The notes below the pieces were generated by a model. The model saw nothing but the letters and a program-made list of their open reading frames with translations. It did not search any database and was not told the DNA's origin. From NCBI GenBank assembly GCA_913056305.1, contig CAJXMR010000019.1, positions 1 through 44,492 of the forward strand: a DNA stretch of 44,492 bases, read 5' to 3'. Source of the stretch: an uncultured Ralstonia sp. GTDB lineage: Bacteria > Pseudomonadota > Gammaproteobacteria > Burkholderiales > Burkholderiaceae. The position numbers and the translations under genes were made by a program. Positions 1 to 44,492 of the stretch are shown here, piece by piece; the first letter of the stretch is position 1; every line of letters begins with the position of its first letter.

Positions 1-22
1 GCGCGGGAACGAGCAGAAATAA
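1..22 (+). CDS. 3' end of an upstream gene (partial)
   Basis: Only the last codons are inside the window; they read RGNEQK and a TAA stop at 20-22. The frame is inferred from the second copy of this sequence at 2958-3020, where the same bases end a longer open frame. That copy suggests the missing protein ends in a stretch including VDLYQWEILRVLERGNEQK. I do not recognise the family. Confidence 0.5.
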
Positions 23-63
23 AAGAACAGCAGTGAACGCGACCCCGAGACGGGCGGGGGCGC
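1..63 (+). repeat. direct repeat, copy 1 (cut by window edge)
   Basis: Bases 1-63 are identical to 2958-3020 and the match stops at 64. The repeat holds the end of the upstream gene plus about 40 bases after its stop codon. The true left end of this copy lies outside the window, so it may be longer. Confidence 0.95.
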
Positions 64-167
64 CATCCCCCCCAGGCGCAGGAGACTGCACTAAGCCCCC
101 TACATTTGCGGCATCATCCGGCACACGAGTGTGCAACAACGTGCTTCTACATTGACGCGGGGGGAAC

Positions 168-2885
168 ATGAAGCGGGTGCTGGCGGCAATATGGGGGAGC
201 CTGGCAATCGTTGCCGCGCATGCAGCCAGTTTCGATTGCGCACAGGCGGAATCCAGGGCGGAAAAGCTCATCTGCGCCAGCCCGAGCCTTTCGGCGCTGG
301 ACGAGAAACTGGCGTCGGCCTTCGGAGCCGCTCGAAGTGCCGCTTCGAAAGACCAACAGCAGCGATTGATCACAGCGCAGCGCCTCTGGATCAAGACCGC
401 ACGTGATCATTGCGCCGATGAAGCTTGCCTGGCAACAGCCTACGCTGCTCGTATCTCGCACCTTGTGTCCGCGCCTGCGCTGCACGCCGGCGAAGCGCCG
501 TTCGTGCAGGCCAACACCCTGGCGAACCACCCCGCGCCGATCGGAAAGGGCTTTCCAGAGTTGATCCGCCCGATCGACGGCGATCTCGTCTATTCGCACT
601 ACGACGACAACGGCAATACAAGAAGCATTGTCCAATTCGACTTTACGAATGGGCACTGGACCAACTTGGTATCTGGGAAGACAGACCCGGCATTGATCGC
701 CCAAGATGCCCGGTACATCGTGCTCCACACACCATATCCCGCATCCTTCCCGATTGAGGTGATCAACCGGAAAACCGGTGCAGTGCTGGGCAAGATACGT
801 CTCGCCAATCCAGTTCTGGGTGCATTCATCCAAGGGAACAGATTGGTGTTGTTTCAGGGGCAGACGGGGGCCTACACCTTTCAACAGGCGGTCGCTATCC
901 TGGCCCTACCCTCACTCAAGCTCATCCAGGAAACCACGGTGCCAGGCTTTCGCCTGATCGGCTCCCGGGGCGACCGCATCTATACAGCTACCTCGGCAAG
1001 CGGCAAGAACGATCTGATGGTCTTCGATCACCAGCTTCGAGAACTCGGGCGCATCCAGATCCCGCCGCCATTGGAAAAGATCAACGCCAACTGCGAACTC
1101 TCCGTGGAGCAAGCCGACAATGACAACGCCGTGCTGACCGCGAATTGCGGCGAGATGCATGTCGTGGACCTGAAGTCGTTTTCCATCGTGCAGAGCATCC
1201 CCAGGTATGCGCACTTCTATTCCATGGCGCTGCATGGCGGACTGATATTCACCACCGCAACTGACAAGTCCACCGGTGCCGATGGTGGCGTCGTCGTTTT
1301 CGACATGGGCACAGGTAAGGAGGTCGCACGTTTGCCAATCTCCGCCTCGACCATCGCCATCAAGGGAGACATCCTGCTGGCTGCGGGCTCGCCGGTTTCC
1401 ACGGGCAACACTGCCAGTTGGCACATGGAGACGTATCGGATCAACGCAGATGCGCTTCGCAATGGCGCATGGCAGGAGGCGAGGGTCGTGCAGCAGTGCC
1501 GGCAGGCCGAGGCGCAATTGGCGGACTCGAAGGATCTGTATGCCGCAATCGGCCTCTGCAAACAAGCTGGTATCGAAGGCTTTGCTCGGGACGCATCCGT
1601 TTCGGCGGCCGTGTTTCCCGCGCTCAGGCAGTACGGGCTCTGGTTGAGCCAGACCTTGGATGAGTGCCCGAACGCGGTGAGGATCCTCGAAAAGGTGCAG
1701 GCTGCAAACCCTGATCCGGATGTGGCACACGCGCTGAATGAGGCGCGCCTCAAGGCGCAAGTCGTCAGTGGCGAGGTTGTGGTGGAGCTCTCCCAAGCCG
1801 AGCGGCAAACCGATTTCGCGCAGGTGCTGGTAAATGGGGAGCCGTTGGCAAACACAACCACCAAGAACCTGGAGTTTGGCGCTTTTCCGGAGCTGTTCCA
1901 TTTCTCTGGTGACCGGCTTTATGTTGGACGCTATGGGTGCCGGACGACCCGTTGCGGTGGCGGCGCAACCATCGGCGTATTCGACCGCAACACGCTCGAC
2001 GAGCTGGCATCCATCCAGATTGCGCCCAACGACGAGGAATACCAGGACGCCATCGGTTCCATCGCTGCAGACGACCGGCACATTTACGCTTCCGTGGGGT
2101 ATCAGTACGAACAGGAAGGGCGGCCAAACTTTTTCGTCGTCGACCGCGCGACGCTCAGGATCACCAAGCGCGCCCAGGCCAAATCCATCGGCCTGCTGCA
2201 CATCGAGCGAGGCAAGCTCATGGCATGCGGCTGCCACTTCACGCAGCAACAAGCTTGCGCTGAACTCGATCCGGACACGCTGAAATCGACGGAGACGCCG
2301 GACAAGGCCTGCGTGCAAAGCGAGCCGGGCAATGAAACCATTGTCACCGTTGATAGGAAGATGGTTTCAGATGCAAAGTTTTTCGCAGCGACCCGAGACT
2401 ACCTGGTTGCGGGCGATGAAGTGAACAGCGACGCAGGGTATGTTTTTTACCCACGTGCCGGCGGGCAACCTCTGCCGCCCGTGCGTGGTTTGGGCGACGC
2501 GCTAGAGTGGCCGGTGTCCGTGGACGGCAATGACATCGTGATCCGACAGGGCACTCTGGGCGGGCAGTTGATCAAGCTCGTCAGCCTCCCGTCTGGTGCC
2601 GTTCAAACGCTCCTCGGCCTGCCGGTGACGCCCTTACGTGTGCCCGTACCCATGCTGCATGAGCAGACCCTCTATGTTGGTTACGGCAGAGATCTGCTGA
2701 TATATGACCTCAGCGCCCGTCGTCTCAACCGCTACATCAAGGACTTCATTCCAGGCGAGTTCAAGAACAACGGATTTGGCCTGGATGCGCACCGCATTAC
2801 TCGGTTGATGATCGACCAGGGCAGGCTGATCGCACTCACCTTCCATGGCGTGAACAGCCAAATCATTCGATTGAGCGATCTCTGA
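168..2885 (+). CDS. secreted LprI-N/DUF1311-like protein with beta-propeller
   Basis: This 905-residue protein starts with a signal peptide (about residues 1-20, cut near AHAAS). Residues 22-100 resemble the lysozyme inhibitor LprI N-terminal (DUF1311) domain: FDCAQAES near the start, LICASPSLSALDEKL, and paired cysteines in HCADEACLATAY. The rest is rich in short beta-strand repeats of the quinoprotein/YVTN propeller kind (VFDHQLRELGRI, VFDMGTGKEVARL, VFDRNTLDELASI, VVDRATLRITK), with several cysteines in CRTTRCGGG and CGCHFTQQQAC. GGGGGAAC just before the ATG is the ribosome site. The protein should be periplasmic. Direct repeats containing the tail of the preceding gene flank it on both sides, so it looks like part of a duplicated or inserted module. 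Function is unknown; a partner or immunity role for the upstream product is only a guess. Confidence 0.8.
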   Translation: MKRVLAAIWGSLAIVAAHAASFDCAQAESRAEKLICASPSLSALDEKLASAFGAARSAASKDQQQRLITAQRLWIKTARDHCADEACLATAYAARISHLVSAPALHAGEAPFVQANTLANHPAPIGKGFPELIRPIDGDLVYSHYDDNGNTRSIVQFDFTNGHWTNLVSGKTDPALIAQDARYIVLHTPYPASFPIEVINRKTGAVLGKIRLANPVLGAFIQGNRLVLFQGQTGAYTFQQAVAILALPSLKLIQETTVPGFRLIGSRGDRIYTATSASGKNDLMVFDHQLRELGRIQIPPPLEKINANCELSVEQADNDNAVLTANCGEMHVVDLKSFSIVQSIPRYAHFYSMALHGGLIFTTATDKSTGADGGVVVFDMGTGKEVARLPISASTIAIKGDILLAAGSPVSTGNTASWHMETYRINADALRNGAWQEARVVQQCRQAEAQLADSKDLYAAIGLCKQAGIEGFARDASVSAAVFPALRQYGLWLSQTLDECPNAVRILEKVQAANPDPDVAHALNEARLKAQVVSGEVVVELSQAERQTDFAQVLVNGEPLANTTTKNLEFGAFPELFHFSGDRLYVGRYGCRTTRCGGGATIGVFDRNTLDELASIQIAPNDEEYQDAIGSIAADDRHIYASVGYQYEQEGRPNFFVVDRATLRITKRAQAKSIGLLHIERGKLMACGCHFTQQQACAELDPDTLKSTETPDKACVQSEPGNETIVTVDRKMVSDAKFFAATRDYLVAGDEVNSDAGYVFYPRAGGQPLPPVRGLGDALEWPVSVDGNDIVIRQGTLGGQLIKLVSLPSGAVQTLLGLPVTPLRVPVPMLHEQTLYVGYGRDLLIYDLSARRLNRYIKDFIPGEFKNNGFGLDAHRITRLMIDQGRLIALTFHGVNSQIIRLSDL

Positions 2886-2979
2886 GCGAGGGTACGTCGC
2901 CGCGCTGGAGGGCGTGTTGGTGGATCTGTACCAGTGGGAAATCCTGCGCGTGCTGGAGCGCGGGAACGAGCAGAAATAA
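2886..2979 (+). pseudogene. duplicated C-terminal fragment of the upstream gene
   Basis: Directly after the stop of the propeller gene an open frame reads RGYVAALEGVLVDLYQWEIL and on to RGNEQK-stop. Its last codons match the gene tail at the start of the window base for base. It has no start codon or ribosome site of its own, so it is probably a leftover of a tandem duplication or recombination that brought in the propeller gene. Confidence 0.6.
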
Positions 2980-3020
2980 AAGAACAGCAGTGAACGCGAC
3001 CCCGAGACGGGCGGGGGCGC
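2958..3020 (+). repeat. direct repeat, copy 2
   Basis: A perfect 63-bp match to bases 1-63, about 2.96 kb away, with the propeller gene between the copies. The similarity probably continues to the left, because the reading frame is open upstream of 2958, but the partner sequence lies outside the window. Confidence 0.95.
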
Positions 3021-3068
3021 TATAGAACGGCACCGGCAGAATCGCGCATCTGTGGCACCAACCGTGAA

Positions 3069-3103
3069 GAAAAAACCGGCGCCAAAACCAGCCGCTACCG
3101 GCT
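3069..3103 (-). terminator. probable intrinsic terminator
   Basis: Read on the minus strand, AGCCG-gtag-CGGCT (3103-3090) overlaps the stop codon of the 3095-3736 gene. A GGTTTT stretch follows, then a second CCGG arm and a run of six T. Two alternative hairpins are possible. It fits the end of the minus-strand gene. Confidence 0.5.
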
Positions 3104-3736
3104 GCCCTGGCCGGCGGGCCGCATCCGCATGATCTGCACGGCCTTCAGAAGCCTTTCCACACAGTCCAGGAGGGGCCCGATGTCCTCCAGTGCAACACCG
3201 CCATCCTGGGGCCCGAACGACGATAGATTCTCCGAATGTTCCATCTCTTGAGCGCCGCCATCGGCATGCGCCAAGAGGCAGTCACGGGCTTCCTCCAGCC
3301 GCTGACACAGCGCAACGAAAGCCGCACGATCCGATGCCTCCGGAAATGCCTGCCGAACGCACGCTTCACGAAAGCTTGCGATGGGGGCGTCTCGGTTTCC
3401 GGCCACGTTGCCCTTGTCTTCCGTGCCCGGCTTGAACACGGTCAAGAACGTGATGACAGCCATCTGTGCCAGGCTTGTGCTGATGAGGGCGCCATCGACC
3501 GGGGTGGGGAAGGATTGATCGGCGAAATCCCACTTCAGGCCGGCTTGCTCGGCCCACTCGCGTGAGCGGATGGCCGTGCGCAGCATCCTGCTGCATCGGG
3601 TCAATGCCGCCATCCAAATGAAGCGCCGCGCCTCAAGCGCCAGTTCTGCGCCAGTGGGCGCGCTATCTCGCGCGACGTGTACGCTCCCGTCCGCCCTCTG
3701 CGGGGTCGGCGCGTTCTTGTCTCGGTCCTCGGTCAT
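3095..3736 (-). CDS. hypothetical protein, 213 aa
   Basis: I do not recognise this family. The protein is soluble, mostly helical by composition, with no signal peptide; a middle stretch (LAQMAVITFLTVFKPG) is hydrophobic but too short and mixed for a clear membrane span. The N-terminal 25 residues are polar and look disordered. AAGGG about nine bases before the ATG can serve as ribosome site. The gene stands alone between the direct repeat and the 21-bp repeat array and shares direction with the kinase/phosphatase gene 700 bp upstream. Coding is supported by ordinary composition and a terminator at its end. Confidence 0.65.
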   Translation of the reverse strand: MTEDRDKNAPTPQRADGSVHVARDSAPTGAELALEARRFIWMAALTRCSRMLRTAIRSREWAEQAGLKWDFADQSFPTPVDGALISTSLAQMAVITFLTVFKPGTEDKGNVAGNRDAPIASFREACVRQAFPEASDRAAFVALCQRLEEARDCLLAHADGGAQEMEHSENLSSFGPQDGGVALEDIGPLLDCVERLLKAVQIMRMRPAGQGSR

Positions 3737-3895
3737 GGCTCAACCCTTGCTGTCGATGTCGCCTTCTGGGGCGGCTCAGGCCGTCCTTCAGCTTACGCGC
3801 ACAAGCCAAGTGCGCAACGCCGAGCAAAAAGTGACGCGGGCGACCCTCAGACATCCAATCGCGAGGGTAAAACTGTCGCGTGCCAGGGTCTGAGA

Positions 3896-4356
3896 CCCAA
3901 ACGCCGAGCAAAAACACTCGAACGCCGATCTCAAAGACCCAAGCGCCGAGCAAAAACACTCAAGCGCCGACCTCAAAGACCCAAGCGCCGAGCAAAAACA
4001 CTCGAACGCCGACCTCAGAGACCCGAGTGCCGAGCAAAAACACTCAAACGCCGATCTCGGAGACCCGAGTGCCGAGCAAAAACACTCGAACGCCGACCTC
4101 AAAGACCCGAGCGCCGAGCATAAACACTCAAACGCCGAGCTCGAAGGTCGAAAATTCCGAGCTCAGAGTGCCAAGCGCCGAGCTTGGAGGGCCAAACGCC
4201 GACGTCCGAGCTCGGAGCGCGGAGGCCAGAGCCCCGAATGCGGAGCTCAGAGGTCGAAAACTTCGAGCGCAGAGGCCCGAACGCCGAGTTCGGAAGCCCG
4301 AATGCCGAGGTCCGAGCTCCGGATGCCGAGCGCAGAAGCCCGAACGCGGGTATCTG
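3896..4356. repeat. tandem array, about 22 units of 21 bp
   Basis: The core cgccga (or tgccga) recurs every 21 bases from 3902 to 4133 without a break (3902, 3923, 3944 and so on, 12 units). After a one-base slip it continues, more diverged, to about 4345 (10 further units). The first part has a 42-bp super-period in which gcaaaaacactc and tctcaaagaccc units alternate. The array fills most of the 708-bp space (3737-4444) between two minus-strand genes. Because 21 is a multiple of three, all frames stay open and give 7-residue repeats such as SAFECFC/SALGSLR on the minus strand. None has a ribosome site, so I treat the array as non-coding. Confidence 0.95.
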
Positions 4357-4444
4357 GGACCTATCTGTGGGGGTATCGGGGGTATCCGTAATGCTGTGTG
4401 CGGGCGGGTCAAGCATCAGCGCCCGACGAGCAACCCCTACGCAC

Positions 4445-6178
4445 TCAATGCCCCGTGAGCCGCAAGCCCAGCAGCAACACAACTGCCAGCGCCAGCAGCA
4501 CCGCGAGTGTCTGCCAGAAGGCCACCGGATTGCGTTCCAGCAGCGGCACCGCGCGGCGGCTCTGGTATTGACGCCCGGCGGTGTGCAGGTCCTGCACGAA
4601 CTCGGACAGCGCTTCCTGCCGCTTGCGCCCGCTCGGGTGCAAGGCCCGGCGCAGCACGCCGTCGATCCATGCGGGCAAGTCGGGCCGCCGCTCACGCGCA
4701 GGGATATAGCGCAGGCGCCGAAGATCATCGGGCGTGCGTACGCGCGTGACCTGCAGGCCGTAGGGCAGGTGCCCGGTCAGCATCTGGTACATGATCACCG
4801 CCAGCGAGAACAGGTCGGAAGCGGTGCTGCCGCCCAGCCCAAGGAAGTATTCCGGCGCGGCATATTGCAATTCACCCACCGGCGCCTGCGCGTGCGGGGT
4901 GCGCGTGCCTTCGGCCAGGCCGGCCACGTGCACGGCCGCAAAGTCGATGATCTTGACGGTGCCGGTGTGGTCGATCATCACGTTCTCGGGCCGCACGTCC
5001 TGGTGCAGCATTTCACGGTGGTGAAAGGCCTGCAGCCCCTGGGCAATCTGTTCGACGATGCGGCGCACGGTGTCGAGATCGGGGCGCGGGTGGTCGGTCA
5101 TCCACTGCGCCAGGGTCTGGCCGTCCACGTATTCCATGGCGACATGCAGCGTCTGCCGCGCGTGGTCGGCCGCATGGGGCTTGAGCACATGCGGGTGGTC
5201 GATCCGGCGTGCGACCCATTCTTCCAGCAGAAAGCGGTCGAGGTAGGCGGGGTCTTCGCGCAAATCCACCGAGGGCGTTTTCAGCGCGACATGGCGGCCG
5301 CTGCGTTCGTCCACGGCCAGGTGCACGTGGCTGCGTGCGCTCGCATACAGCTCGCGCACGATGAGGTAGCCATCCACCTGCATGCGTGGCTGCAACGGCG
5401 GTGGCAGGACCAGGCTGCGGCGTTCGGCATGCAGGTCTTGCGCGGCGAGCTCGGGCAGCGCATCCACCCGCATCAGTTGCACGGTGATGTTGTCTTCGCT
5501 ACCGCGCGCCAATGCGGTGGACACCAGCATGGCCGCGGCGGCATTGAGGTCATCGGGGTGCGCGGCCAGCGCCTGGTGCACGGCTGCGCTGTCGAGGTAG
5601 GCGTAGGCGCCGTCGGTGGCCAGGATGTACACCTCGCCCGCTTCGGCGCGCAGGCAGCGGTAGTCGACCTCCACGGTGGGCCCCACGCCGAGCGCACGGC
5701 CCAGGTAAGACTCGACCGAAGACACGCGCACGCGATGGTCTTCCGACAGTTGCTCCCAAGCCTGCGGATGCAGCCGGTAGATGCGCGAATCCCCGATATG
5801 CAGCAGGTGCACCTCGCGGCCCTTGAAGACCAGGGCGCTGAAGGTGCAGACGTAGCCGCGGTCCTTGTCGAAGCGCGCATCGCTGCGCTGGGTCTGCGCG
5901 TGCAGCCACGAATTGAGCGCCGCCAGCACGCACTGTGCCGACCGCCGCACGGTCCACGTCTCGGCCGTGCAGTAGTAGTCGTCCAGGAAGCCCCGCACGG
6001 CGGCAGCGCTGGCTACCTGGCTGACGGCGCTACTGCCGATGCCATCCGCCAGCGCCACGGCAATGCCCTTGGTGCTCAGGCGCGGCTCGGCCGGGTGCGC
6101 CGCGCCATGAAAATCCTGGTTGACGTGCTTGCGCCCCGCTACCGAATGCTGGCCGACCGAGACGCGCAGCGTGCTCAT
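4445..6178 (-). CDS. PP2C-type phosphatase / Ser-Thr protein kinase fusion, C-terminal TM anchor
   Basis: The 577-residue protein couples removal and addition of protein phosphate. Residues 1-245 are a PP2C domain with metal-binding signatures NQD (near 20), ADGIGSS, GDSRIYRL and SEDNITVQL. Residues about 265-525 are a Hanks-type kinase: VALK lysine, HQDVRPENV catalytic loop and APE-like AAPEYF. Two points are unusual. The glycine-rich loop is poor, and the DFG motif reads DFA, although the metal-binding Asp is kept. A membrane helix (about 553-574) anchors the C-terminus, so the enzyme faces the cytoplasm. It starts 13 bases after the stop of the FNT channel gene and is presumably co-transcribed with it. 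In other proteobacteria such fusions sit beside nitrate/nitrite transporters, which suggests a role in nitrogen uptake. The target is unknown. Confidence 0.92.
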   Translation of the reverse strand: MSTLRVSVGQHSVAGRKHVNQDFHGAAHPAEPRLSTKGIAVALADGIGSSAVSQVASAAAVRGFLDDYYCTAETWTVRRSAQCVLAALNSWLHAQTQRSDARFDKDRGYVCTFSALVFKGREVHLLHIGDSRIYRLHPQAWEQLSEDHRVRVSSVESYLGRALGVGPTVEVDYRCLRAEAGEVYILATDGAYAYLDSAAVHQALAAHPDDLNAAAAMLVSTALARGSEDNITVQLMRVDALPELAAQDLHAERRSLVLPPPLQPRMQVDGYLIVRELYASARSHVHLAVDERSGRHVALKTPSVDLREDPAYLDRFLLEEWVARRIDHPHVLKPHAADHARQTLHVAMEYVDGQTLAQWMTDHPRPDLDTVRRIVEQIAQGLQAFHHREMLHQDVRPENVMIDHTGTVKIIDFAAVHVAGLAEGTRTPHAQAPVGELQYAAPEYFLGLGGSTASDLFSLAVIMYQMLTGHLPYGLQVTRVRTPDDLRRLRYIPARERRPDLPAWIDGVLRRALHPSGRKRQEALSEFVQDLHTAGRQYQSRRAVPLLERNPVAFWQTLAVLLALAVVLLLGLRLTGH

Positions 6179-6191
6179 GCGTGCGCCAACC

Positions 6192-7016
6192 TCAAGCCAG
6201 GGCGCGCTTGGGGTCGCGCTTGGGTGCGGTCTTGTAGTGGGTGGAGTACAGCGCCGCCGCCACGAAGGTCAGGCCACCGACCACGTTGCCGAGCACGGTC
6301 GGGAGTTCATTCCAGAGCAGGTAGTCCATCAGCGTGAACTTGCCGCCGAGCATCAGGCCGGACGGGAACAGGTACATGTTCACGACCGAGTGTTCGAAGC
6401 CCATGTAGAAGAACACCAGGATCGGCATCCACATGGCAATGACCTTGCCCGACACCGAGGTCGACATCATGGCCGCCACCACGCCGGTGGACACCATCCA
6501 GTTGCACATGACCGCGCGGATGAACAGCGTGAGCATGCCCGCCGCGCCGTGGGCGGCGTAGCCAATGGTGCGGCTCTCGCCAATCAGGCCGATCTTCTGG
6601 CCGACCAGGCTCGGGGCCTCGCTAAAGCCAAACGTGAAGATGATGGCCATGAACACCGCAACCGTGAGCGACCCCGCAAAGTTGCCGCAGAACACCAGCC
6701 CCCAGTTGCGGAACACGCCGCCCCACGTCGCGCCCGGCCGCCGGTCGATCACCGCCAGCGGCGCCAGCGTGAAGACCCCGGTCAGCAGGTCAAAGCCCAG
6801 CAGGTAGAGCATGCAGAACCCGACCGGGAACAGCAGCGCGCCGATCAGCGGGTTGCCCGTATTGACGTTGATCGTGACCGCAAACACCGCCGACAACGCC
6901 AGGATTGCGCCCGCCATATAGGCTCGGATGAGGGTGTCCCGGGTGGACATCAAGAGCTTGGATTCACCGGCATCGACCATCTTGCCGACAAATTCGGCAG
7001 GAGCTAAGTAAGCCAT
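6192..7016 (-). CDS. formate/nitrite transporter (FNT) family channel
   Basis: A 274-residue inner-membrane protein with the six-helix FNT fold. It carries the family signatures NPLIGALLFPVGF, the N-W-x3-F-x-G-N block (RNWGLVFCGNFAGS) and the pore histidine stretch FEHSVVNMY. FNT channels move formate, nitrite or hydrosulfide; sequence alone does not settle the substrate. The upstream leader (7043-7191) looks like an ANTAR-type antitermination RNA, used in proteobacteria for nitrate/nitrite assimilation, so nitrite (NirC-like) is the better guess. AAGGGA lies seven bases before the ATG. The kinase/phosphatase gene follows 13 bp downstream in the same operon. Confidence 0.9.
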   Translation of the reverse strand: MAYLAPAEFVGKMVDAGESKLLMSTRDTLIRAYMAGAILALSAVFAVTINVNTGNPLIGALLFPVGFCMLYLLGFDLLTGVFTLAPLAVIDRRPGATWGGVFRNWGLVFCGNFAGSLTVAVFMAIIFTFGFSEAPSLVGQKIGLIGESRTIGYAAHGAAGMLTLFIRAVMCNWMVSTGVVAAMMSTSVSGKVIAMWMPILVFFYMGFEHSVVNMYLFPSGLMLGGKFTLMDYLLWNELPTVLGNVVGGLTFVAAALYSTHYKTAPKRDPKRALA

Positions 7017-7042
7017 CGCGCATTCCCTTAAGGGGTGGGGTC

Positions 7043-7103
7043 AAAAAAAGAAAAACGTCCGCGCCCGGGGTGCGAGCCAATGCTGCTACCCCGGAGGCGG
7101 ACG
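7043..7103 (-). terminator. intrinsic terminator in the FNT leader
   Basis: On the minus strand CGTCCGC pairs with GCGGACG (7103-7097 with 7062-7056) and CGGGGT with ACCCCG, with a 3x3 internal loop and a 16-base apical loop. TTTTTCTTTTTTT follows. The hairpin ends about 27 bases before the FNT start codon, so transcripts must read through it to express the channel. That is the layout expected of an attenuator. Confidence 0.85.
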
Positions 7104-7155
7104 CCGTTGTCCACGAGTTCCGGCCCTCCGCTTTACAGGCGGCTGGGGCCGATAC

Positions 7156-7191
7156 CAAGCCGTCATTGGCCTGATGTACGCCGTTGTGCAT
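7156..7191 (-). promoter_or_regulatory. ANTAR (NasT/NasR-type) antiterminator RNA, two adjacent hexaloop hairpins
   Basis: On the minus strand P1 is ATGCAC-[AACGGC]-GTACAT (one C-A mismatch). It is followed with no gap by P2, CAGGCC-[AATGAC]-GGCTTG (one G-U pair). Both loops have six bases with A in position 1 and G in position 4, the known signature of RNAs bound by ANTAR-domain antiterminators. A terminator follows at 7103-7043, then the FNT gene. A further palindrome, CATGCC-tgg-GGCATG (7196-7210), lies just 5' of P1. The regulator is not in this window. Confidence 0.75.
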
Positions 7192-7475
7192 ATTCCATGC
7201 CTGGGGCATGCGACGGTGGCAGGCTTGGTTTCTGGGCGCTTGTGCGGGTGTGGCTGCACGGCTCTGGTGCGTGGGCGTGCGGTGCGCTCAGTTCTGGTGC
7301 GGGCGCGGGCGGGCGGGGGCGCCGGCAAATAACGCCATTCCCAACGGCTCGTGGGTGTCTAGGAAAGCCGGGGCGATTCACATCGCCGGAGCGTTTCGAT
7401 GCACTAAGCTTCTATTCGCTCGGACAAAAAAACAGCGGGCAGGCCACATCCACTTGGCATATGAGGAGTTTCACC

Positions 7476-7934
7476 ATGCTTGAACTGGTCGATCCGAATG
7501 ACAGCCGCGCGGTTCGCAACAAAGACACCGTCCTTGGCTTCTACGACCTCGTGATCAACAAGAAGCAGTCCGAGGAATCCGTGGCCAAGTTCATCAGCCC
7601 CGGATACATCCAACACAACCCGCTGATTCCGGACGGCCCCGAGGCGCTGGGGAAATTCTTCAGCCAGATCACCAAGGAGCGCGCCAACGCGCGCGTTGTC
7701 GTGCACAGGATCATCGCCGTGGGCGACTATGTTTTCGCGCACGTCAATTTCCTGAATCTGTTCAACGACGACCCTGCGGATACGGGGATCGCTGGCGTTG
7801 ACATCTACAGGATGGACGCCGACGGAAGGGCGGTCGAGCACTGGGACACGCTGCAGCCAGTCGGAGACCCGCAGAACTCGGCCCCGTGGCTCGCCCCGAA
7901 TATCCCGCGCTCCAATTCCAATGGGATGTTTTGA
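7476..7934 (+). CDS. SnoaL-like / NTF2-superfamily protein
   Basis: A 152-residue protein of the SnoaL-like polyketide cyclase/NTF2 fold. Recognisable parts are VLGFYDLVINKKQSEES, YIQHNPLIPDGPEAL and the late VDIYRMDADGRAVEHWDTLQ, typical of small cytosolic members of unknown substrate. AGGAG at 7464-7468 is seven bases from the ATG at 7476; an in-frame ATG at 7461 overlaps that site and is less likely. The gene is divergent from the FNT operon. It stands alone, with a convergent GNAT gene downstream. The family includes isomerases, hydratases and binding proteins, so no reaction can be named. Confidence 0.85.
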   Translation: MLELVDPNDSRAVRNKDTVLGFYDLVINKKQSEESVAKFISPGYIQHNPLIPDGPEALGKFFSQITKERANARVVVHRIIAVGDYVFAHVNFLNLFNDDPADTGIAGVDIYRMDADGRAVEHWDTLQPVGDPQNSAPWLAPNIPRSNSNGMF

Positions 7935-8024
7935 GCGGGGCGCTCGGCAATAGCAGAGGTTTGAACGCCGAGCGCAGACCTTCACGCACGGAGCATCAGG
8001 TTCGTCATCCGCCTGCGCCACGCC

Positions 8025-8489
8025 CTACAACGCCCGCGCCAGGAACAGCGTCCCAGGAACCGGATTGAACGTAACGGCCGGCGCTGGCGTAAAACCCAGC
8101 GACGCATACAGCTGCTGGGCCGCCTTGAACTCCGGCAGCACGTCCAGACACATGCACGCATAGCCGGCGGCCTTGGCGTCTTCGAGCAGGCGCTCGACCA
8201 GGCGGCGGCCGAGCTGCGCTCCGCGCGCGGCCGGGCGAACGTAGACGCGCTTCATTTCGCACGTGGCGGCATTCACCTCCCGAAACGCCGCGCACCCGAC
8301 CACGGTGCCGGCCTGCCACGCCAGCAGCAGCCGCCCGCGCGGCGCCGCGTATTTGCCGGGCAGCGCCGCAAACTCGGCTTCATAGTCCTGAAACTCCAGG
8401 CTGACACTGGGGCTCGCGACGTATTCGCGAAAGATGGCCTGCACGGCGGACATGTCGTCCGGAAACTGCGCCTGTCGAATGTTGATCAT
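8025..8489 (-). CDS. GNAT family N-acetyltransferase
   Basis: The 154-residue protein has the GNAT fold: an N-terminal strand-helix part (INIRQAQFPDDMSAVQAIF), then the acetyl-CoA site with MKRVYVRPAARGAQLGRRLV (the R/Q-x-x-G-x-G/A loop is RGAQLG) and the closing LYASLGFTPA. It should transfer an acetyl group from acetyl-CoA to an amine; the substrate is unknown. The ATG at 8489 is chosen because GAAGGA lies upstream and the conserved N-terminus starts there, although the frame stays open to 8597. A leader peptide and an intrinsic terminator precede it, suggesting control by attenuation. Confidence 0.88.
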   Translation of the reverse strand: MINIRQAQFPDDMSAVQAIFREYVASPSVSLEFQDYEAEFAALPGKYAAPRGRLLLAWQAGTVVGCAAFREVNAATCEMKRVYVRPAARGAQLGRRLVERLLEDAKAAGYACMCLDVLPEFKAAQQLYASLGFTPAPAVTFNPVPGTLFLARAL

Positions 8490-8548
8490 CGGTCGTTCAT
8501 GTCCTTCAAGGTTCAGCGCCCCGCGCCGAGCGGCGGTACGGCGGGCAA

Positions 8549-8574
8549 CAAAAAACCCGCCTCGGGGGCGGGTT
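8549..8574 (-). terminator. intrinsic terminator / attenuator ahead of the GNAT gene
   Basis: On the minus strand AACCCGCC-cccga-GGCGGGTT is followed by six T (complement of the A run at 8550-8555). It sits 60 bases before the GNAT ATG and 22 bases after the stop codon of a 20-codon leader frame. It could end the MASE4-GGDEF transcript, act as an attenuator, or both. Confidence 0.8.
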
Positions 8575-8596
8575 CTGGATGGCTGACGGCCACGCA

Positions 8597-8659
8597 CTAC
8601 CCTCCCGTTGGCAGGTGGGCGCGAATAATCAACAGGGTGGTAGTGGGTGCGCGTTGCAT
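8597..8659 (-). CDS. candidate attenuator leader peptide, 20 aa
   Basis: The minus-strand frame encodes MQRAPTTTLLIIRAHLPTGG, with a run of three Thr, two Leu and two Ile codons, as in amino-acid biosynthesis leaders. A stem formed by 8639-8649 and 8591-8601 (CACTACC with GGTAGTG, extended by CAC/GTG) encloses the control codons as a 1:2 pause hairpin would. The terminator at 8574-8549 follows as the 3:4 hairpin. The ribosome site is weak. I infer threonine/branched-chain-responsive attenuation; no biosynthetic gene follows, only the GNAT gene. Confidence 0.55.
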   Translation of the reverse strand: MQRAPTTTLLIIRAHLPTGG

Positions 8660-8700
8660 GGCGTCATGGTGCCATTGGTTCAAGTGCCTGCACAAGCGCC

Positions 8701-10092
8701 TTACGCCGTCACAACCCCCCGCATCAACTGAGGCGGCATCGGCACCACAACCACCCGGTTCCGCCCGCCAGCCTTGGCCGCGAGCAGCGCGTCATTCGCC
8801 GTCTTGACGAGGACATGCGGCAACGCCCCATCCAGCGCCCAGCCGCCCGCCACGCCCACGCTCACGGTGACATGGCCCGCCACCACCGAGCCCGCATGCG
8901 CAATGTCGAGCGCCGCGACCGCTTCGCACAAGCGCTGCCCCACGTGCGCCGCTGCCTGCATATCGGCATCCGGCAGCAGGACAGCGAATGCCGCGCCGCC
9001 ATAGCGGGCGATCAGGTCACCATCGCGCGGTACGTGCCTGGCCAGACAATCGGCGACAACGATCAGGCATTGGTCGCCCTGCAGGTGGCCGTATCGGTCG
9101 TTGTAATGCTTGAAGCAATCGACATCGATCAACAGCGCAGACAGCGCAGACCCGGCATGCGCGCCGCGCTGCCATGCCTCGCTCAGGCCAGACTCGAAGG
9201 CACGCCGGTTGGCCAGACCGGTGAGCGGGTCGGTGGCCGCGAGCCGCTTGAGTTCGGTGCGCGCGGCCACCAGCCGGGAGTGCAGGACACTGTTCTCGAT
9301 CAGCAGCAGCAACAGGATGAAGCTCGCCCCCAGCAGCCCAAAGGCGCGCCCCAGATAGAAGCCGAGGTCGTAGCGCGCATGGTTGAACAGCGCGCTGAGC
9401 GCGATATCGCAAATCCACACGCACAGCACCACCATCAGCCAGATGTCGATGGTCAGATGCGGCTTGCTGCGCCAGAGCACGGCCAGCGCCACCACGCAAA
9501 AACCCCACACCGCGCCGGCAATGATGGGCTGGGCCGGGGCATAGCCATTGCCGGCCATGACCGCCGGCAGCCAGTGCCCGCCCGCCGTGGCCAACGCCAC
9601 GCACGCAACCGCCGCGCCCACCACGGCGGCAATGGTGAGCAGCGTGGTCCGCCCCGTGAGCGTGTAGGGTGTGAAGCGATCGGGCTGCTGTTCTTCCCGG
9701 TCTTTGAGCACGGCATAGGCGATCACGAACAGCGGAAAGCCCGCGTGCCAGAACATGTAGATCCAGGCCGTGCTTTGCGGCCCCGCGCCGAGCAGCCCAC
9801 TGGGCGCAAACAACCCCGGGAACGACAGCAGGTGCCCGCCCGCCACGGTGGCCGTAAACAGATAACCGCTCGCCAGTGCCAGCATGGCGCGTGAACGCGT
9901 GATGGCAAACTGGCCAAACAGCAGGACAGCCGTAATCAGGTCATTGAGGATGAGCGCCGACTCATAGGTCGGGATAAACGACGGAAGTTGTGCCAGCTGC
10001 ACCTTGGCAAACGGCACCACCGAGAGCAAGACCACCAATGACAGCAAGGCAACCGCCTGCGCTATCTGATAGGTCCGACGCCCTGGCGACAT
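8701..10092 (-). CDS. MASE4-GGDEF protein with degenerate active site
   Basis: The N-terminal half (about residues 10-275) is a MASE4-type membrane sensor with about eight helices, including the family stretch FPGLFAPSGLLGAG and WIYMFWHAGFPLFVIAY. Residues 285-455 are a GGDEF domain (DPLTGLANRRAFE, LLIDVDCFKHYNDRYGH). The signature GG[D/E]EF loop reads GGAAF (residues 365-369 from this start); the codons GGC GGC GCG GCA TTC are clear in the sequence. Loss of the acidic residues should abolish diguanylate cyclase activity, so the protein may be a c-di-GMP/GTP-binding or purely sensory protein. The first ATG (10092) is chosen; a TTG at 10152 would add 20 residues. Neither has a strong ribosome site. 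Confidence 0.88.
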   Translation of the reverse strand: MSPGRRTYQIAQAVALLSLVVLLSVVPFAKVQLAQLPSFIPTYESALILNDLITAVLLFGQFAITRSRAMLALASGYLFTATVAGGHLLSFPGLFAPSGLLGAGPQSTAWIYMFWHAGFPLFVIAYAVLKDREEQQPDRFTPYTLTGRTTLLTIAAVVGAAVACVALATAGGHWLPAVMAGNGYAPAQPIIAGAVWGFCVVALAVLWRSKPHLTIDIWLMVVLCVWICDIALSALFNHARYDLGFYLGRAFGLLGASFILLLLLIENSVLHSRLVAARTELKRLAATDPLTGLANRRAFESGLSEAWQRGAHAGSALSALLIDVDCFKHYNDRYGHLQGDQCLIVVADCLARHVPRDGDLIARYGGAAFAVLLPDADMQAAAHVGQRLCEAVAALDIAHAGSVVAGHVTVSVGVAGGWALDGALPHVLVKTANDALLAAKAGGRNRVVVVPMPPQLMRGVVTA

Positions 10093-10367
10093 GCCCAGCA
10101 GCAAGCCTGGTTGGACTGCAAGCGATCCCGATGCCAAGATGGCCCCCCTCAAGCGGCGGTGACTGCGTCACTCGTTCTATTGCGCGTACGGCTGTCGTAT
10201 GTTCTGGTGCCGCAACGCCTCGTCAGGGCGCGTTGCGTGCCACCGATCATCACCTACCGTTGATAGTCAAGGGGGTAGCCGATGTCAACGCCGCAAATTA
10301 GGTACTGGCGGCGCGTGCGGGGTGGGGGGGGGGCCGATGGCGGATCGCGCCGCCCCGTAGGCATGAC
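10093..10367. other. intergenic region
   Basis: No gene is seen in these 275 bases. They hold a short inverted repeat, GCAACGC-N11-GCGTTGC (10212-10236), and a G-rich run (ggggtggggggggggcc) near 10320. The space separates two minus-strand genes and probably contains the promoter of the MASE4-GGDEF gene. Confidence 0.5.
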
Positions 10368-11273
10368 TCAGCCCGAGGTTTGTCTAACCAGTTGCACAAG
10401 CCTTGAAAACCAGGGGTGGAGGGGCTGGTTCAGGCTAAGGTGGGTCAGAAAATGATCGTCGCCTCGGTTTCGGTGGCAGGAGATCAGCCGGTTGAGACTC
10501 GTGTGCTTGAGGATGGCGTACATGCGCCGGTTCGAACGCGCCACACCCGCGTCGTCGTACTGCCCATAGCTCAGCAACATCGGAACGCTGTTTGCGGTTG
10601 CCCAGCTCAGGACGCTCATCGAGGCGGCGGACTCCGTCTCCTCCACCAGCACGGCGGGGTCATATTGCTTGGTGTCATCCCAGAACGAGCAGGGGTGCCG
10701 GAGATCCATGACGCCACTGATCGGCAAGCACCCGCGAACGGCCTTGTGGTTGAACTTCACGAGCTGCAAGGTCGATCGGCGCAGGGCGGTCATGGCGGCA
10801 ATGGCGCCCCCGGTGGAATGCCCCGCGAGGTAAAAGCGATCCGGGTCGCCGCCCCATTCATGTGCGCGTGTGCTCAGGTGGGCAAGCAAGATGGCCGCGT
10901 CATCAAACGCGGCGGGGAGCCGATGCATGGGCGCCAGCCGATGCGTTGGCGCGACCAACACCATGCCAAGGCGGGTGATCGTGGATGCCAGAAACGACAC
11001 CGCCTCCTTGCAGCCGCGCGTCCAACCTCCGCCGTGCCAGAAGACCAGCACCGGCGCGTTCTCCAGCCTGGGGGTGGTGAAGACGTCGTAACGATGCTGC
11101 GGGTCGGGGCCGTAGGACAGATCGCGCCACGCGCGAAGCCCGCTGGGAAACGGCTTTGCCCAGCCCAGTACGGTGTTCTCGTACTTGAAGACCGCCGGTG
11201 AGGGCAGGCTCATCGGGCCTGCGTGCAGCATGGACTCCGAGTCAATCAATTGCGGTTCAGCCCGAACGTCCAT
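10368..11273 (-). CDS. alpha/beta hydrolase (HSL/carboxylesterase-like)
   Basis: The 301-residue cytosolic esterase-type hydrolase has the oxyanion-hole motif HGGGW (near residue 79) and a nucleophile elbow GHSTGG with the serine; GHSAGG is more usual. It ends with a plausible acid (SYGQYDDAG) and histidine (DDHFLTH). It belongs with BD-FAE/arylformamidase-like and hormone-sensitive-lipase-like hydrolases acting on small esters or amides. It is transcribed away from the Crp/Fnr gene, and a palindrome lies between them. The start at 11273 lacks a clear ribosome site; an ATG 14 codons in (after CGGAGTCC) is an alternative. Confidence 0.85.
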   Translation of the reverse strand: MDVRAEPQLIDSESMLHAGPMSLPSPAVFKYENTVLGWAKPFPSGLRAWRDLSYGPDPQHRYDVFTTPRLENAPVLVFWHGGGWTRGCKEAVSFLASTITRLGMVLVAPTHRLAPMHRLPAAFDDAAILLAHLSTRAHEWGGDPDRFYLAGHSTGGAIAAMTALRRSTLQLVKFNHKAVRGCLPISGVMDLRHPCSFWDDTKQYDPAVLVEETESAASMSVLSWATANSVPMLLSYGQYDDAGVARSNRRMYAILKHTSLNRLISCHRNRGDDHFLTHLSLNQPLHPWFSRLVQLVRQTSG

Positions 11274-11411
11274 ACCGACTACAGATGCCTACTAAAACGA
11301 GTGAATTGCCAATGCGCGGGTAGGGCAGGGATTCCAAAACCAGGCGCCTGCCTTGCGAGGTGAACCCGTGTGCCGTGCCAACGGGCTTGGCCGCAGGCGG
11401 GTGCGGACCCA

Positions 11412-11455
11412 ATGTGGTTCACATGACCACGCGTCACGTCATGTTTGACGCGTGG
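11412..11455. promoter_or_regulatory. two palindromes in a divergent promoter
   Basis: ATGTG-gtt-CACAT (11412-11424) is followed by CCACGCGTCA-N9-TGACGCGTGG (11427-11455), a perfect 10-bp inverted repeat. Both lie between the divergent hydrolase and Crp/Fnr genes, the second 68 bp before the regulator's ATG. They are candidate operators, possibly autoregulatory. A closely related palindrome occurs at 20877-20897. Confidence 0.6.
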
Positions 11456-11522
11456 GAGCGGGCGTAGACTACCTACCTCGTCCGATGTACTTTGTGCCGA
11501 TCGGGACAAAGGCGACGACGAC

Positions 11523-12224
11523 ATGCACCAATCTGCCGGGCCGTTCGATCGGGCAAGAGCGGAAGCCATCCTGACCCAGGCGGGCTGGCTTGCTCTGCAG
11601 CCACCTGAATTGCAGCGCGAGGTCTTGCGCAGCGCTCGCCTTGTGCAGTTGAAGCCGGGAGAGATCGTCTACCGCGTGGGAGATCCGCTGGGGGGGATTT
11701 ACGGCCTGGTTGGCGGGGTTGTGGCCGTCAGCGTTGCGCCAATGAAGACTGCGCCGAGACTTGTTCATATCAGCGAGCCGGGCTCCTGGATCGGCGAAGG
11801 TTGCTTTCTGACAAAGCAGCCCCGTCGTGTCGAAGTGCGTGCCCTCGACCATGCCTGGCTGTTGCACTTGCCGCTCGAAGACATGGACCGAATGGCCGCC
11901 GATTCACCAGAGGCCGCGCGCCAATTCGGGGCAATTTCAGTGCTGAATGGCGACAGGCTCATTCGATTGGTGTACGACCTGCTGATTCGGGACGTCACCC
12001 GACGGATCGCCGCCGTTCTCGAGCGCTTGGCGTCCGGAAACGAGCGGTTCGTACCGTTGTCGCAAGCCGAAGTCGGGGCGATGGCCAATGCCTCGCGCAA
12101 GCAGGTCAATGCCGCTTTGCAGCGCTTCGAGGCGAAGGGGTGGGTGCAACTCTCTTATGGTGCGGTCACCATTGCAGATGCCCGCGCATTGCGCGGGTTT
12201 GCGGCGGATGAGGATGGGGTGTGA
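11523..12224 (+). CDS. Crp/Fnr family transcriptional regulator
   Basis: The 233-residue protein has an N-terminal cyclic-nucleotide-binding-like beta-barrel (about 35-130; LKPGEIVYRVGDPLGGIYGLVGG and GEGCFL) and a C-terminal Crp-type helix-turn-helix (about 180-225; PLSQAEVGAMANASRKQVNAAL). No N-terminal cysteine cluster is present, so it is not an Fe-S FNR. The ATG at 11523 fits the domain start; the ribosome site (AAGGCGACG) is weak. It is divergent from the hydrolase gene, which it may control through the palindromes at 11412-11455. Its stop overlaps the start of a transporter remnant. Confidence 0.9.
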   Translation: MHQSAGPFDRARAEAILTQAGWLALQPPELQREVLRSARLVQLKPGEIVYRVGDPLGGIYGLVGGVVAVSVAPMKTAPRLVHISEPGSWIGEGCFLTKQPRRVEVRALDHAWLLHLPLEDMDRMAADSPEAARQFGAISVLNGDRLIRLVYDLLIRDVTRRIAAVLERLASGNERFVPLSQAEVGAMANASRKQVNAALQRFEAKGWVQLSYGAVTIADARALRGFAADEDGV

Positions 12225-12439
12225 ATGGGATTTGGATCGAAGCGCGCACCACCCACTTCTATGATGCCGTCGCCGTCGGCGCATTGCTCCTGACCTTTGC
12301 ACTTCCGTTTGGCTGGCAATCGCTCGGGTGGACGTGGTGGTGGCTCCTGCTCCTGATGGGCAGCGTCAGCGCGCTGGGCCATGCCTTGCTGATCCTGGCG
12401 CGAGCGCCGGTGGCGGCGCGCTACGAGTGCATGGGATGA
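12221..12439 (+). pseudogene. remnant of an EamA/DMT-family transporter
   Basis: A GTG-started frame of 72 codons encodes two hydrophobic helices (VGALLLTFALPFGW, WWWLLLLMGSVSALGHALLI) that match the middle of DMT (EamA) transporters, whose usual length is about 300. The typical RTTHFYDA and GHALLILARAP stretches are present, but everything before and after is missing. It overlaps the stop of the regulator gene by four bases. It is best read as a degraded or deletion-truncated transporter. Confidence 0.65.
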
Positions 12440-12473
12440 GGCGGTCGCGCGCCATCGTTGTCAGCCGAATCGC

Positions 12474-13571
12474 TCAGCCGATATTCCATTGCGGGGCAAT
12501 GGCCAGGAGTTCGCCACGCAGTTGCTCGACCTCGCTGGCGAAGCGCAGCGCCAGGGCGCGGTCGGCGGGCAGCGGGCTGGGCAAATGGCTTGCCGGTTGG
12601 CTGTCCGCCGCGCGCTCGTGCGTCAGGCGTGCGACCGTCCCGAACCTGAGCGCCCGCGCCATGCCGATCAGTGTGTCGCGCGTCTGTTGGTCCTCCATGG
12701 CAGACCATTCATCTGCGCTCGGGTGCGTGGCCGGTTCGCCCGACGATGCGCGTGCCGCGTCGAGCAGCTCCAGCGTGCTGATGCAGATGCGCAGGCTGCG
12801 CTGGATGCGTTCAAGCCGCGCAACCGGCACGTCGATCTCCTTGGACACCGAGGGCATGAGCGAACGCAGTTGCACCAGCAGCGTGTTCAGCTTGCCGAGG
12901 TGCGTGCGATACCCATCGCCCGTTGTGTCGCTCGTTGGGTCGCCCGCCGCCGAGAGGCTCGCATAGGCCTTGGCGCATTCACGCAGCGCATCGGCCAGCC
13001 GGTAGCGCCACGAGTAGGTGGCGTACAGCGGCAGCGCAAAGGAGAACAGCAGCGCAATCGCAATCCCGATCAGCACATTGAGCGTGCGCCAGGCGCCGTC
13101 GAGCAGGTTGTTGTCGCCATGCCCCACCACGATCACCAGCGTGATGGCCGCCAGCAGCGCGATATAGCCGCCCTTGCCGATCGCGTGATAGGCGCAGATG
13201 CTGCAGGCGATGGCCATCAGCGCGTAGGTCAGCGGCGGGTGGCCGAGCCAGGTCTGCTGGACGATGAGCAACAGGCCGGCCAGCGCGCCGATCAGCGTGC
13301 CCCAGGCCCGCTCGGCCGCGCGCTTGCGGATGTTGCCATGGTGCTGCAGCCCGGCGATGACGATCAGCAGCGAGATGGTGGCCCATTCCCCATGCGGCAG
13401 GCCGAGCCCCGACGTGACCGCGATGGACAGCAGGACACCCAGGCCGACCCGCGTGCCATGGATGGTTCGCGCAAAGCGATAACGCCGATGCGGGTCGCGC
13501 AGCAGCCGGAGGGTTTGAAGGAGGGGCATGGGAAGTCTTGAAGCTCGAGGGGCGCTGATGGAAGTCGGCAT
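12474..13571 (-). CDS. FUSC family inner-membrane protein
   Basis: The 365-residue protein has an N-terminal membrane block of about five to six helices (residues 45-200) with the FUSC/aromatic-acid-exporter features HGEWATISLLIVIAG, RAAERAWGTLIGALAG and GDNNLLDGAWRTLNVLIG. A soluble helical C-terminus follows. Relatives (YccS, AaeB, YeeA) are putative exporters of aromatic acids or other small compounds, and most are about twice this length. No partner (AaeA-like adaptor) is adjacent. The start could also be the ATG at 13529; neither has a strong ribosome site. Confidence 0.85.
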   Translation of the reverse strand: MPTSISAPRASRLPMPLLQTLRLLRDPHRRYRFARTIHGTRVGLGVLLSIAVTSGLGLPHGEWATISLLIVIAGLQHHGNIRKRAAERAWGTLIGALAGLLLIVQQTWLGHPPLTYALMAIACSICAYHAIGKGGYIALLAAITLVIVVGHGDNNLLDGAWRTLNVLIGIAIALLFSFALPLYATYSWRYRLADALRECAKAYASLSAAGDPTSDTTGDGYRTHLGKLNTLLVQLRSLMPSVSKEIDVPVARLERIQRSLRICISTLELLDAARASSGEPATHPSADEWSAMEDQQTRDTLIGMARALRFGTVARLTHERAADSQPASHLPSPLPADRALALRFASEVEQLRGELLAIAPQWNIG

Positions 13572-13787
13572 GGGAGGGGTTGGCTGTCGGTCCTAGGATG
13601 CGCCGTGCACTGCATCGGCGCCATTCACGTGCCGATGCTTCACCGTGGTGCGTGCGCGCGGCAAAACATCGGGTTTTCCCTAGGTATTGCACGAATCTTG
13701 CCATGTGCGAAGTGGCTTGGGTGACGCAATCTTTCAACAAAGCGCTTCAGTCGTCCCTTGGTGTTGCCGTTTAACGTGGCCGTAGTC

Positions 13788-13806
13788 CGAAGAAACGCGT
13801 TCTTCG
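13788..13806. promoter_or_regulatory. inverted repeat upstream of the EIIC-EAL gene
   Basis: CGAAGAA-acgcg-TTCTTCG is a perfect 7-bp inverted repeat with a 5-base spacer, ending 48 bases before the ATG of the EIIC-EAL fusion. It could be an operator or a 5'-leader hairpin. The remainder of the 283-bp space (13572-13854) shows no gene and nothing else I can name. Confidence 0.45.
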
Positions 13807-13854
13807 AAAGCCCTGGGATTCGCCGATACCACCTCGAAAAGAAGGTCGAGCCCT

Positions 13855-16026
13855 ATGACCACGCAAGCGCCTGCGCCTTGGCTCAGGTTTCTCACCATCG
13901 TTGAGCAAGTCGACCGCCGGCCGTATTTCATCGCCATTCGTCGGGGGCTTGCGCTGTCCCTGCCGCTCATCATGATTGGCGCGCTGGCGCTGCTGCTGCG
14001 TTATCCGCCCACCGCCGGGATACACCGGTGGTTGACCGACGCCTTCGGCACGCGCCTGGATTCCTTTTGCGACAGCCTGCTCGCCGGCACCTTCGGGATC
14101 GGCTCGCTCGTCGCCTTGTATGGTTTTGCGGATGTCCTGACGCATCTGCATAACCAGCGCGCCGGTCATCGCGTTGTCAATCCCACGGTGGCGGCGGCGG
14201 TGGTGGTGTCGTGCTTTTTTACGCTGATTGCCCCGAACGGCGACGCGACACTGATGGCGTCGCTCTCGCTGGGCCAGGGGCTGTTTGGCGCCCTGCTGGT
14301 CGCGTCGCTTGGCGGCAGTCTTTTCCTGAAGCTTTGCGGTATCCGCCGCCTGCGCATTCCGTCGAATCATCTCAGCAACGACCCGCTGGTCGGTGACGTG
14401 TTCACGGTGATGCCGGCCGGCATGCTGACGATCCTGGCGTTCGCCCTGCTCAAGGCAGCGCTGGTATGGGTCGGCTGGTCCAATTTGACCGGGGCATTGA
14501 GCGCGCTGCTTGCGGCGCCGTCCTCGAACGTCTCCAATAGCCTCCTGTTCGGCCTCGGCTACGAGACCGCCACCCAGGCGCTCTGGCTCTTGGGCATCCA
14601 TGGGCCGAACGCGTTGTACAGCGTCCAGCAACACGTCCTCGAGCCGGCGGCTCACGCAAACGTGGCCGCGGTTGCCAGCGGCGGCCACCCTCAGTTCATC
14701 TTCACCTACGACTTTTTCTCGGCGTTTGCGCGCATGGGAGGGTCCGGCGGTACGCTGAGCCTGATCCTCGCGCTGCTGCTGTCGAGCAGCACCCTGCGCG
14801 GACGCAAGATGGCGCTCTTCGTGATGCTGCCGGCGCTGTTCAACGTGAACGAGCCCTTGCTCTTCGGGCTGCCGCTGGTGCTGAATCCCGTGTATGCGGT
14901 TCCATTCGTCCTGGCCCCGGTCGTGCAGATTCTCATTGCCTACGGAGCGATCGTCGCCGGCCTGATGCCGAACACGGGCTATAGCGTGGCCTGGACGACG
15001 CCGGCCCTGTTCAGCGGCTACGCGGTCACGGGCTCGTTTGCCGGCACGGTGGTGCAGGTGCTTGCCCTGGCGGCGGGGGCGGCAATCTACGTCCCGTTCG
15101 TCCGCATGGCCGAACAACTTTCCAGGCGCAAAAGCCAGGACGTGCTCGCGTCCCTTCTCCATATCGCGGAGTCGCCAGAGGCGAGCCTGAAGGCAAAACG
15201 GTGCCTCGACCTCCCGGGCGACGAGGGTCGGATGGCGGTGGCGCTGGCGAGCGATCTTGAAGATGCGGTCAAGACGGAGGAGGGGCAGATCTTCCTCGAA
15301 TTCCAGCCGCAGGTGGATTGCCAGACCGGGCGCGTCTTCGGCGCCGAGGCACTGTTGCGCTGGCAGCATCCGGTGCTGGGGCGCGTGGCCCCGCCCATCG
15401 TCGTGACGCTGGCGGATGACATTGACCTGAGCGATCGTCTCGGCCTGCATATCCTGTCGCTCGCCTGCCGGCAACGGGGCCTTTGGCGCGGCGTCGTGCC
15501 GGATGACTTCATGATTGCCGTCAATCTCTCCCCCCGGCAGCTGCAGGACCAGGCGTTCCATCGGAAGGTGATCGACATTCTGCAGCGCGAGCAGCTGCCG
15601 CCTTCGGTGCTCGAACTCGAGATCACGGAGTCGACGATGCTGCTGCCGGACACGCACACGGTCGACAACCTGAAACGGCTTCGCGAGGCAGGGGTCAAGG
15701 TGGCGCTGGACGATTTCGGGATGGGGCACACCTCGCTGCACTATCTGCGCGAACTGCCGCTGGACACGGTCAAGATCGATCGCTCCCTGGCGGATGTCGG
15801 TGCCGGCAGCGTCAACGAGCACATCGTCCGGAGCATTGCCAATCTCAGCCGCACGCTCAATCTGTCCACCGTGGTGGAGGGGGTCGAGAATGCGCAGCAG
15901 CTCCAGCGTCTTTCCGCCCTGGGCTGCGATCGGTTCCAGGGCTACTTCTTCAGCCGGCCGCTGGCTGCCAACGGTTGCCTGGCGTTTGTGCTCGATGCTA
16001 ATCGGGGGCGGTGGTTTGCGGCGTAG
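13855..16026 (+). CDS. PTS EIIC (lactose/cellobiose type) fused to an EAL phosphodiesterase
   Basis: The 723-residue fusion has a complete EIIC-like permease at residues 1-415: about ten membrane helices, GIHG (247-250) and [20 protein letters not shown] (330-349) with the conserved Glu of the sugar site. An EAL domain follows at about 475-715. All key EAL residues are visible: EAL (498-500), [31 protein letters not shown] and QGYFFSRPL, so c-di-GMP hydrolysis is plausible. EIIA and EIIB domains are absent here and in the neighbourhood, so sugar phosphorylation by this protein alone is unlikely. It may sense rather than import a sugar, adjusting c-di-GMP. A linker helix (415-470) joins the halves. 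It stands alone, upstream of the nitrile hydratase operon. Confidence 0.93.
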
Positions 16027-16115
16027 TTGCATTGGGGCGCCACCCGGCGTCCTTGCCTTCATCCAGACCGCCAACCATACTGCTTTCGTTTCGCATCCTT
16101 TCCAGGCGAGCTGCG

Positions 16116-16790
16116 ATGAGTCACGACGATCCGCATGTGTTCGGGGGCGCGCAGCATCCGGACGACGGCCACCACCATCACGAGGGCAGCACGTTGTCGG
16201 CGATGGACTTGCGCGTGCGCGCGCTGGAATCGCTGCTGGTGGAGAAGGGCTACGTCGACCCCGCCGCGCTGGACGTGTTGATCGAAACGTACGAACACAA
16301 GGTCGGGCCGCACAACGGCGCACGCGTGGTCGCCAGGGCCTGGAGCGATGCGGCGTATCGGCAGTGGCTGCTTGACGATGCCACGGCGGCGATTGCGTCG
16401 CTCGGCTACACCGGCCGGCAAGGCGAGCACATGGTGGCGTTGGAAAACACGCCGGCCGTCCACAACATGGTGGTTTGCACGTTGTGCTCGTGCTACCCGT
16501 GGACGGTGCTCGGGCTGCCGCCGGTCTGGTACAAGTCGGCGCCGTACCGGTCCCGTGCTGTCATCGACCCGCGTGGCGTCCTCCAGGAATTCGGCGTCGA
16601 ACTGCCGCCCGGGGTGGACATCCGCGTGTGGGATTCCACCGCCGAGGTCCGTTATCTGGTGTTGCCGATGCGCCCCGCCGGCACCGATGGCTTGAGCGAA
16701 GACGCGCTCGCCAAGCTCGTCACGCGCGACGCCATGATCGGCACTGGCTTGCCGAGCACACCGGGCGAACGGCCGCAGGAGGGCACATGA
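16116..16790 (+). CDS. nthA: nitrile hydratase alpha subunit (cobalt type)
   Basis: This is the metal-binding subunit of nitrile hydratase, which hydrates nitriles to amides in the cytosol. The claw motif CTLCSC at residues 121-126 supplies Cys121, Cys124, Ser125 and Cys126; threonine in the second position marks the low-spin Co(III) class (Fe enzymes have CSLC). [13 protein letters not shown] follows as usual. The 224 residues match the family length. The N-terminus is histidine-rich (DDGHHHHEG), which is native here. AGGCGAG precedes the ATG at 16116. Its stop overlaps the beta-subunit start (ATGA), indicating translational coupling. Confidence 0.96.
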
Positions 16791-17458
16791 ACGGTGCACA
16801 AGACCTGGGCGGCATGCAGGCGTTCGGCCCCGTCCGGCCAGAACCGGACGAGCCGCGTTTCCATGCCGATTGGGAACGCCGTGTGCTCGCCCTCACGCTT
16901 GCCATGGGGGCCACCGGCAAGTGGAACATCGACATGTCGCGTGCCGCACGCGAGAGCCTGCCACCCGCGCAATACCTGGCCAGCAGCTATTACGAGATCT
17001 GGTTCGCGGGTCTCAAGACCCTGCTGATCGGCGCTGGCCTGGCCACGGCCGAAGAGATCGAAGCCGGGGTGTCGCGCACGGCGGCCATGCCGGTGCCACG
17101 CGTGCTGAGCGCCGATCAGGTGCCGGCCGCGATGGCGCGCGGCAGTCCGGTCGAACGCCCGGCGCCCGCCGCGGCGCGCTTTGCGGTGGGCGACTTGGTC
17201 CTGACCCGTCAGTTGCACCCGCGCACGCACACTCGCCTGCCGCGTTACTGCCGGGGTAAGCGCGGGCAGATCATCAAGGTGCATGGCGCGCACGTCTTCC
17301 CGGACACCCATGCGATCGGTCAGGGTGAACAGCCGCATTGGCTCTATACCGTACGCTTTGAGGCCGCCGAGCTGTGGGGGGCGGATACGACGGCGTCTGC
17401 GGTGTGCGTCGACTGCTGGGAGCCGTATCTCGACTTCGCAAACGGTGGAGCACCCTGA
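16787..17458 (+). CDS. nthB: nitrile hydratase beta subunit
   Basis: The 223-residue partner subunit completes the alpha-beta nitrile hydratase. The N-terminal helical part starts [16 protein letters not shown], as in most beta subunits. The SH3-like C-terminal half (from about residue 130) has [28 protein letters not shown] and the closing CVDCWEPYL. The first ATG overlaps the alpha stop by four bases. The order alpha-beta-accessory matches the usual cobalt-type layout. Confidence 0.96.
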
Positions 17459-17459
17459 G

Positions 17460-17828
17460 ATGACCGCGCCCGACACGCCTGCGCGCAAGCCCTGCATGCC
17501 CGCACTGCAAGCGCCCGGCGACGGTGCCGCACCGGTGTTCGGCGCGCCATGGCAGGCGGCGGTCTTCGCCATGACACTTGCCCTGCATGAGCGCGGGCTG
17601 TTTACCTGGAGCGAATGGGCGGCGCATTTGGGGGCGGCCATTCGCGACGCGCAGGCCGCTGGCGATCCGGATCATGGCGATACCTACTACGACCACTGGC
17701 TGACTGCGCTCGAACGCCTTGCCACCGAAAAGGCATGGGTGACCGGCGATCTATTGCAGCAACGCCGGCAGGCATGGGACGAGGCCGCCCGGCGCACGCC
17801 GCATGGCAAGCCGATCCAATTGCCATGA
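17460..17828 (+). CDS. nitrile hydratase accessory/activator protein (P14K-like)
   Basis: The 122-residue protein resembles the N-terminal domain of beta subunits (APWQAAVFAMTLALHERGLF, WSEWAAHLGAAI, YYDHWLTALERLATEK), as the P14K/NhlE-type accessory proteins do. In cobalt nitrile hydratases this protein helps load the metal by exchanging alpha subunits. The ATG follows the beta stop by one base. No amidase, aldoxime dehydratase or cobalt transporter lies in the window, so the fate of the amide and the cobalt supply must be encoded elsewhere. Confidence 0.9.
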   Translation: MTAPDTPARKPCMPALQAPGDGAAPVFGAPWQAAVFAMTLALHERGLFTWSEWAAHLGAAIRDAQAAGDPDHGDTYYDHWLTALERLATEKAWVTGDLLQQRRQAWDEAARRTPHGKPIQLP

Positions 17829-17989
17829 TCGTTCCTCCCGGCGACGGCCTGTGGCTGTAGCTGGATGTCGAAGGAAGCGGTCGGGTTGCAGGGCAGGGCG
17901 TAGGGAAACGGTGGCGCGGGCTTGTCCAGCGAGGCGCCGCTTGATCAACGGCAGTCGCAGGGGCTCGCCGGTTTGCTGAGGTGGCTGAA

Positions 17990-18367
17990 ATGTCGATCGA
18001 GTATTTTGCAGAGAGCAATCCGGGCACGCGCACCCTGCCACGCTCGCTGGCGACGAAGGCTGGCGACTTTGTGTTTGTCTCCGGTCAGGTCGCCCGAGGT
18101 GAAGACGGCAGCATCATCGACGGCGACATCGAGGCGCACACCCGTCAGACGCTGACGAACGTCGCGCATGTTCTCGCTTTGGCGGGTTGCGCACTGGCGG
18201 ACGTGGTGAAGACAACGGTCTGGCTGGAAGACGCGCGCGATTTTGATGCCTTCAATCGCGTGTACGGAGAATTCTTCCCGGAGAACAAGCCAGCACGTTC
18301 GACCCTTCAGGGGAAGAACATGGTCGGCACCAAGATCGAAATCGAGGCCATTGCCTACAAGCCTTGA
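17990..18367 (+). CDS. RidA family protein (reactive imine/enamine deaminase-like)
   Basis: A 125-residue protein of the RidA/YjgF/UK114 family with FVFVSGQVARGEDG, TRQTLTNVAHVLALAG, VVKTTVWLED and the conserved arginine in PARSTLQG. RidA enzymes hydrolyse 2-aminoacrylate and related imines; several subgroups have other or unknown substrates. GAGGTGG lies six bases before the ATG at 17990; a GTG at 17981 would add three residues. It lies 161 bp after the nitrile hydratase operon and may or may not share its transcript. Confidence 0.9.
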   Translation: MSIEYFAESNPGTRTLPRSLATKAGDFVFVSGQVARGEDGSIIDGDIEAHTRQTLTNVAHVLALAGCALADVVKTTVWLEDARDFDAFNRVYGEFFPENKPARSTLQGKNMVGTKIEIEAIAYKP

Positions 18368-18440
18368 ACCACTGCGCAGCGGGCGCCGCCGGCCCGGCGG
18401 ACGTGCTGCAAACGCTTGGGGCATCTGGCGGCGCCCCCGC

Positions 18441-18809
18441 TCATGCGCGCGGCGGAATGCGCCACCAGGTGACCACCACCACCAGCAAAAACGCCACATA
18501 GGCGATGGCGAACACCCAGGTCGGCAAGTCGTAGTACAGCCAGGCGCTCACCCAGCGTTGCACGAAGCCTTGTGGGCCGGCCGCGCCGGTGCGCAGCCAA
18601 TCTTCCAGGACGGTGAGCGGGCACGGCACGTCGAGGGCCGCCAGCGCCGCGACGATGCCGATCGCCACCAGGTGCGTGAGCCGGAAAGCGCGGTTGCACA
18701 CCCAGCCTTGCCTGAACGCGGCGCCCACCCAGATCGCGACCAACCCGCCCACGATGAAGAGGACGAGCAGCGCGTGCAATACCAGAATCGTATTCGCCAG
18801 CCAGATCAT
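18441..18809 (-). CDS. DUF2784 membrane protein
   Basis: A 122-residue inner-membrane protein with three or four helices and the DUF2784 signatures LHALLVLFIVGG, NRAFRLTHLVAIGIVA and CPLTVLEDWLR. The function of this family is unknown. The ATG at 18809 begins the conserved first helix; the frame is open further upstream but the extra sequence looks non-coding. It is convergent with the RidA gene and lies downstream of the GtrA gene on the same strand. Confidence 0.85.
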   Translation of the reverse strand: MIWLANTILVLHALLVLFIVGGLVAIWVGAAFRQGWVCNRAFRLTHLVAIGIVAALAALDVPCPLTVLEDWLRTGAAGPQGFVQRWVSAWLYYDLPTWVFAIAYVAFLLVVVVTWWRIPPRA

Positions 18810-18985
18810 GGTCGTGGGGCGCCAGCCCGGTGCGGGTGGGCGAGTTGAAGGCCGGGCTCCGAGCCCTGGGAATGCCATGCCCATCGACATTCTCACGTTC
18901 GATGCCTTCCGTAAACCCAGCGCGGTTTCGCGGGCCGGAAGTCGGTGCGCGAACGCGGCGCCCCGTGCCGAACCAGCGCTCTGCG

Positions 18986-19480
18986 TCAGAGCGATAGCGC
19001 TTCGAAGTGTTCGAGCGGATCGCTGAGCGCGGAGATCGGCACTGAGAGGGGCGACGACGTTTGCGCCACGCTGCTCGCCCCGCCGTCGTCGAAGGTCCAG
19101 TACCGGTGCGCGAGAAAGGCGAGCGTGGCCGACAGCGCAGAGGCGGACAATTGGGCAACCAGGTAGTACAGCCCAAGCCGCAGCGCGACGGCCATGATGG
19201 CGGCATTGCACGCCACGGCCATGACCGCCACCGCGGCAAAGCGTGTCATGGCGTTGACGTGGCTGCGCGTGGCCTGATGAAACACCGTGCGCCGGCTGAT
19301 CACGTAATACAGCACTGCACCAATGGTGTTACTGGCCACCGACGCGCGCCACGCTGGCACATGGGCGTGCACCAAACCGAAGAGCGCGGTGTAGTGCACC
19401 AGCGTCGCGCCGCTGCCGAATCCAACATAGCGGACAAACTGCTCCACCAAGGCCCGAAGCTGCTGCCGAAGGGTTTTCAT
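18986..19480 (-). CDS. GtrA family membrane protein
   Basis: The 164-residue protein has four membrane helices and the GtrA-like opening VRYVGFGSGATLVHY, SNTIGAVLYYVISRRTVF and the closing FLAHRYWTF, all usual for the family. A polar C-terminal tail of about 35 residues follows. GtrA proteins take part in moving undecaprenyl-linked sugars across the inner membrane. No GtrB glycosyltransferase is adjacent, so its substrate is open. Its strand and order suggest possible co-transcription with DUF2784 downstream, across a 176-bp gap. Confidence 0.85.
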   Translation of the reverse strand: MKTLRQQLRALVEQFVRYVGFGSGATLVHYTALFGLVHAHVPAWRASVASNTIGAVLYYVISRRTVFHQATRSHVNAMTRFAAVAVMAVACNAAIMAVALRLGLYYLVAQLSASALSATLAFLAHRYWTFDDGGASSVAQTSSPLSVPISALSDPLEHFEALSL

Positions 19481-19584
19481 GCGCGCGCCCCCTTGTTGTT
19501 GGAGTCGGTGACGGCGCTGTATCACGCAAGTCCTATGCCAGTGGCAGTTACGGGCCGCTTCGCACCTTGCGCCGCTGGGCGGCC

Positions 19585-20094
19585 CTAGGCAGCCGCCATT
19601 TCCGCGAGCGTGGCCACGGTGTTCATGTTGCGCGCCGTGCCAGCCTTGGCGGCGGGGATCTTCAGCTTCGAGCCCGCCATGCCATCGCCGTAGTGCACGT
19701 AGATCTCCCGCGTGCCGAGCGCCATCTCCTCGGTCTGCAGGCCGCTCACACCCGCCAGGGTATCGGCGGGCGGCGGTGCGTCGAGAAAGATGGCAACGGT
19801 TCGGTTGGGCGCCGTGGTCTTGAACGGATTGGCTTCCAGCACGGCGGCCAGTTCCGCGCCGGTGCGCACCAGCACGCCCACCGGCTTGCCGGCATAGGTC
19901 TGCAGGCACTGCTCCAGCCGGGCCTTGACTGATGCTTCGGCAAGCCGGCTCTCGAAGACGACATTGCCGCTCGCAATGTACGTGCGCACGTTGGTGAAGC
20001 CGGCCGACTCGCACATCGCCCGCAGCTCGGCCATGGGGAGTTTGCCGGTGCCGCCAACATTGACGGCCCGCAGGAGGGCGATATAGGTCGGCAT
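19585..20094 (-). CDS. DUF1697 protein
   Basis: A cytosolic 169-residue protein with the DUF1697 opening YIALLRAVNVGGTGKLPM and RTYIASGNVVFES, and the later GLQTEEMALGTREIYVHY and MNTVATLAEMA. The biochemical role of this family is unknown. GAGG six bases before the ATG at 20094 supports this start rather than the ATG eight codons upstream (20118). Confidence 0.88.
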   Translation of the reverse strand: MPTYIALLRAVNVGGTGKLPMAELRAMCESAGFTNVRTYIASGNVVFESRLAEASVKARLEQCLQTYAGKPVGVLVRTGAELAAVLEANPFKTTAPNRTVAIFLDAPPPADTLAGVSGLQTEEMALGTREIYVHYGDGMAGSKLKIPAAKAGTARNMNTVATLAEMAAA

Positions 20095-20238
20095 GTGGGC
20101 CTCGGGTTGCCTGTGCATCGTTGGTGTGCTGCTTAGCCCGCATCATCCCACGTCATTGGACGCACCATTGCCGCACGCGATGCGCTGCGCGCCACATGCC
20201 GCCCCAGGTCACACCACACACATTCTGTTACTAGATTG

Positions 20239-20268
20239 TTGAGCTTGTGCCACAGCCGGCGATGCTAT
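20239..20268 (+). promoter_or_regulatory. sigma70-like promoter of the glycine-zipper gene
   Basis: TTGAGC (20239-20244) and TGCTAT (20263-20268) are separated by 18 bases, 66 bases before the ATG at 20335. The rest of the 240-bp gap (20095-20334) shows no other feature. Confidence 0.5.
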
Positions 20269-20334
20269 TCTTCGCCGCGAGCCGGTACCCACGGGATACG
20301 CAATCACCGGCGCGTGAATCAGGAGGAATCAAGC

Positions 20335-20772
20335 ATGTGGAAAAAAATTGCCCCGACCCTCATCGTCGCTGCACTCGCGGGTGCGACGGCGCTGCCGGCA
20401 GCGGCGGATGATTTGAACAACGCGCTCGGAGGCGCGCTCGGCGGCGCGGCTGGCGCGGCAGTGGGCGGTGCCGTCGGCGGGCAGACCGGCTCGGTAATCG
20501 GCGGCGCGATTGGCGGCGGTGCCGGCGGCGCGGTGACGTCGAACCGGCGCGAGCGCACTGGTGCAATCGTTGGCGGCGCGCTTGGCGGCGGTGCCGGCAC
20601 GGCTGCTGGCAATGCCATGGGCGGCCGCACGGGCGGCATTCTGGGCGCGGCCGTTGGCGGCGGCGCGGGTGCGGCGGTGGGCGGCAATCTCCAGCGCAAT
20701 TCGTATGGCGGCGATCGCGGCGAAGGCCGCGGACACCACCACCACAAGCACCATCACCATCACGAAGATTGA
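20335..20772 (+). CDS. exported glycine-zipper protein with histidine-rich tail
   Basis: The 145-residue protein has a cleavable signal peptide (about 1-24, ending LPAAA-DD) and then repeated glycine-zipper segments (GGALGGAAGAAVGGAVGG, GGAIGGGAGGAV, and others) of the YMGG/RcnB-OmpA-like kind, which can pack in or against a membrane. The last 12 residues are HHHHKHHHHHED, a possible metal-binding tail that is native sequence. AGGAGGAA precedes the ATG. A role in envelope stress is only a guess. Confidence 0.88.
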   Translation: MWKKIAPTLIVAALAGATALPAAADDLNNALGGALGGAAGAAVGGAVGGQTGSVIGGAIGGGAGGAVTSNRRERTGAIVGGALGGGAGTAAGNAMGGRTGGILGAAVGGGAGAAVGGNLQRNSYGGDRGEGRGHHHHKHHHHHED

Positions 20773-21229
20773 TGGCCTGCCCCGCGCGCGCGGCCACGGC
20801 TGATGCGCTGGGCGGGGCGGAACCCTGCACACCGACGGCGCCGCCTCACCTGCGGCCCGTCGGATTGGTACGGTGCCACGCGTCAGGTTGACGCGTGCGC
20901 CGGCCTCACACGCTCAGGTGATGGCGCGCGCGTTCGCTGCTCGCCCCCCAAGGACCTCGACTTAGCCAAGGGCGTACCGCGTCTGGCTGCACCGCAGCAG
21001 CAAAATCGACCGTCCGTCAAAAAATCGCCGGTTTCAATCACCAGCGCAAGCCCCACCGGAAACACCATTCTCCGGCCCCCTCCTGTTTGGAAGATCGAGC
21101 CTAATTGAGCCATTGGCGCGGCGGCATGCCGGGCCTATAAACAGATGTCGGGCATGACCCCGGCGGCGCGCCCGTGCGCGCACGATCGCCATCGACCCAG
21201 GCACGACAGGGCAAACAGGAGGAAGACAC
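20773..21229. other. 457-bp intergenic region upstream of alkB
   Basis: I see no convincing gene. It holds the palindrome CACGCGTCA-ggt-TGACGCGTG (20877-20897), a perfect 9-bp inverted repeat with a 3-base spacer, and the alkB promoter at 21113-21141. The palindrome shares its half-site with the one at 11427-11455. Confidence 0.55.
21113..21141 (+). promoter_or_regulatory. sigma70-like promoter of alkB
   Basis: TTGGCG (21113-21118) and TATAAA (21136-21141) are spaced by 17 bases, about 88 bases before the alkB ATG. Confidence 0.6.
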
Positions 21230-22393
21230 ATGTCCACACCCGGCACGGTCGCGCCCGTTGAATGGAACGACGGCAAGCGCTATCTCTGGATGCTCGGGGC
21301 GCTGACCATCACGCTGCCGATCATTGCAGCGGTCTCGGCGCTTGCCACCGGTTGGCACGCGTTGTGGTGGGCCGGCCCCGTGATCGTGTTCACCGTCATC
21401 CCGATCCTTGACGTGCTCATTGGCGATGACCGCGACAACCCGCCCGAGGCGGTCGTACCAACACTGGAGAAGCAGCGCTATTACCGCCGCATCGTCTACC
21501 TGGCGACGACCGTGCTGTACGTCAGCTTTGCGGTGGCGATGTGGGTGCTGCACACCTACGAGTTGACGTGGTACGACTACGTTGCGTTCGCGTTTTCGGT
21601 GGGCGTGGTGACCGGCATCTCGATCAACACTGCGCACGAGCTCGGCCACAAGACCGACGGCTTCGAGCGCTGGCTGGCGAAGATCACGCTCGCGCCGGTG
21701 GCCTATGGGCACTTCTTCGTCGAGCACAACCGCGGCCACCACGTGCGCGTGGCCACCCCGGCCGACCCGGCCAGCGCGCGCTATGGCGAATCGTTCTGGG
21801 CGTTCCTGCCGCGCACCGTGGTCGGCAGCATCAAGTCGGCCTGGGCGCTGGAGAAGCAGCGGCTCGAACGCAGCGGCCACGCGGTGTGGTCGTGGCGCAA
21901 TGACGTGCTCAACGCCTGGGCCATGACGGTGGTGCTGTGGGGCGCGTGCATTGCCGTGGTCGGCATCAAGGTGGTGCCGTTCCTGCTGATCCAGGCGGTG
22001 TACGGTGCATCGCTGCTGGAGGTGGTCAACTACCTGGAGCACTACGGCCTGTGCCGCAAGCAACTGCCCAGCGGCCGCTACGAGCGCTGCACGCCGCAGC
22101 ACTCGTGGAACAGCAACCACGTGGTGACGAACCTGTTCCTCTATCAGCTGCAGCGCCACGCCGACCACCACGCCAACCCGACGCGCTCATTCCAGGCCCT
22201 GCGCCACTTCGAGCACTCGCCGCAACTGCCCGCCGGCTATGCCGCGATGATCCTGCTCGCCTATGTGCCACCGTTGTGGTTTCGCGTGATGAACCCGCGC
22301 GTGGTGGCGCATTACCACGCGGATATGTCACAGGCCAACATCAAGCCCTCGATGCGTGCGCGCGTGCTCGCGCAGTATCCGGCGCGCGCCTGA
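21230..22393 (+). CDS. alkB: alkane 1-monooxygenase (AlkB family)
   Basis: The 387-residue integral membrane di-iron enzyme should hydroxylate the terminal carbon of n-alkanes. The histidine boxes are all present: HELGH (136-140), EHNRGHH (165-171), NYLEHYG (267-273) and LQRHADHH (307-314). About six membrane helices occupy residues 20-130 and 230-265, with the boxes on the cytoplasmic side. AGGAGGAAG precedes the ATG. No rubredoxin, rubredoxin reductase or AraC-type regulator is adjacent, so electrons must come from proteins encoded elsewhere. A promoter at 21113 and a palindrome at 20877 lie upstream. Confidence 0.95.
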   Translation: MSTPGTVAPVEWNDGKRYLWMLGALTITLPIIAAVSALATGWHALWWAGPVIVFTVIPILDVLIGDDRDNPPEAVVPTLEKQRYYRRIVYLATTVLYVSFAVAMWVLHTYELTWYDYVAFAFSVGVVTGISINTAHELGHKTDGFERWLAKITLAPVAYGHFFVEHNRGHHVRVATPADPASARYGESFWAFLPRTVVGSIKSAWALEKQRLERSGHAVWSWRNDVLNAWAMTVVLWGACIAVVGIKVVPFLLIQAVYGASLLEVVNYLEHYGLCRKQLPSGRYERCTPQHSWNSNHVVTNLFLYQLQRHADHHANPTRSFQALRHFEHSPQLPAGYAAMILLAYVPPLWFRVMNPRVVAHYHADMSQANIKPSMRARVLAQYPARA

Positions 22394-22470
22394 CGATCGC
22401 TGCCCCCACACCGGCCGCACCCGCCGGCCGCGCCCGCTGCCAGCAGCCTTCCGCTGGCTTTGCACTCCCA

Positions 22471-22520
22471 GGGACTGTTCAACGCTGCAACGTGTGCATG
22501 TTGCAGCGTTGAACAGTCCC
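22471..22520. promoter_or_regulatory. perfect 21-bp inverted repeat
   Basis: Arms 22471-22491 (beginning GGGACTGTTCAACG) and 22500-22520 are exact reverse complements around an 8-base loop. No T-run follows on either strand (CAATCTTCG on the plus side), so it is not a standard intrinsic terminator. It lies between alkB and a c-di-GMP riboswitch. It could be an operator, a factor-dependent terminator or mRNA-stabilising hairpin, or a small mobile repeat. Confidence 0.9.
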
Positions 22521-22590
22521 CAATCTTCGTTTGCCAGACGCATGTCGAGCCGTTAGAGTGTTTTGCACTGTGTAGCAAGCAGTGGTTTTC

Positions 22591-22660
22591 AGGCAAAACC
22601 GGAGCGATCCGGTGACGCAAAGCTAGAGGGGCTTCCGCTTTGGAAGTCAGCCAGTTGCCT
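22591..22660 (+). promoter_or_regulatory. class I cyclic di-GMP riboswitch (GEMM-I)
   Basis: The aptamer has the known GEMM-I layout. P1 AGGCAA (22591-22596) pairs with TTGCCT (22655-22660). P2 is CCGGA-GCGA-TCCGG with a GNRA tetraloop, followed by the signature GACGCAAAGC. P3 is built on GGCTTCC/GGAAGTC, and AGCCAGTTGCC closes it. A GCTGCC/GGCGGC hairpin can form just after it and could be the expression platform; it lacks a T-run, so control may be at translation. The ribosome site of the spherulin-4-like gene (CAGGAGG) lies about 55 bases further on. Confidence 0.9.
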
Positions 22661-22729
22661 GCTGCCATCTCGGGTTGGCGGCGGGCCAATTGACAGGCGC
22701 GGACCATCGCGTCGTCAGGAGGCATCACA

Positions 22730-23587
22730 ATGAAAAAAGAGAAATTCACGGGGGGGCTCACGCCCGCATTCGCCGCTGCAGCAGCGGCATCGCTGGCGGC
22801 CGGCGGCCGCGCGGCTTTCGTACGCATCGCGTGTGTGAGCGTTGCGCTTGCGGCCGGCGTACTGGGGGCCGCCCCGCACGCCCGCGCGGAATCGCTGCTC
22901 GTGCCTGCGTACATCTATCCGTCTGACGCCGGCGCGACCCAATGGAACACGCTCGCCTCGACCGCGCGGACGGTGCCCACCACCGTCATCCTCAACCCCA
23001 ACAGCGGCCCGGATACGGCGCAGGACCCGAACTACGTTGCGGCGGTGGCCCAGATTCATGCCGCGGGCGGCAAGGTGATCGGCTATGTGTCGACCTCGTA
23101 TGCGGGCCGGCCGCTGTCGGATGTGGTGCAGGACATCAACACGTACCTGTCGTTCTACAACGTTGACGGCTTCTTCATCGACGAGATGACCGCCGACAGC
23201 GTGACCGCGAACGTCCAGTTCTACCAGTCGGTCTACAACTACATCAAGGGCTTGTCGCCCAACTACACGGTGACGGGCAACCCGGGCACCGACGTGCCCG
23301 AGATCTACGCCAGCCTGCCGGTGGCGGACCAGATCGTGGTGTTCGAGGACAGCGCCCGGAACTACGCCAGCTATGCGCCGCAGGCATGGCAGGCGAACTA
23401 CCCGACCAGCCGCTTCGCGCATATCGTGTATGCCGCGTCGACTACGCAGATGGCGACCTTCGTGCGTGGGGCATCAGCCAAGGGCGCAGCCACCGTGTAC
23501 ATCACCTCCCTGACGCTGCCGGACCCATACGCGGCGCTGCCCAGGTACTGGAGCCTGGAGGTCACGGACGCGGCCGCCGCGAAGTGA
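22730..23587 (+). CDS. secreted spherulin-4 family protein (GH135-like)
   Basis: The 285-residue protein has a long N-terminus with a signal segment (about residues 28-53, ending PHARAES). A spherulin-4 TIM-barrel domain follows: LLVPAYIYPSD, TTVILNPNSGP, GGKVIGYVSTSYAGRPLS and NVDGFFIDEM (Asp151-Glu152 in the likely active site). Characterised spherulin-4 relatives (Sph3, GH135) cleave partly deacetylated N-acetylgalactosamine polymers, and related domains occur in exopolysaccharide synthesis. I infer a hydrolase acting on an extracellular or periplasmic amino-sugar polymer. CAGGAGG precedes the ATG. A c-di-GMP riboswitch in its leader ties it to biofilm control. It is a single gene. Confidence 0.88.
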   Translation: MKKEKFTGGLTPAFAAAAAASLAAGGRAAFVRIACVSVALAAGVLGAAPHARAESLLVPAYIYPSDAGATQWNTLASTARTVPTTVILNPNSGPDTAQDPNYVAAVAQIHAAGGKVIGYVSTSYAGRPLSDVVQDINTYLSFYNVDGFFIDEMTADSVTANVQFYQSVYNYIKGLSPNYTVTGNPGTDVPEIYASLPVADQIVVFEDSARNYASYAPQAWQANYPTSRFAHIVYAASTTQMATFVRGASAKGAATVYITSLTLPDPYAALPRYWSLEVTDAAAAK

Positions 23588-23784
23588 GCGGAGCCCTCCG
23601 CTGACGTTCTCTCCATCGGCCACGCTCCGCTGAGGATGCGGTTGCTGGCGGTGTTGCCTTGATGTCTTGAAGCCGTCGCGGGGCCTGTGCCCCGCGCATG
23701 CTTTATATTCAGGCCACCCCTGCATCCACATCTGCCTCGCCTGCCGCTCTATGCGCGCGGCAAGGCGACAACAAGGAGAACCCC

Positions 23785-24870
23785 GTGGCCGTCACCTCCA
23801 ACAAGCTGCCCCATTGGACGATTGCCGCCCCGTTGCTTGCGTGGGTGGTGCTGGTGGCCGGCACGGTGACCACGCGCCCCGGCTGGCTGATCGCGCTGAT
23901 GGCGGTGGCGCTGGCCGGTGCCGTCTTCGCGGCTGTGCACCATGCCGAGGTGGTGGCGCACAAGGTGGGCGAGCCGTTCGGCACGCTGGTGCTGGCCATC
24001 GCCGTGACCGTCATCGAGGTGGCGCTGATCGTATCGGTCATGCTGTCGTCCGGGCCCGAGAAGGCGGGGCTGGCGCGCGACACCGTGTTTGCCGCGGTCA
24101 TGATCATCTGCAATGGCATCGTCGGCGTGTGCCTGTTCGTGGGCGGCCTGCGCCATCGCGAGCAGGCCTTCCAGGCGCCGGGCGCGAATGCGGCCCTGGC
24201 GGTGCTGGCCGCGCTGGTGACGCTGACCATGGTGCTGCCGAACTACACCAGCTCTGCGCCCGGGCCCGTGTTCACCCCGTCGCAGCTCGGCTTTGCGGGC
24301 GTGACCTCGCTGGTGCTGTATGGCTGCTTCGTGATCGTGCAGACCATCCGCCATCGTGACTACTTCCTGGTCGAGGGCAGCGCCAGTGAGGACGTGCACG
24401 CGCCGCCGCCGCCGGCACGCGTGGCCATCGGCAGCGCCGTGCTGTTGATGGTGTGCCTGGTGGCCGTGGTGGGCTTGGCCAAGGTCCTGTCGCCCTCGGT
24501 GGAAGCGGCGCTGCTGGGCGCCGGCGCGCCGCTGGCGACGGTGGGTATCGTCATCGCCGCACTGGTGCTGCTGCCCGAAGGGCTTGCCGCCCTGCGCGCG
24601 GCCAATGCCGACCGCATCCAGACCAGCCTGAACCTGGCGCTGGGCTCGGCGCTGGCGAGCATCGGGCTGACCATCCCCACCGTGGCAGCAGTCTTCATCT
24701 GGATCGGCCGGCCGCTGGAGCTGGGGCTCGGGTCCAAGGAGACGGTCCTGCTCATCCTGACGCTGATCGTGTCGTCGCTCACGCTCGGCAAGGGCCGCAC
24801 GACCATCCTGCAGGGCGTGGTGCATCTGGCGATCTTCGCGGCGTACCTGTTTCTTTCCGTGGTGCCCTGA
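23785..24870 (+). CDS. chaA: calcium/cation-proton antiporter (ChaA-like)
   Basis: The 361-residue CaCA-superfamily exchanger has about eleven helices and the paired alpha repeats: VTVIEVALIVSVML with GDTVFA-like RDTVFAAVMIICNGIVG in the first half, and LPEGLAALRAANADRIQTSLNLALGSALASIG in the second. It should export Ca2+ or Na+/K+ for protons. AAGGAG lies six bases before a GTG at 23785, which gives the normal N-terminus; an upstream in-frame ATG at 23698 would add 29 non-conserved residues. A strong hairpin ends the gene. Confidence 0.9.
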   Translation: MAVTSNKLPHWTIAAPLLAWVVLVAGTVTTRPGWLIALMAVALAGAVFAAVHHAEVVAHKVGEPFGTLVLAIAVTVIEVALIVSVMLSSGPEKAGLARDTVFAAVMIICNGIVGVCLFVGGLRHREQAFQAPGANAALAVLAALVTLTMVLPNYTSSAPGPVFTPSQLGFAGVTSLVLYGCFVIVQTIRHRDYFLVEGSASEDVHAPPPPARVAIGSAVLLMVCLVAVVGLAKVLSPSVEAALLGAGAPLATVGIVIAALVLLPEGLAALRAANADRIQTSLNLALGSALASIGLTIPTVAAVFIWIGRPLELGLGSKETVLLILTLIVSSLTLGKGRTTILQGVVHLAIFAAYLFLSVVP

Positions 24871-24875
24871 AGCAA

Positions 24876-24907
24876 ACAGGCCTGCACGCTTGCGCGGGCA
24901 GGCCTGT
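24876..24907. terminator. hairpin between convergent chaA and ohr
   Basis: ACAGGCCTGC (24876-24885) pairs exactly with GCAGGCCTGT (24898-24907). The tail on the plus side, ctgctgttt, is only weakly T-rich. Its place between convergent genes suggests a terminator serving one or both. Confidence 0.6.
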
Positions 24908-24931
24908 CTGCTGTTTGGCGCGGGGCCGGGC

Positions 24932-25348
24932 TCAGACCACGTTCAGCACGACGTTGATGTTGCCGCGGGTGGCCTTGGAGTACGGGCACAACTGGTGCGC
25001 ATCGTCGACTAGGGCTTGCGCGAGTTCGCGGGCGACCCCCGGCAGGCTGACGTTCAGGCGGGCCTGCAGGAAGTAGGCGTCGCCCGTCGTGCCCAGGTCC
25101 ACTTCCGCATCGACCGCCGCATCGCGCGGCAGCGCCATCTTCCTGGTGTGTGCCGCACGGCCCAGCGCCCCGATAAAGCAGGCCGACCAGCCCGCCGCAA
25201 ACAACTGCTCCGGATTGGTCCCATTGCCCGCGCTGCCCGGCGGCGAGAGCTTGATGTCGAGCCGGCCGTCCGCGCTGCGCGCGGCGCCGTCGCGCCCGCC
25301 CGTGGTGTGGGTCTTGCCGGTGTACAGGATGTTTTCGATGTGCGTCAT
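24932..25348 (-). CDS. ohr: organic hydroperoxide resistance protein (Ohr/OsmC)
   Basis: The 138-residue peroxidase detoxifies organic hydroperoxides in the cytosol using lipoyl partners. The catalytic cysteines are at 57 (WSACFIGAL) and 121 (LCPYSKATRGN), with the family opening ILYTGKTHTTGGRDG. Length and motifs are normal. No OhrR gene is adjacent, but an imperfect inverted repeat (25377-25415) lies 28 bases upstream of the start. Confidence 0.95.
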   Translation of the reverse strand: MTHIENILYTGKTHTTGGRDGAARSADGRLDIKLSPPGSAGNGTNPEQLFAAGWSACFIGALGRAAHTRKMALPRDAAVDAEVDLGTTGDAYFLQARLNVSLPGVARELAQALVDDAHQLCPYSKATRGNINVVLNVV

Positions 25349-25376
25349 GGTGAGACTCGCTCAGGTGGTTGGATCG

Positions 25377-25415
25377 GTTGTCGCGCGGTGCGCATCGCGC
25401 CCGCCGCGCTACAAC
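25377..25415. promoter_or_regulatory. inverted repeat in the ohr upstream region
   Basis: GTTGTcGCGCGG (25377-25388) pairs with CCGCGCtACAAC (25404-25415), 11 of 12 positions, around 15 bases. It is either an operator (ohr genes are commonly under a MarR-type OhrR) or a leader hairpin. An AT-rich stretch, catttaaatcaa, follows at about 25418-25430. Confidence 0.45.
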
Positions 25416-25529
25416 AGCATTTAAATCAACCGATGTATCTGGCCTGTAGCGATCGACGCCCCAAGTTGTGCGCCCACGTATCGGTGTCTGCGGCAGATAC
25501 AGCCCGATACAAAGCAAGCCCGCGCACGC

Positions 25530-26837
25530 TCAGGCCGGCAGCGTGAGCGTGGCCTGCAGGCCGCCGCCCCGTCGGTTGGACAGGGCCAGATGCCCGCCCA
25601 GGGCCTGCGCCAGCTGCTGGGCAATCGCCAACCCGAGGCCGGTGCCGCCCGTGCCCCGATTGCGCGAGGTTTCGAGCCGGTAGAACGGCTGCATGACACG
25701 CTCCAGCTCCGCCTCGGGAATGCCGGGGCCGCGGTCCAGCACCGCGATGGCAAGGTCGCCGTCGGGCGCTCGGGACACCGCCACCTGCACATCGCCGCCA
25801 AACTTGATGGCGTTGTCGATCAGGTTGGTCAGGATGCGCCGCAGCGCCTGCGGCCGGGTCTGGAGCGGCGTACCAACCTTGCCTTCGATGGCGATCGCGG
25901 TGCCGCCGTCCTCGTAGTCGTGGGCCAGGCTGTCGAGCAGCGCATCGATATCCACGCGCGCGGGTGTCTCGGCGCTGCCGTGCAGCGTGCGCGCATAGGT
26001 GACGCCCTCGCGCACCAGATGCTCCATCGCGCGCAGGTCCTGCACCAGCTTCTCCTGCGTCTCCGATGGCTCCATCAGGTCCAGGCGCAGGCGCATGCGC
26101 GTGATGGGCGTCTGCAGGTCATGCGAGATGGCGGCCAGGATCTGCACGCGCTCGGCCAGGTAGCCGGCGATGCGCTGCTGCATGGCATTGAAGGCCGCTG
26201 CCGCATGCGCCACCTCCACCGGCCCTTGCTCGGAGAGGGTCGCTGCCTTGAGATCAGGCCCCAGGCTCTCCGCAGCCATGGCCAGTTGCTTGAGCGGGCG
26301 GGTGACCAGCCGCACGGCAAGCCAGGCGCAGCCGCCCAGCAGCAAGAGCTGCGCGCCCAGCAGTACTGGCAGCCAGCTCGACATCGCCGCGGGTGAGGGA
26401 TGCACGTCGAGGGTGAGCGGGCTGCCGTCGCTCAGGCGCAGGTGGACCTGGTACTGGTTGCCGCCGCCGGGCACCGCGTTGGCGGTGACGTCATACCGGC
26501 CGTGCAAGGCGCGGGCGATGGTGGCGGCTGCGTCGCGGGACAGGGCGTCGCGCGGGGGCGTGTCGTTGCGGATGCCGTCGTCGAGCTGGTAGCGGTATGT
26601 ACGCCGGCTCAGCCGACCGACCCAGGCTGCGCGCATCGTGGCGGGCATCATGTCGAGCATGGACACGGAGCTGGCCACGTCGGTGCCGAGATTGCCGAGC
26701 ATCAACTGGTTAGCGGCATCGGAGCGTTCGTGCAGGACGAGGCTGAAGGCCAGCCCCTGCGCCAGCGCCAGCCCAACCACGAGGATCACCATCAGGCGCG
26801 CAAACAGCGTGCGCGGCCACAGCCGCACGGTACTCAT
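25530..26837 (-). CDS. sensor histidine kinase (EnvZ-like)
   Basis: The 435-residue inner-membrane kinase has TM1 at about 13-35, a periplasmic sensor of about 115 residues, TM2 at 153-178, HAMP at 178-230, a dimerisation/phosphoacceptor domain with His239 (AAISHDLQTPITRMRLRL), and an ATPase domain with NLIDNAIKFGG, DRGPGIPEAE and GTGGTGLGLAIA. All catalytic motifs look intact. Its start overlaps the stop of the response-regulator gene by four bases, so the pair is translationally coupled. The stimulus is unknown. Confidence 0.94.
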   Translation of the reverse strand: MSTVRLWPRTLFARLMVILVVGLALAQGLAFSLVLHERSDAANQLMLGNLGTDVASSVSMLDMMPATMRAAWVGRLSRRTYRYQLDDGIRNDTPPRDALSRDAAATIARALHGRYDVTANAVPGGGNQYQVHLRLSDGSPLTLDVHPSPAAMSSWLPVLLGAQLLLLGGCAWLAVRLVTRPLKQLAMAAESLGPDLKAATLSEQGPVEVAHAAAAFNAMQQRIAGYLAERVQILAAISHDLQTPITRMRLRLDLMEPSETQEKLVQDLRAMEHLVREGVTYARTLHGSAETPARVDIDALLDSLAHDYEDGGTAIAIEGKVGTPLQTRPQALRRILTNLIDNAIKFGGDVQVAVSRAPDGDLAIAVLDRGPGIPEAELERVMQPFYRLETSRNRGTGGTGLGLAIAQQLAQALGGHLALSNRRGGGLQATLTLPA

Positions 26838-27574
26838 GCGCGCGCCTCGCGAATCTCCACGGTGGCAGAGAACACGTAGCCGCCGTTGCGCACCGTCTTG
26901 ATGTACTTGGGCTCGCGTGCATCGTCGCCCAGGCGCTGCCGCAGGCGGCTCACCATCAGGTCGATGGAGCGCTCGAACAGCTCGGCGTCGCGGCCTTGCG
27001 TGAGGTTGAGCAGCTGGTCTCGGTTGAGCACGCGCTGCGGGTGGTCGAGAAACACCCGCAGCAGCTTGTATTCCGCGCCGCTCAGCGCGACGACGACGTC
27101 ATTCGCATCGAGCAGATGCCGGGCCGTCGTATCGAGCCGCCAGTCGCCGAAGGCCAGCACGGTGGCTGCCTCCGTGATCTGCAGATTGGGCGGCAGCATG
27201 CGCGCGCGCCGCAGCACGGAGCGGACGCGGGCCAGCAGCTCGCGCGCGGCAAACGGCTTGACGAGGTAGTCGTCCGCGCCCATCTCCAGGCCGAGAATGC
27301 GGTCGGCCTCTTCATTGCGCGCGGTCAGCATCAGGATCGGCAGGTTCTTGCGCGGGCCGGCGCGCAAGTCCCGGCACAGGGCGAGGCCGTCCTCGCCGGG
27401 CAGCATCAGGTCCAGCACGACCAGGTCGACCGAGCCCTTGTCGAGCGCCGCGCGCATCTCGCGCCCGTTCGATGCCAGCGTCACGCGCATCTCGTTGCGC
27501 TCCAGATAGGTCGCCACCAGTTCGCGGATCTCGCGGTCGTCGTCGACGATGAGGATGTGGTCAGGCTGGGTCAT
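26834..27574 (-). CDS. OmpR-family response regulator
   Basis: The 246-residue regulator has a receiver domain with acidic pocket DDD (11-13), phosphoacceptor Asp55 (LVVLDLMLPGEDG) and switch residues LTA and VKPF, then a winged-helix DNA-binding domain (about 145-240; SGAEYKLLRVFLDHPQRVLNRDQLL and YIKTVRNGGYVF). It pairs with the kinase encoded downstream. Its own start is overlapped by a short upstream frame that may be co-translated. Targets could include the divergent CcdA/thioredoxin genes. Confidence 0.95.
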   Translation of the reverse strand: MTQPDHILIVDDDREIRELVATYLERNEMRVTLASNGREMRAALDKGSVDLVVLDLMLPGEDGLALCRDLRAGPRKNLPILMLTARNEEADRILGLEMGADDYLVKPFAARELLARVRSVLRRARMLPPNLQITEAATVLAFGDWRLDTTARHLLDANDVVVALSGAEYKLLRVFLDHPQRVLNRDQLLNLTQGRDAELFERSIDLMVSRLRQRLGDDAREPKYIKTVRNGGYVFSATVEIREARA

Positions 27575-27722
27575 GGCGCGTGTTCAGTGGGGTCGGGGGG
27601 ATGGACTCGTCACGGGCCCGGCTGGCGGGCGCGGGAAACACCCATCGGCAGGTGCCGGCACCGCGCAGCTCGCAGGTCAGCGCGGATAGTGCCATGGCAG
27701 CGAGGATCAGCAGGGGCCGCAT
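27561..27722 (-). CDS. possible small protein ahead of the two-component genes, 53 aa
   Basis: A 53-codon frame starts at 27722 behind AAGGA (eight-base spacing) and ends inside the response-regulator start. It encodes a hydrophobic N-terminus, MRPLLILAAMALSALTC, then a short polar part with a second cysteine (GAGTCRW). It looks like a small exported peptide. The overlap with the regulator suggests coupling. No family is recognised, and coding is supported only by the ribosome site, the signal-like start and the overlap. Confidence 0.45.
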   Translation of the reverse strand: MRPLLILAAMALSALTCELRGAGTCRWVFPAPASRARDESIPPTPLNTRHDPA

Positions 27723-27904
27723 TGTCGGTGTCCTTCATCGTGGTCGGTGACGGCATTGTGCGGTGGTTGCCGGGTGGCTTTGTATCGCTCTGTATCTGGC
27801 GCGGCCGCAAACAAGAAACATTGCACATGGGGCGGGTCCGGAAACAACACTGATACGCACCGGGCTTCAAATCACGCCATCGCATCCACCTGGAGAGGTT
27901 CACG

Positions 27905-27976
27905 ATGGCCACCGTATCCCGCACATCTGCCGCGCACCTGCACGGCGGGCCCCTTGTTGACGGGGGGCGATCATGA
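27905..27976 (+). CDS. possible 23-aa leader frame coupled to the CcdA-like gene
   Basis: GGAGAGG lies six bases before an ATG that opens a 23-codon frame (MATVSRTSAAHLHGGPLVDG and on). It overlaps the start of the CcdA-like gene as ATGA. It may serve translational coupling only. I see no conserved features. Confidence 0.35.
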   Translation: MATVSRTSAAHLHGGPLVDGGRS

Positions 27977-28674
27977 TCGACCTCGTTCTTGCAGCGTTGG
28001 CCGGCGTGCTGACGATCGCCTCGCCGTGCGTGCTCCCGGTGCTGCCCATGGTGCTCAGCGCCTCTACCGACGAGGCCAGCGCGCTGCGCCCGGTGGCGAT
28101 TGTGCTGGGTTTCGTGGTGGCATTTTCCGCGCTGGGCGTTGCCTTTGGCGCGCTCTCCAGTTCGTTTGCCTGGGCGCATGACGCGGTCCGCAACCTCGCC
28201 ATCCTGATCCTGTTCCTGTCTGGCCTCGCCCGCCTCTGGCCGAGCGGCTTCGAGCGGCTCATGGCGCCGTTCGGTGGCGTGGTCGACCGCTTTGCCGGTG
28301 TGGCGTCCCGGGCAGGCAACGGCCTGGCCGGCGGCTTCGTGCTCGGCATGACGCTCGGCGTGGTGTGGACCCCGTGCGCGGGCCCCACGCTCGCCGCCAT
28401 CCTGGCCCTGGTGGCCAAGGCGCAGGACCTCGGCCGCGCAGGCGGGCTGCTCGCGCTGTTCTCGGCGGGCGCCGCCATTCCCTTGCTCGCCATCGCATAT
28501 GGCGGGCGGTACGTGACCGCGCAAGTCCGCAAGGTCTCGCCGTACGCGCAGCGCGTGCAGCAGGTCTTCGGTGCAGCCGTCGCGGCCATTGCGGTTGCCA
28601 TGTTCTTCCAGGTCGACGTGCTTGTCGTGGCACGGCTGGCCAGTGTCTTTCCCTCGATCAACCTAGGAGTCTGA
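27973..28674 (+). CDS. CcdA/DsbD transmembrane-domain protein
   Basis: The 233-residue inner-membrane protein has six helices and the two redox cysteines of the DsbD-beta/CcdA family in SPCVLPVLPMVL and WTPCAGPTLAAI. Such proteins pass electrons from cytosolic thioredoxin to periplasmic thiol proteins. The next gene, three bases after its stop, encodes an exported thioredoxin-like protein that is the likely partner. The pair resembles a split DipZ, which fuses the two domains. Confidence 0.92.
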   Translation: MIDLVLAALAGVLTIASPCVLPVLPMVLSASTDEASALRPVAIVLGFVVAFSALGVAFGALSSSFAWAHDAVRNLAILILFLSGLARLWPSGFERLMAPFGGVVDRFAGVASRAGNGLAGGFVLGMTLGVVWTPCAGPTLAAILALVAKAQDLGRAGGLLALFSAGAAIPLLAIAYGGRYVTAQVRKVSPYAQRVQQVFGAAVAAIAVAMFFQVDVLVVARLASVFPSINLGV

Positions 28675-28677
28675 ATC

Positions 28678-29196
28678 ATGCGCACCTCCCTTCGCGCCTG
28701 TGTCGCCGCCGCTGCGGTCTTTGCTGCCACCCTTGCCAATGCCGCGCCCACGCCGGGCGACACCGGCAAGGCCCCCGAGTTTGCTGGCATCGAGCAGTGG
28801 CTGAACTCGCCGCCGCTGACCCTCTCCGCCCTGCGCGGCAAGGTCGTCCTGGTCGATTTCTGGACCTACAGCTGCATCAACTGCGTCCGCACGCTGCCCT
28901 ACGTCACCCAGTGGTACGAGAAGTACAAGGACAAGGGCCTCGTGGTCGTCGGCGTGCATACGCCCGAGTACCCGTTCGAGAAGTCCACCGCCAACGTGCA
29001 GGCGAGCCTGAAGCGGTTCGGCATCCGCTACCCGGTCGCCCAGGACAATGCGTACGCCACCTGGGACGCCTACAAGAACCAGTACTGGCCCGCGCTCTAC
29101 CTGATCGACGCCAACGGCAAGATCGTCTACCAGCACTTCGGCGAAGGCCAGTACGCCGAGACGGAAGCGCAGATCCAGAAGCTGCTGCCGCGTTGA
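28678..29196 (+). CDS. exported TlpA/DipZ-type thioredoxin
   Basis: The 172-residue protein has a signal peptide (about 1-22, ending ANAA) and a thioredoxin fold with the redox motif CINC (66-69) in VDFWTYSCINCVRTLPY, plus the cis-proline region YWPALYLID. It is probably a periplasmic thiol reductase fed by the CcdA-like protein three bases upstream. A strong hairpin at 29217 ends the unit. Confidence 0.92.
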   Translation: MRTSLRACVAAAAVFAATLANAAPTPGDTGKAPEFAGIEQWLNSPPLTLSALRGKVVLVDFWTYSCINCVRTLPYVTQWYEKYKDKGLVVVGVHTPEYPFEKSTANVQASLKRFGIRYPVAQDNAYATWDAYKNQYWPALYLIDANGKIVYQHFGEGQYAETEAQIQKLLPR

Positions 29197-29216
29197 CCCT
29201 GCACCTGACCCCACAC

Positions 29217-29251
29217 CCCGCCCGATCCATCGTATGCGATGGATGGGCGGG
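29217..29251 (+). terminator. hairpin after the thioredoxin gene
   Basis: CCCGCCC-g-ATCCATCG pairs with CGATGGAT-GGGCGGG across a TATG loop, with one bulged G. The stem is 15 bp but no T-run follows. It lies 21 bases after the stop codon and probably ends or protects the transcript. Confidence 0.6.
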
Positions 29252-29363
29252 CGACTTGTTACATGGTGGTCAGAATGCTGTTCCGCACGGTGGCTGGTTT
29301 CGCGAACGGCGCGCACCTAGAGTGGCTTCCATTCACCACCAACGCTTGATGCCAGGAGCCACC

Positions 29364-29828
29364 ATGACCATCGAAGAACGCCTTGCAGCGCGCGGTCTCA
29401 CGCTGCCCAATCCCCCGCAACCGCTCGGCAGCTACACCGCCGTCAGCCAGGCGGGCGACTTGCTGTTTGTGTCAGGGCAATTGCCGCTGGTCGACGGGAA
29501 GGTCGTCTGGCAGGGCCAGGTCGGCCGCGACCTGACGCTGGAGGAGGGCAAGCGAGCCGCCGAGCTGACGGCGCTCAACGTCCTCGCGCAGATCCGTGCG
29601 CATCTGGGCGGCTTCGAGCGCCTGGACCACATTGTTCGGCTGGAAGGGCACATCACTAGCGCGCCGGGCTGGCTGCAGCAGCCGGCGGTGCTGGACGGTG
29701 CATCGGATCTCTTTGCGGAAGTGCTGGCCGAGAAGGCCGGTCATGCGCGCGCGGCGTATTCGCAGTTCCAGCAGCCGGGCAATGCGGCGGTCATCCTGGT
29801 CGTGATCGCGCAGATCAAGCCGGCCTGA
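29364..29828 (+). CDS. RidA family protein, second copy in the window
   Basis: The 154-residue protein has the RidA-like core GSYTAVSQAGDLLFVSGQLP, ALNVLAQIRAHLGGFERLDH and HARAAYSQFQQPGNAAVILV. It is longer than, and only distantly like, the RidA protein at 17990, and belongs to the YjgH/TdcF-like side branch often annotated as endoribonuclease L-PSP. The exact substrate is unknown. AGGAG precedes the ATG. Confidence 0.88.
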   Translation: MTIEERLAARGLTLPNPPQPLGSYTAVSQAGDLLFVSGQLPLVDGKVVWQGQVGRDLTLEEGKRAAELTALNVLAQIRAHLGGFERLDHIVRLEGHITSAPGWLQQPAVLDGASDLFAEVLAEKAGHARAAYSQFQQPGNAAVILVVIAQIKPA

Positions 29829-29881
29829 TCGACCGGATCGGCTTGACGTCGGGCAGGCATGCATCGCGATGCCTCCCGTCG

Positions 29882-31273
29882 TCACTCCACCGGCCGCATC
29901 TCCTGCAGCAGTGTCGGCACCAGCTCCGACACGGTCGGGTGGATATGCATGGCGCGGCTGATCGTGGTGTACGGTGCCTTGGCATACATCACGTCGAGCA
30001 GCGAATGTACGACCTCGTCACCGGTCACGCCCAGGATCATGGCACCCAGGATCTCGTGCGTCTGCGCGTCGACGATCACCCGCATGAAGCCCTGGCTCTC
30101 GCCTTTCTCCACGGCGCGCCCGACGCGCGTCATCGGGCGGGTGCCCACCAGCAGCTTGCGCCCGGATTGCTTGGCCTCGGTGAACGACATGCCCACACGG
30201 GCCAGCGGCGGGTCGATGTACATCGCATACGCCTGGATGCGGTCCGACACCTTGCGCGGGTCATCGTCAAGCAGGTTGGCCGCCACGATCTCGAAGTCGT
30301 TGTACGACGTGTGGGTGAACGCGCCGCGGCCGTTGCAATCGCCGATGGCCCAGATGCCGGGGACATTGGTGCGCAGTTGCTCATCGACCTTGATATAGCC
30401 GCGCGCGTCGGTCTCGACCCCGGCCTTGTCCAGGCCGAGATCGTCGGTGTTGGGCACGCGCCCGACCGCCAGCAGCAGGTGCGAGCCTGAGACTTCGCGC
30501 GCGCCACCGGTGCAATCCAGCCCGACCACCACGTTGGCTCCGTTGCGCCTTGTGCTCAGGCAGTTGGCGCCCAGTTGGACGTCGATGCCCTCCGCCTCCA
30601 GGATCTCGCGCACCGCTTGCGAGACGTCCTCGTCTTCGCGTGCGATCAGGCGCGGGCCTTTCTCCACGATCGTCACGCGCGAGCCAAAGCGTCGGTACAT
30701 CTGGCCGAACTCGAGCCCGACGTAGCTGCCGCCGACGACGATCAGGTGTTCGGGCAGCGTGTCGACGTCCATCATGGTGGAGTTGGTCAGGTAGGGCACC
30801 TGGTCCAGCCCGGGCATGGGCGGCACCAGCGCGCGCCCGCCGGCGTTGATATAGAGGCTGTCCGCCTCCAGCAGTACGCTGGTTCCACCCATGCCGACGC
30901 GAACGGCATGCGGGCTCTCGAAGCGCGCATGGCCCTGGATGACCGTGCAATGTTCCAGCCCGCGCATCCACTGTTCCACGCCACGGGCGGAGCGCCCGGC
31001 AATCTCGTCCTTGCGCGCCTTGACCTGCTGCATGTCCACCGAGACCGGCCCCCCGATCACCACGCCATATTCAGCGGCGCGTTGCGCCAGCCGCGCCGCA
31101 TAGGCGCTGGCGACCAGCGTCTTGGTGGGGATGCAGCCGGTGTTCACGCAGGTGCCGCCAAAGCGCCCCCGCTCGATGATGGCGACCTTCATGCCCGCGC
31201 CGGATAGTCGCGCGGCCAGCGGCGGGCCCGATTGCCCGGTGCCGATGATGATGGCGTCGAAGCGTTGCGTCAT
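29882..31273 (-). CDS. FAD-dependent pyridine nucleotide-disulfide oxidoreductase (mercuric reductase-like)
   Basis: The 463-residue protein has an FAD-binding GTGQSG near residue 11, a redox-active disulfide in GGTCVNTGCIPTK (Cys42, Cys47), an NAD(P) site VVGGSYVGLEFGQ, and the C-terminal dimer-interface HPTVSE with the catalytic His-Glu pair. The N-terminal heavy-metal domain and the terminal Cys pair of true MerA are missing. It is therefore better called a general class-I disulfide oxidoreductase with unknown substrate. The ATG at 31273 follows GGAGAG and fits the family start. Confidence 0.9.
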   Translation of the reverse strand: MTQRFDAIIIGTGQSGPPLAARLSGAGMKVAIIERGRFGGTCVNTGCIPTKTLVASAYAARLAQRAAEYGVVIGGPVSVDMQQVKARKDEIAGRSARGVEQWMRGLEHCTVIQGHARFESPHAVRVGMGGTSVLLEADSLYINAGGRALVPPMPGLDQVPYLTNSTMMDVDTLPEHLIVVGGSYVGLEFGQMYRRFGSRVTIVEKGPRLIAREDEDVSQAVREILEAEGIDVQLGANCLSTRRNGANVVVGLDCTGGAREVSGSHLLLAVGRVPNTDDLGLDKAGVETDARGYIKVDEQLRTNVPGIWAIGDCNGRGAFTHTSYNDFEIVAANLLDDDPRKVSDRIQAYAMYIDPPLARVGMSFTEAKQSGRKLLVGTRPMTRVGRAVEKGESQGFMRVIVDAQTHEILGAMILGVTGDEVVHSLLDVMYAKAPYTTISRAMHIHPTVSELVPTLLQEMRPVE

Positions 31274-31450
31274 GGCGCTCTCCTTCGTGGCGGCTGCAAT
31301 CCGTTGCCGAGGTATGGTAGACCGTCGGCCCGCTGAAGAGAAATGCGGTTGGCTGCCAGGGCCGAGACGCCCTGGTCCGGTTCTGTGAAAATGGCGGCCC
31401 GGCAGCACGCCGGTCAACCGTCTCCTGATCTCACCTCACATCCCGCCCCC

Positions 31451-32209
31451 ATGGAAGCACGCCCCATCGGCATCGTTGCCGCATTGCACGAAGAACTCAG
31501 CGAATTGCTGGCGCTCATGCCCAGCGGGCAGCAGGTGCGCATTGGCAGCCGAGAATTCTGGACGGGGGAGTTGGACGGGCACCCCGTGGTGGTCGTGCTC
31601 TCGCGCGTCGGCAAGGTGGCCGCCGCAGCCACCACGGCCGTGTTGGCGGCCCATTTCGGGGTGCGGGCGGTCGTCTTTACCGGCGTGGCGGGTGCACTGG
31701 CGCCCGGCGTCGCCATTGGCGATGTGGTGATCTCGACGGAGTTGCTGCAGCACGATGTCGACGCTTCGCCGCTGTTCCCCCGCTGGGAGATTCCGCTGAC
31801 CGGCATGGCGCGCTTCCCGGCGGATGCCGCCTTGGTCGAAGGCCTGATCGAGAGTGCCGCAGCGGTGCTGGCCGACCCGCGCGCCCTCCTGGGCGAGCCG
31901 GTCATGCAGGCGTTTGGGATCGCGTCGCCCAAGGTGGTCACCGGCCTCATCACCAGCGGCGACCGGTTCGTGGCGACCGCCGCAGAGAGCCACGTCCTGC
32001 GCGAGGCGCTGCCCGATGCGCTGGCCGTGGAGATGGAGGGCGCGGCGGTGGCGCAGGTCTGCCACGAGTGGGGCATCCCCTTCGCGGCCATTCGCACCAT
32101 CTCCGACCGGGCGGACGATGATGCGCACGTGGATTTCGCGCGCTTCGTGGCAGAGGTCGGCTCGCGCTACAGCGCGGCGATCGTGCGGCGGTGGCTGGCC
32201 GGTCAGTAG
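31451..32209 (+). CDS. mtnN: 5'-methylthioadenosine/S-adenosylhomocysteine nucleosidase
   Basis: The 252-residue enzyme should cleave MTA and SAH to adenine plus the thioribose sugar, feeding methionine salvage and methyl recycling. Family features are GIVAALHEELSELL, VLSRVGKVAAA, FTGVAGAL and the active-site stretch VEMEGAAVAQVC with the later catalytic Asp in TISDRADDDAH. It is slightly longer than the usual 230 residues. The start is the ATG at 31451; upstream sequence in frame is not conserved. It is divergent from the oxidoreductase gene. Confidence 0.9.
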   Translation: MEARPIGIVAALHEELSELLALMPSGQQVRIGSREFWTGELDGHPVVVVLSRVGKVAAAATTAVLAAHFGVRAVVFTGVAGALAPGVAIGDVVISTELLQHDVDASPLFPRWEIPLTGMARFPADAALVEGLIESAAAVLADPRALLGEPVMQAFGIASPKVVTGLITSGDRFVATAAESHVLREALPDALAVEMEGAAVAQVCHEWGIPFAAIRTISDRADDDAHVDFARFVAEVGSRYSAAIVRRWLAGQ

Positions 32210-32457
32210 TCTCGTCGCCCACCGCGCTTCGGCTTTCGGCTGTTTGCGCAGGCCGTGCGCGATCGGGCCGCGCGCCATACGACCCAGCCGCGCGGCAAGC
32301 CGTGACGCGCTGGGCGTCAGGCCGGCATCCGATCCGTGTCGACGGACATGACTTCCGGCCCATTTGAGCGCGGGGTGGTGGCCGCTACGGTGGCAATGCA
32401 TGCAATGGCGCATGCCTGGTGCGCACCGCGCAACCAGCCACCCCATGGAGATGCACG

Positions 32458-32748
32458 ATGCCACTCGTCAATGAAGTCGCAGGCAAGCCGTCGAAGGCCA
32501 AGGATTCGACCGTCAGCCAGTACCACCAGCAGAAGCAGAAGGGCATGAGCTACTGGGTCGGCCAGCGTGCGCTGGATGACCGCAGCAACCCCGACGTCTA
32601 CGTGCTGGGCGGCCACCTCGTCGTGCGCCTGAACAACGTGGACGACGACCACGACGCGGACACGCTGGCGGGCCCGGACAACTACATCCTCAAGTCCAAG
32701 GACACGCACTACTACGGCGTGGTCGTGCCGGGGCCGCTCGACGCTTAG
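32458..32748 (+). CDS. hypothetical protein, 96 aa
   Basis: I do not recognise this small protein. It is polar and rich in Asp, Lys and Tyr, with a lysine-rich N-terminal part and a compact C-terminal half (PDVYVLGGHLVVRLNNVDDD). It has no signal or membrane segment. GGAG lies seven bases before the ATG. It overlaps the end of the convergent dehydratase gene by four bases. The 248-bp gap before it (32210-32457) shows no gene. Confidence 0.65.
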   Translation: MPLVNEVAGKPSKAKDSTVSQYHQQKQKGMSYWVGQRALDDRSNPDVYVLGGHLVVRLNNVDDDHDADTLAGPDNYILKSKDTHYYGVVVPGPLDA

Positions 32749-33698
32749 TCGCCGTGCCGTGTGGCTTGCGCGACGGCGGGCCCGCTCCCGTCGCGCAGGG
32801 CCCGCAACTGATCGACCGACACCGTTGCCCCGCCGCACACGATCACGGCAATGTCGTCCACGTGCTCGAACACCGCGTGGCCGCGATCGAGCACGGCCAG
32901 GGCGGCACCGCAGGCCGGCTCGACCAGCACGCGCTGCGCGTCGAGAAACGCCAGCGCCGCGGCAACGGCTTCTGCGTCGGACACCACCACGTTGTGGATC
33001 GCGTGCCGGCTCGTCCAGGCGAGCGCGCCATCGCAGGGCCGCTTCGCCCCCAGCGATGTGGCCACGCTGGTGATGGCGGGCAGCTCCACCGGCTTGCCCT
33101 GCGCCACCGACAGCGCGTAGCACTCCGCCCCCACCGTCTCCGCCGCGATGACAGGCACGTCGGACCACCCGTTGCGGTGCAGCCCCTCCAGCACGCCGCA
33201 CAGCAGCCCGCCCCCGCCCACGGCCACGACGACGGCGCCCGGCTTGGGGCCGGTGGCGGCCATCTCGTCGATCATGCTGGCGTGGCCGTGCCACAGGAGT
33301 GGATCGTCGAAGGGATGCACGAAGGCATCGCGCGGGCCGGTCAGGGAGCGCGCCAGGTCGTTCGCGTCTGCCCACGCGGCGCCGTGCACGACCAGCTCCG
33401 CGCCTTCCTGCCGGATCAGCTCACGTGCGCGCTCGGATGTGCTCTCGGGCACCACCACCAGCGCGGGTATGCCCAGCGCGCGAGCGCAATACGCCACCGC
33501 AATCCCCGCATTGCCGCCCGACGACGACACGAACCGCTGCGCGCCGGCAGCACGCTGCGCCTCGCACACCGCACCGATGCCGCGCAGCTTGAAGGAGCCG
33601 GAGGGCTGCGCGGCCTCCATCTTGAGCCAGACGCGCTTGCCCAGGCGGTGCGAATACAACTGGGACTGGATGTACGGGGTCGGGATATGCAGCGGCAT
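32745..33698 (-). CDS. PLP-dependent L-serine/L-threonine dehydratase-like protein
   Basis: The 317-residue fold-type II PLP enzyme binds the cofactor through Lys37 (QPSGSFKLRGIG). It has the phosphate-binding GGGGLLCG loop and the substrate loop SSSGGNAG typical of serine/threonine dehydratases, which deaminate Ser or Thr to pyruvate or 2-oxobutyrate. It lacks the C-terminal ACT-like domain of biosynthetic IlvA, so a catabolic role is likely. It is transcribed away from a LysR gene that probably controls it. Confidence 0.9.
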   Translation of the reverse strand: MPLHIPTPYIQSQLYSHRLGKRVWLKMEAAQPSGSFKLRGIGAVCEAQRAAGAQRFVSSSGGNAGIAVAYCARALGIPALVVVPESTSERARELIRQEGAELVVHGAAWADANDLARSLTGPRDAFVHPFDDPLLWHGHASMIDEMAATGPKPGAVVVAVGGGGLLCGVLEGLHRNGWSDVPVIAAETVGAECYALSVAQGKPVELPAITSVATSLGAKRPCDGALAWTSRHAIHNVVVSDAEAVAAALAFLDAQRVLVEPACGAALAVLDRGHAVFEHVDDIAVIVCGGATVSVDQLRALRDGSGPAVAQATRHGD

Positions 33699-33735
33699 GG
33701 ATCGAAGCGAAAGACCGAGAAGGAACGCACGATCC

Positions 33736-33799
33736 TATGCAATGGACGGTATGCGCACAAATACTATCGGCGTCGCTTTGCTATGCTTATCAGGTATGC
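33736..33799. promoter_or_regulatory. four TATGC repeats between dehydratase and LysR genes
   Basis: TATGC occurs at 33736, 33750, 33782 and 33795 in the 123-bp divergent promoter region. The spacing of 14 and 13 bases within pairs could mark regulator half-sites on one DNA face plus a third of a turn. This is only a candidate operator. Confidence 0.35.
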
Positions 33800-33821
33800 A
33801 TCAAGCGGGAGGGGGAGGGCG

Positions 33822-34727
33822 ATGCGCACTGTGGAAATGCGCCACCTGCGCTACTTCGTGGCGGTGGCGGAAGCCGGCAGCGTGATGGCCGGCGCACGGA
33901 CGGTCGGGATCGTGCAGCCTGCGCTGTCACGGCAGATTCGCGAGCTGGAGGCGGCCATCGGCACGCCGCTGCTGGTGCGCAAGACCAAGGGCGTGGAGCT
34001 GACCCCGGCCGGGCAGAGCTTTCTGCGCGATGCGAAGCAACTGCTGGCGGACCTGCAAGGCAGCCGCGAGCGCGCCCTGCGCAGCGCGGCGGGGCAGCTT
34101 GGCGAGCTGCGCCTGGGCGCGCTGCCCAACTACCTTCCGCTGCCGGTGGTCACGCAGGTGCTCAAGGCATTCCGCGCGGCATGCCCGGAGGTGAAGGTGT
34201 CGGTCGAGCCGATGCTCTCTGCCGAACAGGTGACGGCCATCGCGCGCGGACAACTCGACGGCGGCATCATGGCCTGGCGCGACGAGGCGGCACCGCAACT
34301 GTCCGGCATTGCGCTGCTCAGCGACCGGTTCGTGCTGGCCATGCCGGCAGCAGCGGGCAGCCGGCGCAAGCCACCCGCCGCGCTGGCAGAGCTGGCCGAT
34401 CAGCCCTTCGTCTGGTTCGACCCCGAGCGCTCCGCTGCGCACCATCGCTTCCTGATGGCGCAGTGCGAGCGCGCCGGCTTCACGCCTCGCGTTACGCAGA
34501 TCGGCGCCGACATCCCGACCGTGATCGGGCTTGTCTCTGCCGGCATGGGGTGCGCATTTGTGCCGGAGAGCCTGTCGGTGGTGTGCCCGCCCACCGTCCG
34601 CCTAGTGCCGCTGGATGAGGTGGCCGAACGGTTCAACGTGGACTTTGCGTTTGATGGGGCGTCGCAGCCGCCCGTCGTGGCGCGCTTTGTGCAAGCGCTG
34701 GAGGCAGTGACAGGCGGGCGAGCATAG
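33822..34727 (+). CDS. LysR-type transcriptional regulator
   Basis: The 301-residue protein has an N-terminal winged helix-turn-helix (LRYFVAVAEAGSVMAGARTV, PALSRQIRELEAAIGTPLLV) and a substrate-binding effector domain (about 90-295). A GGAGGGGGAGGG-rich stretch precedes the ATG. It is divergent from the Ser/Thr dehydratase gene, the classic layout for a LysR activator and its target. A terminator about 310 bases after its stop may end its transcript. Confidence 0.93.
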   Translation: MRTVEMRHLRYFVAVAEAGSVMAGARTVGIVQPALSRQIRELEAAIGTPLLVRKTKGVELTPAGQSFLRDAKQLLADLQGSRERALRSAAGQLGELRLGALPNYLPLPVVTQVLKAFRAACPEVKVSVEPMLSAEQVTAIARGQLDGGIMAWRDEAAPQLSGIALLSDRFVLAMPAAAGSRRKPPAALAELADQPFVWFDPERSAAHHRFLMAQCERAGFTPRVTQIGADIPTVIGLVSAGMGCAFVPESLSVVCPPTVRLVPLDEVAERFNVDFAFDGASQPPVVARFVQALEAVTGGRA

Positions 34728-34760
34728 GCAGGCGCGTTGCTTCCCGCAGCACGTCCCGCG

Positions 34761-35021
34761 TCAGCCGTGCGCAATCGGTCGCGCAGCGTGGGCCGGGCGG
34801 TGGCTCGGTGTCGCAACGCGAAAGGCCGATGAAAGCCAGGCTGCCGTAAAGTGCATCCACTGCGCGGTGACGGTCTCTGCCCGCGCAGCGGAATCCTTGA
34901 TGAACGGGATCGGTCGGGTGAAATCTGAACGGTAGGTCCACAGCCGTACGCAGCAAGCGGCTGGTCGTAACACTTGGTGGACGCAACGGGCACCAGCCGG
35001 CCCATGCTCTTCGTCAACCAT
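34761..35021 (-). CDS. possible small gene, 86 aa
   Basis: A minus-strand frame begins behind an unusually strong ribosome site (GGAGAGAGGAGAC directly before ATG). It encodes 86 residues starting MVDEEHGPAGARCVHQVL and ending in a basic, histidine-rich tail. It is antisense to the untranslated region between two LysR genes and no family is recognised. Apart from the ribosome site there is little support, and composition does not settle whether it is coding. Nothing else is seen in 34728-35040. Confidence 0.3.
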   Translation of the reverse strand: MVDEEHGPAGARCVHQVLRPAACCVRLWTYRSDFTRPIPFIKDSAARAETVTAQWMHFTAAWLSSAFRVATPSHRPAHAARPIAHG

Positions 35022-35040
35022 GTCTCCTCTCTCCATTTTC

Positions 35041-35066
35041 AGCCCGCTGCCTCGCGGGCTTTTTTC
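35041..35066 (+). terminator. intrinsic terminator
   Basis: AGCCCGC-tgcctc-GCGGGCT is followed directly by TTTTTTC. It reads in plus direction, about 310 bases after the first LysR gene. It could end that gene's long 3' region or an unannotated small RNA. Confidence 0.85.
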
Positions 35067-35192
35067 TTTCCCAGCCACGGCAGCACCTGCGGCCCCTGCG
35101 ACCATCCGGGCCCTCGCGGCATACTATCGGCTTGGCAAGCTGGTGCCGCTTCGGCACTTCGCCACACGACGCCGCTGCCTGCGCCCCTGCAC

Positions 35193-36086
35193 ATGGAACT
35201 CTATCAACTCAAGGCGGTACTCGCCGTTGCTCGCACCGGCCAGCTCGGTCGCGCGGGCGAGCAGCTGCATCTCACGCAGTCCGCCATCTCCAAGCAGATC
35301 AAGAGCCTGGAGGATGAACTGGGCGTGCTGCTGTTCGACCGCACCCCCACCGGCATGACCGTCACGGCGGCGGGCCGGCGCCTGCTGCCCATCGCGGGGC
35401 GCGTGGTGGATGGGGCGCAGGAGATGGCCGCGCTGGCGGCGTCCCTGCGCGGCAACATCACTGGCGTGCTGCGCCTGGGGACGATCATCGATCCGGAGTC
35501 GCTGCGCCTGGGGCCGTTGCTGGCCGCGTTGCTCAAGTTCTATCCGCACATCGACGTGACGCTGGCTCATGGCATTTCGGGCAGTGTCCTGCAGATGCTG
35601 CGCGACGCTCAGGTGGAGGCGTGCTTCTACCTCGGCACGGTGCGCGACCCCGAGATCATGGTCCACCCGCTCGCAGTCGAACACTACGTGGTGGTCGCGC
35701 CCGTCGCCTGGGCGGCGCGGCTGCGTACGGCCACCTTGCAGGAGCTCTCTGCGATGCCATGGTTGGCGACGCCCGCCGGCAGCTCGCAGCACGGCATGGT
35801 CGCGCAGATGTTTGCCGAGCGCGGGCTGTCCTACAGCACCGTGGTCGAGGCCGACCAGGAAGCGTCGATGATCGAGCTGGTGCAGTCCGGTGTGGCGCTG
35901 GGCCTGATGCGCGAGCGCCTGGCCGCCGGCATGGTGCAGAGCGGGCAGGCCGTCATCTGGGACGGCGCGCGCCTGCCGTGCCCGCTGTGCCTGCTGCACC
36001 GGCGCGCCAGTGCGGAGGAGCCGATGGTCCAGGCACTGCTGGCGACCGTGCCGATGGTCTGGCCGCCGGAGGCGGACGCTGCCTGA
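35193..36086 (+). CDS. LysR-type transcriptional regulator
   Basis: The 297-residue LysR protein has an N-terminal DNA-binding domain (YQLKAVLAVARTGQLGRAGE, LTQSAISKQIKSLEDELGVLLFDRT) and an effector domain (about 90-290). The ATG at 35193 fits the family start; a longer frame upstream crosses a terminator and is not coding. It precedes the glycerate 2-kinase gene by 187 bases on the same strand. It may control that gene, though divergent genes are the more usual LysR targets. Confidence 0.92.
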   Translation: MELYQLKAVLAVARTGQLGRAGEQLHLTQSAISKQIKSLEDELGVLLFDRTPTGMTVTAAGRRLLPIAGRVVDGAQEMAALAASLRGNITGVLRLGTIIDPESLRLGPLLAALLKFYPHIDVTLAHGISGSVLQMLRDAQVEACFYLGTVRDPEIMVHPLAVEHYVVVAPVAWAARLRTATLQELSAMPWLATPAGSSQHGMVAQMFAERGLSYSTVVEADQEASMIELVQSGVALGLMRERLAAGMVQSGQAVIWDGARLPCPLCLLHRRASAEEPMVQALLATVPMVWPPEADAA

Positions 36087-36273
36087 GGCGCGCCGGTCGC
36101 GCCGCAGGGTTGGGGGATCGTCGGCAAAGCCTCGTCGCACCAGGGGTTTCCCGTGCGGCCAGGCGGCCTTGAGGATTTGCCAATAGGCGCGTCGCACCTT
36201 CGTGCGTAGACTGCAACCGGGCCGCATGTCACCCGGCGCGGCTTAGATTCGCTCACATCATCCGAGGCAGTCC

Positions 36274-37566
36274 ATGCATTCCAAGCCCCACGCCAACCAG
36301 CGCGCGCTGCTGCGCGCCATGTTCGACGCCGCGGTTGCTTCCGCCCAGCCGGCGCGCTGCCTCGCACCGCATCTGCCGCAGCCGCCCAAGGGGCGCACCA
36401 TCGTCATTGGGGCCGGCAAGGCATCGGCAGCGATGGCGCAGGCACTGGAAGCCCACTGGACCGCGCCGCTCGAAGGGCTGGTCATCACGCGCTACGGCTA
36501 TGCGGTGCCATGCGAGCACGTCGAGATTGTCGAAGCCGCGCACCCGGTGCCGGACGAAGCGGGCCTGCACGCCACCGCGCGTATCCGCGAGCTGGTGTCG
36601 GGGCTGACGGCGGACGATCTGGTCATCGCCCTGATCTCTGGCGGCGGCTCGTCGCTGATGGTGGCGCCGGGCGAGGGCATCACGCTGGCCGACAAGCAGG
36701 CCGTGAATGGCGCGCTGCTCCACAGCGGCGCCAGCATCTCGGAGATGAACTGCGTGCGGCGTCATCTCTCGCAGGTCAAGGGCGGCCGGCTGGCCGCGGC
36801 GTGCTATCCGGCGCGCGTGCTGACGCTGCTGATTTCCGACGTGCCCGGCGACAACGCGGTCGACATCGCGTCCGGCCCCACCGTGGCCGACCCGACCACG
36901 CGCGCGGATGCGCTCGCCATTCTCGACCGCTACCGGATCGCCGTGCCCGACAGCGTGCGGGCCTTCCTGCAGCGTGACGAGGCCGAGAGCATCAAGCCCG
37001 GCGATGCCCGCCTGCAGAACACGGAGACGCGCTTCATCACCACGCCGCAAGTCGCGCTCGAGGCCGCCGCCAAGGTGGCGGAAGCCGCCGGCTACACGCC
37101 GTACATCCTCGGCGACAGCCTGGAAGGCGAGGCGCGTGACCTGGGTCGTGCCATGGCCGGCATGACGCGGCAGGTGGCGGTGCGCGGGCAGCCGTTCAAG
37201 GCGCCGTGCGTGCTGCTCTCAGGCGGCGAGACGACCGTCACCGTGCGGGGCAGCGGCCGGGGCGGGCGCAACGTGGAGTTCCTGCTGTCGCTCGCGGTTG
37301 CGCTCGACGGCTTGCCCGGCGTGTACGCCATTGCCGGCGACACGGATGGCGTCGACGGGGCCGAGGAGATTGCGGGCGCGTGCATCACGCCGGACACGCT
37401 CGCGCGTGCCTGGGCGCTCGGCATCCCGCCGCGCAAGTCGCTGGACAACAACGATGGCCACGGCTTCTTCCAGGCGCTGGGCGATTCGGTCATCACCGGC
37501 CCGACGCTGACCAACGTCAACGATTTTCGCGCCATCGTCATCGACGCTCAGGAGGCGGGCGCGTGA
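36274..37566 (+). CDS. glycerate 2-kinase (DUF4147/MOFRL family)
   Basis: The 430-residue enzyme should phosphorylate D-glycerate to 2-phosphoglycerate, in routes from tartrate, glyoxylate or serine. The N-terminal DUF4147 domain shows IVIGAGKASAAMAQALE, ALISGGGSSLM and MNCVRRHLSQVKGGRLA. The C-terminal MOFRL domain has LSGGETTVTVRGSGRGGRN and AGDTDGVDG. Older annotation calls relatives hydroxypyruvate reductase (TtuD). No tartronate semialdehyde reductase is adjacent. A LysR gene lies on each side. Confidence 0.92.
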   Translation: MHSKPHANQRALLRAMFDAAVASAQPARCLAPHLPQPPKGRTIVIGAGKASAAMAQALEAHWTAPLEGLVITRYGYAVPCEHVEIVEAAHPVPDEAGLHATARIRELVSGLTADDLVIALISGGGSSLMVAPGEGITLADKQAVNGALLHSGASISEMNCVRRHLSQVKGGRLAAACYPARVLTLLISDVPGDNAVDIASGPTVADPTTRADALAILDRYRIAVPDSVRAFLQRDEAESIKPGDARLQNTETRFITTPQVALEAAAKVAEAAGYTPYILGDSLEGEARDLGRAMAGMTRQVAVRGQPFKAPCVLLSGGETTVTVRGSGRGGRNVEFLLSLAVALDGLPGVYAIAGDTDGVDGAEEIAGACITPDTLARAWALGIPPRKSLDNNDGHGFFQALGDSVITGPTLTNVNDFRAIVIDAQEAGA

Positions 37567-37567
37567 T

Positions 37568-38461
37568 TCACACCGCGCCCGCAATCGCCTCCCGCAACCA
37601 CTGGTGTGCCGGGTCACGATGCACGCGCTCGTGCCACAGCATCGACATCTCGTAGCCGGGCACTTCCACCGGCGGCGCGACCATCTGTAGCGCGCTGGCA
37701 CCGCGTACCAGACGCTCCGGCAGCATCGCCACGAGGTCGGTGCTGGCGACAGCCGTCATCACAAACAGGAAGTGCGGCACCGACAGCACCACCCGGCGCG
37801 TCAGGCCGGCGGCCTGGAGCGCTTCATCGGTGACGCCGAAGAAGCCCCCGCCGTCTGGCGAGGTGATCACGTGATCGAGCGCGCAGAACTGCGCCTGCGT
37901 CGGCCGCCGTTTCAGGCGCGGGTGCCCGATGCGGCCCACCAGCACGTACCGCTCCGTAAAGAGCGCGCGGCGGCGCAGGCCGGGCGGTGCGCCTTCCGTG
38001 GTGTGGAAGGCGAGGTCGATCTCGCCCTGTTCCGCCTGCCGGGCGATGCGCGGCGGCACCAGCTCCAGCACGGCCAGCCGGGTGCCTGGTGCAGCGGTGC
38101 GCAGGCGGTTCAACGCAGGTAGCACGATGGTCGACTCGCCGTAGTCGGTGGCGGCCACGCGCCAGGTGTCGGTGGCCTGGGCCGGGTCGAACGGGCTGGC
38201 GGGGGCGACCGCCTGCTCCAGTGCTTCGAGCGCCTGCCGCAACGGCTCGCGCAGCGCCTCGGCCCGTGCGGTCGGGCGCATGCCGCGCGGGCCGGGCAGC
38301 AGCAGTGGGTCGCCAAAAATGTCGCGCAGCTTGGCCAGCTGCACGCTGATGGAGGGTTGCGAGTAGTTCAGCCGCTGCGCCGCGCGCGTGACGTTGTGCT
38401 CGGCGAGCAGCACATCCAGCGTGACCAGCAGGTTGAGGTCCAGCCGCCTGAGATTATTCAT
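37568..38461 (-). CDS. LysR-type transcriptional regulator (NodD/LinR-like)
   Basis: The 297-residue protein has the DNA-binding domain RRLDLNLLVTLDVLLAEHNV, QRLNYSQPSISVQLAKLRD and FGDPLLLPGPRGM, then an effector domain. The opening 'LDLNLL' and GDPLL place it in the NodD/LinR-like branch. It is divergent from the quinone oxidoreductase gene across an 85-bp, unusually AT-rich promoter region (38462-38546) and probably regulates it. Its end meets the glycerate kinase gene with one base between. Confidence 0.93.
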   Translation of the reverse strand: MNNLRRLDLNLLVTLDVLLAEHNVTRAAQRLNYSQPSISVQLAKLRDIFGDPLLLPGPRGMRPTARAEALREPLRQALEALEQAVAPASPFDPAQATDTWRVAATDYGESTIVLPALNRLRTAAPGTRLAVLELVPPRIARQAEQGEIDLAFHTTEGAPPGLRRRALFTERYVLVGRIGHPRLKRRPTQAQFCALDHVITSPDGGGFFGVTDEALQAAGLTRRVVLSVPHFLFVMTAVASTDLVAMLPERLVRGASALQMVAPPVEVPGYEMSMLWHERVHRDPAHQWLREAIAGAV

Positions 38462-38546
38462 GGCAATACCTGTAATATGGAGAATTCATTTTCAATATAC
38501 CTGGCGCGGCCCCATTCTGAAGCCATCCCGCTACGGAGTGACCGCC

Positions 38547-39323
38547 ATGAATGTCCTGATTGTCTATGCCCACCCTGAACCCACCTCGCTAAACGGCGCG
38601 CTCAAGGACTTTGCCGTCCAGCGCCTGGAAGCCGCCGGCCACACGGTCCAGGTCTCCGACCTGTATGCCATGCAGTGGAAAGCCACGCTCGATGCCGACG
38701 ACAGCACGGTTGCGCCGGTGGGCACGCACTTCCACCCGTCGCTTGATTCCAAACATGCCTTCGAGCATGGCCTGCAGAGCGACGACATCGCCCGCGAGCA
38801 GGACAAGCTGCGCTGGGCCGATGCCGTCATCTTCCAGTTTCCGCTGTGGTGGTTCTCGATGCCGGCCATCCTCAAGGGCTGGGTGGAGCGTGTCTACGCC
38901 TACGGTTTCGCCTATGGCGTGGGCGAGCACTCCGACACCCACTGGGGCGACCGCTACGGCGAAGGGTCCCTCGCCGGCAAGCGCGCCATGCTGGTTGTCA
39001 CCACGGGCGGCTGGGCATCGCACTACAGCGCGCGCGGCATCAATGGCCCGATCGACGACCTCCTGTTCCCGATCCAGCACGGCATCCTGTACTACCCCGG
39101 CTTCGACGTGGTGCCGCCGTTCGTGATCTACCGCACGGGCCGCATGGACGACGCCCGCTTTGCACAGACGCGCGAGGCGCTCGGCCAGCGGCTGGACACG
39201 CTGTTCACCGCGGCGCCGATCCCGTTTCGCCAGCAGAACGCCGGTGCGTACGAAATTCCGGCGCTGACCTTGCGCGCGGACATCGCGCCGGATGCATCCG
39301 GCTTTGCGGCGCACGTCGCGTAG
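38547..39323 (+). CDS. NAD(P)H dehydrogenase (quinone), flavodoxin-like fold
   Basis: The 258-residue FMN/FAD enzyme of the MdaB/KefF/NQO1-like family has VLIVYAHPEPTSLNGALKD, the FQFPLWWFSMPAILKGWVERV block that contacts flavin and partner, and TTGGWASHYSARG. Such enzymes make two-electron reductions of quinones or related electrophiles, guarding against redox cycling. The ATG at 38547 opens the conserved first strand. It is divergent from its probable LysR regulator. Confidence 0.93.
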   Translation: MNVLIVYAHPEPTSLNGALKDFAVQRLEAAGHTVQVSDLYAMQWKATLDADDSTVAPVGTHFHPSLDSKHAFEHGLQSDDIAREQDKLRWADAVIFQFPLWWFSMPAILKGWVERVYAYGFAYGVGEHSDTHWGDRYGEGSLAGKRAMLVVTTGGWASHYSARGINGPIDDLLFPIQHGILYYPGFDVVPPFVIYRTGRMDDARFAQTREALGQRLDTLFTAAPIPFRQQNAGAYEIPALTLRADIAPDASGFAAHVA

Positions 39324-39388
39324 GGACACGGTGCATCTGGCTGCTGGTGTACAGTCCCGCCGACCGCATTGGCCGCAACGGACACGAC

Positions 39389-39793
39389 ATGACAGCCCCC
39401 GGCACCATCCAGCTCACCCGAACCCTTTCGCACCCGCCTGCCAAGGTGTGGGCTGCCCTGACCGACCCGGCAACCCACGCCCGCTGGTGGGCCGCCGGAG
39501 ACATCCGCGCCGCCGTGGGGCACCGCTTCACGCTGGACATGGGGCAATGGGGCCAGCAGCCGTGCGAAGTGCTGGCGGTCGACGCGGAACGGCGCCTGTC
39601 GTTCGCCTTCGCGCCCGGCACATTGAATACCACCATCACCTGGCGCCTTGCTCCCGAGGGGGAGGGCACCCACCTCACGCTCGAGCACGCGGGGTTTGAC
39701 CTTGATGCGCCAATGGGCAGCGCTGCCTTCCACGGCATGGGCAAGGGCTGGCCGATGGTGATCGATCGGCTTGAGGCGGTGCTGGCGGGCTGA
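39389..39793 (+). CDS. SRPBCC / AHSA1-like domain protein
   Basis: The 134-residue protein has the START-like SRPBCC fold: IQLTRTLSHPPAKVWAALTD, ARWWAAGDIR, the GGTWQ-like strands LSFAFAPGTLNTTITWRL, and the long C-terminal helix MGKGWPMVIDRLEAVL. It is a single-domain AHSA1/polyketide-cyclase-like protein whose ligand is unknown. It lies 65 bases after the quinone oxidoreductase gene and may be co-transcribed. Confidence 0.88.
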   Translation: MTAPGTIQLTRTLSHPPAKVWAALTDPATHARWWAAGDIRAAVGHRFTLDMGQWGQQPCEVLAVDAERRLSFAFAPGTLNTTITWRLAPEGEGTHLTLEHAGFDLDAPMGSAAFHGMGKGWPMVIDRLEAVLAG

Positions 39794-39818
39794 GGGTGGA
39801 AGGCATCGCGAGCGCGCC

Positions 39819-40346
39819 TTACTTCTTCGGCGGGTTGTAGCGCTCGTAGGGTACGCCGCGCTCCGGGTGTGCCGTCGTCTCGTCGACCACACGTTCGACG
39901 TCGGGCACCTCTCGTAGCGCCTCAATGAACGGCGCTACCGCCACGCCCGGCGCCACGCAGCCCTGCACCAGCATCCACCGCTGCCATACCGTCACCCACA
40001 GCGTGCTCTGCCGCCATTCGGGCATGTGGATCGACAGATACTGCAGCCGGCGGCGCGCGCTGTCGGCAATCTCATCGTCGTAGGCAAAGGCATTCGGCAG
40101 GCGGCAGCGGCCTTCCACCCAGCAGTGGTTGCCATGCTCGATGCGGTGGTGCGACTCGCGCTTCCACTCGGCCTCGCTCACGCGGGGGCCGGCGGGCTCC
40201 GGGCAGTCGGGGATCGCCGAGGAGATCTGGAAAAACGGATCGTGGCCGCGGTTCTGCAGGTCAGAGGTGTCGCTGGCGGCGTGGGCGCCGGGCACCAGCA
40301 GAAGCAACGACAGCGCAAACGCGATGCGGCGAGGGTGGAGCGTCAT
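39819..40346 (-). CDS. exported protein with a BON-like domain
   Basis: The 175-residue protein has a clear signal peptide (about 1-23, ending GAHAA) and no membrane helix, so it should be periplasmic. The C-terminal half (about 95-160; SALWVTVWQRW-like strand, VQGCVAPGV, FIEALREVPDVERVVDE) has the alternating pattern of a BON domain, which binds lipids or membranes; the match is moderate. Four cysteines could form disulfides. CAGGAG precedes the ATG at 40346. It is convergent with the SRPBCC gene. Confidence 0.72.
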   Translation of the reverse strand: MTLHPRRIAFALSLLLLVPGAHAASDTSDLQNRGHDPFFQISSAIPDCPEPAGPRVSEAEWKRESHHRIEHGNHCWVEGRCRLPNAFAYDDEIADSARRRLQYLSIHMPEWRQSTLWVTVWQRWMLVQGCVAPGVAVAPFIEALREVPDVERVVDETTAHPERGVPYERYNPPKK

Positions 40347-40698
40347 GGGATGTCTCCTGGGCGCTGTCTGGGGTCCGGGGTGGGGCCTATCGTACTGCCA
40401 TCCTGGTCTCGCCAGCGTTCCGGTTGCCATCGTTTGCGCGCGGCGCCAGCGCGCCAATAAGACGTCCGGCGCAATAACCGCTCGCGATCCCGCGGGCAAT
40501 TGTCAAAAGTGACGCATACGCGCTGAAATTTGACCTTCAGGAAACGTAAATTCTGGCGATAGAGATCATGGAAGCGAGCCACCCCACGGGTGACGTGCCT
40601 GTGGCGAGGTTGCGCTTCCCATCGCAATCCTCATCCAATGCCAACCCGGCAGACGAATCCCAACCCGAGCGCCCCTCTGGTAACAGGACCCCCCAATC

Positions 40699-43008
40699 AT
40701 GGTGAGAAAGATTGCGAACCGGGTCGCTCAATTCATGGGTGTGCCACGCGACAACCCGGAGCTGCTCAAGGCGCAATATCACGCCCTGTCGCGCCAGTTG
40801 CCGATGATGTATTTCATCCTCATCACCAGCAGCTGGGCGGTGGCCATGGCCTTCTTGTGGCACGCGCCTGCCTGGCTCACGGTGGGGATACCGGCCGCGC
40901 TGACGCTCGGCTGCGCGATTCGCGTGGTCCACTGGTGGCGATCCCGCCGCATCGAGCCGACTCCCGAGTTCGCCCACCGCGTGCTCACGCGCACCAATCG
41001 CCTGGCCAGCGTCATTGCCATCGCGTTCACGTCGTGGTCGCTGATGCTGTTCGAATACGGCGACGCCTATACGCGCTCCTACCTGGCCTTCTACATGGCC
41101 ATTACCGTGATCGCCTGCATCTTCTGCCTGATGCATCTGCGCTCGGCCGCCGTCATGGTCACGGTCATCGTCAACGGGGCGTTCATCGTGTTCTTTGCGG
41201 GGACGGGGCAGCCGACCTTCGTCGCCATCGCCGTCAACATGGCGCTGGTCTCGTTTGGCCTGCTGGTCATCCTGATGATCAGCTACCGCACCTTCACCTC
41301 CATGGTGAACGCGCAGACCGAGGCGCGGCGCCGGGAGCAGGAGCAGAGCCGCCTGCTGCGCATGATCGACGACATGCCGGTTGCGGTCATGACCGTGGAG
41401 CCGGACAGCCTGATCGTCAACTACGCCAACACCACGTCCAAGCGGCTGGTTGACAAGATTGCGCACCTGTTGCCGATCACTGCGGATACGCTGCTCGGCA
41501 CCTGCATCGACGTCTTCCACAAGATGCCAGGGCACCAGCGCCGGTTGCTCTCCGACCCGGCCAACCTGCCGCACAACGCGCGCATCACCTTGGGGTCGGA
41601 AGTGCTGGACCTCCAGGTGTCGGCGGTCAGGGGGGATGACGGCAGCTACCTCGGGCCCATGCTGACCTGGGCGCTCGTCACCAAGGAGGTGGAAGCCGAG
41701 AACCGCATCCGCCAGCTTGCGCATTACGACACGCTCACCGGCCTGGCCAATCGCATGACCTTTCGCGAGCAGCTGGAGACCAGTCTCGCGCAGGCAGGCA
41801 TGCACCACGGGCTGCTGTACATCGATCTCGACGGCTTCAAGCTCGTCAACGACACCCGTGGCCATCACGTTGGGGATACCTTGCTCGAGCTGGTGGCGGA
41901 CCGGCTGCGCGCCGTATGCGATGGGCCTGGCGTCTCCATCGGGCGGCTCGGCGGCGATGAGTTTGCCATCCTCCTGCCGCACAGCGATGCGGAGGAGGCG
42001 CAAGCGCTCGCCATGACCCTCATCGGCGCGCTGAGCGCACCGTATCGCCTCGAGGCCGATCAGAACGTGCGGATCAGCGCATCGATTGGCGTCGCGCTCG
42101 CGCCCATCCACGGGCACGACGCGGAAACCCTGCTCACGCGCGCCGACATCGCCCTCTACGTGGCCAAGGCCGCCGGCAAGGGCGTCTCGCGCGTGTTCTC
42201 GATAGACATGGAGCGGCGCGTGCAGGAGCGCGCGCGCCTGGAAGCGAAACTGCGCACCGCCCTGGAAAACCAGGACGGCATGTTCGTGTTCTACCAGCCG
42301 ATCGTCGACGTCGAGACCGGCAAGGTCACGGCGCGCGAGGCATTGGTGCGCTGGCACCATGCGCAGCGGGGCTGGGTCGCTCCGGTGGAGTTCGTGCCCA
42401 TTGCCGAGCAAAGCGGCCTGATTGATCTGCTGGGCGAATTCGTGCTGCGGCGCGCTTGCCTTGAGGCGGCCGGATGGCAGGACAGCGCGCGCGTTGCCGT
42501 CAACATCTCGCCCATGCAGCTCGGCAAGGGCACGCTCGCGAAGGTCGTGCTCGCGGCGCTGCTCGAATCCGGCCTCCCGCCCGACCGGCTTGAAATCGAG
42601 GTTACGGAGACCGCCCTCATCAACAACGAGGAAGAGAGCTTCGAAGACTTGCGCCGGCTCTACGACATGGGCGTGCGCGTGGCCCTCGACGATTTCGGCA
42701 CCGGCTACTCATCGCTTGCGCATCTGCGCGCCTTCCCGTTCGACAAGATCAAGATCGACCGGTCGTTCATCACGGACATTGCGGATCGGCCGGACTGCGC
42801 GGTGCTCGTGCACGCGATTGCCGATCTCGGCAAGCGCCTGGGCGTCACCACCGTGGCCGAAGGCGTCGAGACGCAGGCGCATGTCCGGTGGATTCGCGAG
42901 GCGGGATGCAGTGAAGCCCAGGGGTATTTCTATGGCCGGCCCGTGCCAACCGCAGACGACGCCCCGCTCGTGAACGCGCTGGATCGGGTGCAGAACGCGG
43001 CGGCGTGA
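40699..43008 (+). CDS. membrane GGDEF-EAL c-di-GMP protein with PAS-like domain
   Basis: The 769-residue protein has about six N-terminal helices (35-210), a PAS-like segment (225-335; LLRMIDDMPVAVMTVEPDSL), a GGDEF domain (345-505; DTLTGLANRMTF, LGGDEF intact) and an EAL domain (520-765; REALVRW, NISPMQL, VTETALI, DDFGTGYSS, KIDRSF, AEGVET, QGYFYGRP). Both catalytic sites look complete, so it may make and break c-di-GMP, with the net direction set by the sensor part. The ribosome site (AGGA, 11 bases) is weak. The 200-bp leader upstream shows nothing certain. Confidence 0.95.
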   Translation: MVRKIANRVAQFMGVPRDNPELLKAQYHALSRQLPMMYFILITSSWAVAMAFLWHAPAWLTVGIPAALTLGCAIRVVHWWRSRRIEPTPEFAHRVLTRTNRLASVIAIAFTSWSLMLFEYGDAYTRSYLAFYMAITVIACIFCLMHLRSAAVMVTVIVNGAFIVFFAGTGQPTFVAIAVNMALVSFGLLVILMISYRTFTSMVNAQTEARRREQEQSRLLRMIDDMPVAVMTVEPDSLIVNYANTTSKRLVDKIAHLLPITADTLLGTCIDVFHKMPGHQRRLLSDPANLPHNARITLGSEVLDLQVSAVRGDDGSYLGPMLTWALVTKEVEAENRIRQLAHYDTLTGLANRMTFREQLETSLAQAGMHHGLLYIDLDGFKLVNDTRGHHVGDTLLELVADRLRAVCDGPGVSIGRLGGDEFAILLPHSDAEEAQALAMTLIGALSAPYRLEADQNVRISASIGVALAPIHGHDAETLLTRADIALYVAKAAGKGVSRVFSIDMERRVQERARLEAKLRTALENQDGMFVFYQPIVDVETGKVTAREALVRWHHAQRGWVAPVEFVPIAEQSGLIDLLGEFVLRRACLEAAGWQDSARVAVNISPMQLGKGTLAKVVLAALLESGLPPDRLEIEVTETALINNEEESFEDLRRLYDMGVRVALDDFGTGYSSLAHLRAFPFDKIKIDRSFITDIADRPDCAVLVHAIADLGKRLGVTTVAEGVETQAHVRWIREAGCSEAQGYFYGRPVPTADDAPLVNALDRVQNAAA

Positions 43009-43029
43009 TGTGGCGGCCTGAGCCGGCAT

Positions 43030-43632
43030 TCAGCGGATACGCAACCCGACGCTTGCAGCGTCCCGCAACGCCGCCGCATCCAGCGCAAACGGTGCCACCG
43101 GCTGACTGACCGGCAGCGCAAACCAGTGCGGCACCGGCTGCTCGCAGGCAAACTCGATCGCCTTGCGGTGCGAAACATCCCGGCCGACGGCGCTGGCGCC
43201 AAGCGCTTGCCATAGCGCGTCGAAGCGCTCGGACACATCGCCCAGCCGGTCGATCCTGAACGCCCCGACGGAGCGCCAGGCATTGACGGCGCCCACCTCG
43301 GCAAATGCCACCTCACGCCCCAGCGCGCCGAGCCCAAGGCGGCGGGTCAGGTCGGCAAAGAACGCTGCGCCATCCACCGCATGGCCCAAGGCGATTGCGC
43401 AGGCCGCGGCCAGCCGCGCCGTCTCCTGCGGGGTGCCACGCAGGCGCACGCCGAAGAACGCGCTGCCGAAGAACGCCTCGAACGCCACCTCCGTGGCACC
43501 GGCGAGATACGCGTGGATGCGTTCGGGCGTTGGCACGGCAGAGGCGGGAAAGGACCATGCGGCCTCCCACTGGCCGTCCTTTGCGAATTGCCCAAGGTCC
43601 GGCCGCGGCCTGAATGCGGGGTGGTCAATCAT
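43030..43632 (-). CDS. hypothetical protein, 200 aa
   Basis: I do not recognise the family. The protein is soluble, alanine-rich and mostly helical in its middle (ARLAAACAIALGHAVDGAAFFADLTRRLG), without signal or membrane segments. It is convergent with the GGDEF-EAL gene (21-bp gap) and 36 bases downstream of the LysR gene on the same strand, so it may share that transcript. Confidence 0.65.
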   Translation of the reverse strand: MIDHPAFRPRPDLGQFAKDGQWEAAWSFPASAVPTPERIHAYLAGATEVAFEAFFGSAFFGVRLRGTPQETARLAAACAIALGHAVDGAAFFADLTRRLGLGALGREVAFAEVGAVNAWRSVGAFRIDRLGDVSERFDALWQALGASAVGRDVSHRKAIEFACEQPVPHWFALPVSQPVAPFALDAAALRDAASVGLRIR

Positions 43633-43668
43633 GGTGGCTGTGGTGTTGGTGTTGTGGGTTGCGGCCCC

Positions 43669-44492
43669 TCAACGCAGCGGTGGCTCGAACCGCCCCACCA
43701 GAAAGTCCACGAACAGCCGGATGCGCGAAGACAACTGGTGCCGGTGGTGATAGACCGCGTAGATGTCCGCCTCTGGCGTGGCGTACTGCGGCAGCACCTG
43801 CACCAGCCGGCCGCTTTTGAGGTAGCGGTCGATGTCCCATTCCGCTCGCATGACGATGCCGTGGCCCTCCAGCGCCCAGCTGACGGCGATCTCGCCATCG
43901 TTGGTGGTCAGGTTGCCGCGCACGTGCACGGGCTCCGTACGGCGCTTGGCGCCCTTGCCCGAGGTCAGCCGCCACACGCCATAGGCGTCGCTGCCCTGGC
44001 GGATGCCGATGCAGTTGTGGCGGGCCAGATCGGCGGGCGTCAGGGGCGTGCCGTGCTGCCGCAGGTAGCCGGGCGATGCGCACAGCAGCCGGCGGTTGGG
44101 CGCCACCTTGCGGGCGATGATGCGCGCGTCCGGCGGTTCGCCAAAGCGCACGCACACATCAAACAGGTCTTCGTTCAAGGGCGGCGGGTCGGCCGAGAGC
44201 TGCAGCTGCACGTCCACATCGGGATACGCCTTCACATATTCCGAGATGGCCGGGGCGATGTGCATGCGCCCGAAGCCGAGCGTGGCATTCACGCGCAGCA
44301 GGCCGCTCGGGCGCCCTTTGGCCTGCGTGAGCAACTGGTCCAGATCGTCGATCTCGCCCAGGATGCGGCGGGCGCGTTCCAGGAAGACCTCGCCTTCGGG
44401 CGTCAGGCTCATGCGCCGGGTGGTGCGCGTGAGCAGCGGCATGCCGATGCGCGCTTCCATCTGCGCCAGGCGCTTGCTGACCGCGGGCGTGG
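43669..44492 (-). CDS. LysR-type transcriptional regulator (5' end outside window)
   Basis: The frame runs off the right edge: in-frame codons up to 44492 read TPAVSKRLAQ just before the internal Met at 44460, which is the recognition helix of the LysR DNA-binding domain. The true start is therefore beyond the window. MPLLTRTTRRMSLTPEGEVF and an effector domain of about 200 residues follow. The sequence is of the DsdC/CrgA-like group common in Burkholderiaceae. The target gene is probably divergent and outside the window. Confidence 0.92.
   Translation of the reverse strand, partial: TPAVSKRLAQMEARIGMPLLTRTTRRMSLTPEGEVFLERARRILGEIDDLDQLLTQAKGRPSGLLRVNATLGFGRMHIAPAISEYVKAYPDVDVQLQLSADPPPLNEDLFDVCVRFGEPPDARIIARKVAPNRRLLCASPGYLRQHGTPLTPADLARHNCIGIRQGSDAYGVWRLTSGKGAKRRTEPVHVRGNLTTNDGEIAVSWALEGHGIVMRAEWDIDRYLKSGRLVQVLPQYATPEADIYAVYHHRHQLSSRIRLFVDFLVGRFEPPLR

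Follow-up and report, generated by a model that had tools for sequence, protein, structure and literature searches.

The 44,492-nucleotide stretch of DNA analysed here (hereinafter, the window) harbors a c-di-GMP-I (GEMM-I) aptamer ahead of a Spherulin4 gene, an observation first noted in a sequence-only reading of this DNA and confirmed by the present analysis. The aptamer class and the enzyme family are both known; their conserved combination was not found described. We consider it fairly probable that the riboswitch controls the translation of a secreted GH135-type enzyme cutting the cell's own Pel polysaccharide, which would be switched off at high c-di-GMP. This is the best explanation because of the aptamer itself, the enzyme family, the conserved adjacency of the two, the pel link in relatives, and the conserved hairpins located before the Shine-Dalgarno (SD) sequence.

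The aptamer and the Spherulin4 gene in the window

The features of the unit are the following:

22531-22559, forward strand: sigma-70-like promoter (TTGCCA-N17-TAGAGT, 9 of 12 consensus bases; putative RNA start at about 22566)
22582-22662, forward strand: c-di-GMP-I (GEMM-I) riboswitch aptamer (RF01051 covariance model)
22598-22613, forward strand: P2 stem with a GNRA loop, GCGA (RF01051 alignment, sequence)
22621-22656, forward strand: P3 arm, whose foot AGCU/AGUU pairs 22621-22624 with 22653-22656 (RF01051 alignment)
22657-22686, forward strand: hairpin H1, where the ligand-free fold pairs the ligand-contacting C22658 with G22685
22685-22687, forward strand: GCC at the 3' end of H1, proposed anti-SD strand, pairing with GGC 22721-22723
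22690-22718, forward strand: hairpin H2, immediately upstream of the SD and overlapping part of it (folds, covariation)
22717-22722, forward strand: SD AGGAGG, followed by a conserved C (sequence)
22730-23587, forward strand: gene for a Spherulin4/GH135-like hydrolase of 285 aa (PF12138, Sph3 sequence and fold matches)
23677-23696, forward strand: terminator-like hairpin 3' of the gene, consistent with a single-gene transcript

The search of the whole window with 4227 Rfam families at the gathering cut-off returned a single match, RF01051, at 22582-22662 of the forward strand, with a score of 53 bits (cut-off 35, E 1.1e-7) and over the full length of the model (1-87); the match begins 9 nt before 22591, where the region noted earlier starts, and the covariance model thus bears out the aptamer that had been recognized by its letters. 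The bases contacting c-di-GMP in Vc2/Vc1, i.e., G20, A47, and C92 (Vc2 numbers; PMC4744006), correspond in our own mapping by alignment to G22592, A22619, and C22658, and all three are present. The aptamer had also been called complete, and this holds for the GNRA-capped P2, the core, and the contact bases, but not for P1, which is not clearly present: no clear continuous P1 was seen by eye in the window, nor a conserved one in the 40 leaders compared below, and in the window this helix, which is not part of the Rfam c-di-GMP-I model, can be drawn by eye only as a discontinuous 5-bp alternative (22578-22582 with 22659-22663). One c-di-GMP-I aptamer was detected in the genome of the window, whose assembly is 88% complete.

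The single spherulin-4 gene described right behind the aptamer corresponds to the open reading frame 22730-23587, whose product matches PF12138 (Spherulin4) over residues 56-276 (171 bits, E 3.6e-50) and carries a putative, probable signal peptide at residues 1-53 (by eye). Among the PDB sequences it matches Sph3 (5d6t, E 4e-16), and its predicted structure (mean pLDDT 85) has Sph3 5c5g as the top Foldseek match (E 1e-16, TM 0.72/0.80), with 5d6t also among the best ones and a GH191 galactosaminidase in third place (E 1.3e-5). In an alignment of 22 sequences (A3, the window protein plus those of 21 of the 47 named loci introduced below), D151-E152 are invariant and E206 is nearly so; they are aligned with the FFDE and VVFE motifs of Sph3, whose corresponding residues we take to be the catalytic ones. 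Sph3 is an endo-alpha-1,4-N-acetylgalactosaminidase, for which D166A is named as an inactive variant (PMC8546845), and it prefers fully acetylated stretches (PMC12054363, PMC8546845).

The scan of 22400-23800 disclosed two terminator-like sites, versus a mean of 0.7 in shuffled sequences, and no intrinsic terminator in the leader. A plasmid origin of the unit was considered and rejected: the leader has no match in PLSDB, although the protein has 12, one of which is a 914-kb Caballeronia record.

Conservation of the pair and promoters of the leaders

A lack of conservation of the aptamer ahead of orthologous genes would have refuted the sequence-only reading by its own standard, and such conservation was found. 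Within the genus, 15 of the 16 genomes contain the aptamer, the same 15 contain the Spherulin4 gene, and the remaining one (G010) has neither of them. Among 299 Burkholderiaceae genomes, the aptamer was detected in 29 (under strict filters that lose some weak matches), the gene in 32, and both in 28, and the comparison of their coordinates revealed that the aptamer is directly upstream of the gene in all of these 28. The association has a Fisher p of 5.5e-34, and of 3.6e-18 once the genus is left out (13 genomes with both, 1 with the aptamer alone, 4 with the gene alone, and 265 with neither), values that are not true probabilities because of the kinship among genomes. Some genomes depart from the rule: G122 harbors a second Spherulin4 copy without aptamer, in G115 and G160 the gene lies behind an aptamer that appears decayed by eye and gives no Rfam match up to E 1, G039 and G134 possess lower-scoring Spherulin4 copies with no aptamer match, and G032 has two aptamers and no Spherulin4. 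In this last genome, an aptamer of 65 bits (locus L092, 1501-2900) is located about 260 nt before an ORF with an HD-GYP-like signature (HHE...GYP, by eye), possibly forming a feedback loop on c-di-GMP breakdown.

The window protein was also used to find 47 named loci, 30 of which carry the aptamer (18/20, 12/20, and 0/7 in three batches); these belong to Ralstonia, Paraburkholderia, Caballeronia, Burkholderia sp., and three Oxalobacteraceae-like organisms. The 17 without aptamer (L042, L050, L055, L059, L064-L066, and L068-L077) include Nitrosomonas, Zoogloea, planctomycetes, and Acidovorax. Among 300 genomes of the order, Spherulin4 was found in nine further ones, and none of them shows an aptamer in the loci scanned (E up to 1, about 1.5 kb on each side). 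The window, the 30 named loci, and nine further genomes yielded the 40 distinct paired leaders that were compared: 15 of the Ralstonia lineage (window included), 22 of other Burkholderiaceae, and three Oxalobacteraceae-like. In one of the latter (L061, at about 1265), the position of the ligand-selective G20 appears to be occupied by a C, which might change the choice of ligand. All three Oxalobacteraceae-like loci also contain, near Spherulin4 and on the opposite strand, a match to the Rfam family RF02278 (Betaproteobacteria toxic sRNA), as follows:

L057, 1650-1712, opposite strand: RF02278 match
L061, 91-153, opposite strand: RF02278 match
L063, 1658-1720, opposite strand: RF02278 match

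As for transcription, the sigma-70-like promoter is the sole promoter-like site found in 22400-23800, and visual inspection of the 15 leaders of the Ralstonia lineage shows similar boxes. The stretch of the window from the desaturase gene to this promoter contains a perfect 21-bp inverted repeat with an 8-nt loop (22471-22520), neither arm of which occurs elsewhere in the assembly with up to two mismatches. The Ralstonia lineage also shows a small 5' hairpin lying about 10-35 nt upstream of the core (e.g., L037, L035, and L031), whose two sides change together (UGGGU/ACCCA, UGGGC/GCCCA; by eye).

The other Burkholderiaceae show a different picture. It is known that the sigma-28 consensus is TAAAGTTT-N11-GCCGATAA, with a start mapped 6 bp after the -10 octamer (PMC2859248). 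Visual inspection of the leaders had suggested a motif of this kind, and the scoring used those very leaders, covering 12 bases (TAAA-N14-16-GCCGATAA) within the 75 nt that precede the core of the aptamer: all the 22 non-Ralstonia Burkholderiaceae leaders score at least 9, 17 of them at least 10, and four reach 12, whereas a score of 9 is obtained by chance in 3.4% of 6600 random windows of the same loci and in 5.7% of 4400 upstream regions after shuffling. The 15 leaders of the Ralstonia lineage and the three Oxalobacteraceae-like ones all stay below 9, the best site of the window being 7/12. The match is separated from the GCAA by 8-11 nt in 21 of the 22 leaders, and by analogy with the mapped start the RNA of these 21 would begin about 2-5 nt before the G20-equivalent base of the ligand pocket, leaving almost no 5' strand for P1. 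Transcription in these leaders thus looks FliA-dependent, and sigma-28 is likely the second input of the unit outside Ralstonia. The earlier idea of a link between c-di-GMP and the matrix working without a protein regulator is, therefore, incomplete.

Two of the loci lacking a recognizable aptamer, L050/L101 and L098, seem to be cases of decay, with P3 lost or the core changed; they still keep the sigma-28-like promoter and the downstream hairpin (all by eye), and they represent natural cases for testing the role of the aptamer.

Proposed expression platform and direction of switching

Hairpins H1 and H2 come from the folds of 22582-22745 and 22650-22745 (z of -3.3 and -2.9, respectively, versus dinucleotide shuffles). 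In the alignment of 38 of the 40 leaders (A1, without L079 and L081), GGCC 22684-22687 is invariant, as is G22721 of the SD, with G22722 and C22723 nearly so. The C right after the SD was called by script in 37 of the 40 leaders and is present also in L006, L079, and L081 when the SD is read by eye; before other genes, a C follows AGGAGG in two of five cases, a control too small to be used. Covariation was analysed, together with an RNAalifold consensus, in 17 of the 22 non-Ralstonia Burkholderiaceae leaders (A2, without L041, L043, L067, L079, and L081), where both sides change in four of the nine H1 pairs and in four of the eight H2 pairs; these 8 of 17 pairs (23 cells) compare with 3.8 pairs and 7.2 cells (sd 2.6) in shuffled data. 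In the same leaders, 93.6% of the H1 and H2 cells are paired, versus 84.7% when shuffled and 32-41% when slid. Relatedness among the leaders inflates this covariation signal.

In order to model the bound state, the aptamer was fixed and two bases, the ligand-contacting C included, were barred from pairing, the 5' ends of the folded leaders being assumed. This constrained folding covered 38 of the 40 leaders (L003 and L081 were not parsed; L079 was kept, with its SD wrongly called), and the later runs and shuffles covered 36 (L079 and L006 were also dropped). In the 36 leaders, the mean pairing probability of the GCC at the end of H1 with the GGC of the SD climbs from 0.10 in the free RNA to 0.80 with the aptamer fixed, and the openness of the GGC decreases by more than 0.05 in 31 of them and increases by as much in none. 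The mean fall in GGC openness is 0.225, versus -0.049 (sd 0.024) for shuffled platforms (30 dinucleotide shuffles per platform); for the SD it is 0.031, versus -0.012 (sd 0.016), and in the 20 other Burkholderiaceae 0.088, versus -0.019 (sd 0.026). The openness of the whole SD falls in 18 and rises in two of 38 leaders when a longer 3' end is folded; when the RNA is cut 15 nt from the start codon, it falls in 13 and rises in six of 36 at 37 °C, and falls in 11 and rises in seven of 36 at 28 °C. Its mean value goes from 0.59 to 0.50 in the 20 other Burkholderiaceae leaders, from 0.61 to 0.57 in the three Oxalobacteraceae-like ones, and from 0.20 to 0.26 in the 13 of the Ralstonia lineage; in the window it is unchanged (0.33 and 0.34). 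Constrained folding thus mildly favours a translational OFF switch outside Ralstonia, which may be regarded as the more probable sign there, and in the window itself leaves the OFF sign at about even chances.

The opposite sign deserves consideration, even though we hold it for the less probable one. According to it, c-di-GMP would pull the aptamer's own GCC (22650-22652) off the SD, and the hydrolase would be made together with Pel, trimming or finishing the polymer during its synthesis. This GCC is indeed paired with the GGC of the SD both in the fold ranked best for 22650-22745 and in the consensus that RNAalifold gives for the 17 leaders, an arrangement that would give an ON switch, and the slight increase in mean SD openness upon binding in the Ralstonia lineage points the same way. 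Moreover, Vc1, a GEMM-I riboswitch that precedes the gene for the secreted GbpA, is described as an ON switch (PMC4744006), and secreted Pel is reported to be generated by the hydrolase activity of PelA (PMC9894940). In the ensembles of the full leaders, however, the aptamer-GCC clamp has a mean probability of just 0.06 in the free RNA (0.09 in the window), and it is the opposite clamp that grows when the aptamer is fixed. The decayed leaders, which keep the gene and the promoter, would also be more easily tolerated if the switch represses, although they are two cases only. With little or no variation in the bases of the clamp, covariation is uninformative on this pairing.

Probable Pel substrate and comparison with known systems

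The substrate is suggested by the distribution of the pel genes. Pel is an alpha-1,4-GalNAc polymer that is deacetylated in part (PMC12022489), and pelG (PF16933) is present in all the 28 genomes with the paired unit (in two pieces in G065) versus 116 of the 299 family genomes overall, as well as in the two genomes whose aptamer is decayed. No pelG was detected in G039, in G134, or in the only member of the genus that lacks the unit (G010). Counting Spherulin4 against pelG, 30 genomes have both, two the former alone, 86 the latter alone, and 181 neither (p 8e-12; without the genus 15/2/86/180, p 6e-6).

Eight paired loci are divergent from pelA, one of them (L109, from G266) on the basis of ORF size and pelG position only. 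In L108 (from G208), the genes pelG, pelF, pelE, pelD, pelB, and pelA follow one another on one strand (Pfam confirms pelB, pelD, pelF, and pelG; pelA and pelE are assigned from their location and length), and the aptamer and Spherulin4 diverge from pelA; at the far end of this operon (746-1891, reverse strand), a weak GH114 match (PF03537, E 4e-7) is a candidate second galactosaminidase. A tblastn search with pelA of L108 and L110, limited to some 3 kb or less at either end of the gene, disclosed a divergent pelA in seven of the 47 named loci, all with the aptamer:

L051, L052, L053, L056, L060, L062, and L067: pelA beside Spherulin4, divergent strands (tblastn)

In two of the four Zoogloea loci, which lack the aptamer, pelA is located downstream of Spherulin4 in the same direction (L072 and L073, tblastn); the sequences of the other two (L070 and L071) stop no more than 80 nt from the gene. 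Spherulin4 lies just after pelG in two of the nine other genomes of the order (L128 and L132; pelB, pelF, and pelG by tblastn), and the other seven gave no match to the L108 pel queries within about 10 kb at E 1e-10. Thanks to this co-occurrence and to the adjacency in relatives, Pel is the probable substrate of the enzyme, which renders more specific the earlier proposal of an amino-sugar matrix as its target.

A foreign polymer, e.g., fungal galactosaminogalactan, might instead be the main target of the enzyme behind a real riboswitch, an alternative that we regard as unlikely. The GH135 enzyme that has been characterised comes from a fungus and has galactosaminogalactan as its substrate, and no characterised bacterial one is named in the part of PMC12054363 available to us. 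In the genome of the window, the unit (contig C19) is not beside pel, whose genes pelB, pelD, pelF, and pelG are on contig C68 (where two trimeric autotransporter adhesin genes with YadA domains lie next to the pel operon; L112, 12563-18062). Furthermore, pelG occurs in 86 of the 267 family genomes devoid of Spherulin4, so Pel does not need this protein. Against a foreign target stand the three different arrangements in which the gene adjoins pel and the presence of pelG in every paired genome; the two family genomes with Spherulin4 and without pelG are precisely those whose copies are lower-scoring and have no riboswitch match. A discrepancy with Sph3 concerns acetylation, Pel being partly deacetylated and Sph3, as described in the sources available to us, preferring fully acetylated stretches. 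Finally, it is very improbable that the aptamer acts as a sink for c-di-GMP, or is a relic, without controlling the gene: a c-di-GMP riboswitch RNA has been proposed as a store (the merRNA of Bdellovibrio, PMC3627812) and some copies are decaying, but aptamer, platform hairpins, and SD context are kept together, with the gene just behind, in 40 leaders spanning at least four genera of the family and the Oxalobacteraceae-like loci.

According to the preferred reading, that of translational repression by c-di-GMP, the product would be a secreted endo-alpha-1,4-N-acetylgalactosaminidase of the GH135 type cutting the cell's own Pel. In the ligand-free RNA, H1 would hold C22658 with G22685 and C22686 with G22657, leaving the start region freer; c-di-GMP would take C22658, and the freed GCC 22685-22687 would pair with GGC 22721-22723 at the end of the SD, reducing translation. 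Pel synthesis is c-di-GMP-dependent, its activation being expected through PelD, and PelD of both the genome of the window and G208 carries RALD within its GGDEF part, the RxxD motif being presumably the c-di-GMP site of PelD. High c-di-GMP would thus go along with Pel synthesis and an inactive Pel cutter, and low c-di-GMP with an active cutter and the release of the matrix. In Paraburkholderia, Caballeronia, and their relatives, the sigma-28 promoter would add a second condition, restricting expression to motile cells; in Ralstonia, the window included, the promoter has a sigma-70-like appearance and support for the OFF sign is weaker. More tentatively, the whole might be a conserved gate for cells that are motile and low in c-di-GMP, in which a sigma-28 start at the pocket edge of a P1-less GEMM-I aptamer is combined with a three-base hand-off by the ligand-contacting C (the GCC closing either H1 or the SD) and with a GH135 branch dedicated to Pel.

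The release of cells from Pel is less clear than Pel synthesis, and the unit would place a Pel hydrolase under the direct control of c-di-GMP on its own mRNA; if this reading is true, in several genera the flagellar sigma factor would be an additional control of that hydrolase. With one leader and one enzyme, it would become possible to test both matrix cutting and the transition of cells from biofilm to swimming, and the bacterial side of GH135 would gain a likely substrate and ready candidates.

The sequence-only reading knew of no described pairing of this kind, and in agreement with it no description of a unit of c-di-GMP riboswitch and spherulin was found in the open-access papers searched, a weak absence as most subscription papers are outside this scope. 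Open-access titles and abstract beginnings on c-di-GMP riboswitches with Ralstonia and on GEMM with Burkholderia contained nothing on the unit, nor did those among the matches listed for FliA with riboswitch and for c-di-GMP-I with exopolysaccharide or glycoside hydrolase; the open-access papers pairing spherulin with the Pel polysaccharide, as far as the text available shows, are all on fungi.

Four known systems can be compared with the unit. Vc1 of Vibrio cholerae is similar in that a GEMM-I aptamer lies within the 5' UTR of a single gene, whose secreted product has an amino-sugar polymer as its site of action, with no intrinsic terminator, as in the leader of the window (PMC4744006). It differs since GbpA is another protein, binding chitin and mucin GlcNAc, and since Vc1 is an ON switch with a 225-nt leader in which its authors saw no anti-SD; the parts of PMC4744006 available to us describe no link to pel or sigma-28. 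Cd1 of Clostridioides difficile is likewise a GEMM-I aptamer; no P1 is detectable in it, as no continuous P1 was seen by eye in the present leaders, and its location ahead of flagellar genes connects it to motility, but it is an OFF switch working by transcription termination (PMC9262584), whereas the leader of the window has no terminator found and its platform covers the SD. On the protein side, Sph3 (GH135) of Aspergillus resembles the product of the unit in its Spherulin4 domain, as the best sequence and fold match, and in the conserved acidic residues; it is fungal and belongs to a galactosaminogalactan cluster, unlike the bacterial protein, which is encoded behind a riboswitch and is pel-linked in relatives. 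The hydrolase domain of PelA (GH166) of Pseudomonas aeruginosa cuts alpha-1,4-GalNAc polymers of the Pel system, as the proposed enzyme would do, but it is part of a pel operon protein, whereas the enzyme described here is a separate protein of another family, whose gene has a distinct pelA as its neighbour in those adjacent loci that were examined.
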